A stretch of DNA of 64,000 nt, from positions 372,001 to 436,000 of the forward strand of contig SUVP01000001.1 of NCBI GenBank assembly GCA_015061945.1. Direction: 5' to 3'. Of this stretch, positions 1 through 64,000 are shown one piece after another. Each line of letters starts with the position of its first letter. Within the stretch, counting starts at the first letter, position 1. Source of the stretch: Opitutales bacterium (GTDB lineage: Bacteria > Verrucomicrobiota > Verrucomicrobiia > Opitutales > Intestinicryptomonadaceae). A program made the translations under genes and the position numbers. Under the pieces are notes generated by a model. That model was given only the letters and a program-made list of their open reading frames with translations, made no database searches and was not told where the DNA came from.

Positions 1-1642
1 CTCCGCCACCTTGCGAACGCAAAACAATCTTGCCTTCGCTTTTAATTCGCTCGACATAATCGGAGAGATTCCCTGGGAAAATTCGCAAGCCACGCGGAGA
101 AAGCTCGATAACTTTTTCGACGATTGGATCGAGAAATGCACGGTCGTGGCTGACAATCAAATACGTTCCTTGATAAGCTGAAAGTGCTTTTTGCAACACG
201 CCTTTTGAATTCATATCAAGGTGATTTGTCGGCTCGTCGAGAATTAAAAAGTTAAATTCTTTCAGAAGCATTTTCACAAGTGCGAGTCGATTTTTTTCGC
301 CACCCGATAGAATACCAACACCTTTCAAAACGTCGTTGCCCGAGAACAAAAACGAACCCAACAATCCACGCACTTCTTGCTTACGCTCCATCGGTGCAAC
401 TTCTAACGCCTCTGTCAAAACATCGTTTGACGGATTGAGTTCCTCAGATTGATGTTGTGCAAAGTACGACATCTGCACATTTAAGCCCAGTTCAGCCGAC
501 CCGCTATCTGCTTGCAAATCGCCAGCAATGATTTTGATAAGCGTACTTTTTCCAGCTCCATTTACACCGACAAGTGCAACACGTTCGCCTCGTTCAATCT
601 TGAACGATACGCTGTCTAACACTTTGTGATTGCCGAAAGATTTACTAATGTTTGCGACATCCAAGACGACTTGCCCGCAACGCTTTGGCTCTGGAAAATG
701 AAAACTGATTTTTGAGTTATCCTCTTCGTCGACTTCAATTCGCTCCATTTTATCGAGTGCTTTTATGCGACTCTGCACTTGTGCGGCTTTCGTATTTTTA
801 TATCTAAAACGCTCAATAAATTTTTCAGTTTTCTCAATCGCTCTACGCTGATTTTCCGCCGCACGCTCAACTTGATGTTTCCGTGCTTCCGACTCACGCA
901 AGAAAAATCCGTAATTGCCTGCATATAAATCGAGACGCCCTTTTACGACGTGAAAGGTTCTGTTTGTCATTGCATCGAGAAATGCTCTATCGTGGCTGAC
1001 AATCATAACAGCACCTGCGTACGACTTCAAATAATCTTCGAGCCATGCAACAGATTCGATATCCAAGTGATTCGTCGGTTCGTCGAGCATTAGTAGCGAC
1101 GGCTCTTTTAATAAAAGTTTTGCCAACGCAATACGCATTTGCCAACCGCCCGAAAACTCGGAACAAGGGCGATTCATATCTGACATCGAAAACCCTAAAC
1201 CTTGCAAAACTGTTTCTACTCGAGAACGCAACTTGCTTTCTTCGGCATCTTCGAGGCGATGAGTCAGCTCGCCCATTTCTAAAATTGCTTCGTTATATTC
1301 GATTGAATTTGGATTAGCTTGTGCGAGTACAGAATCTACTTCTGCCATTTTTTCTCGAAGTGCTATGACATTATCGAAAGCCGATTCTACTTCGTCATAA
1401 AGCGGACGTGAACCAACCACAATAGCGTCTTGTGGGAGATACCCGACTGTCGCATATTTTGGCTTTGCAATTTCTCCGCTATCTGAATGTTCCAAGCCAC
1501 AAAGGATTTTCAACAACGTACTCTTACCTGCCCCATTTGAGCCGACAAGCCCGATGCGATCGCCTTTATTGACAACCGCATTGACTTCGTCGAAAAGTTT
1601 TCGAGCCCCGAACGCCAGACTTATGTTTCTGATTTCAATCAT
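1..1642 (-). CDS. ABC-F family ATPase (partial, 3' end outside window)
   Basis: A cytoplasmic ABC-F protein, a class of duplicated ATPases without membrane segments that act on the ribosome. I translated it from the minus strand starting at the ATG at 1642 (MIEIRNISLAFG). It has a first Walker A (GSNGAGKST), an ABC signature (SEFSGGWQMRIALAKLLL) followed by LLMLDEPTNHLD, the linker typical of ABC-F between the two cassettes, then a second Walker A (GVNGAGKST), a second signature (LSGGEKNRLALVKMLL) and a second LDEPTNHLD. The order and spacing match Uup/YheS/ABCF3-like proteins. The C-terminus lies beyond base 1; about 547 codons are visible. It lies just downstream of pta, with a terminator-like hairpin immediately before its start codon. 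Whether it is a housekeeping factor or a resistance-type ABC-F cannot be told from the sequence. Confidence 0.93.
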   Translation of the reverse strand, partial: MIEIRNISLAFGARKLFDEVNAVVNKGDRIGLVGSNGAGKSTLLKILCGLEHSDSGEIAKPKYATVGYLPQDAIVVGSRPLYDEVESAFDNVIALREKMAEVDSVLAQANPNSIEYNEAILEMGELTHRLEDAEESKLRSRVETVLQGLGFSMSDMNRPCSEFSGGWQMRIALAKLLLKEPSLLMLDEPTNHLDIESVAWLEDYLKSYAGAVMIVSHDRAFLDAMTNRTFHVVKGRLDLYAGNYGFFLRESEARKHQVERAAENQRRAIEKTEKFIERFRYKNTKAAQVQSRIKALDKMERIEVDEEDNSKISFHFPEPKRCGQVVLDVANISKSFGNHKVLDSVSFKIERGERVALVGVNGAGKSTLIKIIAGDLQADSGSAELGLNVQMSYFAQHQSEELNPSNDVLTEALEVAPMERKQEVRGLLGSFLFSGNDVLKGVGILSGGEKNRLALVKMLLKEFNFLILDEPTNHLDMNSKGVLQKALSAYQGTYLIVSHDRAFLDPIVEKVIELSPRGLRIFPGNLSDYVERIKSEGKIVLRSQGGG

Positions 1643-1646
1643 CGCA

Positions 1647-1679
1647 ATAAAAATGTGCGGTAAAATTTTGCACCGCACA
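1647..1679 (-). terminator. Hairpin between pta and the ABC-F gene
   Basis: On the minus strand the arms TGTGCGGT and ACCGCACA (8 bp, loop 10 nt; plus-strand 1654-1679) are followed by TTTTTATT. This looks like the intrinsic terminator of pta. However, the ABC-F ATG lies only 11 nt beyond the hairpin, so it could also act as an attenuator in the ABC-F leader. Confidence 0.6.
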
Positions 1680-1700
1680 AGAGTAATATCTAAAAATCAA

Positions 1701-2738
1701 TTAGAGTGATTCTGTCGAAAGGAAACGTCTGTCAACCGCCTGTGCACCGACGATTACGCTTGTTCCAAATATTTCATCGACCGTCGCACCACGAGAAATT
1801 TCGGCGATTGGTTTAGTTAAGCCTGTCAAAATTTGACCATAACAATTTGCCGAAGAAATAACACGCAACGATTTCGACGCAATGTTGCCTGCGTTGAGAT
1901 CTGGGAAAATCAGAACATTTGCATGTCCCGCAACCGAGCTTGACAAACCTTTCATTTGTGCGACTTCTTTTTGAAGTGCTGCGTCGATTTGAAGTTCGCC
2001 ATCAATTTCAATTTTCACATCACAAGTCTTAGCTTTTTCGTGTGCGAGGAATGTTGCCGACTTCACTTTTAAAACGCTGTGAGCCTTTGAATTTTCGGAC
2101 TTCGACGAGTATGCGAGCATCGCAACACGTGGAGTTTGCAATGTCAAGTGGTTTACCAAAATCGCCGTTGTAATTGCGATATCGCAAAGTTGATTTTCCG
2201 TTGGTTCTGGGATAACACCGCAATCTGAAAGGAACAAGTCGCCCTCAATACCAAGCTCTTGATTGCCTGTCGAGATAATCATCATCGAACTGGCTGTACT
2301 AAAGCCTTTTTGAAGTGGAATGATTTTAAACACTGGGCGAAGTGCGTGTGCTGTCGCACTTGTTGCACCTGCGACCATTGCGTCGGCTCGACCAGTTGCA
2401 ACCATCATCGTAGCATAATAAATTGGCTGAAGAGCCATTGAATTTATTTCTTGCGGATCAAAACCTTTGAACTTTGGCAAGCCCGACATCAACTTCATAA
2501 TTGCGACGGCGTCGTCAGAAGTGATGGGGTCGATAATTTTTATTCCGTCGAGACGAATATCGAGCGACTTCGCTTTTGTTTCGATTTCCGTCTTATTACC
2601 CAATAGAATCGGAACACCCAATTTGCGAGTTGCAAACTGACGTGCCGCCTTGATTACACGAGCATCTGTACCATCGGGATACACAACACGCTTTGGGTGA
2701 TTTTGCAATCTTGCTGAAAGTTTTTTTACCAATGCCAT
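1701..2738 (-). CDS. pta: Phosphate acetyltransferase
   Basis: It converts acetyl-CoA and phosphate to acetyl phosphate and CoA in the cytoplasm, the first step of the Pta-AckA acetate pathway. At 345 aa the protein is a single PTA_PTB domain, the short form without the N-terminal regulatory DRTGG/CobB-like extension seen in enterobacteria. The N-terminus (RVVYPDGTDARVIKAARQ) and the central GLPKFKGFD...MVAGATSATAHALRP region are characteristic of this family. The C-terminal part (LIFPDLNAGNIASKSL..., GPILxGLxKPI-like) is also typical. No ackA is adjacent. The gene sits 84 nt downstream of uvrD and is followed by a hairpin, so it may be transcribed separately. The start ATG at 2738 gives the normal family N-terminus. 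Confidence 0.92.
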   Translation of the reverse strand: MALVKKLSARLQNHPKRVVYPDGTDARVIKAARQFATRKLGVPILLGNKTEIETKAKSLDIRLDGIKIIDPITSDDAVAIMKLMSGLPKFKGFDPQEINSMALQPIYYATMMVATGRADAMVAGATSATAHALRPVFKIIPLQKGFSTASSMMIISTGNQELGIEGDLFLSDCGVIPEPTENQLCDIAITTAILVNHLTLQTPRVAMLAYSSKSENSKAHSVLKVKSATFLAHEKAKTCDVKIEIDGELQIDAALQKEVAQMKGLSSSVAGHANVLIFPDLNAGNIASKSLRVISSANCYGQILTGLTKPIAEISRGATVDEIFGTSVIVGAQAVDRRFLSTESL

Positions 2739-2822
2739 AATAAATCCGTTCTGTTTAATTGATAATTGTCTGTGGTTTTTATGATTTTCATCATCTATAA
2801 AATTTTAGTCAAACACAAAAAA

Positions 2823-4940
2823 TCAGTATTCGACATCGTAGCACGACCTATCGATATCTTCTAAAAATCGACTCGCCTTACGCATTTCAAAATTGCCAGC
2901 AACCATACTCACACGTGGATACGATATTATCAGAAAGTCCATAGCACGTGTCGATGCGACATAAAACAACCGGCGTTCTTCGTCGACATCGCCTTCATCG
3001 ATACTTCGTTGTGTTGGGAATAGTCCGTCGGCAGCACCGATTACAAAGACGACGGGGAATTCCAAACCTTTCGCTTGGTGGACAGTCATCAATCTCACAC
3101 GAGACAACGGCTCGTTCGATTCCCGTCCTTCTGCGTCATCAATTTCCAAACTTACGCTTGCAAGAAAATCGTCAAAATTATCAAACTTTGAAGCGTACTC
3201 GAGGAGTGCATCAAAATCTTCAGCACGCTCTTGCCAATCTTCATAGATTGTTTTCATCGTATCTTGATACCAACCTGTACAAGCACACTTGATAATTGCT
3301 TTGAGTGAACAATCTTCTTCGGTATGCGGTTCGGCAGTTTTATCGAGCTCGGCAGAATGTGCTAAATCGGCAAAGAAGTCGGTTTGAACTTCAACTTTTT
3401 CCGTCTCGTTTTTTGGCGATTCTGAATTTTTCAAACGCTCGATAAGCTCGCCCAATTTTCCAATATCCTCCGACGCTTGTGCAAAAACTTGTTTTGATGC
3501 TGACGGAACTTTTGCCAAAACTTTTTTATCTTTTATCGCACGCCATGCGGGGATAGTATTCAGTGCCGACACTTCGCAAATTTTGTCGAAAATTTTGAAT
3601 GCTGTTTTGTCGCCAATTTTTGGCATAAATCGACAAAAGCGTAAGAACGACATTCTGTCTTTCGGGTTTTCAACAAACTTAATTTGTGCGATAACATCTT
3701 TGATATGTGCTTGCTCAAAAAACTTCACACCACTTGTCATTACAAATGGAATTTTTGCATACTGAAGTTGCAACTGTAAATCCATTGCCTGAAAGTGCGA
3801 GCGATACAGAACTGCAATGTCGTCGTACCCATAACGCCCAGCCATTTCTATTTCTGAAATCATCTGTGCGATTTTCCTACCTTGCGATGCCCCGTCCATA
3901 GAACAAACTACACGTGGATTACAAACACCTTCTCGAGCCGGAACAAGCACTTTGCGATACTCCTCATCATCAAACGGCATTCTGTCAAGAATCTGATTTG
4001 CGAATTTCAAAATCTGCGGAGAGCTTCTATAATTGCGTTCAATTTTATAAATATATGCCGACGGATAACGTTCTCTAAAAAGCAAGATATTGTCAATCTC
4101 TGCACCACGCCATGAGTAGATACACTGGGCGTCGTCGCCGACAGCACTTAAGTTCCCACGAGATGCGAGCAAATCGAGAATCTCGCACTGCAACTTATTT
4201 GTGTCTTGATATTCATCTACCAAAATATTTGCAAATCGGTTGCGATACTTTTCCAAAATTTCTGGATTTTCTTGCAGGAGTTTCAGCCACAATTCCAAAA
4301 GGTCGTCAAAGTCGCACGCATTTGAAGCACGCTTTTCGGCATCGTAAAGCTTGGCTATTTCTTCAATCTGATTAACTGGCGTTTCGAGCCAACTAAAACG
4401 ATACGCCATTGCACTCGTTATAGACACTCTCGTGTTGCGTGCATAACTGATTATCTCACGCAAAAGTTTTGCACGTGGATTATCTTTATTTGAAAAGAAA
4501 TGCGGAAAATTTTCGTCGACAACTTTTTTTATAATTTTGTCGCAATCCTCTGTGTCATAAATTGTGAAGTTCGGCTCTAACCCTATTGCAGAACCTTCGA
4601 TTCGCAAAAATTTATTCCCGACCGAGTGAAATGTTCCGCCCCAAAACTCACGTGGAGAACAGCCAGTCAACGCCTCGATGCGTGCAAGCATTTGGTGAGA
4701 CGCTTTGTTGGTAAAGGTCAGCAAAAGAATTTCTCGTGGACGGATTGAGCATTCGGAAATCAGCCATGCAACACGATATGTTAGCGTGCGAGTCTTCCCC
4801 GAACCTGCACCTGCGAGTACCAACGCAGGTCTATCTGGCGGAGAAGTTACAGCCACATATTGATCTGCATTTAGTTCTTTTTGAAAGTCGATTTTTTCCA
4901 CGTTATTAAAAAAAACGCGTCGCGAAAAATTACGACGCAT
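2823..4940 (-). CDS. UvrD/PcrA-type superfamily 1 DNA helicase
   Basis: An ATP-dependent 3'-5' DNA helicase of the UvrD/Rep/PcrA group, acting in repair and replication. Walker A GAGSGKT lies at about residues 44-50, TFTNKA (motif Ia) near 76-81, and Walker B/DEYQDTN at 242-248. QAKGLEFPVVFV-type motif V and the EERRLFYVASTRA motif VI lie in the C-terminal quarter. At 705 aa it is of normal length. The first 13 residues before VEKIDFQKELN are not conserved-looking, and a GTG at about residue 14 is an alternative start. It lies 6 nt downstream of aroQ at the end of the gatCAB run, so co-transcription is likely. UvrD, Rep and PcrA cannot be distinguished with certainty from sequence alone. Confidence 0.93.
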   Translation of the reverse strand: MRRNFSRRVFFNNVEKIDFQKELNADQYVAVTSPPDRPALVLAGAGSGKTRTLTYRVAWLISECSIRPREILLLTFTNKASHQMLARIEALTGCSPREFWGGTFHSVGNKFLRIEGSAIGLEPNFTIYDTEDCDKIIKKVVDENFPHFFSNKDNPRAKLLREIISYARNTRVSITSAMAYRFSWLETPVNQIEEIAKLYDAEKRASNACDFDDLLELWLKLLQENPEILEKYRNRFANILVDEYQDTNKLQCEILDLLASRGNLSAVGDDAQCIYSWRGAEIDNILLFRERYPSAYIYKIERNYRSSPQILKFANQILDRMPFDDEEYRKVLVPAREGVCNPRVVCSMDGASQGRKIAQMISEIEMAGRYGYDDIAVLYRSHFQAMDLQLQLQYAKIPFVMTSGVKFFEQAHIKDVIAQIKFVENPKDRMSFLRFCRFMPKIGDKTAFKIFDKICEVSALNTIPAWRAIKDKKVLAKVPSASKQVFAQASEDIGKLGELIERLKNSESPKNETEKVEVQTDFFADLAHSAELDKTAEPHTEEDCSLKAIIKCACTGWYQDTMKTIYEDWQERAEDFDALLEYASKFDNFDDFLASVSLEIDDAEGRESNEPLSRVRLMTVHQAKGLEFPVVFVIGAADGLFPTQRSIDEGDVDEERRLFYVASTRAMDFLIISYPRVSMVAGNFEMRKASRFLEDIDRSCYDVEY

Positions 4941-4946
4941 ACGGAA

Positions 4947-5378
4947 TTAAAGTGATGCTAAATATCGGAGTGCGGCAAAATATCCTTCACGGCCCATCCC
5001 GCATATTTGTGCGTGGCAGACTGGTGCTGTCAGCGACGTATGCCTGAATTCTTCACGTTTATGAATATTTGAAATATGCACTTCTACAAATTTAATAGAT
5101 GCCCCAGCGATACAATCTCGCAACGCAATGCTCGTGTGAGTAAACGCTGCCGGATTTATTATACCAAGCTCTACACCAGCGTCGGAAAGCTCATAAATCT
5201 TGTTTACGATTTCGCCTTCAACATTCGATTGGTAGTCGATAATCTCAACGCCCAACTTTTCTGCTTCTGCTTTTATTGCAGATACAAGTTCGGGCAAAGT
5301 TTCGCTCCCGTAAATTTGAGGCTCACGCTTGCCAAGTCTATCGAGGTTTACTCCGTTTATAAGGGCTATCTTTTTCAT
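4947..5378 (-). CDS. aroQ: 3-dehydroquinate dehydratase, type II
   Basis: It dehydrates 3-dehydroquinate to 3-dehydroshikimate in the shikimate pathway and works as a cytoplasmic dodecamer in this family. The 143-aa length is standard. The N-terminus INGVNLDRLGKREPQIYG carries the conserved lid with the catalytic Arg/Tyr pair. YQSNVEGEIVNKIYE, INPAAFTHTSIALRDC and the VEVHISNIHKREEFRH block with the catalytic His are all intact. It lies 42 nt downstream of the Nif3-like gene and 6 nt upstream of the helicase on the same strand. The ATG at 5378 gives the expected MKKIALINGVN start. Confidence 0.95.
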   Translation of the reverse strand: MKKIALINGVNLDRLGKREPQIYGSETLPELVSAIKAEAEKLGVEIIDYQSNVEGEIVNKIYELSDAGVELGIINPAAFTHTSIALRDCIAGASIKFVEVHISNIHKREEFRHTSLTAPVCHAQICGMGREGYFAALRYLASL

Positions 5379-5420
5379 GGTGGTATTTTGAAATTTAGTT
5401 TTCTTAAATACAAGCTGAAA

Positions 5421-6191
5421 TCACAATGGATTATTCATTTCTATAAAATCGCATTCGAGCGAAAATTTCTTTGCGACAAGTTCGCCGAGGGTCGCAATGC
5501 CGAAACGTTCAGTCGCATAATGTCCGCAAGGATACAAATTCAAATTCAATGCTTGTGCGACAGAAAAATGATGTTCACGCAACTCTCCACAAATGAGCGT
5601 ATCGATATTCAACGACGGCAACATTGCAACAACATCGCCACAACTGCCCGAGCATATCGCAATTTTTTTCGGACTTTCCGAGCCAAATCTTATCGCTTTA
5701 AACGTGTCTGGAAATAGATTTTTCAAACGCTTTTCCAACTCTACTCTCCCTCCTTTTGACAGCGACGCTACCACGCCAATCGATGTACCTTCGTGTTCAA
5801 AACATCTGCCGACAATTTTCAAAGAGAGTGCTTTTGCAATCAAAACATTATTGCCAATTTCATTGTGAGCATCAAGTGGCAAGTGCATTGCGTACACAGC
5901 TATATCCGATTCAACCAACGTTTTGATTTTCTCGTAATTTGATGCTACTGCTGGAATTGGTGCGTCCCAATACATTCCGTGATGTGCGAGCAACATATTT
6001 GCACCCATCTTTTTTGCTTCGCGGATTTCAGCAATTCCAGCATCGACTGCAGTTGCAATCTTCGCAACTTTTCCGCTATTTTCAAATTGGAGTCCATTAT
6101 GAGCTGGCGAAAAATCTTTCACTAAATCTTTCCCGCAAAATTTGTCCATAAATTTTACGACATCAGAAAGCTTTGCGTTGTTTTTTTTCAT
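5421..6191 (-). CDS. Nif3-like dinuclear metal-centre protein (GTP cyclohydrolase 1 type 2 family)
   Basis: A member of the Nif3/YbgI family, which forms toroidal hexamers around a dinuclear metal site. The cellular role is not firmly established. The metal-ligand motifs are present: AHHGMYWD near residue 70, AMHLPLDAHNEIGNN near 100, and HYATERFGI near the C-terminus. The protein is about 256 aa, the compact form without the inserted PII-like domain. An upstream in-frame GTG overlaps the preceding stop; I chose the ATG at 6191, one codon in, because it gives MKKNNAKLSDVVKFMD directly. The start region abuts the stop codon of the M48 peptidase gene, which points to translational coupling. Confidence 0.88.
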   Translation of the reverse strand: MKKNNAKLSDVVKFMDKFCGKDLVKDFSPAHNGLQFENSGKVAKIATAVDAGIAEIREAKKMGANMLLAHHGMYWDAPIPAVASNYEKIKTLVESDIAVYAMHLPLDAHNEIGNNVLIAKALSLKIVGRCFEHEGTSIGVVASLSKGGRVELEKRLKNLFPDTFKAIRFGSESPKKIAICSGSCGDVVAMLPSLNIDTLICGELREHHFSVAQALNLNLYPCGHYATERFGIATLGELVAKKFSLECDFIEMNNPL

Positions 6192-6193
6192 CA

Positions 6194-7462
6194 CTATTTT
6201 TGAGCTGATTTTGAAAGCGTATTGAGAGCATTTTCACGTTCGAGCAAAGTTGGGTGTGAATAATAAAATGCACTGTAAATTGGATGTGGTGTGAGATTGC
6301 CAAGATTCTTTTTATGCAGTTTCCGAAGTGCCGATTTTAAGTCTTCTGCGTTGCTAATTTTTGATGCAAAAGCGTCGGCTTCGTACTCGTGCTTGCGAGA
6401 AAAATAGTTGCTAATTGGTGTAAGCCAAAATGTAAACAACCCCGAAAACAACGAGAACATAAGGAATACTGGTGCAAAGCCCTGTGCTTCGGTAAAGCCA
6501 AAACCTACATAAAACCATTCGCTTTCAGCCAACCATCCCATAACGCCAAACGTTATGAACATCACAAAAAAGTTCAACGCTATCATTTTTATGATATGAC
6601 CTTTTTTGTAGTGTCCAATCTCGTGTGCCAAGACTGCTTCGATTTCCGACGGCTCGAGTTGTTCAATCAAAGTATCGAACAACACGATTCTACGGAATCG
6701 ACCAAAGCCTGTAAAAAATGCGTTCGAGTGCGTACTGCGTTTGCTCCCGTCGATAACTTGAATCGTGCTTGCTTTGAAACCACCTCTATCGGCAAGGGCC
6801 ATCAATCTATCGCGTAATTCGCCTTCTTTGAGTGGTTCGAGCTTATTAAACAATGGGAGAATCAAGCGTGGGAAAATTATAATCATCACAACTTGAAAAA
6901 TCGAAACTGCCAAGAATCCCCAAATCCACCAAGTTGTTTTGAATGTTTCAGAGAACCACAAAATCAATGCTAATATCGGAGCTCCGATTACTACGCCAAC
7001 AAGCACGCCCTTTATATTATCGACTATCCAAAGTTTGACAGTTGTTTTGTTGAATCCGTAAGCTTGTTCGATTACAAACTGGCTATAAAAATCCAACGGC
7101 AATTCTGGAATCGACAACACTATTGATATTAAAATCAGCGTCAAAGCTTGTCCGCCAACAGATGTACCAAACGTATCAATCCCGTAATTGAACATCATTG
7201 GCAACACATAGAATGCGAGGAATAACCCGAGCATTAACATATTGCACGAACGCTCAAATATGCCAAATTTTGTTTTCTCGATTGTATACGCACCCGATTT
7301 TGCAAATGTTTGTTCGTCCATAAACGATACAAACGCTTCTGGCACTTTCCCAGCATTCGCCTTAACCGAACGCATATTGAGAACATCGAGCAACGTTGTT
7401 GCAACGTATTTCAAAACGAGCAATACGAGCAACACTGCAACTTCTGGAGTTGTACCAAACAT
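6194..7462 (-). CDS. M48 family metallopeptidase, Ste24/CAAX-prenyl-protease type
   Basis: An integral membrane zinc metalloprotease. At 422 aa it has several hydrophobic segments at the N-terminus (residues ~5-20, 70-90, 100-120, 150-200) and two more after the active site. The zinc-binding motif HEIGHYKKGH lies at about residues 284-293, and the third ligand Glu lies in the EYEADAFA motif about 70 residues further on. The length and the N-terminal M48_N-like region fit Ste24 rather than the shorter HtpX. Bacterial Ste24 homologues are thought to act in membrane-protein quality control; that role is inference here. Its ATG overlaps the gatB stop codon (TAATG at 7460-7464), so it is likely translated together with gatB. 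Confidence 0.9.
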   Translation of the reverse strand: MFGTTPEVAVLLVLLVLKYVATTLLDVLNMRSVKANAGKVPEAFVSFMDEQTFAKSGAYTIEKTKFGIFERSCNMLMLGLFLAFYVLPMMFNYGIDTFGTSVGGQALTLILISIVLSIPELPLDFYSQFVIEQAYGFNKTTVKLWIVDNIKGVLVGVVIGAPILALILWFSETFKTTWWIWGFLAVSIFQVVMIIIFPRLILPLFNKLEPLKEGELRDRLMALADRGGFKASTIQVIDGSKRSTHSNAFFTGFGRFRRIVLFDTLIEQLEPSEIEAVLAHEIGHYKKGHIIKMIALNFFVMFITFGVMGWLAESEWFYVGFGFTEAQGFAPVFLMFSLFSGLFTFWLTPISNYFSRKHEYEADAFASKISNAEDLKSALRKLHKKNLGNLTPHPIYSAFYYSHPTLLERENALNTLSKSAQK

Positions 7463-8979
7463 TAACCGATAAGCTTTTTGAGAATTTCAAGTACCATTGC
7501 TGGATTTGCCTTGCCCTTCGACGCTTTCATCACTGGTCCGATAAGTGCATTGATTGCTTTGTCGTTGCCAGCTTTGTATTGGTCGATTGCTTTTTGATTT
7601 CCAGCCATTGCTTCGAGACAGAATTTTTCGAGTTCGCCCGAGTCGCTATTTTGTTTCATACCGCTCTTTTCTACGATATCGTCAGCCGACTCGCCTGTTG
7701 TAAACATTTTTACAAACACTTCTTTCGCCATCTGTTTCGATATCGAACCACCGTCGACAATACGAACAAGCGATGCCAAATTCTTTGCAGTCATCTTGCA
7801 CTTTGCCAACTTTTCAGCAGTTGAAACGTGTATAACGTTATCGGATTCTTCAAATACATCTTCAGATTTTTCTGCATCTTCAGCAAGCGACAACTCACGC
7901 ATAAGGTCGTTTACGATGAGGTTTGCGAGCATTTTTGGATTCTTTGAATATTCTTTCAAGCCTTCTTCAAAATATTCGCAAAGTGCGAGGTCTGGACACA
8001 TCACCGACACTGCCGAGTATGGCAAAGAATAGTCATTCATATATCTGCGTTGGCGGTCGAACGGCAATTCGATAAGCTTAGCACGGATTGAATCGAGCAA
8101 CTCTTGTGAAATTTTCACTGGCATCAAGTCAGGATCTGGGAAGTAGCGATAGTCGTGTGCGTCTTCCTTTGAACGCATAGATTGCGTTACGCCAAGCTGT
8201 GCATCGTATCGACGTGTTTCTTGAACAATCGGAATTCCTTTTTTCAAGCAATCTATTTGGCGACGGATTTCATAGTCGATACAGTTGCGAACATTTGATG
8301 TTGAGTTGATATTTTTCATCTCAACTTTTACACCAAATTCTTTTGCACCTTTTACGCGAACAGAAACGTTCACGTCGCAACGCATCTGACCTTTTTCCAT
8401 ATCGCAATCCGATATTCCAGCACTCGAAATTGTGTTCTTTAGCGATGTCAAATATGCAAACACTTCGTCGGACGAGTGCATATCGGGCTCGGAAACAATT
8501 TCCATAAGTGGAGTTCCTGCACGATTGTAATCTACTAATGAGTCGTGAGTGAAGTGTGTGAGCTTACCAACGTCTTCCTCCAAGTGAATGCGTGTAAGCT
8601 TTACATAACGATGCTCGCCCATTTCTGACGGGTTTGCACCAGCGAGCTCTATTTCAACATTACCGCCCAGACACAATGGTTGGTCGTATTGCGACAACTG
8701 ATAATTTTTCGGACTATCTGGGTAGAAATAATTTTTTCTATCCCATTTTGTTATTTCCGGAATTTCGCATCCGAGCATCAAACCGAGTTCGATTGTCTTG
8801 CGGATTGCCTCATAATTGAGAACAGGTAAAACTCCAGGGAGAGCCCAAACGACTGCGTCGGTCAAGGTATTCGGCGGTTCGGCAAACTTGTGTGCTACCG
8901 ATGTGAACATCTTGCTACGCGTCTTAATTTGGACGTGTGTTTCAAGACCGATGACTGCTTCGTATTGAATGTCTGACAT
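7462..8979 (-). CDS. gatB: Asp-tRNA(Asn)/Glu-tRNA(Gln) amidotransferase subunit B
   Basis: The B subunit of GatCAB, which binds misacylated Glu-tRNA(Gln) or Asp-tRNA(Asn) and phosphorylates the acyl group before amidation. The 505-aa length is slightly longer than usual. The N-terminal EAVIGLETHVQIKTRSKMF, the KNYFYPDSPKNYQLSQYDQPLC motif, DYNRAGTPLMEIVSEPD, and the DYRYFPDPDLMP signature are all present. The helical and YqeY-like tail domain (SGMKQNSDSGELEKFC..., NPAMVLEILKKLIG) is complete. It is the third gene of gatC-gatA-gatB, 6 nt after gatA. The presence of GatCAB implies that Gln-tRNA and/or Asn-tRNA is made by transamidation. Confidence 0.97.
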   Translation of the reverse strand: MSDIQYEAVIGLETHVQIKTRSKMFTSVAHKFAEPPNTLTDAVVWALPGVLPVLNYEAIRKTIELGLMLGCEIPEITKWDRKNYFYPDSPKNYQLSQYDQPLCLGGNVEIELAGANPSEMGEHRYVKLTRIHLEEDVGKLTHFTHDSLVDYNRAGTPLMEIVSEPDMHSSDEVFAYLTSLKNTISSAGISDCDMEKGQMRCDVNVSVRVKGAKEFGVKVEMKNINSTSNVRNCIDYEIRRQIDCLKKGIPIVQETRRYDAQLGVTQSMRSKEDAHDYRYFPDPDLMPVKISQELLDSIRAKLIELPFDRQRRYMNDYSLPYSAVSVMCPDLALCEYFEEGLKEYSKNPKMLANLIVNDLMRELSLAEDAEKSEDVFEESDNVIHVSTAEKLAKCKMTAKNLASLVRIVDGGSISKQMAKEVFVKMFTTGESADDIVEKSGMKQNSDSGELEKFCLEAMAGNQKAIDQYKAGNDKAINALIGPVMKASKGKANPAMVLEILKKLIG

Positions 8980-8985
8980 AATCTT

Positions 8986-10455
8986 TTAAAGTTGCGGGTT
9001 GCGTTTTGACCATTCGCATGCCGATTCGTATGCGTGTGCGTATGAAAGCAAATTCGATTCATCAAATGCCTTGCCAATCATTTGCAAGCCAACTGGCATA
9101 CCGTCGCTTGCAAAGCCACATGGAACAGAAATACCAGGGAGACCAGCAAGGTTTACATTGATTGTATAAATATCGCTCAAATACATCGAGAGTGGGTCGC
9201 CTGTCTTTTCGCCCACCTTAAATGCAGTTGTTGGCGATGTCGGAGCAACGATGAAATCGACATTTTCAAATGCTTTTTCAAAATCGTTTCTGATAAGCGT
9301 GCGAACTTTTTGAGCTCTCAAATAGTAGGCGTCGTAATAACCTGAGCTGAGAACATAACTTCCCAAGATGATACGGCGTTTTACTTCTTCGCCAAAGCCT
9401 TCTGCACGACTCTTGAAATAAACATCGAGAACATCTTTTGCTTCAGCACTTCTGTGCGTGTAGCGAATACCATCGTATCTTGCGAGGTTCGACGATGCTT
9501 CGGCTGTCGCAATAATATAATAAACTGGAATTGCCAATTCGGTGTGAGGCAACGATACTTCTACAATTTCAGCACCGAGTTCTTCAACTTTCTTAATCGC
9601 CTTTTCGACAATCTCACGAACTTCTGAATCCATACCCGATGCGAAGTATTCTTTTGGAAGACCAGCTTTTTTGCCCTTGAGCGATTCAGTTGAAAGCATT
9701 GACGGATAGTCGTCTATCTTGACATTGACACTTGTCGAGTCAAATTTATCGTAGCCTGCGATGTGCTTAAGAACTAACGATGCGTCTTTTACTGTGCGTG
9801 CAAATGGACCAATTTGGTCGAGCGATGACGCAAACGCTGCCAACCCAAAACGGCTGACTAATCCATACGTTGGCTTCATCCCGACTACACCGCAAAGCGA
9901 TGCTGGTTGACGGATAGAACCACCCGTGTCGGAACCGAGAGTTGCAGGGCATTCGCCAGCTGAAACTGCAGCGGCACTACCACCACTACTTCCCCCTGGG
10001 ATTCTTTCCAAGTCCCATGGATTTCTCGTTTTTTGCAAGGCACTATTTTCGCAAGATGAGCCCATTGCGAACTCGTCCATATTGAGTCTGCCCCAGAAAA
10101 GTGCACCAGCGTCTTCAAGCTTTTGCATTGCTGTTCCAGTGTATGGACTGACATAATTTTCGAGCATCTTACTTGCACAAGTGAGCTTTTGTCCACGAAC
10201 AGCCAAAAGGTCTTTTAAGCCAATCGGTATACCATCGAGTTCTGAGAGTGTCGCACCTTTGGCACGGCGTTCGTCTGACTTCTTTGCCGAAGCCAAAAAC
10301 TCATCTTCATTTGATGATATAAATGCACCGACTTTTCCGTCTACTGCGTTTTTTCTGTCGATATAGACTTGTGCAAGCTCTACTGCCGATATCTCGCCAC
10401 TGTTGAGCATTGCCGACAATTCGGAAATATTTTTGTAAAAAATTTCGCTACTCAT
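8986..10455 (-). CDS. gatA: Asp-tRNA(Asn)/Glu-tRNA(Gln) amidotransferase subunit A
   Basis: The amidase subunit of GatCAB, which hydrolyses glutamine and passes ammonia to GatB. The 489-aa protein carries the amidase-signature Ser-cisSer-Lys triad: Lys in GIPIGLKDLLA (about residue 77), cis-Ser in PGGSSGGSAAAV, and nucleophile Ser in GSDTGGSIRQPA. The C-terminal APTSPTTAFKVGEK and GLPGISVPCGF blocks are also conserved. The ATG at 10455 gives the usual short helical lead-in. It lies 18 nt downstream of gatC and 6 nt upstream of gatB. Confidence 0.97.
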   Translation of the reverse strand: MSSEIFYKNISELSAMLNSGEISAVELAQVYIDRKNAVDGKVGAFISSNEDEFLASAKKSDERRAKGATLSELDGIPIGLKDLLAVRGQKLTCASKMLENYVSPYTGTAMQKLEDAGALFWGRLNMDEFAMGSSCENSALQKTRNPWDLERIPGGSSGGSAAAVSAGECPATLGSDTGGSIRQPASLCGVVGMKPTYGLVSRFGLAAFASSLDQIGPFARTVKDASLVLKHIAGYDKFDSTSVNVKIDDYPSMLSTESLKGKKAGLPKEYFASGMDSEVREIVEKAIKKVEELGAEIVEVSLPHTELAIPVYYIIATAEASSNLARYDGIRYTHRSAEAKDVLDVYFKSRAEGFGEEVKRRIILGSYVLSSGYYDAYYLRAQKVRTLIRNDFEKAFENVDFIVAPTSPTTAFKVGEKTGDPLSMYLSDIYTINVNLAGLPGISVPCGFASDGMPVGLQMIGKAFDESNLLSYAHAYESACEWSKRNPQL

Positions 10456-10473
10456 TTTAAAAAGAATTTAAGA

Positions 10474-10770
10474 TTATGCGTCGTCAACAACCTTTGGCAC
10501 GACAATCTGATTATCACGTTTTGCGGGTGCGTTCATAAGAGCGTCGTCAACATTCATTGGCGTACCCTCGACATCTTCACGCCACACGTTGTATATTGCG
10601 TGTGCGTGTGCACTCGGCTCGACATCTGACACGTCAATTTCCGAAAGTTTTTGAAAGTATCCAAGAATCTGTCCCAACTGTTGTGAGTACTTTTCTTTCT
10701 CTTCCGAAGTTAGTTCGATTCGTGCAAGTTTTGCGACATAATCAATATTTATTTCTGGTGAATTTGCCAT
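10474..10770 (-). CDS. gatC: Asp-tRNA(Asn)/Glu-tRNA(Gln) amidotransferase subunit C
   Basis: The small belt subunit that stabilises the GatA-GatB interface. It has 98 aa from the ATG at 10770, with the family pattern IDYVAKLARIELTSEEKEKYSQQL near the N-terminus and DVSDVEPSAHA...REDVEGTPMN in the C-terminal half. A TTG six codons upstream (10788) lies 3-4 nt after an AAGGAG sequence and would add LRLFKV. I prefer the ATG because it places the first helix where homologues have it, but the TTG cannot be excluded. It is the first gene of the run gatC-gatA-gatB-ste24-nif3-aroQ-uvrD. Confidence 0.93.
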   Translation of the reverse strand: MANSPEINIDYVAKLARIELTSEEKEKYSQQLGQILGYFQKLSEIDVSDVEPSAHAHAIYNVWREDVEGTPMNVDDALMNAPAKRDNQIVVPKVVDDA

Positions 10771-10831
10771 AACCTTAAACAATCGCAAAAACTCCTTATC
10801 CTTTCAACGAAAAAATAACATTTTTTACAAA

Positions 10832-10864
10832 ATAAAAAAGACGTTCGGCAAACTGCGAACGTCT
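10832..10864 (-). terminator. Rho-independent terminator of the EEP lipoprotein gene
   Basis: Perfect 9-bp arms AGACGTTCG / CGAACGTCT (10839-10847 and 10856-10864) are followed on the minus strand by TTTTTTATT. It separates the EEP gene from the gatC promoter region. Confidence 0.85.
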
Positions 10865-10889
10865 CACTATCACAAAAACTTATATTGCG

Positions 10890-11786
10890 TTAGAATCTTG
10901 TTTTTATGTAAACTGGATAGTGGTCTGATGTGTGAATATCGCCATATTTTTTCTTATCCAAGCAATACGATTGAACTTCGACATCGGAAGATACAAAAAT
11001 GAAGTCTATCCTATTTGCCTTTGGGTTATCTGACTTATATCCGTGATACGATGGACCATCACCGACTGGTTCGGATAGCGATGCCGTCTTTGAATCTTTC
11101 ATAAACCCACAACTCGAGATATGCTGGATACCTTTTGAAGTTGGCATAGAGTTTAAATCGCCCATTGCAAAGCTCGGTGTCCCTTTGGCAATTTCGGCAA
11201 TCTTCTTTACGAGAATTTTTGCCGATTCAAATTTTGCAACTTTGCCGATGTGTGTAAAGTGCGTGTTGAAAATATAAAATTCTTTGCCCGACTTCTTCTC
11301 GCGAAGCTTTACCCATGTGCAACAACGACTGCGTGGCGAATCCCAATCGTTCGATTCTACTTCAGGCGTTTTCGAGTAATAAAATTCACCTTTATCCAAA
11401 AGTTCAAAACGACTCTTTTTGAAATAAATCGGGTTGCATGGCGACGGATTCATTGTCGTACGCACTGGCTTATAGTAAAGGTCGTAATCAACAAGTTTTT
11501 CTTTCAAGCTGTCAACTTGCATTGGGATTGGCTCTTGGCACGCTACAATATCAAAATTGTGTTGTTTGACAAAGCTTGTGAGAATCGGCAAACGCTTGTC
11601 CCATGATACATCGATTGGTGGTTTTACTCCACGTGGCTTATGCCCTTTAATCATAATATTAAAAGTGCAAATAGATACATCTATTTTTGCGTTGCTTGTC
11701 GATGATGCCGAACATTTCGACGCCTTATCAGAGGCACAAGCAGTTAACATCAATACTGCCGTGATTACTGTTAATAATTTTTTCAT
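10890..11786 (-). CDS. Endonuclease/exonuclease/phosphatase family lipoprotein (paralogue 1)
   Basis: An extracytoplasmic member of the EEP superfamily (DNase I/exonuclease III/inositol-phosphatase fold). The 298-aa protein starts with a lipoprotein signal peptide ending in LMLTAC. The EEP active-site motifs follow in order: TFNIM near 43, CQEP near 87, NTHFTH near 176, GDLNSMP near 210, RIDFIF near 258 and the terminal SDHYPV with the catalytic Asp/His. The substrate is unknown: this fold covers nucleases, phospholipases C and sugar-phosphate phosphatases. It lies 15 nt downstream of a clan-A glycoside hydrolase on the same strand, and a paralogue at 28040 is paired with another glycoside hydrolase, so a role in glycan breakdown is a reasonable inference. 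Confidence 0.85.
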   Translation of the reverse strand: MKKLLTVITAVLMLTACASDKASKCSASSTSNAKIDVSICTFNIMIKGHKPRGVKPPIDVSWDKRLPILTSFVKQHNFDIVACQEPIPMQVDSLKEKLVDYDLYYKPVRTTMNPSPCNPIYFKKSRFELLDKGEFYYSKTPEVESNDWDSPRSRCCTWVKLREKKSGKEFYIFNTHFTHIGKVAKFESAKILVKKIAEIAKGTPSFAMGDLNSMPTSKGIQHISSCGFMKDSKTASLSEPVGDGPSYHGYKSDNPKANRIDFIFVSSDVEVQSYCLDKKKYGDIHTSDHYPVYIKTRF

Positions 11787-11801
11787 ATTTTGAGAGTAGT
11801 T

Positions 11802-14144
11802 TTATTTTAGAATTTTAAGGAACGCATCCAACGTTTCTGCGTCTTTTGCAACAATGTAATATGGAATCGGACTGAAATCGAAAATCCACGAACCATCGGA
11901 TAACACTGGAACTTTGTTGCCGAAAACATCAAACACGTCAATCCCTTCGGGTATTTTTCCCATATTGATTGGCGTACGCATCAATGGGTCGGTAAGTTTT
12001 GTCACCAAACTTATTCTATGTCCGCTTACATTTTCCATATACGAACCAAGTGCAAAAAGCGTTGCAACCTTACGCGGACCTTCTCTGTCGGCGAACTCAT
12101 AAGCCATTATCTTATCTTTAAAGTAATGTTTTTTTGCAAAACTTGTGTTCTTCAGAATATCGGCAAATACGGCTGATACTATGAAAATTTTGCTCGGAAC
12201 GTTTCTTGTAGTTTCACCGAAAGACGCATATGGCATATAATTGCCTTCAGCAAAATTCGATGTTTTCACCCCACTTTTGTCGTTTTTTCTAATTGTTGTG
12301 AACGACGCTGGCACGAGCAAGTCGGCACTGATACCATTTGCGACGTCGACAAGATAGCGTCTAATCAAATATCCAGCGTGGAAACGTGGACCGTTTTCGT
12401 GGTCGGCACCACCAAGCCTCGACATCGGATTCATATAATAAAGTTCTGTATGCCACAAGGGCTGTTTTACCCCATTTTTTTCGAGCGATTTAAAGAAATC
12501 TTGAATCAAGACATCGCTCGGCTTTGGAGAATCTTCGTAGAGTGATGAATAAGAGTGGAACGATATAATATCGCTAAATTTACCGGCTCCTGCGCTCAAC
12601 AATTTTGCAAGGAATCCGTTTGGATTGCCACCATAATCGCCCGTTGTCGAGAAGCCGACAATCTTATTATTTGCGTCGATGCTCTTGATGATTTTATTTG
12701 CTGATTCAAGGTATGGATAATATGTCATTGGATCTCGCCAAATGATATTCGGCTCATTCATAATTTCATAATATTTAATCTTACCTTTGTAGCGAGTTGC
12801 AACGGCACTGACCATTCTATTCCAGTCTTCCATTGGTGGCTTTATAGCCTTGCGACCTTGCTTTTCAAAGCCTGCTATCGGACGTACAACTTCCGACTTT
12901 TTGTAAAGCCAATCTGCTTGACGATGCCCACGAATCCCCATTTCTGGCGGATAAATGAAGAACATACCTCCCAACACGGGCAATATTTCGATATTATTTT
13001 TTGTTGCTAATCGCACAGTTTCGTCGGTAATATCCCAAAAATATTTTCCCTCTTGTGGCTCGATACAACGCCAATTAAATGGGTTTCCACTATCCCAAGT
13101 TCTGATAAAAGATATGCCTGTGTCGGCGAGAAAATCCATTTCTTCTGGAGTCGGTTTCCCGATTTCACCATTTGTCAAAACTCCGCAATAGCCGATGTCC
13201 AGAGGCAACTCTCCTCGCTTTGCACGGACTCGTGGAGTAGCCGCAAACATCATCGTATCAATTTCTTTTTCGTCTACAAATAACCTCAAATTGTATATGC
13301 CGTTTTTCTTAACAGGCGGAGTTCTAAATTTTATTTTGTTTCCTCCAACTGCGATTTCTTTTTTTACACTGTCTTCGTAAATTACTTTTTCAGTGAGATA
13401 CTCAACTATCTTCAATGTAATCTTCTTATTCTGTGAAGTATTCGACGAGTTATAAATATCAGCAATAGCAGTCAAGCGTTCTTTTTTTGATACAACACCC
13501 CAACTTGCATAACTACATTTTGCACGTTTCGATTTTTTCACTGCAAGGCGAACATCTGCAGATATTCCCGATGCGTTAGTTGAAGTAGGTTCTCCTTCAA
13601 TCTGATAAAGCATAAAATCGGCAAACGACAACTCCGCTTCGGGCGTTTCGGCAAATGGAAATTTTTTTGATTTTTTCTCGATTCGGAAAGGCACCCATTC
13701 TCGAGAACCATATTTTATCATATTTTCCATATTGACATAATATGTATAGGTCTTCCACTCGGTTGTAATATCAAAATTAGCGAGCATACGCCTATAGATA
13801 TTCTTGCTATACGACATTGCAAAGAGAGTAATGGCTATTGGCTTCGAGGCTTTCGCCTTAAATGTCATTTTATACTTCCCCTTTTTACCCAAATGCACTT
13901 CAGAAAAATTCAATCCGCCATACTCATTTTTTCTTGAATTGTACGTCAGATAATTTCCAACAACATCGTCTTTTTCAATTCTTGCATTGAGATTTTTCGG
14001 ATAGTCATCGCTAAAGCCAAAGCCTCTCCAACCATCTGAAAAATCACCATTAACAAACAGATTTCCACTCGCAAAGAGTGAAACTGCCGACATCCACATT
14101 ACTGCTAATACTTTCCACATAACATTTCTTTTACTAAAATACAT
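11802..14144 (-). CDS. Secreted clan-A glycoside hydrolase (GH39/GH5-like) with N-terminal carbohydrate-binding region
   Basis: The 780-aa exported protein has a hydrophobic signal (VMWKVLAVMWMSAVSLFASG). Residues ~30-190 resemble a jelly-roll carbohydrate-binding module (NGDFSDGW..., KYKMTFKAKASKP). A linker domain covers ~205-310. A TIM barrel follows (~320-650: GISFIRTWDSGNPFNWRCIEP, then the acid/base Glu in YYEIMNEPNI and the probable nucleophile in LWHTELYYMN), and a small beta C-terminal domain ends it. This is the GH39/GH5/GH10 clan-A plan; the exact family and substrate are not assignable by eye. The start is well supported: AGGAGG at 14150-14155 sits 5 nt before the ATG. It is followed within 15 nt by the EEP lipoprotein. 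Confidence 0.82.
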   Translation of the reverse strand: MYFSKRNVMWKVLAVMWMSAVSLFASGNLFVNGDFSDGWRGFGFSDDYPKNLNARIEKDDVVGNYLTYNSRKNEYGGLNFSEVHLGKKGKYKMTFKAKASKPIAITLFAMSYSKNIYRRMLANFDITTEWKTYTYYVNMENMIKYGSREWVPFRIEKKSKKFPFAETPEAELSFADFMLYQIEGEPTSTNASGISADVRLAVKKSKRAKCSYASWGVVSKKERLTAIADIYNSSNTSQNKKITLKIVEYLTEKVIYEDSVKKEIAVGGNKIKFRTPPVKKNGIYNLRLFVDEKEIDTMMFAATPRVRAKRGELPLDIGYCGVLTNGEIGKPTPEEMDFLADTGISFIRTWDSGNPFNWRCIEPQEGKYFWDITDETVRLATKNNIEILPVLGGMFFIYPPEMGIRGHRQADWLYKKSEVVRPIAGFEKQGRKAIKPPMEDWNRMVSAVATRYKGKIKYYEIMNEPNIIWRDPMTYYPYLESANKIIKSIDANNKIVGFSTTGDYGGNPNGFLAKLLSAGAGKFSDIISFHSYSSLYEDSPKPSDVLIQDFFKSLEKNGVKQPLWHTELYYMNPMSRLGGADHENGPRFHAGYLIRRYLVDVANGISADLLVPASFTTIRKNDKSGVKTSNFAEGNYMPYASFGETTRNVPSKIFIVSAVFADILKNTSFAKKHYFKDKIMAYEFADREGPRKVATLFALGSYMENVSGHRISLVTKLTDPLMRTPINMGKIPEGIDVFDVFGNKVPVLSDGSWIFDFSPIPYYIVAKDAETLDAFLKILK

Positions 14145-14234
14145 ATTATCCTCCTGCTTTCAAAAACCTAACAAAATTTAAACTACATCGCAAGATTATT
14201 TGACTTTTAAGGCGATGAATATTATCAAGACTCT

Positions 14235-14615
14235 ATGATTTTTTTAAGGACAATTTTATTAGCCTCATTATTTTTCTTTACAGGATGCGTAAAAGAAGTT
14301 CCCCCCAACCAACTCACTTTAGATGAAAACAAAACATCGGGTATCGTTTCGCGAAATGGGATTATCACTATCAATTTGAAAGGCAACGCAACTACTGGAT
14401 ACGTTTGGAGTGTATTCAACGACGGCACGCCTTATTTGAAATTCAGAAAAGAACAGTATGACGGCACAAACCCTGAATTGATTGGCTCTGGAGGAATTTC
14501 AACCTTTAAATTTGAAGCTCTAAAGAAAGGGACTGCTACTATTGAATTTAAGTACGGCAGAACATGGGAGCTATCGAGCATTAAAAGTGCGACTTTTAAA
14601 ATCACTGTGAAATAA
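14235..14615 (+). CDS. Chagasin-like (I42 family) protease-inhibitor lipoprotein
   Basis: The 126-aa predicted lipoprotein has signal peptide LLASLFFFTGC with the lipid-modified Cys at about residue 18. The mature domain has the three loops of I42 chagasin/amoebiapepsin inhibitors in order: GNATTGYVW (loop of the NPTTGYxW type), GSGGISTF, and GRTWE (RPWE-type loop). Family members bind the active-site cleft of papain-like cysteine peptidases; the target here is unknown. It is divergent from the clan-A glycoside hydrolase (90 nt apart) and ends just before a bidirectional terminator. No convincing Shine-Dalgarno sequence precedes the ATG. Confidence 0.8.
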   Translation: MIFLRTILLASLFFFTGCVKEVPPNQLTLDENKTSGIVSRNGIITINLKGNATTGYVWSVFNDGTPYLKFRKEQYDGTNPELIGSGGISTFKFEALKKGTATIEFKYGRTWELSSIKSATFKITVK

Positions 14616-14656
14616 AAAAATCGGGCGAGATTGTTAGAACTTCGCCCGATTTTTTG
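14615..14656. terminator. Bidirectional terminator between the I42 gene and hom
   Basis: Arms TCGGGCGA / TCGCCCGA (14621-14628 and 14642-14649) are flanked by A-rich sequence on the left and T-rich sequence on the right. It can therefore stop both the plus-strand I42 transcript and the minus-strand serA-plsY-hom transcript. Confidence 0.88.
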
Positions 14657-14659
14657 GTG

Positions 14660-15967
14660 TTATTCACTTTTCCAAATTCGCAAGACAAACGGCTCGTCGA
14701 AAACGTAATCTGCTTTTTTGAGCTTTTCGCAAGCACGTTTAATTGCCGCTTCTGTAGTCTTGTGTGTTGTAAAGAGCAACCACGCTTTACCTTCGGTTTC
14801 GTGTTTGCGTTGTTGCAACAATTCAACAGATATTCCTTCGCCAGCTAAATCCGACGCAACCGACGCAAGCACACCCGATCTATCCGGAACTTCCATACGC
14901 AAATAGAATTCGTCTGAAACTTCTTCGAGTGTTGCCATTCTCGATTTTTCGGCAACTACATTTGACGCTGGTCGTGCTGGTTTACCTTGCAAATATGCGA
15001 TAGCATCGGCGATATCGGCAATAACTGCACTCGCTGTTGCGTCTTGCCCTGCCCCACGTCCGATATGAACTGTGCGACCTACAACATCGCCTGTGAGCGA
15101 CACTGCGTTGTAAACTTCGTTCACATTTGCGACAACATCTGTAAGTGGGAGAATTGCTGGGTACACTGCCGCAAACAATGCACCTGTTTCTTCATTCTTG
15201 CGTACCGATGCAATCAATTTGATTCTGCAATCAAATTCCTTTGCCCAAACCATATCTTCGAGACGGATACCACGTATGCCCGACACAAGCATATCTTTGC
15301 TTGGGTCAATCCAAACGCCATGTGCCAAATATGCCAAAATTGAAATTTTGTGTGCTGCATCCCAACCGTCGATATCCAACGATTCGTCGGCTTCGACATA
15401 TCCGAGTCTGCGAGCATCGGCAATAACAGAATCGTACGATGCGTTTTCACGTTCCATTCTTGTTAGGATATAGTTGCATGTTCCGTTCAGAATTCCATAG
15501 ATTTTTGAGAATCTGTTTGCAACCAAACCTTCACGCAAAACTTTAATAACTGGGATTCCACCAGCGACACTCGCTTCAAAGAAATATGCTCCGTTATTCG
15601 ATTGTGCCGTTTCAAAAATTTCGGCTCCACGCTTACAAATAACTGCTTTATTTGCACTGACAACAACCTTCCCTGCCTTGAGTGCAGAAATGGTAATATC
15701 AAAAGCGTCAGTCGTACCGCCCATAAGCTCGCAAACGATATCAATCGATGGATCGTTGATAATATCGTATGGATTTTCGGTGAGCTTTTCCAATGGAATA
15801 TCTACGCCACGCTTTTTTGAAATATATCTGACACACGCTTTGGCGAGTTCATACTTTGCACCAAAACGAGCTGTCATTGTTTCAAAACTTTTTTCGAGAT
15901 GTTTCCAGACGCCCTGTGCGACTGTTCCCATTCCGATGAATCCGATTTTAAAAGTCTTGTTTTGCAT
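14660..15967 (-). CDS. hom: Homoserine dehydrogenase with ACT domain
   Basis: It reduces aspartate semialdehyde to homoserine for threonine and methionine synthesis. The 435-aa protein has an N-terminal Rossmann motif GFIGMGTVAQGVWKHL (about residues 9-24). The NAD-binding and catalytic core includes VSANKAVICKRGAE, EASVAGGIPVIK, ILNGTCNYILTRME and the LGYVEADESLDIDGWDAAHK block. A C-terminal ACT domain (~350-425, FYLRMEVPDRSGVLASV) indicates feedback regulation by an amino acid. It is the last gene of serA-plsY-hom, 4 nt after plsY. The metX and metW genes that use homoserine downstream lie at the far end of the window. Confidence 0.95.
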   Translation of the reverse strand: MQNKTFKIGFIGMGTVAQGVWKHLEKSFETMTARFGAKYELAKACVRYISKKRGVDIPLEKLTENPYDIINDPSIDIVCELMGGTTDAFDITISALKAGKVVVSANKAVICKRGAEIFETAQSNNGAYFFEASVAGGIPVIKVLREGLVANRFSKIYGILNGTCNYILTRMERENASYDSVIADARRLGYVEADESLDIDGWDAAHKISILAYLAHGVWIDPSKDMLVSGIRGIRLEDMVWAKEFDCRIKLIASVRKNEETGALFAAVYPAILPLTDVVANVNEVYNAVSLTGDVVGRTVHIGRGAGQDATASAVIADIADAIAYLQGKPARPASNVVAEKSRMATLEEVSDEFYLRMEVPDRSGVLASVASDLAGEGISVELLQQRKHETEGKAWLLFTTHKTTEAAIKRACEKLKKADYVFDEPFVLRIWKSE

Positions 15968-15971
15968 ATTA

Positions 15972-16619
15972 TTAAAATCTGTTTTCAGTTCCCTTTATCA
16001 AGCGTGAAATATTGCTTCGGTGGCGAACGATAATCACAATCGCAATAGCCAAAGAAATATATGTGTGTGCGTCAGGGAACGGATACAAAAATGCCGATGC
16101 AACTGGAAGTGCGAGTGCCATTACAATCGACGCTAATGATACATAACGTGTTGCATAAAATACGACAACCCACAAAAGCAAACCGATGAGAATTGCTTCC
16201 CACATTATTGCAAAAAGTCCGCCGATTGTAACTGCAACGCCTTTGCCCCCTCGAAATTTGATGAACACCGAAAACGAGTGTCCGACAATCGCCGACACCA
16301 AGCCGACGTATGCCAACGCCTGTGGATTTTCAAAATTTATACCAAAAGCAGACGCAAAGAGTGGGAACGCTGTCGCAACAAAACCTTTTGTAGCATCGAG
16401 AATAAAACAAGTATTGCCTGCCAATTTTCCGCAACTACGTTTTACATTTGTAGCACCAGGGTTACCACTGCCTGCTTTGAAAATATCAACACCGCACATT
16501 CGTGCAATAATTACTGCAAAAGGAATAGCCCCAAGCAAATAACCAGCAAATGCGACGACAATCCAATCTATAAAACTGCCGTCTGTTGCCGACACGAATG
16601 TGCAATCGATGATATTCAT
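15972..16619 (-). CDS. plsY: Acyl-phosphate:glycerol-3-phosphate acyltransferase PlsY
   Basis: An integral membrane enzyme that acylates glycerol-3-phosphate from acyl-phosphate, the first step of phospholipid synthesis. The 215-aa protein has about five hydrophobic segments. The conserved PlsY loops are present: LLGAIPFAVIIAR, the GSGNPGATNVKRSCGK motif (residues ~50-66), VGHSFSVFIKFRGGKGVAV (~112-130), and the C-terminal VIIVRHRSNISRLIKGTENRF. It lies between serA (3 nt gap) and hom (4 nt gap), so the transcript mixes amino-acid and lipid genes. Confidence 0.95.
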   Translation of the reverse strand: MNIIDCTFVSATDGSFIDWIVVAFAGYLLGAIPFAVIIARMCGVDIFKAGSGNPGATNVKRSCGKLAGNTCFILDATKGFVATAFPLFASAFGINFENPQALAYVGLVSAIVGHSFSVFIKFRGGKGVAVTIGGLFAIMWEAILIGLLLWVVVFYATRYVSLASIVMALALPVASAFLYPFPDAHTYISLAIAIVIIVRHRSNISRLIKGTENRF

Positions 16620-16622
16620 ATA

Positions 16623-18215
16623 CTATGAGAAGTCTACAATCTTTACAGTTTCGACAATGCTCTTGATTTCTTCAACAGCACTTGTTTCTGGAACAGAATC
16701 AAGTTCAAATACGCTGAGAGCTTTGCCTGTGCCGTCTTCACGAGCCAATGCCATATTTGCGATATTGCAACCGTACTCACCGAGAACTGTACCAATCTGA
16801 CCAACCATACCTGGAGTATCTTGATTCTTGATGATAACTGCACATTTGCAATTTGGGTTGAGCTCCATTTGATTACCCGAAATTTGAACGATTCTTGGGC
16901 GTGCACTCTTACCTGTTACAGTACCTGCTGCACTATGGACTTTTCCGTTTTCGCAATTTGCAATAACTTCTACAAATTCTGCATAATCAACTTCTGCATT
17001 GCTGTTGATGCTTTCTACGCCGATACCGAGATGCTTAATTTTTGCAGGTGCGTTAACGTCGTTAGCATTTTCAACAATCTTCGAGAGATAACCTTTTTGA
17101 ACTGCGAGTGTAAGAATCTTATTATCGATATCACCGAGTTTGCCAAAGTATTTAATTGTGATTTTTTCAACTCTTTCTGGAGAAATTTGTTGAACGAACA
17201 AACCGAGCTTTTCGCAAAGAACGATGTATGGAGAAATTTTCTTCATCGATTCTGCGTCGATTGATGGCTTGTTGATTGCGTTGCGGATTGCACCGCTTTC
17301 CAATGCGTCGGCAATAACTTCCGCAACTTCGATACCACAGCTTTCTTGAGCTTCTTTTGTAGATGCACCCAAGTGTGGTGTCAAAACGAGATTTGGGAAA
17401 TCACGCAATGGGCTATCTTTTGCGAGTGGTTCAGATTCGTAAACGTCCAAGCCAGCTGCCGCAACTTTTCCGCTCTTGAGAGCTTCAACGAGTGCTGTTT
17501 CCTTGATGATACCACCACGTGCACAGTTGAATACACGGACGCCTTTTTTCATCATATCGAAAGCTTTTTCATCAATCATATACTTCGTTGCTTCGGTAAG
17601 AGGCATATGAACTGTGATATAATCGGCACGTTTGAATGCGTCTTCGAGAGCTACCATTTCAACGCCCAAAGTTTTTGCACGAGCTTCTGTAAGGAATGGG
17701 TCGTAAGCGAGAACTTTCATACCGAAAGCCATTGCACGCTTTGCAACTTCTGCACCAATTCTACCCATACCGAGTACTGCGAGAGTCTTGTTCTTAAGCT
17801 CTGCACCTTTGAAAGATTTTCTATCCCAAACGCCATCGTGAATAGACGAGTTCGCTTGAGCAATCGGACGAGTACCGCAAAGCATATGTGTAAATGTGAG
17901 CTCTGCAGTAGCGATTGTATTGCCAGTAGGTGTGTTCATAACAACAACGCCCTTTTCTGAAGCTGCTGGAATATCGATATTATCAACACCGACCCCTGCA
18001 CGACCTACTGCCTTGAGTTTGTCAGCACATGCCAAGACATCTGCTGTGATTTTTGTTTCTGAGCGAACGATTACTGCGTCTGCATCTTTTATAAGCTCTT
18101 TGACCTGTTCAGGTGTTGAGCCATAAGCTTCGACAGTATCGAAACCGCGTTCTTTCAACAATTCTACGCCTTTTGGCGAGATTGGATCTGCTACTAATAC
18201 TTTGAATTTATTCAT
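16623..18215 (-). CDS. serA: D-3-phosphoglycerate dehydrogenase
   Basis: It oxidises 3-phosphoglycerate to 3-phosphohydroxypyruvate, the committed step of serine synthesis. The ATG at 18215 gives MNKFKVLVADPISPKG and 530 aa, matching the long type of SerA. The N-terminal catalytic domain has VRSETKITADVL and GRAGVGVDNIDI. The NAD site is LGMGRIGAEVAKRA (near 150), followed by ARGGIIKE with the catalytic Arg and the TPHLGASTKEAQ His. An intervening ASB domain (~320-450) and a C-terminal ACT domain (~455-530, VIIKNQDTPGMVGQIG) complete it. An in-frame upstream ATG (18248) would add 11 residues that do not fit the family. It leads the serA-plsY-hom operon. Confidence 0.95.
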   Translation of the reverse strand: MNKFKVLVADPISPKGVELLKERGFDTVEAYGSTPEQVKELIKDADAVIVRSETKITADVLACADKLKAVGRAGVGVDNIDIPAASEKGVVVMNTPTGNTIATAELTFTHMLCGTRPIAQANSSIHDGVWDRKSFKGAELKNKTLAVLGMGRIGAEVAKRAMAFGMKVLAYDPFLTEARAKTLGVEMVALEDAFKRADYITVHMPLTEATKYMIDEKAFDMMKKGVRVFNCARGGIIKETALVEALKSGKVAAAGLDVYESEPLAKDSPLRDFPNLVLTPHLGASTKEAQESCGIEVAEVIADALESGAIRNAINKPSIDAESMKKISPYIVLCEKLGLFVQQISPERVEKITIKYFGKLGDIDNKILTLAVQKGYLSKIVENANDVNAPAKIKHLGIGVESINSNAEVDYAEFVEVIANCENGKVHSAAGTVTGKSARPRIVQISGNQMELNPNCKCAVIIKNQDTPGMVGQIGTVLGEYGCNIANMALAREDGTGKALSVFELDSVPETSAVEEIKSIVETVKIVDFS

Positions 18216-18288
18216 AATTTTAAGTTTAATCGCGGGACTGTTTTCCAACTCGATTAAAGGTTTAAAATACTGACACGATAACCACTAT

Positions 18289-18357
18289 TGTCAAGCGATA
18301 TATACACTAAAAAAAATGCGACAAATAAGCTCAAAAAAATTCAGTAATCGCTTGACA
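18289..18357. promoter_or_regulatory. Divergent promoter region with 11-bp inverted repeat
   Basis: The 208-bp gap between serA and the PEP-CTERM gene contains TGTCAAGCGAT at 18289-18299 and its exact reverse complement ATCGCTTGACA at 18347-18357. Each arm holds a consensus -35 (TTGACA) pointing outward. For the plus strand, TTGACA (18352-18357) is followed after 16 nt by TATTTT (18374-18379). For the minus strand, TTGACA (18289-18294) is followed by a weak TATTTT at about 19 nt. The shared ATCGC prefix suggests either two similar promoters or a bound regulator. Confidence 0.45.
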
Positions 18358-18423
18358 TCAAATTTCGTAAGATTATTTTAAATTTAATTTTAAGTCTTTT
18401 TTACACATTCAAATAAACACATT

Positions 18424-20472
18424 ATGAAACAAATACTATTAGCTTTATCAATCGGAGCCTTTGCTGTGTCGCAATTGTACTCTGCCAATGTTGCAATAAC
18501 AGGTGGAGCAACTGCAGATTCTGCAACGCTCATTTCTACAAAAGTGAGTGAGCTTAATGGCAACACTTTTCTTTGGAAAGGTCTTAATAAAAGTATTGTT
18601 GTCGACCAAATGTCAGACGCATACGTCAGAATTGATACCGATGTATCGATGGTTCAAATTATGCCCAGTGGTGGTGGTGCTCCACACGTTAACGCCAACT
18701 TCATATTCGACAATGGTACGACTATGAATATCACAGGCACGCAAGGTATTAACTTCAATGATTATGGTACGCCCCCTCACACAGCAAGTTATGCGTTGGG
18801 ATACTACTTCTCAACAGCTGAAGGCAATACTGCTACGGTAAATTTAGTAAACCAAACATTCAACCTTGCTTGTTCAGATAACAATTATGGTGGCAATCCA
18901 GACAAATACCAAACATTCGGCAATTTTGGCAGAATAGTTTCTGTTGGCAAAGGTATTACGATGAATTCTACGGGCGACTTCGTCGTAAAAGGAAGTACTC
19001 CTGACGCAAAGATGACATCTTCTGAATTTATCCTCGACGGAACAGTTACATCAAATACAGCACTTGTATTCCGCGACACTGTTCTCACACAAGGTGAAAC
19101 TGGCGTGATTACTGCTACTGGCGACCTAAAAATTGAAAATACTACTGCGTATCTCAATGGTACTCTTTCGGGTGATATGGTATATCTCGGAGGTAATGTA
19201 CAACAAGCTTCGACAAGTAAAATCACTACATCTGCAATTATTTTGACTGGTGGAGATGTCGCACTTAGTGGGTCAGCTCAAACTTCAAGCGAATCTGAAT
19301 TGGTCTTGAAGGTAAATGCCGATACAAACCTTTGGACAAATTCAAATGTTAAAGTTAACGAGCTTAAATTCGGTGCAGGTACAATCAATTTGAATACATC
19401 AATGTCGGCAAATACAATCAATATGTCAAGCAATGACGAGTCGGCAATTAAAACATCTGGCGATGCAAAGTTAACTATCACCGGTGCAACAACACTCGTG
19501 TCCAGTTCAAAATTGACCATCGATGGTGCAGTAGACTTTAATAATACATTGTTTTTAGATCCAAACGGATCATTGACAATCGCAAAAGATGCATCTGTAT
19601 CAATCACTAAAGCAGACGAAGCCTTGGCATTTAGAACAAGCCATAATTCTACAACAAATATCTATGGTGATCTAACAGTTTCAAGTAAAACAGGTAGCTG
19701 GCACTCGACATCTGTAATACTTAGAGGAACTAATGTTATCGATGGAGGCTCGTTGACAGCACTTGCAACAGGTACATATTCAAGCGGTATCCAAGTTAAC
19801 CAAAACGGAACACTCTCGCTTAAAAATGGTGGTTCTGTGTTCACGAACAAAAACGTTTTCTTACAAGTTCAAGATGCTAAATTATCAACCGATGGTACAG
19901 CATCTATCAATGTTGGTGGTTTTATGTTCGCAAATGACACACAGAACAACGCTATCACAATCGCAAAAGCAAGTGAATTGAAATCAAATGCAGTTATTTT
20001 TGCACAAGGCTCTAGCAGTGGTACTACTGGTTCTAAATTAGATTTAAATTTACTTTCAGGCGATTATGAATTTGGTGCAGTTTGGTCTTTGCGTAAAGCT
20101 GAAATAAACCTTTATCTTGGTAAAGACGCAACTGTTTCTTTCGGTAAACTCATACCACAATCAACAGATGCTGTTGCCGACTTAACACTCGTTCTTCACG
20201 ACTTTACTCTCAATACCGTTAAGCTCGGCAATGTTGATAATGATATGATTTCAGGCAACGTTATCAATATTGCGTCATCGGGTAATATCTCACAAACAGT
20301 TACCCTTATTGGCTACGATAAAAGCAATAATCTTCTTGACGCAAACTCATGGTATATCGATAGCAATGGCTTCTTGGCTAACTACGCATTGGCTGTTCCA
20401 GAACCAGCTGAATGGGCTATGATTCTTGGTGGTTTAGCACTCGCACTTGCAGTGTACCGCAGAAGAAAATAG
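18424..20472 (+). CDS. PEP-CTERM sorted, autotransporter-like repetitive surface protein
   Basis: The 682-aa exported protein has an N-terminal signal peptide (LLALSIGAFAVSQLYSAN). The Ser/Thr/Asn/Gly-rich body, full of short beta-strand repeats (TLTIDGAVDF..., GTLSLKNGG..., GSLTIAKDA-like), resembles the beta-helix passenger of autotransporter-associated repeats. A PEP-CTERM sorting signal ends it: VPEPAEWAMILGG, a hydrophobic helix, then YRRRK. In known systems exosortase (EpsH/XrtA) recognises this tail and transfers the protein to the envelope; no exosortase gene is in the window. It is divergent from serA and has its own terminator. The function is unknown; structural or extracellular-matrix roles are the usual inference. 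Confidence 0.85.
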   Translation: MKQILLALSIGAFAVSQLYSANVAITGGATADSATLISTKVSELNGNTFLWKGLNKSIVVDQMSDAYVRIDTDVSMVQIMPSGGGAPHVNANFIFDNGTTMNITGTQGINFNDYGTPPHTASYALGYYFSTAEGNTATVNLVNQTFNLACSDNNYGGNPDKYQTFGNFGRIVSVGKGITMNSTGDFVVKGSTPDAKMTSSEFILDGTVTSNTALVFRDTVLTQGETGVITATGDLKIENTTAYLNGTLSGDMVYLGGNVQQASTSKITTSAIILTGGDVALSGSAQTSSESELVLKVNADTNLWTNSNVKVNELKFGAGTINLNTSMSANTINMSSNDESAIKTSGDAKLTITGATTLVSSSKLTIDGAVDFNNTLFLDPNGSLTIAKDASVSITKADEALAFRTSHNSTTNIYGDLTVSSKTGSWHSTSVILRGTNVIDGGSLTALATGTYSSGIQVNQNGTLSLKNGGSVFTNKNVFLQVQDAKLSTDGTASINVGGFMFANDTQNNAITIAKASELKSNAVIFAQGSSSGTTGSKLDLNLLSGDYEFGAVWSLRKAEINLYLGKDATVSFGKLIPQSTDAVADLTLVLHDFTLNTVKLGNVDNDMISGNVINIASSGNISQTVTLIGYDKSNNLLDANSWYIDSNGFLANYALAVPEPAEWAMILGGLALALAVYRRRK

Positions 20473-20490
20473 TCAAAAACACTTTCACAA

Positions 20491-20520
20491 AACGTCCACT
20501 AACAAGTGGGCGTTTTTTTT
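20491..20520 (+). terminator. Terminator of the PEP-CTERM gene
   Basis: A 10-bp stem AACGTCCACT / AGTGGGCGTT (one G-U pair) with loop AACA is followed by eight T residues. It lies 18 nt after the stop codon. Confidence 0.9.
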
Positions 20521-20563
20521 GTATCTTGCAATTATAAAAAAAATTGATTTTCTATCGCATTTT

Positions 20564-21859
20564 ATGAATAGATTTTCACATATAATTTTCAATATCGTGG
20601 CTGTGTTTTTTTGCGTGTTTGCAAACGCACAAGACTCTGCCCTATTGGAAAGTTTGGTCGAAAAATCTATCCTGACTCCCGAAGAAGCTTTGCAAATAAA
20701 AAAAGAATCGGTTGAAGTTTTACCGACTGAAAATAGCCCCGCAAAAAAACTATCATTTTCGGGAAGATTGCAAACGCAATACTTTATGATTTCTGCCGAT
20801 GATGGTCTTACATCAGACACAATTTCGGCTCTGCAATTACGCCGTGTTTATTTTGGCACCAATGCCATATTTTCCGACACACTCAAGGCAAATATTACTC
20901 TCGATTTGCTCAGTGCAACATCATCTACACATAAACTCGTCAAATTGTATGTCGAAAAAAAATTCGATGTTGATTTCGCATACGGAGATGTAAAAACTGG
21001 TTTCCTTGCTGACAATTTCTCGTACGAAGCTGTTTCGACAAGTAAATCGCTTCTCACAATCGAACGCTCGATTGCATCAAGATATTTTGCCGGCTCATAC
21101 TCAAACTTTGGCAAATATGGATACTCGGGTTATGGCTCGATTGAATTTGGTGGAGAATCGATGGGCGTATTTCTCCGCGCCACACCACGCAACGCTGAAA
21201 AATTAGACATCGGCTTTGCGATTACATCGCCACAAACTTACACAATAACTCCACCAGACGACGGCAGAAATATTCCAGCATTTTGGCTCAATGCAAAATA
21301 TCGCGACTCATTCGATTTTGCTGATGATGTCGTAAAGCTCGAACTTGGTGTGTATACTGGGTTGAAACCGCAAGGGAGCGTAGAAATGTCGCATAAAGAT
21401 GATGTCGGCACAATGTGTGGGGTTAATCCATTTTTCAAAATTACCTCTACACGCCTTACAGTGTGGTCAGATTTTCTTTTTGTAAATATGCAATACGGCA
21501 AAGCCGATATGCAATACGCAAACATTTTTGGGACAAACATAGCAACAGAATATCGTTTTGATATTGGCGATTTTGGTAAGCTCGCACCTGCTTTCAGATT
21601 TGCATATCTCGACACCGACGGACGTGGTTGTCGCATAAGCGATTGTTCGAGACGTGGACCGAACCTCTACTCAGATTTTACTCAGTACTACAACAATGCG
21701 TTATCGCTATATTTTGGTTTAAATTGGTATATCGACAGCGACAACTTGAAGATTCAACTCGGCTACGAACGATACAAATTTTGGGGCGAAGTAAACAATA
21801 ATAACGCTCGCAACACCGATGCAAATTCGCTTCGAGCGATGCTCCAAATAGTATTCTAA
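20564..21859 (+). CDS. Phosphate-selective porin O/P-like outer-membrane protein
   Basis: The 431-aa protein runs from the ATG at 20564. A longer reading would run back through the preceding terminator and is rejected. It has signal peptide FSHIIFNIVAVFFCVFANA, then a short helical segment (ALLESLVEKSILTPEEALQIKKE) of the kind found before the barrel of OprP/OprO-type porins. Alternating beta-strand sequence follows, with the start motif LSFSGRLQTQYFMISADD, LQLRRVYFGTNA, and the terminal strand LRAMLQIVF ending in an aromatic residue. It is predicted to be a trimeric-type porin in the outer membrane; whether it prefers phosphate is not shown. It stands alone between two terminators. Confidence 0.78.
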   Translation: MNRFSHIIFNIVAVFFCVFANAQDSALLESLVEKSILTPEEALQIKKESVEVLPTENSPAKKLSFSGRLQTQYFMISADDGLTSDTISALQLRRVYFGTNAIFSDTLKANITLDLLSATSSTHKLVKLYVEKKFDVDFAYGDVKTGFLADNFSYEAVSTSKSLLTIERSIASRYFAGSYSNFGKYGYSGYGSIEFGGESMGVFLRATPRNAEKLDIGFAITSPQTYTITPPDDGRNIPAFWLNAKYRDSFDFADDVVKLELGVYTGLKPQGSVEMSHKDDVGTMCGVNPFFKITSTRLTVWSDFLFVNMQYGKADMQYANIFGTNIATEYRFDIGDFGKLAPAFRFAYLDTDGRGCRISDCSRRGPNLYSDFTQYYNNALSLYFGLNWYIDSDNLKIQLGYERYKFWGEVNNNNARNTDANSLRAMLQIVF

Positions 21860-21860
21860 A

Positions 21861-21890
21861 AAAACCGTATTCATTTCTGAATACGGTTTT
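21861..21890. terminator. Convergent bidirectional terminator (porin / GH5-like gene)
   Basis: A perfect 13-bp stem (AAAACCGTATTCA paired with TGAATACGGTTTT, loop TTTC) has A-runs on the left and T-rich sequence on the right. It serves the porin on plus and the GH5-like lipoprotein on minus. Confidence 0.9.
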
Positions 21891-21909
21891 GTGTTTGCGA
21901 TACTTTGTT

Positions 21910-23364
21910 TTATTTAAGGTCGATTCTAATTGCAATCGAACGTTTAAATGTCGGCAATTCGACTTTTGGCGAAAGTTTCGCATAAGCCGGACCTGTGCCA
22001 TTCCACAAGTCATACACACGTACATTTGCAATTTCACGATTACCTACAAGCTTCGAGAAATCGATGTTTTCGCCCACAATATCAACAGGCTTTTTGCCAT
22101 CTACAAATTCGCTTTTCCAGTCATTGCTCGAATCGCGTACAAATGCCAAGATTGTTTTCTTGCCGTCGATTGTCCATACACGACATCTTTTTGTATCTAA
22201 GCGAGTCGGCTTGAAATCTTCTGTAATTGGGTTGATTGCTTTTACCAACTGCGAGAATGGCTTGATGTGCTTCCACAATCCGTGCTTGTAAATGTAAACA
22301 TCCCAGTGCCATGGTTGCCCAGAACCAGCAGCCCCTCTAAAGAATGGCGTGTAGAATGCGTCGTGGAAAATTATGCCGTCTTTGTCCATATCGTAAAAAC
22401 GGATTGGTCCAGAGTGGCGAGGCTGTACACCACCTGTTTCTGCCAAATAGGCTGGTTTATTTGGATAGATAATTTTGATTGTGTCGATTGCATCAGCCGA
22501 GAATACATCGACTGGTGCTTGGCAAATTCCATATTTTGCACCTTCGTCGAGATATCTATGGATTGGTGCAATTTCGTTTGTTGTTTCTTTCGAGAAGAAT
22601 TTGTATGTTCGGGCAGAACGATCACCATCAAAACTACCATAGCTATTTACGACAAGATGATTCGGACATTCTTTGCGGAGTTTAGCAAACATTTCTTCTT
22701 GCCAACTCAAGAGTAAATCAGAATACGGTCCTGCGGCAGTTGTATTAAATTCGTTCCAAAGTTCCCATGCATATACGTTTGGATTATCTCGGAACATATC
22801 GGCAAGGAATTTAAAGCGTTTCAAGAATAATTCCTTACCTCTTGCTGAACCAAAATATTCTTTCATTGCCTTAAATTCGCCGTCATACGCCTTGCGTTCA
22901 AAGAGTCCACGAGGCAATCCACTTTCATTTTCATTCGGAATATACTTTCTGATATTTCGGAAGTGCTCTACACAAATTTTCACACGGATATCATATTTTT
23001 GAGCCAAATCCATAAAGCGTTTTACACGTGCGATTTTCTTCGGGTTGTACACGCCAGGTTTTTGGTCTTCGATTTCATAGAATGGGTGCGAAAACCATAC
23101 GCGTACATAATTTCCACCATTTTCGTGAATATTTTTCAGATGAGTTTCAATCATCTCAAAGCACTCTTCTTCGCTCATTTTGTCCCACCAACGTGGGAAG
23201 CTCAAGTTATATCCTATTGCGATATACGGCGTGCCGTCCGACAACTCCGTATAGTTTGGATTTTTATCTGATACTTTTACATACCCACCATTGCTCTGAC
23301 ATCCTGAAAATATCAAGCAAGAGGCGAGTGCCAACATTGATATTAGTTTTGTTTTCATCTTCAT
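21910..23364 (-). CDS. Clan-A (GH5-like) glycoside hydrolase lipoprotein
   Basis: The 484-aa lipoprotein has signal LISMLALASCLIFSGC and mature domain starting GYVKVSDKNPNYTELSDGTPYIAIGYNLS. The TIM barrel includes GGNYVRVWFSHPFYE, acid/base Glu in AWELWNEFNTT (about residue 203), PIHRY, and probable nucleophile Glu in PAYLAETGGVQP (about residue 300). A beta domain follows at ~370-484. The arrangement is that of GH5-type beta-mannanases or cellulases; the substrate is not determinable here. It starts 3 nt after the stop of the SanA/DUF218 gene, so the two are probably co-transcribed. Confidence 0.8.
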   Translation of the reverse strand: MKMKTKLISMLALASCLIFSGCQSNGGYVKVSDKNPNYTELSDGTPYIAIGYNLSFPRWWDKMSEEECFEMIETHLKNIHENGGNYVRVWFSHPFYEIEDQKPGVYNPKKIARVKRFMDLAQKYDIRVKICVEHFRNIRKYIPNENESGLPRGLFERKAYDGEFKAMKEYFGSARGKELFLKRFKFLADMFRDNPNVYAWELWNEFNTTAAGPYSDLLLSWQEEMFAKLRKECPNHLVVNSYGSFDGDRSARTYKFFSKETTNEIAPIHRYLDEGAKYGICQAPVDVFSADAIDTIKIIYPNKPAYLAETGGVQPRHSGPIRFYDMDKDGIIFHDAFYTPFFRGAAGSGQPWHWDVYIYKHGLWKHIKPFSQLVKAINPITEDFKPTRLDTKRCRVWTIDGKKTILAFVRDSSNDWKSEFVDGKKPVDIVGENIDFSKLVGNREIANVRVYDLWNGTGPAYAKLSPKVELPTFKRSIAIRIDLK

Positions 23365-23367
23365 AAA

Positions 23368-24012
23368 TTATTGTTCAAATTTTGGTCGAGAATCTAAAAT
23401 ATAGACATCGAACACAGCTTTTATTCGTGCGAGAATTTCTCGTCTATGGTTTCGCATAGTGTACGATGTATCTTTGGGTGCTTTAGCCGTATACGCAATA
23501 GCATTGTCCATTCCCATATTGCGTGCCAAAAAAAGTGCTCGATAAGAATGATATTTTTGCGTTATGATAATGGGGTCGTTCACGCCAAATTTATTTTTAC
23601 AACGCACGATAGAATCTAACGTTCTAAAGCCAGCAAAATCCAAGATAATATCTTTTTTAGGGACACCTGCCTTGATTAAATCTTCTCGCATAACGGCTGG
23701 TTCGTTGTAATATCGGGTAGCGTTGTCTCCGCTTGCGATAATTTTTTTAATTTTTCCAAGCTGATACAAATGGCTGACGGCTTCAATTCTATATCTATAA
23801 TACGGATTTTCTTTTTTACCCAAAGTATATTTTGATGTTCCCAGCAACAACGCATATTCACGAGGAAGAACGCATCTGATATCGTCAATCGGACGATACG
23901 ATACCACCCACAAATTTATCGCAAGTACAAATAAAAGCACTGCGACAATTCCCCACAAAATAGTTTTTATGCAAACTTTCAAAAACTTCCACATCTGAAA
24001 AAAATTCAACAT
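23368..24012 (-). CDS. SanA/YdcF-like DUF218 membrane protein
   Basis: The 214-aa protein has one N-terminal transmembrane helix (about residues 13-35) and a DUF218 domain. Family motifs are YALLLGTSKYTLGKKENPYYRYRIEAV, KIIASGDNA, AGVPKKDIILDFAGFRTLDSIVR and IITQKYHSYRALFLAR. This matches the SanA (vancomycin high-temperature exclusion) subgroup, linked to envelope barrier function in E. coli, with an unknown reaction. An internal Met at residue 7 is an alternative start. It lies directly upstream of the GH5-like lipoprotein. Confidence 0.85.
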   Translation of the reverse strand: MLNFFQMWKFLKVCIKTILWGIVAVLLFVLAINLWVVSYRPIDDIRCVLPREYALLLGTSKYTLGKKENPYYRYRIEAVSHLYQLGKIKKIIASGDNATRYYNEPAVMREDLIKAGVPKKDIILDFAGFRTLDSIVRCKNKFGVNDPIIITQKYHSYRALFLARNMGMDNAIAYTAKAPKDTSYTMRNHRREILARIKAVFDVYILDSRPKFEQ

Positions 24013-24043
24013 CTAAAATTGATGAAAGTCAATACAACAAAAA

Positions 24044-24105
24044 AGCGAAAAGGCATTTCCTTTTCGCTCGGAAAAAAAAATCGGCATAGGGATTACCTAC
24101 GCCGA
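24044..24105 (-). terminator. Tandem terminators downstream of rhaA
   Basis: Two hairpins follow rhaA on the minus strand. TCGGCGTAGG/CCTATGCCGA (24081-24105) is followed by nine T residues. AGCGAAAAGG/CCTTTTCGCT (24044-24068) is followed by a shorter T-run. The second is also close to the SanA start at 24012. Confidence 0.88.
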
Positions 24106-24117
24106 TAAATTACAAAA

Positions 24118-25371
24118 TTACTTACGCTTAAAAAGTACTTTAGATTCGTACTTCTTGATACCATCAATCATCTTCAAGCCTGTTGGCTTGCCTGCACGAC
24201 GGCAATATTCTTCCCAAACTTCAGATGCTGGCAAGTTGCGTGCTTCTTCAATTAGAGCCAAGCGTGTGCCGTAATCGAAAGCATTTTCAGCTTTCTTCAT
24301 CATTGCGATTGGGTCGAGCAATGCGTTCAACAAGCACTTGCGAGCCGCACGCATACCGATTGCCCATGCAAAGATTCGGTTGATTGATGCGTCAAAGAAG
24401 TCCATACCGATATGAACTTTATCGACAGCACCGCAACGTACAATTTCTTGCATAATTGCGTTTGTATTGTCGTCAGAAATAACAACGTGGTCGCTATCCC
24501 ATCTTACACCACGTGAAACGTGCAAGAGAATTTCTGGGACGAAAAGCAATGCCGACGAGATTTTGTCTGCGATTGTTTCGGTTGGGTGGAAGTGTCCTGA
24601 GTCGAGCGTTAAGAGCATATTGTTCTTAACAGCATAGCCCATAAAGAATTCGTGTGAACCTACAACATAGCTTTCGCTACCGATACCAAAGAGCTTACAT
24701 TCAACTGAATCTTTATTATACTTCTTTGAAATCTTGACTTTCATAATTTTGTCAAGAGAGTCAGCCATACGTTCACGTGGAGCGAGTCTATCAGCTGGGA
24801 AATCTTTCATTCCGTCTGGCATCCAGAAGTTTGTGATGACAGTCTTTCCGAGTGCCTTACCCATTTTTTCAGCAATCTTACGGCAAGCTATACCGTGTTC
24901 AATCCAGAAGTTACGGATACCTTTATCTGCACTTGAAAGTGTAAAGCCGTCGTTCGAGAGTGGGTGCGAGAAGTATGTTGGGTTGAAGTCCATACCCAAG
25001 TTCATCGACTTGCACCAATCTACCCAACCTTTGAAATGTTCATAACTAATTTCGTTGCGGTCAACTTTCTTTCCGCCAAATTCGCCATAGCAAGCGTGTA
25101 CGTTGAGGCGTGTTTGACCTGGAATATATTTCAAAGCTTCTGCGATATCTGCACGGAGCTCATCTGGGTTGCGAGCTTTTCCAGGGAAATTGCCAGTAGT
25201 TTGAATACCACCGCCCGAAAGTTCTGCATCAGGAGTTTCAAATCCGCCGACGTCGTCGCCTTGCCAGCAGTGCATCGACAACGGAATTGCGTCGAGAGTT
25301 TTTAACACTTTTTCTGTATCAACGCCAAACTTGGCGTACGTATCTTTTGCATTTTTATAACTGTTTGCCAT
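24118..25371 (-). CDS. rhaA: L-rhamnose isomerase
   Basis: It interconverts L-rhamnose and L-rhamnulose in the cytoplasm. The 417 aa from the ATG at 25371 (MANSYKNAKDTYAKFGVDTEKVL) match the family length. Hallmarks are PLSMHCWQGDDVGGFE, TTGNFPGKARN, FNPTYFSHPL, WMPDGMKDFPADR, LDSGHFHPTETIADKISS and WDSDHVVI with the metal and substrate ligands. An upstream ATG (25413) would add 14 residues absent from homologues. No rhamnulose kinase or aldolase is in the window, so rhaA stands alone between terminators. It fits the carbohydrate-degrading repertoire around it. Confidence 0.95.
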   Translation of the reverse strand: MANSYKNAKDTYAKFGVDTEKVLKTLDAIPLSMHCWQGDDVGGFETPDAELSGGGIQTTGNFPGKARNPDELRADIAEALKYIPGQTRLNVHACYGEFGGKKVDRNEISYEHFKGWVDWCKSMNLGMDFNPTYFSHPLSNDGFTLSSADKGIRNFWIEHGIACRKIAEKMGKALGKTVITNFWMPDGMKDFPADRLAPRERMADSLDKIMKVKISKKYNKDSVECKLFGIGSESYVVGSHEFFMGYAVKNNMLLTLDSGHFHPTETIADKISSALLFVPEILLHVSRGVRWDSDHVVISDDNTNAIMQEIVRCGAVDKVHIGMDFFDASINRIFAWAIGMRAARKCLLNALLDPIAMMKKAENAFDYGTRLALIEEARNLPASEVWEEYCRRAGKPTGLKMIDGIKKYESKVLFKRK

Positions 25372-25464
25372 ATGAAAAACAAACTTACAATTCGCCTTAA
25401 AGTTGGCAAGCATTTTTTAAACAAAATAAACAAAATCCAACAAACACACCAAAATATACAGATA

Positions 25465-25492
25465 CAAAAAATCCTCCTTTTCTCAGGAGGAT
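25465..25492 (-). terminator. Terminator of lptF/G-purD
   Basis: Arms ATCCTCCT / AGGAGGAT (25471-25478 and 25485-25492) with a 6-nt loop are followed on the minus strand by TTTTTTG. It lies 19 nt past the purD stop. Confidence 0.85.
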
Positions 25493-25511
25493 TCTTCAGA
25501 TTTTTTTTGAT

Positions 25512-26804
25512 TTACTTATTTCTGTTCAACTCGCGATGAGCGATATCTCTGCGGTAGAACGCACCGTCGAACGATACTTTGTTGCACAAGTCGTATGCTT
25601 TTGCCAACGCACCTTCGAGAGTTTTATCTGTGCCAGTCAAGCCCAAGACACGTCCGCCCGATGTTACAATTTCTCCATTTACTTCTTTTGTCCCAGCGTG
25701 GATTATCCATGCACCTTCGGGAATTTCAGAATCCGACGGAAGTTTAATTACATCGCCTTTGCGATATGAATTTGGGTATCCACCAGCACACATCACAACA
25801 ACTGCCGTAAAGCCGTCAAAAATTTCAACTTTCGACTCATCGAGTTCGCCATTAGCTATATCGTTGAGAATTTCGAGGACATCGCTTTTTACCAATGGCA
25901 TCAATACTTGGCATTCAGGGTCGCCAAAGCGGACATTAAATTCAACCACCTTTGCACCATTCTTTGTTATCATAATACCGACATACAAAGTACCACGATA
26001 GTCTATCCCTTCAGCGATAAGCCCTGCGAGAGTCGGTTCGATAATATTCTTGCGGACATCTTCGAGAACAGCTGGCGTTGCCACTGCTGCGGGAGCGTAT
26101 GCACCCATTCCACCAGTATTCAAGCCAGTGTCGCCTTCGCCAACACGTTTGTGGTCTTGGCTTGCAGGGAGCATAACATACTTATCTTTGCAAACCATAA
26201 GCATAATGCTCGCTTCTTCGCCTTCCATTTTTTCTTCGACGACAATTTCTTTTCCGCTATCGCCAAAAGCACCACCTTCGAGCATTTCACGAGCTGCTGA
26301 AATAGCTTCTTCACGAGTTTCTGGAATAACAACGCCCTTGCCTGCCGCAAGACCGCTCGCCTTTACGACGACATCAAACGAAGCATTCTTGATGAATTCA
26401 GATGCCTTATCTGCGTCAGTAAAGTTTTCACCAATTGCTGTTGGGATATTATATTTCTTTAAGAAATTTTTAGAGAAAGCCTTGCTTGCTTCGAGAGTCG
26501 CACCGTCTTTATTTGGTCCATAAACGGCTATTCCTTCAGCACGGAGCTTGTCGGCAAGACCCATTGAAAGTGGAACCTCAGGTCCGCTAATGACGAGATT
26601 AAATCCGCCATCTTTTGCGAGTTTCACGAGTCCGTCAATATCTTCTGCCGAAACATTTGCGACTTCACAATCACGAGATATTCCGCCATTACCTGGAGCA
26701 CATACGAGTTTTGCAAGCATCGGCGAATTTTTAATCGCCTTAACTATTGCGTGTTCTCTGCCACCACTACCTACAACGAGTACATTCAATTTTTCTGATT
26801 TCAT
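25512..26804 (-). CDS. purD: Phosphoribosylamine--glycine ligase
   Basis: An ATP-grasp enzyme joining glycine to phosphoribosylamine, step 2 of purine synthesis. The ATG at 26804 gives 430 aa (MKSEKLNVLVVGSGGREHAIV). Motifs are the N-terminal GSGGREHA, GPEVPLSMGLADKLR, the ATP-grasp segments VVKASGLAAGKGVVI and EEASIMLMV, QDHKRVGEGDTGLNTGGMGAYAP, and VEFNVRFGDPECQ. An upstream ATG at 26840 would run into the previous gene and is rejected. It lies 4 nt after the permease gene. Confidence 0.95.
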   Translation of the reverse strand: MKSEKLNVLVVGSGGREHAIVKAIKNSPMLAKLVCAPGNGGISRDCEVANVSAEDIDGLVKLAKDGGFNLVISGPEVPLSMGLADKLRAEGIAVYGPNKDGATLEASKAFSKNFLKKYNIPTAIGENFTDADKASEFIKNASFDVVVKASGLAAGKGVVIPETREEAISAAREMLEGGAFGDSGKEIVVEEKMEGEEASIMLMVCKDKYVMLPASQDHKRVGEGDTGLNTGGMGAYAPAAVATPAVLEDVRKNIIEPTLAGLIAEGIDYRGTLYVGIMITKNGAKVVEFNVRFGDPECQVLMPLVKSDVLEILNDIANGELDESKVEIFDGFTAVVVMCAGGYPNSYRKGDVIKLPSDSEIPEGAWIIHAGTKEVNGEIVTSGGRVLGLTGTDKTLEGALAKAYDLCNKVSFDGAFYRRDIAHRELNRNK

Positions 26805-26808
26805 AAAT

Positions 26809-27924
26809 TTATATTGCCTTTCTATACAACGATAACGCAAAGAGCATCATTGCTACAACTGGGATTGTCGACGCCCACAACGGAGGGATATATCCACGTC
26901 CGCCAAGAGCTGAAAAAATACTATCTATTACAAAGTACAAGAAGAACAAGCCGACTGTCTTTGATACTCCAACCATTGGGTTTGTTCGCACACCTGCCAC
27001 AGAAAATGGAATTGCTATTGCCACAACAATTATGCACGCAAACGCACTTGCCCAAATTGAATACCACCGCACTAAATAAGGTTTTGCTTCGTACGATTCT
27101 TTGTCATTAAAAGCGTCGATAAGCGTTTTTGTTTCAAACAAAGACAAGTCTTTTGGGCGACGCATCGACAACACCATAATCTTTGGTTCTTCAACAAAAT
27201 CGTTATAATATTTTTTGTCGAATCCGATTGCTTTTGTCGCTCTATGTGTTTTTGCATCGTAAGTGATTTCTTGCCCATCGGTAAAGAACCAACACTTGCT
27301 AACGTCGTCATATACGCCCTCACGAGCCATTACACGAGAGACTTCTCGTCCCTCTTTATCCAAGACAGAAACACGGACACCATTTGCCCTGTTCATCGCA
27401 CTGCTGAAAGAATTTGTGAACCACAAACGCCCGTCTTTGCGATTATTAAAACACAAGTTCGCAACTTTACCGACGTCGGAAAGCTTCATATGTTTCTTTT
27501 GGTCTTCATACTTCACGTTGTCGTAAAGTGTGCGAGACTGTTCTTTTGCGTACGGAATAATTGAGGCATTCAGCCAAAGCAAAAGCCCTGCAAGAAGGAC
27601 TCCGGCAAACCAGAGCGATCTTGTTATTTTAAATACATTCATACCAGCCGAACGCATTGCGGTAATTTCATTGTTGCGATGCAACGAACCTAAAATATAA
27701 ATTAGCGACAACAACAAGCTAATCGGCAATACAACTGGCACAAGTGTTGGGAGCAACAATGCGTAATAAAGCACAATGTCTTCTGTCGACGCACCCCAGT
27801 CTATGAGGCGACCGAGGTTATCGTACATATCGTGCAAAATGAGAATGCCGAGTGTTACCCCAATAGCGATAACAAAAATTTTCAGCCATTCGCAAAAAAT
27901 ATATCTGTCTAATAATTTCGGCAT
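26809..27924 (-). CDS. LptF/LptG-family permease
   Basis: The 371-aa inner-membrane protein has the YjgP/YjgQ layout. The N-terminal transmembrane helices (residues ~12-30, 55-80, 100-120) carry LDRYIFCEWLKIF and the coupling-helix-like NEITAMRSAGMNVFKI. A periplasmic beta-jellyroll covers ~125-260, and three C-terminal helices follow (~285-365). LptF and LptG form the permease of the LPS transport machine. The sequence looks more LptG-like, but the partner subunit is not in the window, so I leave the symbol blank. It is the first gene of a pair with purD. Confidence 0.85.
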   Translation of the reverse strand: MPKLLDRYIFCEWLKIFVIAIGVTLGILILHDMYDNLGRLIDWGASTEDIVLYYALLLPTLVPVVLPISLLLSLIYILGSLHRNNEITAMRSAGMNVFKITRSLWFAGVLLAGLLLWLNASIIPYAKEQSRTLYDNVKYEDQKKHMKLSDVGKVANLCFNNRKDGRLWFTNSFSSAMNRANGVRVSVLDKEGREVSRVMAREGVYDDVSKCWFFTDGQEITYDAKTHRATKAIGFDKKYYNDFVEEPKIMVLSMRRPKDLSLFETKTLIDAFNDKESYEAKPYLVRWYSIWASAFACIIVVAIAIPFSVAGVRTNPMVGVSKTVGLFFLYFVIDSIFSALGGRGYIPPLWASTIPVVAMMLFALSLYRKAI

Positions 27925-27979
27925 AAAAAAATAAATCGATTTCTATTTTTAAAATTCTTACAAAAATTTCAAAGAAAAA

Positions 27980-28006
27980 AAACTTAAAGATAACAAATTT
28001 AAGTTT
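27980..28006. promoter_or_regulatory. 9-bp AT-rich inverted repeat in a divergent intergenic region
   Basis: AAACTTAAA (27980-27988) and TTTAAGTTT (27998-28006) are separated by 9 nt, between the divergent LptF/G-type and EEP genes. Because the region is AT-rich, a chance origin is possible; a regulator site is only a suggestion. Confidence 0.3.
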
Positions 28007-28039
28007 GACGCAAATATCAGCCAATTTAAATTTAATGAT

Positions 28040-28927
28040 ATGAAACGTATATTCTCTTTTATTCTTTGTTTTGCTATGTTGACTTTTGCGTTTTCGGCAG
28101 AAAAGAAAAGTCCTGAAAGCACCCAAACATCTATAATTGTATCGAGCTATAATATGCTCTACACTTTTGAAAAAGGGCATCGTTCCTACACAGTAGAGAG
28201 AGAACAAAAGTGGCACAAACGCAAAGATACCATTCTTCAAATGGTGAAATCGCAAAACATCGATATTTGCGGAACACAAGAATTGCGAAAGCTCCAAATA
28301 GATTATCTTTTCCCTGATGACACATACAACTACGTTATCGCTCCAAAGGAATTCGATCCCCAACAACGCTTGATGAATAATCTGATTCTTTACAAAAAAG
28401 ATAAATTTGAAGTTCTCGAAAACGGATTTTTTTGGCTCATCTCTTACAGAAAATGGAGACATTGCATTTGGGCAAAATTTAAAGACAAGCAAACAGATTG
28501 TACTTTTTATGTATTCAATGTTCACTTCCCTGTAACAAGAGAAGCTGGTGAAGAAGGTAAAATGGTGGCATCAAAAACGCTTGTCGAAAACATCAAAAAA
28601 ATTGCAAACAACCAACGCATAATTCTAACTGGCGATTTTAATTCGTTAGAAATAACACCACAAATCAAACACATAAAACAATCAGGTCTTGTAGATTCAA
28701 AGGAAGTTTCAAAGACTCAACCACAAGGTCCAAACTTTAGCTACAACAAATACTCAACAAGATATAGACCACCCGCACACCCCGAAACAAAGAACTTGCA
28801 TATCGACTTTATCTTTTGCTCGAAAGATATCGAAGTTGAATCGATAAAGGTTGTCCCCGATTGCATAAATGGAGTTTTACCAAGCGACCACTTCCCTGTT
28901 GTTGCAAAAATAAAAATCAAAAAATAA
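28040..28927 (+). CDS. Secreted endonuclease/exonuclease/phosphatase family protein (paralogue 2)
   Basis: The 295-aa exported EEP-fold protein has signal peptide FSFILCFAMLTFAFSA. Active-site motifs in order are SSYNMLY near 36, GTQELRKLQ near 76, FNVHFP near 157, LTGDFNSLE near 197, HIDFIF near 251, and SDHFPV near the C-terminus. It shares layout with the lipoprotein at 10890 (including YFYYSKTP-like aromatic and RC(C/I)W-type segments before the NTHF/NVHF motif) but uses a cleavable signal without a lipobox. The next gene, a large glycoside hydrolase, begins on the base after its stop codon, so the two are co-transcribed. The substrate is unknown. Confidence 0.85.
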   Translation: MKRIFSFILCFAMLTFAFSAEKKSPESTQTSIIVSSYNMLYTFEKGHRSYTVEREQKWHKRKDTILQMVKSQNIDICGTQELRKLQIDYLFPDDTYNYVIAPKEFDPQQRLMNNLILYKKDKFEVLENGFFWLISYRKWRHCIWAKFKDKQTDCTFYVFNVHFPVTREAGEEGKMVASKTLVENIKKIANNQRIILTGDFNSLEITPQIKHIKQSGLVDSKEVSKTQPQGPNFSYNKYSTRYRPPAHPETKNLHIDFIFCSKDIEVESIKVVPDCINGVLPSDHFPVVAKIKIKK

Positions 28928-31900
28928 ATGTCGCACATAAAAATCGCACTTCTGATATTATCCACATTTTGCACAAGCATATTTGCGTTTGCAAAAAACG
29001 AAAATCAATCAGCTGTAATTGAGGTCGTAGCCGAAAGTTTATCTGATATAAAAGTCAATGGTGCATCCGCCCCAACACTGTGGTCAAAAAACGGAAAAAA
29101 TTTTGCCACAATAGAAATCCCCACGTCAGAAAATTGGCAACACATTTCTATTGTCGGCAAAACAAAACCGAACTCGTACGTCTATTTCACACTTCAACCT
29201 GAAAAAAGAAAAACGCAATATGCGTCATTTTTTGACGACGTAAAATTCAACGGCAAACATCATACCGATAAAGGTTTTGAATTAGGGAAAACTCCCGATT
29301 GGGTCGTATATGGTGCTCCCGAAAATCACGTTCCGCAAATAGTGCCGTACGGAGCATATCAAGGCAATCAATGTATGCGTGTTGTCTGGACAAACCCTGT
29401 GCAAACACGGTTTTACTCTCAGCCCGACGGCAAATTCACAATATCCTTGTCCTGCAAAAACGCTGGCAAATATAAAAACGCTAACTACGACTTCCCTCTC
29501 GCTCTCGCACAAAATAAAAATTTAAAAAGCAATCTTCAATTTGGAAAAATTTTAAATAACCCAACTCAAATAAAATTAGATACAACCTCGGCAATACTCC
29601 TCAGAAAAAATAATCGTGTAAAAATCGATATTGGTGAAAATGTCGTTGGCAACAATCTTTACATTCTATCGGCAACTTACACTGAACAATCCAAACTGGC
29701 TGGAGTAGTTTGTGCTGAATTCAAAGATGGACAGAAAAAATATTTCGAGATTATATCAGCACATCGCACTGGAAATATAAATTCTCGTACAGCCACACGT
29801 TTCACAATTCCATTAAAAGCCGAAAACAAAAAGTTTCTCTATCTAACAAAGCTCGAATTATCGGAACTTGGTAATAAGCCCGACACAATCGAACTAATCG
29901 CAAAAAATTCCGATTGGCACATCGCTTCAATTATAATATCGGCACGCAATTACGACACAATCGCAACATTCACACCAACATCGCCCGACTGGATTAAAGC
30001 CGATTTTGGCGACAATCCACACGAAATTTCGCAAGGCTCTGCCCTCGATTTTTCTGCAAATGTTGAATCTAACGCTGGCTCAAAAGGTAGAATTATCATC
30101 AACAAAAACGGAAAGTTTGCATTTGAAAACGAGCCCGAAAAATCGATACGTTTCCACGCAACAATGACAACTTTCCCTCACCTTGTTAACAACAAATACT
30201 ACGATACAGAACAAGCGAAAAAATCAATCGACAAACAATTAAAAAATTTCAAGCAATGCGGATATAATCTACTTCGAGTTTGGGGACTCGAAGTTGCATA
30301 CAACAACAATGTAAAAAATGCCGAAATTAAAAGACAACTTTGGGATTACTTTATGGAAGAATCTCGCAAGACTGGAATTTATATCGACATTATGTTGCCT
30401 TTGCCTACCCCAAAAACCCCGACAGATTGGTACACTACTAAAACAAATTTCCTGCTCGGCGATAAATATCTCAACGACGATTGGGCAAATAAAGTTGTTC
30501 AAATTCTCAATCGCAAAAGCACAATTTCGGGAACACTCTTTAAAGATTTCCCACATATTCTCGCAATTGAATATATCAATGAGATTGGGATTGGTCCAAG
30601 AAAGTTGCAAGCAAGAGGCGACCCAACTTATGCACTCAATATCTGGCGAAACTGGCTCGAAGACAAATTCCAGAGTATCGAAAAAATCAACGCAATGTGG
30701 AAAACATCGTTCAAAAAATTTGGCGACATCACTGCAAAAGATATGCTATCTCGTCCACAATGGAACGAGTTTATAACAGAATACGCCATCCGTTCACATA
30801 ATCGTTGTGAAAGCGTTGTGCGTGCTACGGGCTACAAAGGACTAATCAATCAATACAACTACGATATCTCGCATACGTTTTCTGCAATACGTTTTGACGG
30901 CACAGATTACGTCGCAATGAATTCATATCACTCGCACCCGTACTACGAGTTCCCGACATCAACGTGGAACAACTGGAGTAAAAATCAACACGCAACAGTT
31001 TCACAAGAAAGCTCAACGCAAGCACTCGCAAGACACTTCCGAAGAATCGCCCAGCACAAACTTGCCGACCGCCCTATGATTCTCACAGAACACAAAAATT
31101 GTTTCTGGAACAAATATCAGTACGAAGACGCTCTCGTTTTCCCTGCGTACGCATCGTTTCAAGATTTCTCGGCGATATGTTCTTTCATAAGATCGAACGA
31201 TTCTGTTGAAACTCCTATGGGCAGTTTCACAACTGGCAACAATCCGATAGCAATAGTAAATGAAGTTCTTTCGTACTGTTTGTTTGCTCGCCAAGATGTC
31301 TCGCCCTCAAAACATCGAGTAGAAATCCCTATATCAAAGCAAATTCTAAATCAGACACGAATTGGCGATTTAACACTCGGTTGGCAACAAAGCATAATCC
31401 CAATTATAACTGGCTTTGCGATAACTTTCCCAGAGATGAAAACTCGTAAAAGTTTAAATCATGTTCAGATAAAACCTGCCGATATGATTATCGCCAAAGA
31501 CGGCTACGCTACAAGCGTATCGCACGATTTCTTTGCCGAAATAATCGAACAACCAAACGGAAAATTCGACCTCAAAAAATTCATCTCTAATTTGAAAGAT
31601 AAAAATATTCTGTCATCAGATAATATCAGCGATTTTGAAAATCGATGCTACCAAACCGACAACAAGCAAATATCAATTTTTAAGAACTCGAAAAAAATTA
31701 TTGTCAACACGCCACGCACTGAAGGTGTCGCACTTCTCGCTAAAAACTCGCAAAAAATCGACGCACTCGAAGTGCAATCATCGAGCGAAAACGCTATGAT
31801 TGCGTTGACATCAATGGACGGCAATCCGATAAAAAATAGCACAAAACTTCTACTTGTGTTCTCAACTGCTACGTTAAATTCTAATATGAAACTTTCCGAA

Positions 31901-32143
31901 GATTTAGCCTTTGCAAAGGAGATTGGCACAACACCAGCACTAATAAAAACTGCAAAACTACACGCAAAAATTAAGCTTGGCTCAAACAAAAAATATAAGC
32001 TTTACGCACTCGCAATCAATGGAGAACTCCGCCAAGAAATACCGCTTAAACAAAGTGAAAATCTTTTGGAAATATCTCTCGATACATCAAAATTAAAACA
32101 CGGAGCAACTCCATTTTTCTTAATTACAGAAAGCAAACAATAA
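28928..32143 (+). CDS. Large secreted clan-A glycoside hydrolase
   Basis: The 1071-aa exported protein has signal HIKIALLILSTFCTSIFAFA. Residues ~30-400 are beta-rich and probably carbohydrate-binding. From ~400 a TIM barrel begins: IRFHATMTTFPHLVNN, CGYNLLRVWGLEVAYN, acid/base Glu in LAIEYINEIGIG (about 542), a long helical insertion, AMNSYHSHPYYEFP, and probable nucleophile Glu in MILTEHKNCFW (about 721). The remaining ~250 residues form beta domains. The plan resembles GH5/GH42-like beta-glycosidases acting on large polymers; the family is not assignable by eye. It starts immediately after the stop of the EEP gene. Confidence 0.78.
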   Translation: MSHIKIALLILSTFCTSIFAFAKNENQSAVIEVVAESLSDIKVNGASAPTLWSKNGKNFATIEIPTSENWQHISIVGKTKPNSYVYFTLQPEKRKTQYASFFDDVKFNGKHHTDKGFELGKTPDWVVYGAPENHVPQIVPYGAYQGNQCMRVVWTNPVQTRFYSQPDGKFTISLSCKNAGKYKNANYDFPLALAQNKNLKSNLQFGKILNNPTQIKLDTTSAILLRKNNRVKIDIGENVVGNNLYILSATYTEQSKLAGVVCAEFKDGQKKYFEIISAHRTGNINSRTATRFTIPLKAENKKFLYLTKLELSELGNKPDTIELIAKNSDWHIASIIISARNYDTIATFTPTSPDWIKADFGDNPHEISQGSALDFSANVESNAGSKGRIIINKNGKFAFENEPEKSIRFHATMTTFPHLVNNKYYDTEQAKKSIDKQLKNFKQCGYNLLRVWGLEVAYNNNVKNAEIKRQLWDYFMEESRKTGIYIDIMLPLPTPKTPTDWYTTKTNFLLGDKYLNDDWANKVVQILNRKSTISGTLFKDFPHILAIEYINEIGIGPRKLQARGDPTYALNIWRNWLEDKFQSIEKINAMWKTSFKKFGDITAKDMLSRPQWNEFITEYAIRSHNRCESVVRATGYKGLINQYNYDISHTFSAIRFDGTDYVAMNSYHSHPYYEFPTSTWNNWSKNQHATVSQESSTQALARHFRRIAQHKLADRPMILTEHKNCFWNKYQYEDALVFPAYASFQDFSAICSFIRSNDSVETPMGSFTTGNNPIAIVNEVLSYCLFARQDVSPSKHRVEIPISKQILNQTRIGDLTLGWQQSIIPIITGFAITFPEMKTRKSLNHVQIKPADMIIAKDGYATSVSHDFFAEIIEQPNGKFDLKKFISNLKDKNILSSDNISDFENRCYQTDNKQISIFKNSKKIIVNTPRTEGVALLAKNSQKIDALEVQSSSENAMIALTSMDGNPIKNSTKLLLVFSTATLNSNMKLSEDLAFAKEIGTTPALIKTAKLHAKIKLGSNKKYKLYALAINGELRQEIPLKQSENLLEISLDTSKLKHGATPFFLITESKQ

Positions 32144-32152
32144 TACCTACGC

Positions 32153-32195
32153 AAAAAAAAGAGACCTCCAGTTTTTCGGAGGTCTCAAATTTTTA
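32153..32195. terminator. Convergent bidirectional terminator (GH / amylase)
   Basis: Arms GAGACCTCC / GGAGGTCTC (32161-32169, 32178-32186) have eight A residues to the left and AAATTTTT to the right. It is strongest for the minus-strand amylase and also usable by the plus-strand hydrolase. Confidence 0.88.
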
Positions 32196-32208
32196 CATCA
32201 GAAAAATA

Positions 32209-33639
32209 TTAGCGGAAACGAAGAACGAGATATCCGTATGGTCTCATTTTTACAGATATGCACTTTTCGCACTTTTTGTAATTGCAACCATAATTTAGCA
32301 TTGTTGTAGATACGTCTACATTTGGCAATTTTACGCAAGCATCAACTGGTGCATTGCGAGTATTTATCACAACCAATACTTTTTCGTTTTTCGCTGTGCG
32401 AGTGAACGACAATACGCTGTTTGGAGCAGAATTATCAATCCATTTTGTTTCACCATTCCAAAGAGCTGTGTTATCTTTACGCAATTTTGCGAGTTTGCGA
32501 ATGAGATTCATTCTTGCCCAACCTTCTCTTGTTGCGATATTTTCCCATGCGACAAACATTCTGCCATGCATGTTATCGCCGAACATTGAGAATGGAGCGT
32601 CGTCGGCAAATTCATTTCCGTTATAGATAAAAGGAATGCCGTCGATTGTGAAATTCAACACTTGGATTGCATCCATACCACGATTGCCAAATTGAACTTC
32701 ATAACGAGCTCCACCTTTATTTGGTTGGCATGCGTCGCTTGCAGTGTCGTGATTATCTAAAGCACGGAGCAAACGTGAACCTTTTGCAAATTTTTTATCT
32801 TGAACTTCCCAAATGTTGCGAAGTGCCGATGCTGGCTTCTTTGCCGAAAAAACGTCAATAGTATGATACTCCCATTTGAACGAGTAGTTAGCGTCGTAAA
32901 CGTCTACTTGAGCGTTAGCACGTTCACTTTCAGCGACCATAATTACATCAGGCTTAATTTTTACGATTTCCGCATAAGCTTCACGCCAGAAGTCAGCTGG
33001 AACTTCGCCTTCAACGTCTGTACGGTAGCCGTCTGCATCAAAATCCTTGATATAATAAACCATATTCTTGATGAGATAATCGCGTAAGCCACGGCTCTTA
33101 AAATTGAGTTGAGGGAAATTCCAAAGACCTTTTTTTACATTACCTTTCTCATCGCGAATAATGAAGTCTGGGTTATCCTTGATAAACACTGCTGTTGGAC
33201 CACAGTGGAAGTACACAAGGTCGAGAATAACTTTCAAGCCATAGCTGTGTGCTTCTGCGATAAAATCTTTGAGGTCTTGACTTGTACCGAAACGTGAGTC
33301 GATATTGAAATAATCCTTCATTCTGTATGGATTGCGTGGATTACCCAACTGCGACGCTTTTTGGCGACGGCTCCAGCCATCTTGATTCATATCGTCATCA
33401 GAAACAAAAACTGGGCACAAGTAAACGATATCTACACCGAGAGATTTGATGTGTGGGAGGAACTCTTGTGCTTTTTTCAATGTTCCTTCTTGAGTGAAGT
33501 GTTGTGGCAAAATCTGATAAATTACAGATTTTTTGAACGCTTCAGATGTTGGACGTGCCGACGGTTTTGCGTTATCTGCGAACGATAATGTCGCAAAAAG
33601 CGAAAGCAAACCTATGAGTATTTTTTTGAATGTAGTCAT
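32209..33639 (-). CDS. Secreted GH13 alpha-amylase family protein
   Basis: The 476-aa protein has signal peptide KKILIGLLSLFATLSFA. The GH13 barrel starts SVIYQILPQHFTQEG. Conserved region I is DLVYFHCG (Asn/His replaced by Phe-His-Cys), region II is DGYRTDVEGEV with the nucleophile Asp, region III is IMVAESERAN with the acid Glu, and region IV is LDNHDTAS with the third Asp. NFTIDGIPFIYNGNEFADD and a small C-terminal beta domain follow. All three catalytic acids are present, so it should be active on alpha-glucans in the periplasm or outside the cell. An AACCGGTT palindrome lies about 20 bp upstream of the start. GlgC in the window handles the opposite direction of glucan metabolism. Confidence 0.9.
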   Translation of the reverse strand: MTTFKKILIGLLSLFATLSFADNAKPSARPTSEAFKKSVIYQILPQHFTQEGTLKKAQEFLPHIKSLGVDIVYLCPVFVSDDDMNQDGWSRRQKASQLGNPRNPYRMKDYFNIDSRFGTSQDLKDFIAEAHSYGLKVILDLVYFHCGPTAVFIKDNPDFIIRDEKGNVKKGLWNFPQLNFKSRGLRDYLIKNMVYYIKDFDADGYRTDVEGEVPADFWREAYAEIVKIKPDVIMVAESERANAQVDVYDANYSFKWEYHTIDVFSAKKPASALRNIWEVQDKKFAKGSRLLRALDNHDTASDACQPNKGGARYEVQFGNRGMDAIQVLNFTIDGIPFIYNGNEFADDAPFSMFGDNMHGRMFVAWENIATREGWARMNLIRKLAKLRKDNTALWNGETKWIDNSAPNSVLSFTRTAKNEKVLVVINTRNAPVDACVKLPNVDVSTTMLNYGCNYKKCEKCISVKMRPYGYLVLRFR

Positions 33640-33659
33640 AATTTTGTATTTAAGAAGTT

Positions 33660-33667
33660 AACCGGTT
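33660..33667. promoter_or_regulatory. Candidate LacI-type operator upstream of the amylase
   Basis: The 8-bp palindrome AACCGGTT with central CG lies 21 bp upstream of the amylase ATG. LacI-family operators typically have a central CG, and a LacI-type regulator gene lies at 37237; the link is inference. Confidence 0.3.
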
Positions 33668-33745
33668 CTGAAAAGATTTTTTTTTAATATATTGGAAATT
33701 GCAACGATTTTTTTTTAGCAATTAGGTAAACTGTTTAATCGCATT

Positions 33746-34675
33746 TTAAAGAAATCTGAACGTCTCTTTAATCACTTCATATTTTGGGATGCCATTTTCA
33801 AAACTTTCTTTCAATTTTATGATTGCGGTACGACGTGGTGCGACTTCTTTATCAGAATAATGCGTGTGAAATACATACCAAATATCGCCTTTAGAATCGA
33901 AGAATACATCGCCATGTCCGGCACCTGCGTGTCCGACAATATCACGTCGGATAATCGGATTATTCTTAGCACGAGTCCACTCACCCGTCGGTGAATCCGA
34001 CACTGCATAACCGACGGCATAATCTTTATCTCTAAAATCGTTCGCCGAGTAAAACAAAACATATTTGCCATTTCTTTTGATAACAGTCGGACCCTCGACT
34101 GTTACTGGAATTTTATGATTCGCCGTATTTTCCCAGCCATTTTCGGCACAAATACACGGCTTAAGATTTGTCAACTTTGTAAAAGTTTCGTCAATCTCGG
34201 CGACATAAATCCAGTTGCGATGTTTTGTCGAAAACGAAAAATACACATATCGCTTGCCGTCATCATCGATAAAAACGAAAGGGTCAATCTGTTTAGATTT
34301 TGCTGAAATGCACGCTGGTTCGTCTTGAACAAAAGGTCCGAGCGGAGTATCTGCTTTTGCGAAAGCTAATCGATATTCACTATATGCAAAAATAAATTTA
34401 TCCTTATATTTCAGCAACTGCGGAGCAACACATCGCTTGCCTGTAAATGCTTTTTGAGAATCGAGTGCGTATTGAATTTGCCCAGCCTGATTTTTATTCG
34501 ACCAATTTTTAAAATCTTTCGATGTATAAATTGTGAAAGATTTGCAATGGTCAAAAGCATCTGTACCGACCAAATAATATGTGCCATCGTGATAAAAAAT
34601 GCTTGGGTCGGCGACAAAAATATCGGCGAACAAAACATTCGCAACGCACAAAATTAGCAAGCAAAATTTCTTCAT
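33746..34675 (-). CDS. Secreted GH43-family glycosidase
   Basis: The 309-aa protein has signal KKFCLLILCVANVLFA and a five-bladed beta-propeller of GH43. The catalytic base Asp is in FVADPSIFYHDGTYYLVGT (about residue 22), the pKa-modulating Asp in QIDPFVFIDDDGKRYVYF (about 130), and the acid Glu in VTVEGPTVIKRNGKYVL (about 192). GH43 enzymes are mostly arabinofuranosidases or xylosidases; the substrate is not decided here. AGGAGG at 34680-34685 stands 4 nt before the ATG, a strong ribosome-binding site. It is preceded by the kdsA terminator, so it has its own promoter. Confidence 0.88.
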   Translation of the reverse strand: MKKFCLLILCVANVLFADIFVADPSIFYHDGTYYLVGTDAFDHCKSFTIYTSKDFKNWSNKNQAGQIQYALDSQKAFTGKRCVAPQLLKYKDKFIFAYSEYRLAFAKADTPLGPFVQDEPACISAKSKQIDPFVFIDDDGKRYVYFSFSTKHRNWIYVAEIDETFTKLTNLKPCICAENGWENTANHKIPVTVEGPTVIKRNGKYVLFYSANDFRDKDYAVGYAVSDSPTGEWTRAKNNPIIRRDIVGHAGAGHGDVFFDSKGDIWYVFHTHYSDKEVAPRRTAIIKLKESFENGIPKYEVIKETFRFL

Positions 34676-34689
34676 AAAACCTCCTTTAT

Positions 34690-34716
34690 AAATAAAAAAA
34701 CCTCCCGTATGGGAGG
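34690..34716 (-). terminator. Terminator of pyrG-kdsA
   Basis: A hairpin CCTCCC-GTAT-GGGAGG (34701-34716) is followed on the minus strand by TTTTTTTATT. It lies 14 nt after the kdsA stop. Confidence 0.85.
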
Positions 34717-34729
34717 CTTTAAAATCGTC

Positions 34730-35518
34730 TTATAATTTATAAAGGTCAATACATTTTTTTACCAAGTCTTCCAGCTTATCGAGCGGGAGTTGCGTCGCAG
34801 AATCCGACAACGCTTTTTCTGGCTCTGGATGGGTTTCTATGAACAAACCGTTTGCTCCAGCAACAATCGACGCTTTTGCGAGAAGCTCAACATATTTGCG
34901 TTCACCACCACTTGAGCCATTGCCTGCTCCAGGGAGTTGTGTAGAGTGTGTTGCATCCATAATTACTGGCGTATCATTTTCAGCCATAATTGAGAACGAA
35001 CGCATATCTACAACCAAGTTCCCATAACCAAAAGTCGTACCACGTTCTGTTTGGAGAATTTCAGTTGCCCCAGAATCACGAAGTTTTGCAACAGCATACT
35101 TCATATCGTAAGGCGACAAGAACTGCCCTTTCTTTACATTAACCGACTTCCCTGTCTTTGCCGAAGCAACAAGCAAATCTGTCTGACGGCAAAGAAACGC
35201 TGGTATTTGCAAAGCGTCGCAAACTTCGCCAATCTTCGCACATTGTGCAGACTCGTGAACATCGGTGAGAACGGATAATGCAAACTCTTTCTTAACATCG
35301 GCAAGAATTTGCAAACCTTCGTCGATTCCGGGTCCACGTGGACTTTTTATACTCGTGCGATTAGCTTTATCAAAACTTCCCTTGAAAACAACCGACAAAT
35401 TATCGGCATATTTTTGCGAGATTTCTGCGACTTTTTCAGCCACACGAAAACTCAAGTCTTTACATTCGAGCGAACATGGACCTGCAATCAATAGAAGTTT
35501 TCCGTCTTGATAAATCAT
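34730..35518 (-). CDS. kdsA: 3-deoxy-D-manno-octulosonate 8-phosphate synthase
   Basis: It condenses phosphoenolpyruvate with arabinose-5-phosphate to Kdo-8-phosphate for LPS core synthesis. The ATG at 35518 gives 262 aa (MIYQDGKLLLIAGPCSLE). Motifs are AGPCSLE, FKGSFDKANRTSIKSPRGPG, SVLTDVHE, CRQTDLLVAS, KKGQFLSPYDM, ERGTTFGYGNLVVDMR and DATHSTQLPGAGNGSSGG. The GNxS(S)GG loop and overall pattern look like KdsA rather than DAHP synthase. The start codon follows the pyrG stop by one base, so the pair is translationally linked. An ATG-like start at 35542 lies inside pyrG and is less likely. Confidence 0.95.
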   Translation of the reverse strand: MIYQDGKLLLIAGPCSLECKDLSFRVAEKVAEISQKYADNLSVVFKGSFDKANRTSIKSPRGPGIDEGLQILADVKKEFALSVLTDVHESAQCAKIGEVCDALQIPAFLCRQTDLLVASAKTGKSVNVKKGQFLSPYDMKYAVAKLRDSGATEILQTERGTTFGYGNLVVDMRSFSIMAENDTPVIMDATHSTQLPGAGNGSSGGERKYVELLAKASIVAGANGLFIETHPEPEKALSDSATQLPLDKLEDLVKKCIDLYKL

Positions 35519-35519
35519 A

Positions 35520-37112
35520 TTATTTCGAGCTTGCGTGTTCAAGAGCCTTTGCTACAAACGCACAGAATAGCGGATGTGGCTTTGTCGGCTTTGATTGGAA
35601 TTCTGGGTGGAAAGATACCCCGACAAACCATGGGTGGTCTTTCAATTCGACAACTTCAACTAAATCGCGTTTTGGATTTACACCAGCAATTTTCATTCCA
35701 GCTTCTGCGAGCTTGTCGCGATACAAATTATTAAATTCGTAACGATGGCGATGACGTTCCTTAATGAATTCTTCGCCGTATGCTTTTGCCGAAAGAGAAT
35801 CTTTTTCAAGCTGACATTCGTACGAACCTAAACGCATTGATGTACCCTTTTCGATATCTTCAACAAGAGTGATAACTGGGTTTTTAGTATTTGCGTCAAA
35901 TTCAGTACTATTTGCGTCAACCAAATTCATAACATTGCGAGCGTATTCGATAATCGCAACCTGCATACCCAAGCCAAGTCCAAAGTATGGAATGTTGTTT
36001 TCGCGAGCATATTTTGCCGACATAATCTTGCCTTGAATACCTCTGTCGCCAAAACCACCTGGGATAAGAACAGCATCGACACCTGCCAAAATCTTTTCAG
36101 CACCCTGTGCTTCAACTTCTTCAGAATCTACTCTGATAATCTTAACTGCACAATCGTTGCCAATTCCTGCGTGTGCGAGCGACTCATAAACCGACTTGTA
36201 TGCGTCTTGCAAGTTGATATATTTACCAACGACTGCAACCTTACATTCGCCCTTACTTGGAGATATCACACGGCGGACAATATCATTCCAACTGCTCATA
36301 TCGCTTTCAGGGCTATCGATGTGGAGTTTTTGAACAATCAAGTCTCCCATACCTTGCTTGTGGAGCATAATTGGGAGTTCGTAAATTGAATGTTCAACAT
36401 CGCGTTCTTCGATAACCGCACGTTGTTCGACATTACAGAACATCGAAAGCTTCATACGCATTTCGTCGTCCATAGGTTCTTCTGTACGGCAGACAAGAAT
36501 ATCTGGCTGAATACCTATTTCACGCAATTTTGCGACACTTTGTTGCGATGGCTTTGTCTTTAATTCGCCTGCAGCCTTCAAATAAGGGAGCAAAGTAATA
36601 TGAATAAAAAGTACGTTTTCCTTGCCGACTTCAAGCGAGAATTGACGCAACGCTTCCAAGTATGGCAAGCCTTCGATATCTCCTACTGTTCCACCGATTT
36701 CAGTGATGAGAACATCAACATCTTTACTTGCCGCATATAAGCGACCTTTAATCTCATTTGTGACGTGCGGAATTACTTGAACTGTATTTCCTTTATATTC
36801 GCCTCTGCGTTCTTTTTGCAAAACGTTTTCGTAAACTTGACCCGACGACATACTGTTGAATCGGCTCAACTTGCAGTGTGTAAAACGTTCGTAGTGCCCT
36901 AAATCGAGGTCTGTTTCTGCTCCGTCATCGAGAACATAAACTTCGCCGTGTTGAAATGGGCTCATCATTCCGGGGTCGACGTTCAAGTAAGGGTCAAATT
37001 TCTGCATTCTGACCTTGAGATTTCTCGTCTCTAAAAGGGCTCCTAACGTGCCCGATGTTAAACCTTTTCCTAAAGAGGAAACAACGCCGCCTGTGATAAA
37101 AATGTATTTCAT
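35520..37112 (-). CDS. pyrG: CTP synthase with the glutaminase nucleophile Cys replaced by Gly
   Basis: It aminates UTP to CTP using ATP and glutamine or ammonia. The 530-aa protein is full length. The synthetase domain is intact ([55 protein letters not shown] with its motifs, [20 protein letters not shown]). The class-I glutamine amidotransferase domain follows (~290-530) with [17 protein letters not shown] and the FHPEF His/Glu. In family members the nucleophile elbow reads G(I/L)CLGMQ; here the codon at 35973-35975 is GGC, giving Gly380. This would abolish glutamine hydrolysis and leave ammonia-dependent activity, unless it is a sequencing error (TGC to GGC is one base). Confidence 0.93.
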
Positions 37113-37236
37113 AACGGGGCTTGACTTTAATCATAGACAGACCAACCTTGGCAAGCATTTTCGGATTATTTTTTAATATTTTTTTATTATTTTTGCAATA
37201 TGTTTAAAATCAACTTCTTATAAATAATATATTTTA

Positions 37237-38298
37237 TTATAATTTATTTGTTTTTCTGTTCAATTTTCTTTTCGCTGTTTTTGCATTATGCCAATCGGGA
37301 GATACGAACGACGCCGTTATCGGTGTATTCGATGCAAATGGAGCGTTGAGAAAATCGGAGAGTCGGCGCACTGCGAGTTCACCAACAACATCGTTATGTT
37401 GGTTCATTCCCGACCACTCTGGATTTTTTGCACGACGTTCAAGTTGAACAAGTGCGACGTTTTTAGGTATTTTTACACCCAACTTTTCGAGCCATTTTTT
37501 TGGCGTATTGTACAAACACAAAATAGAATCGGGCTTATGTTTCAAATACCATTTTGCGAAGTTTTTTTCGGACTTAACAACGTCATTACTATGGAAGAAA
37601 GGTGGTATTCTATTTGCACTTTCTATTCTTAATTGTGCTTCGAGAAAACCGCCTGCAAATCGACCTTCCACAACTTCATGGATATTTTCATCTAACACTA
37701 ACGCTGGGCGTGTATACCCTAAATTAAGTAATTCTTTTACTGCATTCCTCGCCACTAAATATTGGTCGGCAGACGTGTAATCCAAGTGTGGATTATATGT
37801 GCGAAGTCCTACTGCGATAAATTTAAATTCCTTCCACAACTCCGAAAATTTGGGCGATAAATACGCACTATCATACATTCCCGCAAGCACACCACCTCTA
37901 ATCCCACGCGATTTAAATATTTTTATTAACGACTTTGCAGTCGTCCCTTTTTCGTACAAACAAAACGTATCTATATTGTACCCGATTTTTTCTGCTCCAC
38001 GAAAAATACCTTTGTGAAATTCTGAAAAAGTCGGGTGATTAACTAACACCGACTCATTTTCGACAGCCAACAACAATGCAATCGTTCCACAAAATTGCCC
38101 TGCTCCACGAAGTTTTATCGACGCCATTGTTTTGCAAATCTCGGCATCACGTTTATAACCTATCTTTTTTGCATATGCTAAAACTTTGTCTCGCAACTGC
38201 CCCGAAACGCCGTTTTTTCCACGCAAAGCGAGACTAACCGACATTTTTGAAATACCGAGCTCTTTTGAAATATCAGATAGCGACACAACTTTTTTCAT
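37237..38298 (-). CDS. LacI-family transcriptional regulator
   Basis: The 353-aa DNA-binding repressor/activator has an N-terminal LacI helix-turn-helix (residues ~5-50: VSLSDISKELGISKMSVSLALRGKNGVSGQLRDKVLAYAKKIGY) including a hinge region. A periplasmic-binding-protein-like effector domain follows, with FHKGIFRGAEKIGYNI, GGVLAGMYDS, YTSADQYLVARNAVKELLNLGYTRPALV and VALVQLERR. The effector is probably a sugar; it cannot be named. It is divergent from a Gfo/Idh/MocA oxidoreductase with a 17-bp palindrome between them, which suggests that it controls that gene and itself. Confidence 0.9.
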   Translation of the reverse strand: MKKVVSLSDISKELGISKMSVSLALRGKNGVSGQLRDKVLAYAKKIGYKRDAEICKTMASIKLRGAGQFCGTIALLLAVENESVLVNHPTFSEFHKGIFRGAEKIGYNIDTFCLYEKGTTAKSLIKIFKSRGIRGGVLAGMYDSAYLSPKFSELWKEFKFIAVGLRTYNPHLDYTSADQYLVARNAVKELLNLGYTRPALVLDENIHEVVEGRFAGGFLEAQLRIESANRIPPFFHSNDVVKSEKNFAKWYLKHKPDSILCLYNTPKKWLEKLGVKIPKNVALVQLERRAKNPEWSGMNQHNDVVGELAVRRLSDFLNAPFASNTPITASFVSPDWHNAKTAKRKLNRKTNKL

Positions 38299-38323
38299 AG
38301 CACAATAAATTTTCTCAAAGAAC

Positions 38324-38340
38324 TACTTTACAGTAAAGTA
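38324..38340. promoter_or_regulatory. Palindromic candidate operator between lacI-type regulator and oxidoreductase
   Basis: TACTTTAC-A-GTAAAGTA has perfect 8-bp arms around one central base, 26 bp upstream of the regulator start and 73 bp upstream of the oxidoreductase start. The position in a 114-bp divergent promoter region fits an operator of the adjacent regulator. Confidence 0.5.
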
Positions 38341-38412
38341 AAATATTGAATTTTTTTAATTGAAACAAAATCTGCAAAATTCAAACTCAAATCTGCAAAC
38401 GAGGAAAAACTT

Positions 38413-39795
38413 ATGAAAAAAAATACAGTCAAAAGAAGAAATTTTATCAAGACTACTGCAACGGGAACTCTCGGCTATATGTTGCTTTCGGGTTGCCAAT
38501 CAGTAGCTAAAAAAGTCGACGCCAACAGTAAGTTGAATGTCGCATATATCGGTATCGGTGGACGTGGACACTTCCTTGCAAAAGATCTTTTCAATTACGA
38601 AAAGGTAAACTCGGTAGCACTCTGCGATGTCGATGACCAATATGCGTCAAGAACATATCGACTTGCTCCAAAGCTCCCAAAATTTGCGGACTATCGTGTT
38701 ATGCTCGACAAGATGGGCAAAGATATCGACGCTGTTGTTATCGCAACACCAGACCACGCACACTACCCTATCGCAACTTGGGCGATGTCGATGGGTAAAC
38801 ATATTTATCTCGAAAAGCCGATGACACGCACAGTGTGGGAATCACGTAAATTACGAGACCTCGCCGAAAAGACTGGCTTGACAACACAACTCGGCAATCA
38901 AGGTCATGGAGCTTCGTGGTGGAAAGATGCATCTGAATGGTACAAGTCTGGCTTGATTGGCGAAGTCGTAGAAATGTATAACTGGACCGACCGCCCTGTT
39001 TGGAATCAAGGTCCATATCAAGTTCCAGACGGAAAAGAAAAAGTACCGATTACTCTCGATTACGACTTGTGGTTGAATGTCGCACCATACACACCATACT
39101 CATCAAAAATCGTACCATTCCACTGGCGTGGATTCAGAAACTATGGAACAGGTGCAATGGGCGACCACGCTTGCCACTCGCTCGACTGGTTCTACTCTGC
39201 ACTCGATTTAGGTATGCCTACAAAAGTCAAAACTATCGCAAGCCAATATACTGAATTTGGATGGCCAAAACACACTACGACAGAATTTGAATTTGCACCA
39301 AAAGGCAATCGCCCTGCAATAAAATTGTATTGGTCAGACGCTTCAGTAAAGCCAAAAGAAGTAAAGCGATTGGCTCCTGACGAACTCGCAAAAATGGCAA
39401 ACGGCGGAGCTATTGTCGGCACAAAAGAAACAATAGTTTGCTACGATCAATTTGGCAATCGCACAATGATTACTCCTCGTGAAAGAATGATTGAGCTAAA
39501 GAAAGCAAATGCTCTTCCGCCAAAGACATTGCCACGCACAAAAGAAAGCCATACTCGCAACTGGGTTAACGCATGTCTTTCGGGCAAAAAAGCCGACTCG
39601 GACATTGCCACATACGCTTCAAAAATCAACGAGTTTGTTTTGCTTGGTGCGTTGTCAACATTCTTCTCTGGTCAAGAATTGCATTACGACGACAAGCTTG
39701 GTAAATTCACAAATTGCGACCAAGCAAACGATATGTTCTTCAGCAGATATAAATATCGCAAAGAATTCCTTATCTCGCAAAAGTTCGATATGTAA
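38413..39795 (+). CDS. Tat-exported Gfo/Idh/MocA-family oxidoreductase
   Basis: The 460-aa NAD(P)-dependent oxidoreductase has an N-terminal twin-arginine motif (KRRNFIKTT) followed by a hydrophobic stretch ending in LLSGC, so it is a predicted Tat lipoprotein. The Rossmann part has LNVAYIGIGGRGHF and CDVDDQYA. The family lysine lies in IYLEKPMTRTVWESR (about residue 137). The catalytic domain has GDHACHSLDWFYSALDLG. Secreted members of this family are abundant in Verrucomicrobiota, Planctomycetes and Bacteroidetes and act on glycosides or sugar acids; the substrate is unknown. GAGGA lies 8-10 nt before the ATG. Confidence 0.88.
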   Translation: MKKNTVKRRNFIKTTATGTLGYMLLSGCQSVAKKVDANSKLNVAYIGIGGRGHFLAKDLFNYEKVNSVALCDVDDQYASRTYRLAPKLPKFADYRVMLDKMGKDIDAVVIATPDHAHYPIATWAMSMGKHIYLEKPMTRTVWESRKLRDLAEKTGLTTQLGNQGHGASWWKDASEWYKSGLIGEVVEMYNWTDRPVWNQGPYQVPDGKEKVPITLDYDLWLNVAPYTPYSSKIVPFHWRGFRNYGTGAMGDHACHSLDWFYSALDLGMPTKVKTIASQYTEFGWPKHTTTEFEFAPKGNRPAIKLYWSDASVKPKEVKRLAPDELAKMANGGAIVGTKETIVCYDQFGNRTMITPRERMIELKKANALPPKTLPRTKESHTRNWVNACLSGKKADSDIATYASKINEFVLLGALSTFFSGQELHYDDKLGKFTNCDQANDMFFSRYKYRKEFLISQKFDM

Positions 39796-39807
39796 AATTA
39801 CATGGCA

Positions 39808-39850
39808 CAAAAAAAAGACAGAAGTTTTCACACTTCTGTCTTTTTTTTAA
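39808..39850. terminator. Convergent bidirectional terminator (oxidoreductase / glgC)
   Basis: A 14-bp stem AAAAAAGACAGAAG / CTTCTGTCTTTTTT (39811-39824, 39833-39846) has an A-run before and a T-run after it. Confidence 0.92.
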
Positions 39851-39863
39851 TATCAACTAAAAA

Positions 39864-41144
39864 TTATATTTTAGTTCCACTTGGGATGACCGCATCTTTT
39901 GTTACAATCAAGACACCGTCGCGAACATACAAACCTTCGGCTTCCCACTTATCTGGCTTGCCGTCTGGGTTGAGAACGCAATTATCGCCAATGCGTGCGT
40001 TTTTATCGATAATCGCATTTTCAATTTTACAATTCTGCCCGATACCAATCAAAGGCATTCCATTTGCTTTGGCGATTGCAATTTCTTCGTCAGTTTCGTA
40101 CTTATCAGCACCCATCATCACTACATTTTTGAGCGATGTGCCGTCGCCGATAATCGAGCGAATACCAATTACGCAACGTTCGAGAGAATCTGCGTAAACG
40201 ACAGATCCGTCGGCAATATTTGCCCTGTCGATTTTTGCACCAAAGACTTTTGCTCCGGGGAGGAATCGGCAGTGAGTATAAATTGGTTTATCTTGACGAT
40301 GAAAGTCGAAGTCTGGGTTTGGGTCTGCAAGTGCGATGTTTGCTTCAAAGAATGCACCGACAGTACCGATATCTTCCCAGTAGCCGTCAAAAATATACGC
40401 ACAAAGTTTTTTCTTTGAGAGCAAGCCAGGGATAATTTCTTTACCGAAATCCATTTCTTTCCCCGACATCGCTTCTTCAAGAACTTTTTGCGAGAAAATG
40501 TAAATACCCATCGATGCCAAGCAGTAATCGCCTTGTGGATTTTTCAAACTTGTCTTGAGGTTGTCGCCCACAACAAATTTATCGATAACTTTTTCGTCCT
40601 TTGGTTTTTCTGCGAACTCGACAATTTCGAGGGAATCGTTGACACGCATCACGCCCAAACTCGACGCTTCTGAACGTGGCATCGGCTTAGCTGCGATTGT
40701 AATATCGGCATTGTTTTCGATATGGCGTGCGAGCATCTCATTAAAGTTCATCTGATAGAGTTGGTCGCCCGATAAAATCAAATAATAGCAGTTATCGCCA
40801 TGTCGTTGGAAGTGGTGCATATTTTTGCGGACTGCGTCAGCAGTGCCTTGGTACCAATCTCCACTTGCGTCGGTTTGTTCCGCTGCGAGAATATCGACAA
40901 ATCCACTTCCGAAAGAATCGAATTTATATGTTTGTTGAATGTGTTTGTGCAACGACGCTGTTTGGAATTGCGATAGCAAATATATACTATTGAAACCCGA
41001 ATTTATGCAGTTGCTAATCGGGATATCAACCAATCTATATTTGCCAGCAAGAGGTGCTGCTGGCTTGCAACGATGCTTTGTTAATGGATACAAGCGAGTG
41101 CCTCTACCACCGCCCATAATTATACTTATTACATTATTTGCCAT
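39864..41144 (-). CDS. glgC: Glucose-1-phosphate adenylyltransferase
   Basis: It makes ADP-glucose for glycogen synthesis. The ATG at 41144 gives 426 aa. The nucleotidyl-transfer domain has MGGGRGTRLYPLTKHRCKPAAPLAGKYRLVDIPISNC, FGSGFVDILAAEQ, the WYQGTADAVR motif, ILSGDQLYQM and the FAEKPKD glucose-1-phosphate-binding Lys. A C-terminal left-handed beta-helix (about residues 290-426) ends with typical hexapeptide repeats (NAIIDKNARIGDNCVL). An upstream ATG at 41171 would add nine residues not in the family. No other glg genes are nearby. The secreted amylase at 32209 shows the organism also degrades alpha-glucan. Confidence 0.95.
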   Translation of the reverse strand: MANNVISIIMGGGRGTRLYPLTKHRCKPAAPLAGKYRLVDIPISNCINSGFNSIYLLSQFQTASLHKHIQQTYKFDSFGSGFVDILAAEQTDASGDWYQGTADAVRKNMHHFQRHGDNCYYLILSGDQLYQMNFNEMLARHIENNADITIAAKPMPRSEASSLGVMRVNDSLEIVEFAEKPKDEKVIDKFVVGDNLKTSLKNPQGDYCLASMGIYIFSQKVLEEAMSGKEMDFGKEIIPGLLSKKKLCAYIFDGYWEDIGTVGAFFEANIALADPNPDFDFHRQDKPIYTHCRFLPGAKVFGAKIDRANIADGSVVYADSLERCVIGIRSIIGDGTSLKNVVMMGADKYETDEEIAIAKANGMPLIGIGQNCKIENAIIDKNARIGDNCVLNPDGKPDKWEAEGLYVRDGVLIVTKDAVIPSGTKI

Positions 41145-41286
41145 GAGTTTTTCTTTCAAAAATTTTCCCAACCGAAAGCACTAAAAACACTTGCGGATAC
41201 ACACAGGAATCAAACAGCACAATTGCCGTCTGCATACTTCATTATTATTTAGTATCGTAAAAAATCCAGCTTTTTTTTAAGAAATT

Positions 41287-41318
41287 ACAAAAAAAGCGAA
41301 ACAAAATTTTTGTTCCGC
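41287..41318 (-). terminator. Terminator of pyrD
   Basis: On the minus strand GCGGAACAAA pairs with TTTGTTTCGC (one G-U) and is followed by TTTTTTTG. Confidence 0.75.
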
Positions 41319-41345
41319 ATTTTTGATAAAACATATTTCAAAATT

Positions 41346-42413
41346 TTAGAGCCAATTTTTATCACGCCAAAGGAGCGAGTTCGCCAAGCTTCTCGCATAG
41401 AATGGTCCACGATAAATCATACCAGTGTAAATTTGAACTAAACTTGCACCAGCGTTGACCATTTGCCCTGCTCTTTCGACATCGGTAATTCCACCGACAC
41501 CAATAATCGGGAGCTTCCCTTCTGTCGCCTTTGCGATGTACGAGACAATTTCGAGCGATTTTTCAAAAAGTGGTTTTCCGCTCATACCGCCCTTTGTTTC
41601 CATTTTTGGATCGGTTCGGGTGATAGTCGTGTTTGTAGCACAAATGCCATCGAGCCCAAGTTCAAACAAGATAGAAAGGATTGCGTCGATATCAGCAAAA
41701 GTGAGGTCTGGAGCAATCTTCAAAATAATCGGGATTTTTGGACATCCGAGTTTTTTCGCTCTATCCTCATTTGCCGTTTTCACAGCACCTAAAAGATTTG
41801 GGAGGAAGTTTGCACCTTGCAATTTACGGAGCTCTGGCGTATTCGGACTACTTACATTGATTACAAAAAAGTCAGCATAATCTGCGAGAGTATTAAAACT
41901 AAATAAATAGTCTTCCGCCGCTTCTTCAAGAGGTGTAATTTTCGACTTCCCGATATTTACACCAAGCGGACACTTTTTTGTTATCGCACGATTTTTATCG
42001 AGCACTGCACCGAGACGTTTTGCGATTGCTTCTGCCCCATCATTTGGGAATCCGCAAGAGTTCACAACAGCTTCTGCGTATGGATAACGGAACAAGCGTG
42101 GTTTTGGATTTCCAGGTTGTTTAAATCGGGTTATTGTGCCGATTTCAGTGTGTCCGAAACCGAACGCTGCGGCTGCACGCCAAACAGTAGCTTCTTTATC
42201 GAAACCTGCTGCGAGCCCAACTCTATTGGGGAAATCGAGACCAAAAAGTTTGATAGGTTTTTCAGTTTTAACCAAGTTTAAATACTCCATCACCGCACGG
42301 AGAGGCGGAACAACGGAGACTGTATACATAGCCTTCAAAGCTAAATCGTGTGCGAGTTCTGGATTCTGCGTAAAGAGAATCGGTCGCATAATTTTTTCGT
42401 AAAAAACGTCCAT
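41346..42413 (-). CDS. pyrD: Dihydroorotate dehydrogenase (quinone), class 2
   Basis: A membrane-associated flavoprotein that oxidises dihydroorotate to orotate, the fourth step of UMP synthesis. At 355 aa it has the extra N-terminal helices of class 2 (MRPILFTQNPELAHDLALKAM) that reach the quinone. FMN and substrate motifs are GLAAGFDKEATVW, FGHTEIGTITRFKQPGNPKPRLFR, NSCGFPNDG, LGVNIGKSK, NVSSPNTPELRKLQ with the catalytic Ser, KIAPDLTF, TNTTITRTD and GVGGI. The ATG at 42413 gives the normal start. It stands alone, divergent from sulP. Confidence 0.95.
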   Translation of the reverse strand: MDVFYEKIMRPILFTQNPELAHDLALKAMYTVSVVPPLRAVMEYLNLVKTEKPIKLFGLDFPNRVGLAAGFDKEATVWRAAAAFGFGHTEIGTITRFKQPGNPKPRLFRYPYAEAVVNSCGFPNDGAEAIAKRLGAVLDKNRAITKKCPLGVNIGKSKITPLEEAAEDYLFSFNTLADYADFFVINVSSPNTPELRKLQGANFLPNLLGAVKTANEDRAKKLGCPKIPIILKIAPDLTFADIDAILSILFELGLDGICATNTTITRTDPKMETKGGMSGKPLFEKSLEIVSYIAKATEGKLPIIGVGGITDVERAGQMVNAGASLVQIYTGMIYRGPFYARSLANSLLWRDKNWL

Positions 42414-42556
42414 AGTTAAAAAATTTCGATTGAGTTATAAATTACACAAAAAAAAATCGCAAGCAATAACCACAATATTGTGTAATTTTTGAGTTCAAAC
42501 TTGACTTAAATCGGATTGCTGTTTTTTATTTTCTCGAACGTATTTGAGGACTGACA

Positions 42557-44335
42557 TTGAAATTTTCATTTAACAAACAACACGAAAATTGGAAACCAGT
42601 TTCACTGTTGCCTTTGGTCGCACAGATGAAAGGTTATTCAACGTCAAAGCTCGGCGATGATCTTCGAGCTGGATTTAATGTCGCAGTGTTGTCATTCCCT
42701 GTAAATATGGCGTATGCACTCGTTGCAGGTTTGCCGATTTCATTTGGTATTTTTAGTGGAATTATCGCATCGCTTATCGGACTTATTTTTTGCCGTTCAG
42801 TATACATCACTTTTGGACCAAGTAATGCGACGGCAGTTATGCTCCTTTCTTCATTTGCTGCAGGTGGATTGCTCACAGAAACTGCCCGAATAGAAGCCTT
42901 GCCAAACATCTTGCTGATGGTCGGTATTTTTATGATTGCTATGAGCGTCTTTAAATTGACGTTCTTTATCTCATACATTTCGAGAATGGTTATCATCGGG
43001 CATATCACAAGTTCTGCCTTGCTGATTTTTGTGAATCAAATGCGAAACTTGCTCGGGTTCTCCTATGCCAACGGGCTCCATCCAATCACACTTATCGACA
43101 CAATTTGTGCGACTGCAGTTTCAATTAAAGACACAAAAATTGAATCGTTGATAATTGCAATCGCAACGCTTGCGATATTTTTCCCATTAAAGAAATTTGC
43201 AAAAAAACTTCCAGCCGAAGGTATCACTCTGATTCTCGTCGGAATAGTATGCTATGTGTGCGTTGAGTTTTTCGGAATCAATATCGACAGACTCTCGACT
43301 GTCACTGTCGATTCATGGAATTTTACAGTTCCCGATTTTAGCATTTTCGGAATAAAAGAATCGGCATCGTGTGCTTTGGCGATTACACTTTTGGCGACAA
43401 TAGAAGCGTTTTCGATTGGCAAAAGTCTCGCCTCGCAAAGAGCTGATAGGCTCGATACAAACCAAGAAATGTTTGCGTTGGGGATGGCAAATGTCGGTTG
43501 TGCATTTGGCTCGAGTACACTTGCGTCTGGCTCGCTCACTCGTTCGACACTTGCAATAAATAGCAACGCACAAACATCGCTTTTCAATTTATTCACTGCA
43601 ATCTTCACAATCATTGCAGTTCTACTTTTTGGCGGTGCGGTTGAATATGTACCAAAATCGACACTCGCACTTATCGTTGTCTACACAAGCGTTACTTTGA
43701 TAAAACCAGCGATTATAAAAATTGCACTGAAAAGTACATGGTCCGACGCAATCGTGTTCACAACGACATTCCTAACTGGCGTATGTTCGACACTCGACAA
43801 CGCAATCTTTGCTGGCGTTGCAGTGTCAATCCTCTGTTTCCTCCGCAAAGCAAGCGAACCCGAAGTTATCGAGTACGCAATTGGCGACGATGGCGAGCTG
43901 GAAAAAATCGGGAACAAAACTGCTCGTTCTGAAGCCGAAGTTTCAATAGTTCACGTTGAAGGCAATATGTTCTTTGGTGCGTCTGATGTAATACAAAATC
44001 AAATACGCCGAATCTCTGCCGAACCAAATATGAAAGTTCTTATTTTGAAACTTCGCAACGCAATCAATTTTGACGCTACAAGCGTTCTGGATATCGAAGA
44101 ACTCAACCGTCGTCTCAAGAAATCGAATCGCACTCTTATGATGTGCGAAGTTCGCGAACCTATTATGAAAGTCCTGAAAAAATCGGGCTTGTACAATCAA
44201 ATCGGTGCAGATAACATATTTGAAAACGACGAAGACAACCCGACTCTTTCCGCTGCTCGAGCAATAAAATCGGCACAAAAATATATCACAAAAGGTGGTG
44301 TTTCAATCTACGCTTCAGCACCAGTTGAAAAATAA
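42557..44335 (+). CDS. SulP-family anion transporter with STAS domain
   Basis: A predicted inner-membrane symporter or exchanger for sulfate, bicarbonate or another anion. The 592-aa protein has a hydrophobic core (~35-430) with SulP signatures FNVAVLSFPVNMAYALVAGLPISFGI and GPSNATAVMLLSSF (residues ~90-105), then a cytoplasmic STAS domain (~465-580: VHVEGNMFFGASDV, LILKLRNAINFDATSVLDIEEL). The start is a TTG at 42557 with GAGGA at 42546-42550, six bases upstream; the first ATG in frame would remove the conserved N-terminus. It heads the run sulP-rlmH-unknown-lutABC. The substrate is not decided; STAS-bearing SulPs with lactate genes could handle bicarbonate or sulfate. Confidence 0.88.
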   Translation: MKFSFNKQHENWKPVSLLPLVAQMKGYSTSKLGDDLRAGFNVAVLSFPVNMAYALVAGLPISFGIFSGIIASLIGLIFCRSVYITFGPSNATAVMLLSSFAAGGLLTETARIEALPNILLMVGIFMIAMSVFKLTFFISYISRMVIIGHITSSALLIFVNQMRNLLGFSYANGLHPITLIDTICATAVSIKDTKIESLIIAIATLAIFFPLKKFAKKLPAEGITLILVGIVCYVCVEFFGINIDRLSTVTVDSWNFTVPDFSIFGIKESASCALAITLLATIEAFSIGKSLASQRADRLDTNQEMFALGMANVGCAFGSSTLASGSLTRSTLAINSNAQTSLFNLFTAIFTIIAVLLFGGAVEYVPKSTLALIVVYTSVTLIKPAIIKIALKSTWSDAIVFTTTFLTGVCSTLDNAIFAGVAVSILCFLRKASEPEVIEYAIGDDGELEKIGNKTARSEAEVSIVHVEGNMFFGASDVIQNQIRRISAEPNMKVLILKLRNAINFDATSVLDIEELNRRLKKSNRTLMMCEVREPIMKVLKKSGLYNQIGADNIFENDEDNPTLSAARAIKSAQKYITKGGVSIYASAPVEK

Positions 44336-44336
44336 T

Positions 44337-44771
44337 ATGCTCAAGCTAATCACAGTCGGAAAAATGAAAAACCGTGCACTTGCCGAAATTTGTGCAGATT
44401 TTACCGATAGACTCAAACGCTTCGGCGGACTCGAAATTGTCGAATTAAAAGACTCGACACCAGAGAAAGAAGGCGAGAGAATAATAGAGTCTTTGAAAAA
44501 TTTTAAAGGCAGGGTTTATGTTATGAGCGAAGAAGGCAGAACTTTTTCATCAAAAGAGTTCTCGCAAAGATTGGAACAAGACGAGCTAATCGGCGGAAGT
44601 TCATTTGTTATCGGAAGTGCGTACGGGCTTTCCGAAGCAACAAAAAAACGTGCCGATATACTGATGTCGATGTCGCCAATGACCTTTACACACGAGTTTG
44701 CTCGTGCAATTCTTATCGAGCAAATTTATCGAGCTAAAACAATCACAGCAAAAACTGGATACCACCACTAA
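44337..44771 (+). CDS. rlmH: 23S rRNA (pseudouridine-1915-N3) methyltransferase
   Basis: A SPOUT-fold methyltransferase that modifies pseudouridine 1915 in helix 69 of 23S rRNA. The ATG at 44337, one base after the sulP stop, gives 144 aa, slightly shorter than the usual ~155. It has MLKLITVGKMKNRAL at the start, YVMSEEGRTFSSKEFSQ, the knot region FVIGSAYGLSEATKKRA, and the C-terminal FARAILIEQIYRAKTITAKTGYHH. The GG(A/P)YG motif is GSAYG here. Translation coupling with sulP is likely. Confidence 0.92.
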   Translation: MLKLITVGKMKNRALAEICADFTDRLKRFGGLEIVELKDSTPEKEGERIIESLKNFKGRVYVMSEEGRTFSSKEFSQRLEQDELIGGSSFVIGSAYGLSEATKKRADILMSMSPMTFTHEFARAILIEQIYRAKTITAKTGYHH

Positions 44772-44773
44772 TT

Positions 44774-45826
44774 ATGAAGAGAATTTTCTTATCACTTGCA
44801 ATTATAATGCAATCGGCAATTGTGTCGCTTTCGGCAAATCTGCCAAACGATTATTTGGCACTTGCCATACAAAATTTTCCTGCCGAAAAACAAAAACCAA
44901 ACGTCGCAAAAAAATATTATCAAGCTTGGGTGCTGGCAGTAAATCCACAAAACAAGTCAGAACTTTTCGATGCAACAAAAAAACTTTTGCAAGCATCGCC
45001 AAAAGATATTGCGAGCCTCACGACAAAAAACGGTGCAAAACGTGCAGTAAAATTTATTAAAGCATCGGGTATAAAGTTGGATGACTTGAAGTCGGCAACG
45101 GCTGTTCAGCTCGGCGACAAATATGCGGTAATTTATCAGTTGCCAAAAAAATCTCGCTTGCGAGAAGGTATGAACTTTTTTGTTTTTGAATACCAAAACG
45201 ACAAGCTTGTCTACAACCCTTCGTTCACCGATCCACTCTTGACTCTGCTTGCAACGTGCGATTTTAAAAATCCGCAAAACGCTTCCAAAATCGGCTTCAA
45301 GACATTTAACGATAGCGACAAAATCACTTGCGAAAATCTCGCAAAAGCAAACCTTCCATTTGTCTGTTTTAAAAATGGTGCTCTCGTTTCAGAAGAAAAA
45401 ATCGCTGGTGTAGATAACCTCGCTCCAGCAAAGTTTTATCGCAACGCACAAGATGTATTCTACGCCTGGAAACTCGACGATTACACTGCGTTTATGACAG
45501 CTCCAAGCAAAGATAAATTCAATTCGCAATTCAAATCTATGAGCGACGCTGAACGCAAACAAGTTCTCGGCGAATACTTCCAATGGAAAAAACAATATCA
45601 TAAAGTTCTCGACGCTGGCGAACATACCTTGATTTTATTCTCACGCCATAAGCCACAATGCGAACCATACGACGACACTGCGTATCTGCAAAATAATGGC
45701 GGAAAATTTGCAATCACAAAATTCGGAGCAGAAAAATCGCCCCTCGATATGTTCTTTGCAAAATACATTTATCCAAAAAATCAATATCTGAAATTGATTT
45801 CAAAAAAATATAGCAACACAAAATAA
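44774..45826 (+). CDS. Secreted protein of unknown function
   Basis: I do not recognise this 350-aa protein. It has a clear signal peptide (KRIFLSLAIIMQSAIVSLSA) and a lysine-rich, apparently globular mature part with no obvious repeats or membrane segments. There are three cysteines (in TCDFKNP, KITCENLA and FVCFKNG) plus one in KPQCEPYD. Aromatic-rich stretches such as YAWKLDDYTAFM and EYFQWKKQYHKV could be ligand-binding. It begins 2 nt after rlmH and ends 2 nt before lutA, so it sits within the operon. The context with SulP and lactate oxidation gives no firm function. Confidence 0.8.
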   Translation: MKRIFLSLAIIMQSAIVSLSANLPNDYLALAIQNFPAEKQKPNVAKKYYQAWVLAVNPQNKSELFDATKKLLQASPKDIASLTTKNGAKRAVKFIKASGIKLDDLKSATAVQLGDKYAVIYQLPKKSRLREGMNFFVFEYQNDKLVYNPSFTDPLLTLLATCDFKNPQNASKIGFKTFNDSDKITCENLAKANLPFVCFKNGALVSEEKIAGVDNLAPAKFYRNAQDVFYAWKLDDYTAFMTAPSKDKFNSQFKSMSDAERKQVLGEYFQWKKQYHKVLDAGEHTLILFSRHKPQCEPYDDTAYLQNNGGKFAITKFGAEKSPLDMFFAKYIYPKNQYLKLISKKYSNTK

Positions 45827-45828
45827 AA

Positions 45829-46605
45829 ATGTTTACACCTCCCGAAAATAGAGTCAAAGGTGGCACTGTCAATTTTATGGCAACGTGCCTTTGCGATTCA
45901 ATTTTTAGCGACGCCGCACAATGTGCAGTATCACTGCTCAAACGCTATGGAGCAAAAGTTGAATTCCCTAAAAATCAAACTTGTTGCGGTCAGCCAGCTT
46001 TTAATAGTGGCGACTTCGCAAGTGCAAGAAAAGTTATAATGCACACAATCGACGTATTCTCCGAAAACGATTACCCTGTGATTGTTCCCAGTGCGTCGTG
46101 TGCGGCAATGCTTTTCCATTCATCGAAAATCGCTTTCCGCGAAGCCGACAAAGCAATGCGTGATAAGGTCGACGCCTTTGCAAATCGTGTTTGGGAACTT
46201 TGCGATTATTTGGTAAACGCAATGGGAGTAGAAAAAATCGAAGGTTCGCTCAAAGCAAAAATCGCTGTGCATAACTCGTGCCATAGCAAAGGTACTGGCA
46301 CGCCCGACGCACTCAAAAAACTTCTCTCATCGATTGATGGAGTCGAATTGTTAGATTTTGAAAATTCCGACTCTTGCTGTGGTTTTGGCGGAACATTTTC
46401 GGTTGTATTCCCACAAATTTCGTCTGAACTTGGACTTCAAAAAGTAAAGTGCATATCAGCTGTAAAGCCCGATATTATCTGTGCTGCCGACACCTCGTGC
46501 TTACTTCACCAAAAAGGAATTGCAGATAAAAATGGTATCGCATACCCCGCGCAACACGCAGTACAAGTATTCTGCAAAGCGATTGAAAACGGAGGGAAAA
46601 TCTAA
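45829..46605 (+). CDS. lutA: L-lactate utilisation protein A (CCG-domain iron-sulfur protein)
   Basis: A subunit of the LutABC complex that oxidises L-lactate to pyruvate. The 258-aa protein is made of two cysteine-rich CCG domains: TCLCDSIFSD with CCGQPAFNSGDF in the first half, and NSCHSKGTGTP with the SDSCCGFGGTFS motif in the second. This is the LutA/YkgE pattern. Its stop overlaps the lutB start (TAATG at 46603-46607). The neighbours lutB and lutC confirm the assignment. Confidence 0.93.
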   Translation: MFTPPENRVKGGTVNFMATCLCDSIFSDAAQCAVSLLKRYGAKVEFPKNQTCCGQPAFNSGDFASARKVIMHTIDVFSENDYPVIVPSASCAAMLFHSSKIAFREADKAMRDKVDAFANRVWELCDYLVNAMGVEKIEGSLKAKIAVHNSCHSKGTGTPDALKKLLSSIDGVELLDFENSDSCCGFGGTFSVVFPQISSELGLQKVKCISAVKPDIICAADTSCLLHQKGIADKNGIAYPAQHAVQVFCKAIENGGKI

Positions 46606-47978
46606 TGGCTATTCAACCAATCGATAAATTTTGCGAAACGCTCGACCCTATCGTAAAAAACGCTGTTACAATCGCAAGTATCGGCAGTACGATAGGCAGA
46701 GAGAAAACGCTCGCCGAAGCGTATCCAGAAGAGAACAAAGCAGAGCATCTCCGCAACCTCGCCAATCAGATTCGTGCGATTAAGCCGTCTGAGAATTTCG
46801 AGAAAGCTGTAAATTCGCTCGAGAAAAATGGTATAAAAGTTCTCTTTGCATCCGACGCAGAAGAAGCACAAGAGCTGATTCTGAAAATCATAAAAGAGAA
46901 AAATGCGAAGAATGTTGTCAAAGTAAAATCGATGACAACCGAAGAAATTGAGCTAAACCATTTCCTCGAAAAAAATGGAATCGAAGCCGTTGAAACAGAC
47001 CTTGGCGAGCTAATCATTCAAATTGATAACGAACGTCCATCGCACATCGTAAAGCCCGCAATCCACCGACGCCGAGACGATATCGCACGTTCATTTGAAA
47101 AACATAAGATTGCCCCATACGACGAAGAACCAACGCATATCACACTCAATGCGAGAAAATATCTGCGTCGAAAATATTTTGGTGCCGATGTTGTCATAAG
47201 CGGTGCAAATTACGTCCTCGCAGAAGAAGGTGCAATCGTGTTGGCTACAAATGAAGGCAACTCTCGATTCTCAATGGCTGGGGCAAAAACGCATATCGCT
47301 ATTGCCGGATTTGAAAAAGTCATTCCGTCCTCGAGAGAACTTTCCGTATTTTTGAATCTTCTCGGCAGAAGTGCAACTGGTCAACATAGTACGGTTTATA
47401 CCGACTTTGTGCGTGGTGCGGGTTCTGCAAAAAATAGCCCCGAAGAAATGTATGTGATTTTCCTCGATAACGGCAGAAGTAAAATTCTCGGAAGTGAATT
47501 TGCTGAAATCCTCAAGTGTATGCGATGCGGTGCGTGTATGAACCGTTGCCCTGTTTTCCGACTTGTCGGTGGACACGCATATCGTGCAGTTTACCCAGGA
47601 CCGTTGGGAATTGTACTCTCGCCACTATTGGCAAAAGACATCGCCGAATATGCCGATTTGCCCAAAGCTTGCACACTCTGTGGCGGTTGTGCAGAAGTTT
47701 GCCCCGCAAAAATTCCGCTCCCCGACCTCATCTTGAAGATGCGTGATAAGGTGAAAAAAGAAAACGCAAAAGTTGCAAACGATATCAACTTTAAAGCGTG
47801 GGCAATCCTTGCGTCGAGCCCAAAACTTTGGCGTTTAGCGATGCCTTTTAATCGTTTGGCAAACCTCGTTCCGTTGAACTTGTTTAAAGTTGGTCCACTC
47901 GGACGCTGGTTAAAAACTCGTACACTTCCAAAATTCAATGGCGGAAAATTCAGAAAGTGGTTCTCGAAAAATGGATAA
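46605..47978 (+). CDS. lutB: L-lactate utilisation iron-sulfur protein B
   Basis: The LutB/YkgF subunit has 457 aa. The N-terminal LUD domain (~60-270) includes KSMTTEEIELNHFLEKNGIEAVETDLGE, the RRDDIARSFEKH region and VVISGANYVLAEEGAIVLATNEGN. Two [4Fe-4S] motifs follow: CMRCGACMNRCPVF at about 305-318 and CTLCGGCAEVCPAKIPL near 355. The C-terminal region (~400-457) is typical of LutB. It overlaps lutC by 8 nt. Together with LutA and LutC it forms a flavin-independent lactate dehydrogenase system. Confidence 0.95.
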   Translation: MAIQPIDKFCETLDPIVKNAVTIASIGSTIGREKTLAEAYPEENKAEHLRNLANQIRAIKPSENFEKAVNSLEKNGIKVLFASDAEEAQELILKIIKEKNAKNVVKVKSMTTEEIELNHFLEKNGIEAVETDLGELIIQIDNERPSHIVKPAIHRRRDDIARSFEKHKIAPYDEEPTHITLNARKYLRRKYFGADVVISGANYVLAEEGAIVLATNEGNSRFSMAGAKTHIAIAGFEKVIPSSRELSVFLNLLGRSATGQHSTVYTDFVRGAGSAKNSPEEMYVIFLDNGRSKILGSEFAEILKCMRCGACMNRCPVFRLVGGHAYRAVYPGPLGIVLSPLLAKDIAEYADLPKACTLCGGCAEVCPAKIPLPDLILKMRDKVKKENAKVANDINFKAWAILASSPKLWRLAMPFNRLANLVPLNLFKVGPLGRWLKTRTLPKFNGGKFRKWFSKNG

Positions 47979-48567
47979 AGAAAGTTTTATAAAAAGAATA
48001 AAAGAAGCCGCAAAATCGCTCGTGGACGTGTCGCTCCCCGAGTATACAAAGGCTGATACAACTTCAACAACCGCAACAGCAGGCGGTGCAAAAGAAGCGT
48101 TTGTGCGAAACTTCACAAACAACCACGGCAACGTGTTTGAAAGCCAATCGGCACTAATCCAATTCTTGAAAGACAAAGGTTGTAAGCGTGGTGTCGCCGA
48201 TGTAAAACTCGCCGACACACTCGGTCTTGAAAATGAGTTTGAACTCGTTCGTGAGTTCGACCGCGACAATCCTGAAATTTACGATTTCGGTATTAGCAAA
48301 GCATCTATGGCAATCGGCGAAAATGGTGGAATTGTCCTCAAGGATAAAGATACTGCCGACAGAATGGCGACAATCGCACCATGGCTACATATCGCAGTTC
48401 TCGATGAATCGGACATCGTACCGACGATAACCGACGCACTCGAAAAAACAATCGATAGCCCATACGCTATTTGGATTACAGGTCCGTCAAAAACGACTGA
48501 TGTCGAAGGCGTGCTTGTTGAAGGCGTACATGGTCCCGGCGTTCAAATCTGCTTCATAAAAAAATAG
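47971..48567 (+). CDS. lutC: Lactate utilisation protein C (LUD domain)
   Basis: The third Lut subunit has a 198-aa LUD domain (MDKESFIKRIKEAAKSLVD start, FVRNFTNNHGNVFES, GISKASMAIGENGGIVL, and the C-terminal TDVEGVLVEGVHGPGVQICFI). The ATG at 47971 lies inside the last codons of lutB. An in-frame ATG at 47938 would overlap lutB by 41 nt and add residues not in the family. It is the last gene of the operon and is followed by a strong terminator. Confidence 0.93.
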   Translation: MDKESFIKRIKEAAKSLVDVSLPEYTKADTTSTTATAGGAKEAFVRNFTNNHGNVFESQSALIQFLKDKGCKRGVADVKLADTLGLENEFELVREFDRDNPEIYDFGISKASMAIGENGGIVLKDKDTADRMATIAPWLHIAVLDESDIVPTITDALEKTIDSPYAIWITGPSKTTDVEGVLVEGVHGPGVQICFIKK

Positions 48568-48620
48568 GACGCAATTTGCACAAAAATTGAGATTGAAATA
48601 ACATTGTCTCACGCAAAACA

Positions 48621-48657
48621 AAAAGCTCGCAGTTGAATTTTCTGCGAGCTTTTTTTG
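48621..48657 (+). terminator. Terminator of the sulP-lut operon
   Basis: A 9-bp stem AGCTCGCAG / CTGCGAGCT (48624-48632, 48642-48650) is flanked by AAAA and seven T residues. Confidence 0.9.
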
Positions 48658-48738
48658 ATTAAAATTTTTGCGTTAGACAACAACTGCTAATTCCGGTGCC
48701 GCCCGAACTCAGCCCCGTCCCGATAATTCTGTCTTCGT

Positions 48739-49278
48739 CTATCTTGAAGCGGCTTTTTCTTCGGTAGAACCATATTTTTTAAGAGAGTTTGCATAACTTT
48801 TTATCCGCTCTTTAAAATGTTTTTTTACTTCGTCTATGTCGCGGGCGTTCCATAGTACGTCCGAAAAAATTTCGGATTCGCCTGCATCCAATCTAATCGC
48901 CCTTTCTATAAACTTCATCGCTTCGACGAATTTCGGATGAGTTTTATATCTGGACATATGTTGTATGGAACATTTCGCAAATGCCCTATCATAAGGAATC
49001 GTATCTATATCTCCAGGATACGATATGTAATACGCCAGAACCACCAATCTTGCATATACATACGGATCAGTTATTTTATTTATTATATCCTCTGTAAAAT
49101 TATTTTTATCCGTATAAATATTGTCAATGTTCATCGAGTTGATTTCATTGAGAATTGATAAAACTCTGGAAACATCAGATTGTTTTTTTTTGCATTCGGG
49201 AATTCCTGCATAACCTGTAAAACAACAGGTAAAAACAAATATCAAAAAAATATTTATTACTTTCATAACTTGACTCAT
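48739..49278 (-). CDS. Putative periplasmic immunity-type protein (unknown family)
   Basis: I do not recognise this 179-aa protein. It has a signal peptide (MKVINIFLIFVFTCCFTGYA after four extra residues) and a helical, charged mature part. The start ATG at 49278 overlaps the TGA of an upstream reading frame (ATGA, 49275-49278) that codes for an L,D-transpeptidase-like toxin domain. An exported protein directly after a periplasm-acting toxin is the usual position of an immunity protein (as with Tlde1/Tldi1), so that is my inference. Codon use and the ragged surroundings suggest acquired DNA. A shorter start at 49266 is possible. Confidence 0.6.
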   Translation of the reverse strand: MSQVMKVINIFLIFVFTCCFTGYAGIPECKKKQSDVSRVLSILNEINSMNIDNIYTDKNNFTEDIINKITDPYVYARLVVLAYYISYPGDIDTIPYDRAFAKCSIQHMSRYKTHPKFVEAMKFIERAIRLDAGESEIFSDVLWNARDIDEVKKHFKERIKSYANSLKKYGSTEEKAASR

Positions 49279-49649
49279 TTTTCTATTACAATCAATATAC
49301 CCGTGTATTTATCATTAGGTTTGTCTGGGAATGGTGCGATTGTTGGGGTGTTGTTTAACGTTTTTTCTATATCCTTCCATTCATTTTCATTTCGAACCGT
49401 AACACATCCATCCGATCGTATTCCTTGATGCAAGTTAAATCCGCTTCTTTCGACAATGCCTCCATCGGATGTTTCTACGGGGATACCCGTATATCCATAT
49501 GTTCCGTCTGCTCTTTTCCCGTATAAAGAATACCATCCTGAATGGCGACTCCCTTGTTCGCCAATATAATAGCTTCCTTCTGGAATAGGGCCTTTGTTAG
49601 GAACATCTTGTCCATATAGTTTTCCATTTTCGTCAATTTTGCCTGAAAA
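49275..49649 (-). pseudogene. Truncated L,D-transpeptidase-like (DUF2778/Tlde1-like) toxin C-terminus
   Basis: An open frame of 124 codons without any ATG, GTG or TTG near its beginning, bounded upstream by TGA (49650-49652). The translation has the hallmarks of the DUF2778/Tlde1-like L,D-transpeptidase fold: NKGPIPEGSYYIGEQ, then GFNLHQGIRSDGCVTV with the His (codon 74) and Cys (codon 82) of the active site, and a terminal beta strand. In T6SS and polymorphic toxins such domains attack peptidoglycan in the target periplasm. Adding one T in the TTTT at 49646-49649 would join it to a preceding frame (LNHNCYQLGIAGVDF) that starts right after the ABC exporter stop. It is therefore a frameshifted or decapitated remnant. 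Confidence 0.6.
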
Positions 49650-49686
49650 TCAACTCCCGCAATTCCTAATTGGTAACAGTTGTGGT

Positions 49687-51450
49687 TTAACAACCCATAA
49701 TCTGCTTGTCGTAAAGAGCTTTGTATGTCGGACAAGTTTTGTATAGTTCGTCGTGCGAGCCGAATCCGACAATATTGCCTTCGTCAAATACGATAATCTT
49801 TTGCACATTGCGAATTGTGCTGAATCGGTGTGCAATGATAAACATCGTACGCGATTGCATAAGGTTGTCGATAGCCTTTTGAATGAACGCTTCGCTATTG
49901 ACGTCGAGTGCGGAGGTCGCTTCGTCGAGAACAAGAATTGGCGGATTTTTCAAGAACACACGAGCTATTGCAATACGTTGTTTTTGTCCACCCGAGAGCC
50001 TGTCGCCACGTTCGCCCACGCAAGTATCGTAGCCATTTTCAAGCTCCATAATAAAGTCGTGTGCATAGGCAGCTTTTGCGGCTTCATAAACTTCTTCCTT
50101 TGTCGCATCGGGCTTTGCGAGAGCAATGTTGTTGTAGACAGTGTCGTTAAAAAGCACGGGATATTGCGGAACTGAACCCAGATTTTTACGCAAATCGAAA
50201 GAGCTCATATCTTTCAAATTGATACCATCAATAGAGACCGAACCACTTGTTGGATCGTAAAAACGCATAGCGAGCTTTGCAAAAGTACTCTTGCCCGCCC
50301 CCGACGCACCGACGAGTGCACAACTTGTACCGGCTGGAATTGTGATAGTAGCATTGTGCAAAACAGGCTTGTCAGCATACGCAAAATTAACGTTATCGAA
50401 TTTAATTTCGCCACGCAACGCACCAACTTTCACAGGATTCTCTGGCTCTGGGACAGTCGACACATAATCGAGCACTTCATTAAGACGTTCAAACGACGGA
50501 GTGATTTTGATGAAATCAGTCACCATACGAACGATACGTTTAATCGGGTCGATAGTAAAATACAACGCCATACCAATCGCCGCAAAAGTTTCAAAACCAA
50601 TCTTTGCCTTGTATGCGTATACAAATGTTATCGACACCATTGTCGCAGCGAGAAATTCCATCATTGGCTGTTGCATAAGTTCAAATTTTGCAATCTTAAG
50701 CATCAAGTTTTGAACTTTTATATTTGTCTTATTGAATTTTTCTTTCTGCGAATTTTGCAAATTAAAAATTCTAACTTCGTGCGATGCCGCCAAATTTTCA
50801 TTAAACTGTTGAGCAATATCGCCAGTCGATTCTTGCGACATTTTCGCATATCGTTTAAAATTCTTACGCACTAACTGAACTGGAATAATACAAAACGGCA
50901 CAGCCGCTATGAACACGAGCAAGAAAACTACTTCGCCTTGCGTTAAGCACATATAAACAAGGAACGATAACGCACCTATCACTTGGACTGGCTGACGCAA
51001 CATTTCAGACGCAAACGAGAGTAAGATTGTCTGAACAAGAGCAGTATCGCTTGTGAGTCTGACAAACAAGTCACCAGTTGTGTGTTTGTCGAAAAAAGAG
51101 AGGGGGTAATCTTGCACCGACGAAAACAAATCGTACTTAATTGAACGCAAAACATCAAGCGAGACAAAGCTCATCAAATATCCACTGAAATAACCAGTTA
51201 TGGCACGCACCAAAAAAATAAATGGTATGAACATTGCCACTCCAAAGACGTGCCAAAGAGTATAAGTTGTCCCATCAGATGGATTAAATATTTCTTTTAA
51301 AACATATTTAAAGATAGCAGGCATACCGAATCCGCTGGATGCTCCGAAAAGAAGCCCCAAAAACAACGCCAACACTAAATACCACACACGCGGTTTTACA
51401 TATTTTATATATCGAGAATATTTTTTCATTATGCCATTTATTGTGGACAT
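49687..51450 (-). CDS. MsbA-like ABC exporter (fused permease-ATPase)
   Basis: The 587-aa half-transporter has six transmembrane helices (residues ~22-315) and a nucleotide-binding domain (~340-585). The latter has Walker A VGASGAGKSTF, Q-loop PQYPVLFND, signature LSGGQKQRIAIAR, Walker B ILVLDEATSALD and the AHRFSTI His. The layout is that of MsbA-type homodimeric lipid or drug exporters. An alternative start MKKYSRYIKYV lies 7 codons in (51429). It is next to a toxin-domain remnant downstream and divergent from the pse cluster. The substrate is unknown; lipid A, a lipid-linked glycan or a drug are all possible. Confidence 0.92.
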   Translation of the reverse strand: MSTINGIMKKYSRYIKYVKPRVWYLVLALFLGLLFGASSGFGMPAIFKYVLKEIFNPSDGTTYTLWHVFGVAMFIPFIFLVRAITGYFSGYLMSFVSLDVLRSIKYDLFSSVQDYPLSFFDKHTTGDLFVRLTSDTALVQTILLSFASEMLRQPVQVIGALSFLVYMCLTQGEVVFLLVFIAAVPFCIIPVQLVRKNFKRYAKMSQESTGDIAQQFNENLAASHEVRIFNLQNSQKEKFNKTNIKVQNLMLKIAKFELMQQPMMEFLAATMVSITFVYAYKAKIGFETFAAIGMALYFTIDPIKRIVRMVTDFIKITPSFERLNEVLDYVSTVPEPENPVKVGALRGEIKFDNVNFAYADKPVLHNATITIPAGTSCALVGASGAGKSTFAKLAMRFYDPTSGSVSIDGINLKDMSSFDLRKNLGSVPQYPVLFNDTVYNNIALAKPDATKEEVYEAAKAAYAHDFIMELENGYDTCVGERGDRLSGGQKQRIAIARVFLKNPPILVLDEATSALDVNSEAFIQKAIDNLMQSRTMFIIAHRFSTIRNVQKIIVFDEGNIVGFGSHDELYKTCPTYKALYDKQIMGC

Positions 51451-51551
51451 TTATTTTTTTATTGCAACAAATCTTATGAGATTCAGAATTTTTACATAAA
51501 AGCTGACGATATTTCTTGAAAAAGAAACACAAAAATGAAAGACTGAAATCA

Positions 51552-52544
51552 ATGTTAGACAATAAGACAATTTTAATCACAGGTGGAACAGGATCTTTCG
51601 GAAAAAAATTTACAGCTACTGTACTTGCGAAATTTCCGAATGTAAAAAAAATCATCATATATTCGAGAGATGAATTTAAGCAATTTATGATGCAAAACAT
51701 GCCGGAATTCAAACCGCATCTAGAAAAACTTAGATTCTTTATTGGCGATGTAAGAGATAAAGAACGTATGATGCGTGCATTTGAAGGAGTGGATATTGTC
51801 GTACATGCAGCAGCCTTAAAACAAGTTCCAGCATGCGAATATAATCCGTTTGAAGCAATAAAAACAAATATTCACGGAGCACAAAACGTTATTGATTGTG
51901 CGATCGATAGAGGTGTAAAAAAAGTCGTCGCTCTCTCGACAGATAAAGCATGTGCACCAATCAATTTGTATGGGGCAACAAAACTTTGTTCAGATAAGTT
52001 ATTTATTGCTGGTAATGCATATTGTGGAGACAAAGATACAAGATTTGCTGTCGTTCGTTATGGGAACGTCGCAGGTTCGCGTGGATCAGTTATTCCATTT
52101 TTCAAAAAACTTGTAGAAGAAGGTGCTAAAGAATTGCCAATTACTGATATGAGAATGACTCGCTTTTGGCTTAAGCTTGAGCAAGCAGTAGAAATGGTAA
52201 TTGAATCAATCGGACATATGCAAGGAGGAGAACTATACGTTAAGAAAATCCCATCGATGCATATGCCTGAACTCGCAGAAGCTATTGCACCTGATTTGAA
52301 AACAGTAGAAGTTGGAATTCGCCCTGGAGAAAAAATCCATGAGCAAATGATAACAAAAGAAGATGCTCCTAACACAATCGAGTACAATGATTATTACATC
52401 ATCCTGCCTCAAATTGATTTAAAAAATATAGAATATAAATATCCAAATGCTAAAAAAGTCGCACCTGATTTTGAATATCATTCTGGGAACAATACCCAAT
52501 GGTTATCGGTCGATGACATGAGAAATCTTATTAAGGATCTCTAA
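51552..52544 (+). CDS. pseB: UDP-N-acetylglucosamine 4,6-dehydratase (inverting)
   Basis: The first enzyme of CMP-pseudaminic acid synthesis: 4,6-dehydration with 5-epimerisation of UDP-GlcNAc. The ATG at 51552 gives 330 aa (MLDNKTILITGGTGSFGKKF). The SDR Rossmann motif is ITGGTGSFG. YSRDEFKQ, GDVRDKERM, the AALKQVPACEYNPFEAIKTNI block, STDKACAPINLYGATKL (YxxxK with modified position) and RYGNVAGSRGSVIPFF are characteristic of PseB/FlaA1. It leads pseB-pseC-pseF-TIM barrel-pseH/I with 2-nt or overlapping junctions. Confidence 0.95.
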   Translation: MLDNKTILITGGTGSFGKKFTATVLAKFPNVKKIIIYSRDEFKQFMMQNMPEFKPHLEKLRFFIGDVRDKERMMRAFEGVDIVVHAAALKQVPACEYNPFEAIKTNIHGAQNVIDCAIDRGVKKVVALSTDKACAPINLYGATKLCSDKLFIAGNAYCGDKDTRFAVVRYGNVAGSRGSVIPFFKKLVEEGAKELPITDMRMTRFWLKLEQAVEMVIESIGHMQGGELYVKKIPSMHMPELAEAIAPDLKTVEVGIRPGEKIHEQMITKEDAPNTIEYNDYYIILPQIDLKNIEYKYPNAKKVAPDFEYHSGNNTQWLSVDDMRNLIKDL

Positions 52545-52546
52545 TT

Positions 52547-53647
52547 ATGAAAAAATATCCTTACGGACGCCAATGTATCCAACAAGATGATATCAATGCG
52601 GTCGTAGAAGCCTTGTCGTCAGATTTCATAACATGTGGTCCTCGCGTTACGGAATTTGAAAAAGCAATATGTACATATACAGGTGCTAAATATTGCGTTG
52701 CAGTTTCAAACGGAACAGCCGCATTACATTTGGCAATGCTTGCATCTGATATAAAATCTGGCGATGAAGTTATTACATCTCCTATAACTTTTTTAGCCAG
52801 TGCAAATTGTGCAAAATTTTGCGGAGCAAATGTTGTTTTTGCAGACATAGAATCGGATACTGCAAATATTTCTGCAAGTGAAATAGAGAATAAAATAACT
52901 GCACAAACAAAAGCGATTATACCTGTTCATTTTGCAGGACAAAGTTGCGACATGGAGAAAATCTATGATATCGCAAAACGCAATAACATTATAGTTGTTG
53001 AAGACGCAGCACATGCTATTGGTTCGGATTATAAGAATACGAAAGTTGGATCATGCAAGTATTCCGATATGACAACATTTTCGTTTCATCCTGTAAAAAC
53101 AATAACAACAGGCGAAGGTGGAGCAATAACAACCAATAGTGAAACATTGTATAAAAAGTTGTTAGCATACAGAGCCCATGGAATGCATAAGGATGGTGAT
53201 ATGCTTACAGATTGGCGTTATGAGATGCGAGAACTCGGATATAATTATAGAATTACCGATGTTCAATGTGCATTAGGCTTGTCGCAAATGAAAAAACTCG
53301 ATTCGTTCAAAGCACGTCGGAGACAAATCGTAGATTTTTATAACAAAAACCTCGGACTTCCTCATTTGGTAGAAAAGGATTTTTCAAACGCATGTTTCCA
53401 TCTCTATCCGATACTAATCGAAAATAGAAAAGAGTTTTTTCATAAAGCACGTGAAGTTGGATTGATGCTTCAAATACATTATATCCCAATTTATCAGCAA
53501 CCATATTACGCTCAATTTGGATATAATCCTGCAGATTATCCGAATGCAGAAGCATATTACAAACGTTGCATTTCACTACCAGTATATCCTGATTTAACAG
53601 ATGAAGACCTCTGCGAAATAGTAAAAAGAATAAAAGAAATTTTATGA
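52547..53647 (+). CDS. pseC: UDP-4-amino-4,6-dideoxy-N-acetyl-beta-L-altrosamine transaminase
   Basis: A PLP-dependent aminotransferase of the DegT/DnrJ/EryC1 type, the second step of the pseudaminic acid pathway. The 366 aa include KYPYGRQCIQQDDINAVVEALSSDFITCGPRV at the start, AVSNGTAALHLAML, ITFLASANC, EDAAHAIGSDYK, FSFHPVKTITTGEGGAI with the PLP-binding Lys, and DVQCALGLSQMKKLD. It lies 2 nt after pseB and overlaps pseF by 4 nt (ATGA). Confidence 0.94.
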   Translation: MKKYPYGRQCIQQDDINAVVEALSSDFITCGPRVTEFEKAICTYTGAKYCVAVSNGTAALHLAMLASDIKSGDEVITSPITFLASANCAKFCGANVVFADIESDTANISASEIENKITAQTKAIIPVHFAGQSCDMEKIYDIAKRNNIIVVEDAAHAIGSDYKNTKVGSCKYSDMTTFSFHPVKTITTGEGGAITTNSETLYKKLLAYRAHGMHKDGDMLTDWRYEMRELGYNYRITDVQCALGLSQMKKLDSFKARRRQIVDFYNKNLGLPHLVEKDFSNACFHLYPILIENRKEFFHKAREVGLMLQIHYIPIYQQPYYAQFGYNPADYPNAEAYYKRCISLPVYPDLTDEDLCEIVKRIKEIL

Positions 53648-54318
53648 AAAATCTTGCTATAATAACGGCTCGAGGGGGAAGTAAAAGGATTCCACAAAAA
53701 AATATCAAACATTTCATGGGAAAACCTATGCTTGCGTACGCAGTTGAAGCTGCATTAAATGCAGGCATTTTCGATGAGGTTATGGTATCAACAGATGACC
53801 TGCAGATTGCTAATATTGCAAAGCAATACAACGCAAAAGTTCCATTTATGCGTTCACAAGAAACATCAAATGATTTCGCAACAACGCATGATGTCCTAGT
53901 GGAAGTTATGGGCAGTTATAAATCGATAGGACAGGAATTTGATAATATCTGTTGTATATATCCATGTGTACCATTTCTAACTCCAGATATTTTAAAAGAT
54001 GCATTTGATAAATTTTTACAATCAAAAGCAGATAGATTAACACCTGTTGTAAAATATTCTTTTCCTATTCAAAGAGCATTTGTAATAAATGAAGATGGAT
54101 TCCTTGCATTTCGAGAACCAGAGAATCAATCAACTCGTTCACAAGACTTGCAACCTACATACCATGATGTCGGAATGTTCTACTTTTATAAGTCAGACAG
54201 ATTAAACAGCAATAAAATATCATCATATGAAATGGATGAAAGAGTAGTTCAAGATATCGACACAATGGATGATTGGAAAATGGCTGAAATGAAATACAAG
54301 GTTATGCACGATGTATAA
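53644..54318 (+). CDS. pseF: Pseudaminic acid cytidylyltransferase
   Basis: It activates the nonulosonic acid with CTP to the CMP-sugar. The 224-aa protein is of the NeuA/PseF group: NLAIITARGGSKRIPQKNIKHFMGKPMLAYAVEAAL at the N-terminus, FDEVMVSTDD, FMRSQETSNDFATTHDVL, NICCIYPCVPFLTPDIL and DTMDDWKMAEMKYK at the C-terminus. It overlaps pseC upstream and the TIM-barrel gene downstream (8 nt). It comes before the synthase gene rather than after it. Confidence 0.92.
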   Translation: MKNLAIITARGGSKRIPQKNIKHFMGKPMLAYAVEAALNAGIFDEVMVSTDDLQIANIAKQYNAKVPFMRSQETSNDFATTHDVLVEVMGSYKSIGQEFDNICCIYPCVPFLTPDILKDAFDKFLQSKADRLTPVVKYSFPIQRAFVINEDGFLAFREPENQSTRSQDLQPTYHDVGMFYFYKSDRLNSNKISSYEMDERVVQDIDTMDDWKMAEMKYKVMHDV

Positions 54319-55078
54319 ACGTGGATTAAAACTATGGTCTATAAACACCGATGCATATTATGAAGAGGCAATGAGACTTCATGATAAAGCTCTCTGTGAT
54401 TATATTGAATTATATATCGTTCCCAACACATTGGAGTTTTTACAGAAGTGGAAGAAATTACCAATACCATTTATAATTCATGCTCCACATTTCGCACATG
54501 GATTCAATATGGCGAAAAAAGAAAAATATGACTTCAATCTCTCCATATATAAACAAGTAGATAACTACGCTACAGAATTAAATGCACCTTTTATAATTTT
54601 TCATGGTGGGATTGATGGCGACATCAAACAAACTGCTCGTCAACTTGCATCATTTAATGATTCCCGTGCCTTGATTGAAAATAAACCATGCGTAGCATTG
54701 CCAAACAGAATGGGTGGTGAATTTTGTCGAGGATATAATCCTGATGAAATAAAACTCGTTAAAGAAATATCTGGTTGCGGATTTTGCTTTGATTTTGGGC
54801 ACGCAATATGTTCGGCAAATTCACAAAAAGAAGACCCCTACAAATACTGCGAACAGTTCCTACAATTCAAACCCAACATGTATCATCTAACGGATATTGA
54901 TGATATCACATCTGAATTTGATTCTCACCCACATTTGGGAACAGGACAATTAGACTTCGATAAAATCTTTACGATGATTCCAGACAATGCCTATATCACG
55001 TTTGAAACAATAAAAAATTCTAAAGAAAATTTAAACGACTTTGCAGAGGATATGAGATGGCTGAAGAGCTACAAATAA
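54311..55078 (+). CDS. Xylose-isomerase-like TIM-barrel protein in the pse cluster
   Basis: The 255-aa protein is of the AP-endonuclease-2/sugar-phosphate isomerase-epimerase fold. Likely metal ligands are preserved: His57/His60 (IIHAPHFAHG), His98 (FIIFHGG), Glu123 (ALIENKP), Asp161/His164 (CFDFGHAICS), His192 (MYHLTDIDD), His206/208 (HPHLGTGQLDF) and Glu232 (YITFETIK), so it looks catalytically competent. It sits in the pse operon where pseG would be expected, overlapping pseF and the PseH/I fusion. The function is unknown; a sugar isomerase or epimerase, or a metal-dependent phosphoesterase acting on the nucleotide-sugar intermediate, are possibilities. Confidence 0.85.
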   Translation: MYKRGLKLWSINTDAYYEEAMRLHDKALCDYIELYIVPNTLEFLQKWKKLPIPFIIHAPHFAHGFNMAKKEKYDFNLSIYKQVDNYATELNAPFIIFHGGIDGDIKQTARQLASFNDSRALIENKPCVALPNRMGGEFCRGYNPDEIKLVKEISGCGFCFDFGHAICSANSQKEDPYKYCEQFLQFKPNMYHLTDIDDITSEFDSHPHLGTGQLDFDKIFTMIPDNAYITFETIKNSKENLNDFAEDMRWLKSYK

Positions 55079-56511
55079 GATTGGCTAATATCGATGATAT
55101 GAAAAATGTCTTCGATTTATCGAATGATGATACCGTTCGCAAAAATTCTATCAACCAAAACAAAATCGAATGGGAAGATCATGTAAAATGGTTTAGAAAT
55201 AGAATCGATAAATCACATTTTTATATTGTAGAAAACAAGAATAAAGAATTCGTCGCACAAGTTAGATTTGATGAGCAATTAGAATCAACCATATCCATAA
55301 GCATAACAAAAAATTTTAGAGGAAAAGGTTTAGCGTCTGAAATAATAAAACAATGTTCAAAAAAATCTAAATTAAAAAATATTGTCGCTTTAGTAAAAAA
55401 AGAAAATCTTGCATCTCAGAAATCTTTTCTAAAAGCCGGTTATAAATACGATTCATCTGAAAATGATTATATCAAGTACAGATGGGAAAATACCACAGTG
55501 TATATCATTGCAGAAATGTCAGCTAACCATTGTGGCGACATAGAATTAGCAAAAAAAATAATAAAATCGGCAAAAGACTGCGGTGCTGACGCTGTAAAAA
55601 TCCAAACATATACAGCAGATACAATAACAATAAACTGCTCAAATCCAGAATTTCAAATTACAGACAAAAATAGTCTTTGGAATGGTGAAAACCTTTATTC
55701 ACTATATAACAAAGCATACACACCTTGGGAATGGCAAGCTGAATTAAAATCATATGCTGACAAAATTGGTATCGATTTCTTTTCAACTCCATTTGATTTT
55801 ACCGCAGTAGATTTCCTTGAGGATATAAATGTACCATGCTACAAAATCGCTTCGTTTGAAGCAATCGATTTTCCCCTGATAAAATACACGGCATCTAAAG
55901 GAAAACCAATGATAATTTCAACGGGAATTTCTTCATTAGAAGAAATCCAAGAAGCTGTTGACACTTGCAACAGTGTAGGCAACAATGATATTACTTTGTT
56001 GAAATGTACATCTGCTTATCCCGCAAAATTAGGTGATATGAATATTATCACTATCAAAGATATGATTGAACGATTTTCTTCGCAAGGTGTTAAAATTGGC
56101 CTTAGCGACCATTCAATGAGTAATATTCCCGCAATCACGGCGGTATCACTTGGTGCATGTGTTATAGAAAAACACTTTACCTTAGATAGAAATCTTGGTG
56201 GTGCTGATGCCGATTTCTCATTAGAACCTAATGAATTAAAATCACTGGTTAACGCAATCCGTGATACAGAAAAAACACTTGGGAAAATAGACTATTCTAT
56301 AAATAAAAATAACCGTAAATTCGCTCGTTCTTTATATGTAGTAAAAGACATAAAAAAAGGCGAAACATTTACACAAGAAAATGTTAAATCTATAAGACCA
56401 TCAAATGGATTACATCCCAGATACTACGAAGCATTGCTGGGCAAAAAAGCAAAGTGCGATATTTCATTTGGAACTCCATTAAGCGATACTCTCGTAGATG
56501 GTGGGCTTTAA
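55057..56511 (+). CDS. Fused GNAT acetyltransferase-pseudaminic acid synthase (PseH-PseI)
   Basis: The 484-aa bifunctional protein has a GNAT domain at residues ~5-143 (IRLANIDDMKNVFDLSND, WEDHVKWFRNRID, acetyl-CoA loop NFRGKGLASEII, LVKKENLASQKSFLKAGYK). It resembles the PseH-type N-acetyltransferase that acetylates the 4-amino group. Residues ~146-484 form a NeuB-type synthase: YIIAEMSANHCGDIELAKKII, ADAVKIQTYTADT, CYKIASFEAIDFPLI, the TSAYPAKL and GLSDHSMSN motifs, IEKHFTLDR, and a C-terminal SAF domain (~425-484). It condenses the free sugar with phosphoenolpyruvate. It is the last plus-strand gene of the cluster and shares a TTAA with the convergent gene. Confidence 0.9.
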   Translation: MAEELQIRLANIDDMKNVFDLSNDDTVRKNSINQNKIEWEDHVKWFRNRIDKSHFYIVENKNKEFVAQVRFDEQLESTISISITKNFRGKGLASEIIKQCSKKSKLKNIVALVKKENLASQKSFLKAGYKYDSSENDYIKYRWENTTVYIIAEMSANHCGDIELAKKIIKSAKDCGADAVKIQTYTADTITINCSNPEFQITDKNSLWNGENLYSLYNKAYTPWEWQAELKSYADKIGIDFFSTPFDFTAVDFLEDINVPCYKIASFEAIDFPLIKYTASKGKPMIISTGISSLEEIQEAVDTCNSVGNNDITLLKCTSAYPAKLGDMNIITIKDMIERFSSQGVKIGLSDHSMSNIPAITAVSLGACVIEKHFTLDRNLGGADADFSLEPNELKSLVNAIRDTEKTLGKIDYSINKNNRKFARSLYVVKDIKKGETFTQENVKSIRPSNGLHPRYYEALLGKKAKCDISFGTPLSDTLVDGGL

Positions 56512-57821
56512 AAATTCGTCAAATTTTCCATCAACTCTGCAACTGTTCGACTATTTGTAGCAACATCAAAATTTGGGTATATCTTCACATAATCTTGTCC
56601 TATAATACCATTTGCAAAAGAAGAGTACAATTTATTAAATTCTGCCTGAAGAATAGAATGATCTATTTTATAGTTCAATAAATCTTCTAATCTGAATTTA
56701 TCAGAAAACTTAAATACACCTGGAAGTGAATCATACCAACTATCGCCAAATATTAAGGTATTCTTTCCACCCGATATAGATTCCCAGCCGACTGTCCCTG
56801 TAATCGTCGAAGAAAATTGACAATTCTTTAACAACTCATATGTACTCGTATCCGGTGGAACAACTATTGTATTGGGCAATGATTTTATTCTATCAAAGAA
56901 AAGTCTTCCACGTCTAAATTCGTCTTGATATGGATTCTCCTTTACATAAATACACCAATCTTCTGGGATAATTTTTCTTAAAGTTTCAATTGCTAAAGCT
57001 TGGTCGGCATAGATTTTTCCGAGTGGATTTGTCGTTGCTTCCGGTTGCAAGTGCATCGCAAAATAGACATATTTTTTCAAAAAATCTACATCATGAGAAA
57101 TTATCTTTTTTAGACGACGTTTATACGCTAATTCGTATGGAAACTTGATTAAATATGTAAGTGTTATTGCACTTCTACGGACACTTATCCATCTGAACTT
57201 TCGTTTTATTTTTGCGATCAAAGATGCTCCTCGATGCATATAAAAAAGATCTTTTTCAAAAGTATTTTTTATTTCAAGGGAATCTGTTGTCAGTTTAGGT
57301 TTTGCTATATAACTACCAAGCGAAGAAAAATCTTCTGCATAAATTAATTTATTTGGAAAAAGCGTTTGATAAAAGAAATAACTTTTAATTCCAAGTATTT
57401 TGGTTAATTTAAACAAAATAAAATCTGGACCAAGATGTGGAATATTTGCAAAAAATACGACATCAACTTTTCTTGACTCCAACAAATCATAAAAGAAATT
57501 TACATAATTAGCGAAGAAATCAATATAGTCATAGTATTTCTCTTTTTGTAAATACATCTGTTTAGGACGAACTCTACAAAAAAAGAATTCCATAAAATTA
57601 GAAAACATTTCCTCGTATATATGAACAGGACATCTATTTGGTGTATAATTCTTCAATCGGCAATGATTAATATTCCCAAAATCTTCATCAGAAAACCTTG
57701 AATTTATCCACGCAACAACCTGTACTTTTTCACGCTTTTTTAATTCGTTGATAATCGGTGCCTCGTTTGAAGACGAGAATCCGTAAATCAAAACATTTTT
57801 CTTTGTTGAAGATTTTTCCAT
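56508..57821 (-). CDS. Capsule-polysaccharide-synthesis-like (KpsC/KpsS-type) glycosyltransferase
   Basis: The 437-aa cytoplasmic protein has the capsule_synth pattern of KpsC/S and related Kdo transferases: N-terminal VLIYGFSSSNEAPIINELKK, YFFYQTLFPNKLIYA in the middle, and YVYFAMHLQPEATTNPLG (about residues 255-272), followed by YADQALAIETLRKIIPEDWCIYVKENP. TVGWESISGGKNTLIFGDSWY is typical of the nucleotide-binding part. Related proteins in nonulosonic-acid clusters are thought to transfer the sugar; here transfer of pseudaminic acid to a surface glycan is inference. It converges on the pse operon with overlapping stop codons and no terminator between them. Confidence 0.78.
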   Translation of the reverse strand: MEKSSTKKNVLIYGFSSSNEAPIINELKKREKVQVVAWINSRFSDEDFGNINHCRLKNYTPNRCPVHIYEEMFSNFMEFFFCRVRPKQMYLQKEKYYDYIDFFANYVNFFYDLLESRKVDVVFFANIPHLGPDFILFKLTKILGIKSYFFYQTLFPNKLIYAEDFSSLGSYIAKPKLTTDSLEIKNTFEKDLFYMHRGASLIAKIKRKFRWISVRRSAITLTYLIKFPYELAYKRRLKKIISHDVDFLKKYVYFAMHLQPEATTNPLGKIYADQALAIETLRKIIPEDWCIYVKENPYQDEFRRGRLFFDRIKSLPNTIVVPPDTSTYELLKNCQFSSTITGTVGWESISGGKNTLIFGDSWYDSLPGVFKFSDKFRLEDLLNYKIDHSILQAEFNKLYSSFANGIIGQDYVKIYPNFDVATNSRTVAELMENLTNF

Positions 57822-57851
57822 GTATTCAATTTTCCAAAATGTAATTTCATA

Positions 57852-57883
57852 AAAAAATGAGCTATTTTATAGCTCATTTTTTA
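57852..57883. terminator. AT-rich hairpin terminator after the 585-aa protein gene
   Basis: A stem AAAAAATGAGCTA / TAGCTCATTTTTT with a short loop lies just past the stop of the minus-strand gene at 57890. It has A- and T-runs on both sides. Confidence 0.82.
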
Positions 57884-57889
57884 TTTTCC

Positions 57890-59647
57890 TTATTCTGCAA
57901 AAGCAATGTCTGGGTCGAGCGAAAGTGTTATGCGATATTGGATTCCTGGTCGCATCACCATTGCTCTGTCACGAGCGTACACTTGCAAGTAGTGGATATT
58001 TCCCCAGTATGATCTGTATTCCGGATCTTCTGAAACTACTTCGGTGTCGAGCCAATTTGCTTGGAAATCGTCCTTTTCAATTCCTACACCCAAGCCATTT
58101 TCGCCTATCGCGTATGACATCGGAACGTGATATTCCGAGTGTGGCGAACCAATCGCTACTACCAAACGGAATTTGTCCAACGTGATTTGATTTTGCACTG
58201 TGTAGATAAAATCCCCAGTGATTTTATTACCACTGAACGACCACGACACTTTACACGAGCCTATGCCCTTCACCACTTCGCCGTCTGATGTCACCAAATC
58301 AGGTTGTTCATAGCGGAAGAAGAATGAATTTCTCAAGCCCAAGCCTGTTGTGCAACGTTTTCCATAGTACGACGGAGTTGTTACTTTGTCGCCAAATGTC
58401 AATTCTGGAACGAGGATTGGCAGATATTTATCTGCTGGCCAATCGAACACGCCTGGCATATGTGGGAATGCCAATGCCGATGATATGTTCTTCTCACCTG
58501 GAGCAATCAATGGCAAGTGTAAGTGCATACCAGTTGACGCATTTTGATAGATGAACAAACCTTGTTCTTTTCTTTGGCAATTATCGAACAAGACATATTT
58601 TCCGCCCGAGCGAGCATTTATATTCTTGCCTTGCATTGGACGACCTACTGTCTTTGCCAAACGCGACCATTGGCAAAGATAACGTGCTGCGTCAAAATTT
58701 GCCATACGAGTTGTGCAACCGGCTGCCGCACTACGTTCTGCGTCGCGGATTACCAAGTAGCCATTCTCTTGATCGAGATATGTCATAAAGAAGAATTGGA
58801 ACAAGCGACGCAAAATGTCCATATATTCGGGCATTTTGTCTTCTGAAATCCAACCATCACGCATAGCTTGGAGAATCATCGAGATGCAGTGCATTTGTCC
58901 GTATGCACCCAAATTTCTACCAAACGCCCAACCGAGACCATCTGCACGGACGATATCGGGCAACAAACGCAAATACTTTTCAGCAAATGTGCGAAGCGAC
59001 GGAATTTTTCTATCGCGTAAGTGCATATTTGCGTGGAGTTGCAACGATTGTCTTATAAACACGAACGACACCACGCCATAGATATCGAACACACCGTCCA
59101 AGAGTTCTGCTGGCTTGTCGTCAAAATAATTACCCGACGATGTCTGTTGGATTCTTTCGAGGAAACGGTCGATAAGCTTGCCAGTTTCGTCTTTTTTGCT
59201 CAAGCCCATACTGAAGCGAGCAACTGCTTTTGCGATATTGAAAATCTGGAAGTGGTCGTCGTAATCAGTGCGTGAGAGAAGGCGTTTATCGAGATTTTTT
59301 TGAGTGTCTTCGAGAAGTCTATCCCAAACAGCATTTCTATCTTTTGACGGACCGAAAGAGAGCAAACCGAGCGATGAGTATGCGAGACCATCTTCGGTAT
59401 ATTCTTTATCATTAGTTTGAGCAGTGATGCAACGTGCACACAAATCGACGATATCATGACCATCGATTTCAGTTGACCCAGTGGCACGATAAAATTCGCC
59501 TAAAGCGAGAGCCGCGTGTCCTGGTTCGTAGTCGAGAGAAACCTCGTTTTCTACGGGAGTGATAGAGCCGTCTTCATTAATGGCGGCGATGTTTTTGCCC
59601 AGAATAGAACGGGCCATATCCATACATTGCTCAGAAAAATTCAGCAT
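57890..59647 (-). CDS. Uncharacterised cytoplasmic protein, possibly an alpha/alpha-toroid carbohydrate-active enzyme
   Basis: I do not recognise the family. The 585-aa protein has no signal peptide. The first ~350 residues are helix-rich with repeated paired helices (LDYEPGHAALALGEFYRAT, DDHFQIFNIAKAVARFSMG, GWAFGRNLGAYGQMHCISMILQAM), as in alpha/alpha-barrel glycan-processing proteins (heparinase-like or GH88/GH105-like). The last ~220 form a beta-sandwich (FPHMPGVFDWPADKYLPILVP, GLGVGIEKDDFQANWLDTEVV). This two-part layout is shared by polysaccharide lyases and unsaturated glucuronyl hydrolases, but I see no diagnostic catalytic motif. It stands alone between a terminator and the tmRNA gene. 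Confidence 0.7.
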   Translation of the reverse strand: MLNFSEQCMDMARSILGKNIAAINEDGSITPVENEVSLDYEPGHAALALGEFYRATGSTEIDGHDIVDLCARCITAQTNDKEYTEDGLAYSSLGLLSFGPSKDRNAVWDRLLEDTQKNLDKRLLSRTDYDDHFQIFNIAKAVARFSMGLSKKDETGKLIDRFLERIQQTSSGNYFDDKPAELLDGVFDIYGVVSFVFIRQSLQLHANMHLRDRKIPSLRTFAEKYLRLLPDIVRADGLGWAFGRNLGAYGQMHCISMILQAMRDGWISEDKMPEYMDILRRLFQFFFMTYLDQENGYLVIRDAERSAAAGCTTRMANFDAARYLCQWSRLAKTVGRPMQGKNINARSGGKYVLFDNCQRKEQGLFIYQNASTGMHLHLPLIAPGEKNISSALAFPHMPGVFDWPADKYLPILVPELTFGDKVTTPSYYGKRCTTGLGLRNSFFFRYEQPDLVTSDGEVVKGIGSCKVSWSFSGNKITGDFIYTVQNQITLDKFRLVVAIGSPHSEYHVPMSYAIGENGLGVGIEKDDFQANWLDTEVVSEDPEYRSYWGNIHYLQVYARDRAMVMRPGIQYRITLSLDPDIAFAE

Positions 59648-59824
59648 CGAAACGGAGATATATTAGTTATTAGTGTTTATAAAGACTTTTTAACGATGTA
59701 AAATTGCGAAAAAAAAGTCAAGTTATTAAACAAAAAAATAGAGAAAAAACTTGAAATACCTTGAAACTATCCGATAAAGTATGCGTTATAAAATAAAAAC
59801 GGAAACGTTTTACGATAGAATTTT

Positions 59825-60176
59825 GGGGGTGTTCCGGAATTCGACTTATGGTCGTAAGATGTGTCTGCGTGTCGGAGATGATACTTGGCTCCGTAAAAAT
59901 GTATCACCTAAATAATAAATGGCGAAGAATACGCTATCGCTGCTTAATTAACGCAGCACGTCAGCCTGTCGACCCCCAATAGACAGAATCTGGCGTCGAC
60001 ATTGGGGAAAGGGACGTTTGATATTTGTTCGGGTTAGACGTCGCCAAATTGCGAACAATGCCTGTGTGCCGGTAGTTGCAGTCTAATCACACAGAAAGCT
60101 CAAAGTGCAACTACACATGTAGACGGCATATCCGAAAGCGATAAGGACAGGGGTTCAACTCCCCTCACCTCCACCA
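59825..60176 (+). ncRNA. ssrA: tmRNA
   Basis: Transfer-messenger RNA, which rescues stalled ribosomes. The 5' end GGGGGTGTTCCGGAATTCGACTTATGG and the 3' end GGTTCAACTCCCCTCACCTCCACCA are the typical tRNA-like ends. GGGGGTG pairs with CACCTCC (one G-U), and CCA is encoded. The tag reading frame ends GGC-GAA-GAA-TAC-GCT-ATC-GCT-GCT-TAA (59921-59947), giving ...GEEYAIAA, close to the common YALAA ending. The resume codon is probably AAT at 59918 or GGC at 59921. A second stop (TAA at 59949-59951 in another frame) and pseudoknot-like repeats follow. The gene is about 352 nt, of the one-piece type. Its 3' end is duplicated at 62426. Confidence 0.95.
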
Positions 60177-60181
60177 TTTGA
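60164..60181 (+). repeat. Putative attachment site (left), tmRNA 3' end
   Basis: CTCACCTCCACCATTTGA covers the last bases of tmRNA plus five flanking bases. It recurs with 16 of 18 identities at 62426-62443. tmRNA 3' ends are frequent integration sites of tyrosine-recombinase elements. Confidence 0.5.
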
Positions 60182-60213
60182 AAACGCCGAAAAATTCAAG
60201 GTTTTCGGCGTTT
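60182..60213 (+). terminator. Terminator downstream of tmRNA
   Basis: AAACGCCGAAAA (60182-60193) pairs perfectly with TTTTCGGCGTTT (60202-60213), followed by GTTTGTT. It begins 6 nt after the encoded CCA. Confidence 0.85.
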
Positions 60214-60226
60214 GTTTGTTAATATA

Positions 60227-60325
60227 TCAAGGTTTTAAGGCGGTTTTAATTTCTCGCAATCCCGTCGCAATTTCTCGCAACTTTTCGCATTTTGCTTGAT
60301 TTTTTTTCGCAACTTTTCGCAACAT
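60227..60325 (-). other. Small open frame over short direct repeats next to tmRNA
   Basis: A 32-codon minus-strand frame (MLRKVAKKNQAKC..., ending LREIKTALKP) whose DNA contains TCGCAACTTTTCGCA twice (60275-60289, 60307-60321) and AATTTCTCGCAA twice (60248-60259, 60269-60280). The Lys/Arg/Leu-rich peptide could be the tail of a decayed integrase lying against the tmRNA attachment site. No catalytic part is visible, so it is only a possible remnant. Confidence 0.3.
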
Positions 60326-60451
60326 CGACGGCAAATGGAGAATAAGAAACTTTTTTTTCACCAAAAAATCGACTAAAAACCTATTTTATTTGCATATAGT
60401 GTTAAACACACAAAATGATAATTATTCGTATTTTTTATCTTCGTGTATATT

Positions 60452-61699
60452 CTAATCCAAAATATCTCCATTCAAAAGAAAATCTTTCAAACCGATTGTT
60501 ATAATTCCGTTGTCGTCTATACGGGTTTTTATGTTATCCTTTACGATTACTATCTTTCTGAAAGCGTCGTTGATTTTGAGTAGCGAACGTTCTTCTTGCT
60601 CTTTCTTTTCTTGAGTCGGGATTGATGATGCAACTTGGATGTAATAACGTTGATTAAAATTATTCACTACAAAATCGACCTCTGTATGCTTCTTTACATA
60701 ACAAGTAGATTTCTTCTCTAAGAATTCCACTATGCCAACATCAATTTGGTATCCACGCGAAAGCAATTCGTTGAAGACGATATTTTCCATAATATGCGTT
60801 TCTTCTTGCTGACGAAAATTCAAGATAGCATTACGCAATCCAATATCTGAAAAATAATATTTCAGTGGCGAACCTATATATTTCTTCCCCTTTATATCGT
60901 AGCGAACAGCTTGATTTATGAGAAATGAGTCTTGAAAATAATCTATGAACTGCTTTACAGTTGGCGGGGTAAGCGAGATATTTTTTACACTCTTAAATGT
61001 GTCGGAAAGTTTTTTCGGATTAGTGAGAGCTCCAATATTCGACGCCACTATGTTCAGCAATTCTTCAAGTTCGCTATCGTTGCGAACCTTGTTGCGTTCC
61101 ACAATATCACGAACGTAAGTTTCTTTGAACAGATTTTTCAGATACTTTGCTTTATCTTCATCTGACTTCAACGAGAGAGTATATGGAAGTCCACCAAAGG
61201 TTGAGTATTCGTTCCACGCATCTTGCCAATCGCCTTTAACAGCGGAGTAGTATTCAGCAAAGGTAAGTGGATAAACTCTCACTTCATCGCCTCGACCTCT
61301 AAATTCACTTACAACATCGGTCGACAAAAATTTGGAATTACTGCCAGTCACATAAACATCAAGATTTTTTATATGCAAAAATCCATTCAGTACATCTGCA
61401 AAATTTTCCATCAACTGCACTTCATCTATCAACAGATAGTGTTGCTTTTTATCCTTTATCTTCGACTTTACAAAATCGTAGCAAGTTTCGGGATTACGCA
61501 AATGTCTTTGAGCAAAGTCTTCCAAATCGATAGATATAATTTGCTTTGCCGAAACTTCATTTTTCTTGAGATGCCCTTTAAAGAGTTCAGAAAGCAAATA
61601 CGACTTTCCACAACGTCTCATACCGCTTACAATCTTGATAAGACCATTGTGCTTTCGGTTTATTAACTGATTTAAATATCTATCTCTATTGATGTTCAT
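60452..61699 (-). CDS. AAA-type ATPase with DUF4143 C-terminal domain
   Basis: The 415-aa protein has an N-terminal AAA domain: Walker A GMRRCGKSYLL (residues ~26-36), Walker B YLLIDEVQLM (~88-97), and sensor VYVTGSNSKFLS (~115-126), followed by FRGRGDEVRVYPLTFAEYY. The C-terminal DUF4143 part (~200-400) has GGLPYTLSLKSD, FKETYVRDIVERNKVRN, YYFSDIGLRNAIL, ENIVFNELLSRGY and an EVDFVVNN...YYIQVASS stretch reminiscent of the PD-(D/E)XK nuclease fold. Such proteins are widespread, multi-copy and of unclear function in gut bacteria and archaea. It lies within the putative tmRNA islet and is preceded by two inverted-repeat units. Confidence 0.9.
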   Translation of the reverse strand: MNINRDRYLNQLINRKHNGLIKIVSGMRRCGKSYLLSELFKGHLKKNEVSAKQIISIDLEDFAQRHLRNPETCYDFVKSKIKDKKQHYLLIDEVQLMENFADVLNGFLHIKNLDVYVTGSNSKFLSTDVVSEFRGRGDEVRVYPLTFAEYYSAVKGDWQDAWNEYSTFGGLPYTLSLKSDEDKAKYLKNLFKETYVRDIVERNKVRNDSELEELLNIVASNIGALTNPKKLSDTFKSVKNISLTPPTVKQFIDYFQDSFLINQAVRYDIKGKKYIGSPLKYYFSDIGLRNAILNFRQQEETHIMENIVFNELLSRGYQIDVGIVEFLEKKSTCYVKKHTEVDFVVNNFNQRYYIQVASSIPTQEKKEQEERSLLKINDAFRKIVIVKDNIKTRIDDNGIITIGLKDFLLNGDILD

Positions 61700-61708
61700 A
61701 ACGTAAAA

Positions 61709-61819
61709 TTCTATTTTAAAATATCGCCAACTTTTGCATTTTATTAAAATAGAAAAACCTCCACTTCGTCAAGTTCTATTTTAAAATTTTACCAATATTG
61801 CACTTTTTTTAAAATAGAA
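61709..61819. repeat. Twin inverted-repeat units upstream of the DUF4143 ATPase
   Basis: Two 46-bp units, 65 bp apart (61709-61754 and 61774-61819). Each begins TTCTATTTTAAAAT and ends TTAAAATAGAA, so each is an inverted repeat around a ~20-bp centre that differs between units. They lie directly before the start codon of the ATPase. The duplication of both arms and spacing makes chance unlikely despite the AT-rich setting; autoregulatory binding sites or element ends are possible. Confidence 0.75.
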
Positions 61820-62166
61820 ACAGACCTATTCTACCAAAAGTTTCTAATCTTATAATCATAGTTTTCTAATTCTTAGTGCCAAACTTTTCAACAAAGACTT
61901 TATTTAAACATTCTTTTTTTCACACTATCAAAATATGTATGGGGTATCATTTGAGCGACAAATTGCGTGGAGTAAACGCAAGCTTATACGATTTTATGTT
62001 GAATGGCTTTCTTTTGCGTAGCCAATAAGTAGCTTTTTTGTTGACAGAAAAGCACAACTTTTATACCTATCTCGAAAAATAGTGTTATTCACACAATAAA
62101 TGAATTAATTAAAGCAGAATATACACGTGTGTATCCTCAACAAGAGGAAACGAAAGGAGAATAACT
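61820..62166. promoter_or_regulatory. Non-coding stretch with candidate promoter for the small gene
   Basis: No gene is visible in these ~350 bases. TTGACA at 62041-62046 is followed after 15 bases by TATACC, a possible plus-strand promoter for the 67-codon gene at 62167. A partial palindrome ATACACGTGTGTAT lies at 62121-62134. The rest is AT-rich without recognisable structure. Confidence 0.35.
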
Positions 62167-62370
62167 ATGCCATGGCCGGAAGATGACCCAATGTTTAAAG
62201 CCGAGTTAAATAATAAAGTTGTATATGGAGGCGATGAATCAAGTCCATCAGGAAATTTATTGTTTTTACTTGTAATGATAGATTTTATTCAGGCGGGTTG
62301 TTTAACTGATTTTTGTGTAACCATTGAAATAATGAAATTTATTAAGAAGCTTATCTCATTTATCTCATAA
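62167..62370 (+). CDS. Small protein of unknown function in the tmRNA islet
   Basis: A 67-aa product with an acidic N-terminus (PWPEDDPMFKAEL) and a hydrophobic second half (LLFLLVMIDFIQAGCLT, then IMKFIKKLISFIS), possibly membrane-bound. AAGGAGA at 62154-62160 stands 7 nt upstream of the ATG, a good ribosome-binding site, which supports translation. I do not recognise the family. It lies between the twin inverted repeats and the right-hand copy of the tmRNA end, on the strand opposite to the ATPase. Confidence 0.5.
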   Translation: MPWPEDDPMFKAELNNKVVYGGDESSPSGNLLFLLVMIDFIQAGCLTDFCVTIEIMKFIKKLISFIS

Positions 62371-62425
62371 AAGAAAGTAATTTAAAAAAAGCAAATTGAT
62401 TATATTTTATAATAACGTCGAGTAT

Positions 62426-62443
62426 CTCATCCCCACCATTTGA
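62426..62443 (+). repeat. Putative attachment site (right), partial copy of tmRNA 3' end
   Basis: CTCATCCCCACCATTTGA matches the tmRNA 3' end plus flank at 60164-60181 in 16 of 18 positions, including CCACCATTTGA unbroken. It lies in the same orientation, 2.26 kb away, just before the clpP terminator. Confidence 0.5.
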
Positions 62444-62444
62444 C

Positions 62445-62488
62445 AAAAAACGGACAACCTGATTTTGAGTTGTCCGTTTTTATTTTTT
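62445..62488. terminator. Terminator of metX-metW-clpP
   Basis: AAAACGGACAAC (62447-62458) pairs perfectly with GTTGTCCGTTTT (62469-62480), with A-run and T-run on the two sides. It lies 21 nt after the clpP stop and can work in both directions. Confidence 0.9.
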
Positions 62489-62500
62489 TGAAAGTTGAGA

Positions 62501-63091
62501 TTACAAACTTGTGATAATTTCGTCTGCCAAACCGTATTCGATTGCTTCTTGTGCGGTAAGGAAAAAGTCTCTATCGGTATCTTTTGCGATTTTTTCAATC
62601 GGTTGCCCCGACGCATCTGCGAGAATCTTATTCAATTCTTGACGCATACGTTCAAGCTCTTTTGCTTGGATATGAATATCGACTGCCGAACCGCTCATTT
62701 GTCCCATAATCAATGGTTGGTGAATCATCACTCTTGCACTTGGGAAAAGGAATCGTTTACCTTTTGGTGCAGCCGAAAGAAGTATTGAACCCATACTCAT
62801 TGCGATTCCAATTACGACTACTTTTATCGGTGCTTTAATCAATTTCATTGTGTCGTAAATCGACATCCCTGCACTAATTGAACCACCTGGTGTACTCATA
62901 TACAAAGTGATTTCTTTTTTGTGGTCGAGCATATCCAAATACAAAAGTTTGCGAACAATATCGGCTGCACTTTCGTCAGACACTTCGTCCCACAAGAAAA
63001 TTTTTCTTTCTTCGATAAAACGCTTATTGATTTCGTTTGCGAGAGCTACATTCTTTGGCTCGTCTTTTTTTTCACATTCTTTACTCTTCAT
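62501..63091 (-). CDS. clpP: ATP-dependent Clp protease proteolytic subunit
   Basis: A serine peptidase that forms tetradecameric barrels with ClpX/ClpA-type unfoldases and degrades, among others, tmRNA-tagged proteins. The 196-aa protein has the catalytic Ser99 in IGIAMSMGSILL, His124 in ARVMIHQPL and Asp in the DTDRD motif near 171-175. The family usually has SMGAFLL; here it is SMGSILL. The N-terminus (IFLWDEVSDESAADIVRKLLYLD) is that of ClpP, with a charged 20-residue lead. It is the last gene of metX-metW-clpP (2 nt after metW); no clpX is seen next to it, so it may be an additional ClpP copy. Confidence 0.92.
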   Translation of the reverse strand: MKSKECEKKDEPKNVALANEINKRFIEERKIFLWDEVSDESAADIVRKLLYLDMLDHKKEITLYMSTPGGSISAGMSIYDTMKLIKAPIKVVVIGIAMSMGSILLSAAPKGKRFLFPSARVMIHQPLIMGQMSGSAVDIHIQAKELERMRQELNKILADASGQPIEKIAKDTDRDFFLTAQEAIEYGLADEIITSL

Positions 63092-63093
63092 AA

Positions 63094-63723
63094 TTATTTA
63101 TTCTTTTTTGAAATTTCAAATATTGCGTATCCCGAAAGGATATTCGGGAATATTTTGCAAGGGGTTTCCCAATCGCCACGCAAGAAATGAGTCCTTAAGA
63201 TATTTATATCGGAACTTGCACAAAAATCTTTAAAAGAATTTACACAAATCGGATTCATCGGGCGGGCTGTATCCCATTTTGACGGGAAAACTTCGTTGAC
63301 AATTCGCTCACCTTTCAAGATGTAAGACAATCTATTTCGCCAATATCCGTGATTGACAAACCCGACTGCCACACGCTTACCGACTCGCAACGCCTCCATT
63401 ACAACTTCGCGTGCGTTCTCTAATTCAGGGAGTGTACGCGAGCATATAATCCAGTCGAAAGAATTGTCGTCAAAAGCCGAGAGAGCGTCGAGAATATCAC
63501 CATGATAAACATTCACACCACGTTTAATTGCGTATGTGATTTTATCAAAATCTGTATCTACGCCTACTCCATAGATATGTTTTTGACGTGTCAATTCGTC
63601 GAGTAATATTCCACGACCACAGCCCAAATCGAGCACTTTTTCGCCGTTCGATATCCACTCGCTAATCGCCTTTAACTCTACTTTTCTTTTGGAGCGAGAT
63701 TTTATGTTTGCGTCATCAGTCAT
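63094..63723 (-). CDS. metW: MetW-like methionine biosynthesis methyltransferase-fold protein
   Basis: The 209-aa protein has an SAM-dependent methyltransferase fold: motif I VLDLGCGRGILLDELT (about residues 30-45), GVDTDFDKI, and DNSFDWIICSRTLPELENAREVVMEALRVGKRVAVGFVNHGYW, the MetW signature. MetW forms a functional pair with MetX, the homoserine acyltransferase, in proteobacteria and others. Its start overlaps the end of metX by 8 nt, which supports the assignment. A longer-than-usual N-terminus precedes the fold by ~20 residues. Confidence 0.92.
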   Translation of the reverse strand: MTDDANIKSRSKRKVELKAISEWISNGEKVLDLGCGRGILLDELTRQKHIYGVGVDTDFDKITYAIKRGVNVYHGDILDALSAFDDNSFDWIICSRTLPELENAREVVMEALRVGKRVAVGFVNHGYWRNRLSYILKGERIVNEVFPSKWDTARPMNPICVNSFKDFCASSDINILRTHFLRGDWETPCKIFPNILSGYAIFEISKKNK

Positions 63724-64000
63724 TCAAGAAATACTCCACAAGTTTATAAAGTTTAGGTGAATGGATTAGGAACGAGTCATGCCCTAAATCGCTTTTAATT
63801 TCGGCGTATGATGCGGTTTTCCCGATTCGCAACAATGCCTTTACAATTTCACGATTCTGTTCTGGTGGGAAAAGCCAGTCCGACGTGAAACCGACAACAA
63901 GAGCTTTTGCTTGTACATTTTCAAAAGCCTTTTCCAAACTTCCGCCCTCGCTACGCAAGTCGAAAAGATCGAGAGCACGGGTGAAGTACAGATACGAGTT
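63716..64000 (-). CDS. metX: Homoserine O-acetyltransferase (partial, 5' end outside window)
   Basis: The C-terminal 94 codons of an alpha/beta-hydrolase that acylates homoserine for methionine synthesis. The visible part begins NSYLYFTRALDLFDL, continues ALVVGFTSDWLFPPEQNREIV with the catalytic Asp, and ends SDLGHDSFLIHSPKLYKLVEYFL with the catalytic His. This is the conserved end of MetX. It overlaps metW by 8 nt. The homoserine it uses would come from hom at 14660. Confidence 0.92.
   Translation of the reverse strand, partial: NSYLYFTRALDLFDLRSEGGSLEKAFENVQAKALVVGFTSDWLFPPEQNREIVKALLRIGKTASYAEIKSDLGHDSFLIHSPKLYKLVEYFLND

Follow-up and report, generated by a model that had tools for sequence, protein, structure and literature searches.

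Does a secreted EEP phosphoesterase (endonuclease/exonuclease/phosphatase) whose gene lies directly beside that of a glycoside hydrolase take part in the breakdown of the same glycan? This question is raised by a gene pair in a 64,000-nucleotide stretch of DNA from an Opitutales bacterium (here termed the window; contig SUVP01000001.1). A first-pass annotation had described an EEP lipoprotein gene 15 nt after a GH39/GH5-like enzyme gene with a strong ribosome-binding site, and had suggested from a second such pairing in the window that the EEP protein removes phosphate or phosphodiester decorations from glycans. Below, GH1 and GH2 denote the hydrolases of locus 1 and locus 2 and EEP1 and EEP2 their respective neighbours. 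The features of locus 1 are:

10838..10865, minus strand: terminator-like hairpin (10 pairs) with T-rich tail, 3' of EEP1; consensus match.
10890..11786, minus strand: EEP1, ORF of 298 aa; predicted secreted, lipoprotein-like EEP phosphoesterase (PF03372, 4c1r match, fold model).
11787..11801, minus strand: 15-nt spacer from the GH1 stop to the EEP1 start, with no Shine-Dalgarno sequence.
11802..14144, minus strand: GH1, ORF of 780 aa; putative secreted clan-A-like glycoside hydrolase with an N-terminal CBM_4_9-like domain.
14136..14174, minus strand: promoter-like sites directly upstream of GH1; consensus match.

The ORF coordinates agree with the 15-nt spacing that had been claimed. GH1 starts behind a strong Shine-Dalgarno sequence (AGGAGG; GCAGGAGGATAAT), which is found at 6 of the 34 window ORFs tested, but none was detected at the EEP1 start (AACTACTCTCAAAAT), and the strong ribosome-binding site of the first-pass annotation is thus a property of the hydrolase gene and not of its neighbour. 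Terminator-like sites number 4 in the stretch compared with 3.3 in shuffles, so the hairpin between EEP1 and the following gene is only suggestive, while promoter-like sites occur at approximately the same frequency as in shuffled sequence (12 observed, 11.2 in shuffles). With a 15-nt gap, a Shine-Dalgarno sequence at GH1 only and a hairpin after EEP1, the two genes look like a two-gene unit, and we infer that they are co-transcribed and that both products are exported.

The second pairing is also present at 28040-32143, with the opposite gene order and a different hydrolase; GH1 and GH2 share no significant similarity by BLASTP. EEP2 is followed by GH2 with no gap, and convergent GH13-like and GH43 genes lie downstream:

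28040..28927, plus strand: EEP2, ORF; predicted secreted EEP phosphoesterase with a signal peptide and, by eye, no lipobox (PF03372 3.5e-15, 3g6s 6.1e-21).
28928..32143, plus strand: GH2, ORF of 1071 aa; putative secreted clan-A-like glycoside hydrolase (GH42/GH5/GH167-like).

Both phosphoesterases pass the PF03372 cut-off of 24.5 bits, with 39.6 bits (6.2e-10) for EEP1 and 56.8 bits (3.5e-15) for EEP2, and they are 32% identical to each other. The description of EEP1 as a lipoprotein agrees with a lipobox-like LTAC motif with Cys17, identified by eye at the N-terminus, but the Pfam lipoprotein-site model scored 17.4 bits against a cut-off of 20. There are 11 EEP matches in the genome, comprising 10 proteins of the EEP1/EEP2 subgroup and one that is exonuclease-III-like. 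By eye, the subgroup members begin with a signal peptide or a membrane helix, and N43, E85, H176, D210, N212, D261, D288 and H289 (EEP1 numbering) are invariant in all 10 copies; these N, E, H, D-N, D and D-H positions are the metal and catalytic residues of EEP1. Among solved structures, EEP1 is most closely related to BT3783 (4c1r and 3mpr; E 1.4e-31 for 4c1r) and 3g6s, with EEP2 nearer to 3g6s (6.1e-21) than to 4c1r (2.3e-15).

A structure model of EEP1, produced from an alignment of four sequences (EEP1, EEP2 and those of loci L118 and L119; mean pLDDT 78.3), gave its best fold matches to 3g6s, 3mpr, 4c1r and 3l1w (Z 33.4 to 29.7), with Z 33.4 for 3g6s and Z 31.9 for 4c1r (252 aligned, rmsd 2.7), and nucleases and sphingomyelinases matched less well (Z 27.6 and below). 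By sequence and fold EEP1 belongs with the BT3783-like EEP subgroup and is predicted to be a metal-dependent phosphoesterase, as a new member and not as an orthologue of BT3783. Orthology was rejected for both window proteins, which rank 52 and 99 among the 109 EEPs matched to BT3783 (113 compared), and the collected EEPs most similar to BT3783 are L187_9570 (50%) and L171_9459 (48%). Relatives of EEP2 are also found in 23 plasmid records, at a best identity of 30%.

PF03372 includes many nucleases, and EEP1 might instead be a secreted nuclease or nucleotidase, a reading that draws on weak ExoIII-type similarity at its C-terminus (20.1 bits) and on matches of its model to TDP2, nocturnin and CNOT6L (Z 26-27.6). 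We consider this improbable: the fold matches to 3g6s, BT3783 and 3l1w are better, those 20.1 bits compare with a cut-off of 99.05 for the xth model, and EEP2 reached 23.8 bits with the ExeM/NucH DNase model, where the cut-off is 300. There is likewise a slim chance that EEP1 cleaves lipid head groups, as a phosphodiesterase of the sphingomyelinase or glycerophosphodiester type. Human neutral sphingomyelinase (8j2f, Z 27.2) and its bacterial counterparts (Z ~22.5) share their fold with EEP1, and one EEP paralogue of the genome lies ~3 kb from a GDPD gene; the structural match is, however, lower than that to BT3783.

GH1 scored 24.9 bits with CBM_4_9 (PF02018) and 21.2 bits with Cellulase (PF00150, GH5; cut-off 23.5), both just under cut-off, and PF02449 (GH42; cut-off 21) gave 16.4 bits for GH1 and 17.2 bits (0.0035) for GH2. 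A match of GH1 to 5jvk, which we take to be a GH39, was obtained at E 3e-4, the GH39 model was absent from its matches at E<=0.01, and a five-sequence GH1 profile gave weak matches to GH10 xylanases and 5jvk. GH2 matched 9whd at 1.3e-5, and its profile matched GH5 mannanases and GH42. Candidate catalytic residues are E464 (NEP) and E567 (HTE) in GH1, invariant in 5 homologues, and E552 and E721 in GH2, invariant in 7. A single-sequence structure prediction of GH1 was useless (mean pLDDT 33.7). Judged by these matches both proteins look like clan-A-like glycosidases, and as they lie under every Pfam cut-off we assign them to no family.

Repetition of an unusual pairing had been the argument for a glycan role. 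With 10 subgroup EEPs in the genome, two EEP-hydrolase pairs are unsurprising: with a roughly estimated chance of 7-13% for each EEP to have a same-strand glycoside hydrolase neighbour, the probability of two or more pairs is 15-38%. Two of ten is about what a genome rich in glycoside hydrolases would give, which makes the repetition argument weak, and no excess over chance is borne out. The other EEP genes of this genome have mixed neighbours, including tyrosine-phosphatase-like, uronate isomerase, beta-helix and housekeeping genes and convergent genes for a phosphodiester glycosidase (NAGPA) and a GH10 enzyme.

Furthermore, the specific GH1-EEP1 and EEP2-GH2 pairs are not conserved in relatives. 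No EEP gene was found within ~5 kb on each side of the four other GH1-family (locus-1 homologue) genes of the genus, at three loci, nor near strong GH2-family genes in five fetched loci from three genomes. When the positions of 38 other GH2-family genes were set against those of every EEP in the order, among the matches listed (the best 4 or fewer candidates per genome for the GH2 family and the best 13 or fewer for EEPs), the shortest distances were 6.3 kb (G009) and ~11 kb (G010). Across a phylum sample of 387 genomes a subgroup EEP at E<=1e-40 is present in at least 98, but in none of the 8 further genomes in which the GH1 family occurs, among the matches listed. One EEP region (L192) contains a weak GH1-like gene (E 2.9e-11).

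The neighbourhood survey that the first-pass annotation had proposed covered 97 EEP places of the order (90 + 7, among the matches listed), from which 86 regions were fetched, containing 100 EEP genes after one overlapping region was left out; the simple ORF caller may err, above all in GC-rich genomes. An excess of glycosidases beside EEP genes was not found in the window's taxonomic family: among secreted neighbours no shorter than 280 aa, 9 of 32 beside an EEP were glycoside hydrolase- or lyase-like, compared with at least 12 of 41 at a distance of 5-7 genes (p = 1.0), the latter being a lower bound because control genes were scanned singly only in part. Without the two window pairs the figure is 7 of 30 (p = 0.79), and the statistical argument of the annotation does not hold at this level. 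Pfam scans were run singly on 23 of the 32 test genes and in bulk on the other nine, returning the 25 commonest families, with one of the nine (L130) counted as hydrolase-like by homology to L129. Single scans covered 20 control genes, picked by eye as more enzyme-like, and two controls were hydrolase-like by homology alone (L166:3762, and L139:116, which has no Pfam match and is similar to GH2). Beta-helix, GLAA-B and DUF5696 neighbours were scored as hydrolase-like, a choice that favours a link.

Same-strand neighbours no more than 60 nt from an EEP number 25. The hydrolase-like ones are the two window hydrolases and a beta-helix gene, and two more are esterases (22 were scanned singly, six of these without a Pfam match, and one, at L166, is probably not a gene). 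Likewise, a hand-assigned hydrolase-neighbour label on 11 of 99 EEPs showed no clustering when placed on the tree of EEPs (10 changes against 10.6 in shuffles). EEP neighbours are secreted somewhat more often by a crude signal-peptide pattern (73/165 vs 255/818, p 0.0015). PEP-CTERM proteins directly beside EEPs were raised in number but not convincingly (6/165 vs 12/870, p 0.053).

These results give real weight to the possibility, which we put well short of probable, that GH1 and EEP1 are chance neighbours and that EEP1 is a general secreted phosphate-scavenging phosphoesterase, one of ten scattered paralogues with no tie to GH1. The pairings are not conserved, other EEPs are often beside housekeeping genes, hydrolases are not in excess, and the modest surplus of secreted neighbours is also compatible with it. 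In addition, a study of a Flavobacterium reports that many phosphatases and phosphodiesterases are induced by low phosphate (PMC8115612), although the transcript change given there for the EEP entry Fjoh_0074 is only 1.15. Against chance stand the close spacing of the two genes as a unit, with a hairpin following EEP1, and the occurrence elsewhere of open frames that contain both a glycoside hydrolase and an EEP.

Such frames were seen in the phylum sample, where, by hand count, at least 12 of 139 listed EEP places (the best 6 or fewer candidates per genome) fall in open frames no shorter than 600 aa, 11 of which were fetched and read. In G273 and G284 an EEP is followed by GH29 in the same open frame (2.5e-81 and 2.6e-79, with G284 by coordinates only), and in G554 GH76 (9.2e-35) is followed by an EEP. 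In G429 an EEP precedes a chain that matches GH1 of locus 1 (26% over 196 aa; BLASTP E 6e-8 in a single comparison); hhalign gave a weak match of this chain to GH1 (E 1.4e-4, probability 52%), and its GH1-like part had no match in the PDB. A glycoside hydrolase partner was thus identified by family model in 3 of the 12 long chains and by weak GH1 similarity in one. The partner in the remaining 8 was assigned by no family model; by eye five look similar to DUF4965/glutaminase-type chains, one looks GH20-/GH67-like, one LamG-rich and one discoidin-like. That the assignable partners are glycoside hydrolases also argues against a lipid head-group substrate.

Also in favour of a glycan role, an EEP of G104 has a GlpT/SLC37A4-related antiporter (9.2e-38 to 1pw4) on one side and NanE with a phosphohexomutase on the other. 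Within 100 genomes of the family of G104, EEP relatives occur in 32, the antiporter in 8 and NanE in 3, and by coordinates all three come together only in G104 and G183, which belong to one genus. The G104 EEP is the nearest to EEP1 by path on a quick tree, at a distance (1.75) that is far.

No paper on EEP-hydrolase fusions was found among the literature matches listed, in a search where the slashed name endonuclease/exonuclease/phosphatase is not searchable as written. According to one paper, the breakdown of yeast mannan requires sugar phosphatases, which it names together with GH76 and GH92 (PMC5798181), and the available part of another includes a phosphatase, without a locus name, among the coloured genes of a figure legend (PMC7562712).

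The glycan reading gains from the EEP-hydrolase chains elsewhere in the phylum sample and from BT3783 as the closest named relative; the tight spacing at locus 1 and the GH13-like and GH43 genes next to locus 2 also speak for it. We tentatively favour, with a little less than even confidence, a glycan role shared by GH1 and EEP1 as a small co-transcribed foraging unit. GH1 would be exported and cut the glycan chain, and EEP1, exported probably as a lipoprotein, would remove phosphate from, or split a phosphodiester in, the material of GH1 or its fragments, after which glycosidases could finish the breakdown. We infer that the two enzymes have a substrate in common, and it is plausible, though not proven, that EEP1 takes phosphate off sugar chains. 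The proposal that the EEP protein acts in glycan breakdown by removing phosphate therefore keeps the BT3783 precedent and the EEP-GH29, GH76-EEP and EEP-GH1-like chains on its side, but has lost the neighbourhood excess in the window's taxonomic family and conservation of the pairs.

It is also conceivable, if rather unlikely, that the EEP subgroup as a whole serves glycosidases as a general partner that has been overlooked, a phosphate counterpart of the sulfatases. Its members would then stand alone, be encoded in gene pairs like GH1-EEP1 or be fused to GH29, GH76 and clan-A-like enzymes, and each would take phosphate or phosphodiester groups off a different glycan. Glycan phosphate is far less studied than sulfate, and if each EEP goes with a certain glycosidase, the likely substrate could be read from the partner to which it is fused or with which it is co-transcribed. 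Tests would then be easy, and this would help to annotate a common and mostly uncharacterised family of secreted enzymes.

Compared with known systems, GH1 resembles GH39 (5jvk), GH10 and GH5-type clan-A enzymes in a catalytic part that is likely a TIM barrel and carries two conserved Glu residues, although it lies below every Pfam cut-off. GH2 has short matches to GH42 and GH167 (9whd) around the presumed acid/base region, with GH42 under the Pfam cut-off. The closest folds to EEP1, together with BT3783, are 3g6s (BVU_0621, Bacteroides vulgatus) and 3l1w (Enterococcus faecalis), whose entries give no function. BT3783 itself reportedly has a role in yeast-mannan foraging, whereas none of the alpha-mannan enzyme families GH76, GH92 and GH125 was found among the nine proteins scanned at the two loci. 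In the HIGKxAR loop EEP1 has K for R, and EEP2 is without the loop motif. EEP1 nonetheless shares its EEP subgroup, fold and catalytic residues with BT3783 (4c1r/3mpr), a mannosyl-6-phosphatase of Bacteroides thetaiotaomicron to which it is 31% identical over 216 aa.

EEP domains were found joined to glycosidase domains in single open frames, as follows (L coordinates here and below are local to each fetched locus); the GH29 and GH76 partners were verified by family model.

L260:3133-5361, genome G273: EEP and GH29
L258:1476-3986, genome G554: EEP and GH76
L253:209-4543, genome G429: EEP and a chain called GH1-like on weak similarity to GH1, the predicted clan-A-like glycosidase of locus 1 in the window

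The domain also lies C-terminally in five long chains (L251:3355-6702, L254:1084-4362, L255:3479-6838, L256:1173-3962 and L257:762-4121), which by eye have in common an N-terminal part of 650-860 aa, to which no model assigns a family.

EEP copy number was highly variable, with 10, 8 and 12 matches in G000, G007 and G104, respectively, and at least 13 in the 1.6 Mb genome G015 (14 in another search); 136 of 177 genomes had no EEP match at E ≤ 1e-25.

Flanking the two window loci and beside an EEP gene elsewhere in the same genome were the following.

Window 14235-14615: a gene divergent from GH1 that encodes a chagasin-type peptidase inhibitor (PF09394, 3.3e-22)
Window 32209-34675: convergent neighbours of locus 2 (the second EEP-glycosidase pair), namely GH13-like and GH43 genes
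L120:8449-9498: phosphodiester glycosidase (NAGPA, 3.3e-20), convergent with an EEP gene, 19 nt between

PEP-CTERM surface proteins immediately adjoin EEP genes at L126, L134, L135, L151, L159 and L162 and, by eye, at L154.

Two arrangements were seen in G104.

L185:7965-12566: consecutive genes for a GlpT/SLC37A4-like antiporter, an EEP protein, NanE and a phosphohexomutase
L191:6298-16051: tandem array of five EEP genes

The antiporter, EEP and NanE genes are likewise adjacent in G183. The five-gene array is flanked on one side by a calcineurin-like phosphoesterase, with two sulfatases beyond it, and on the other by a GH78 gene.
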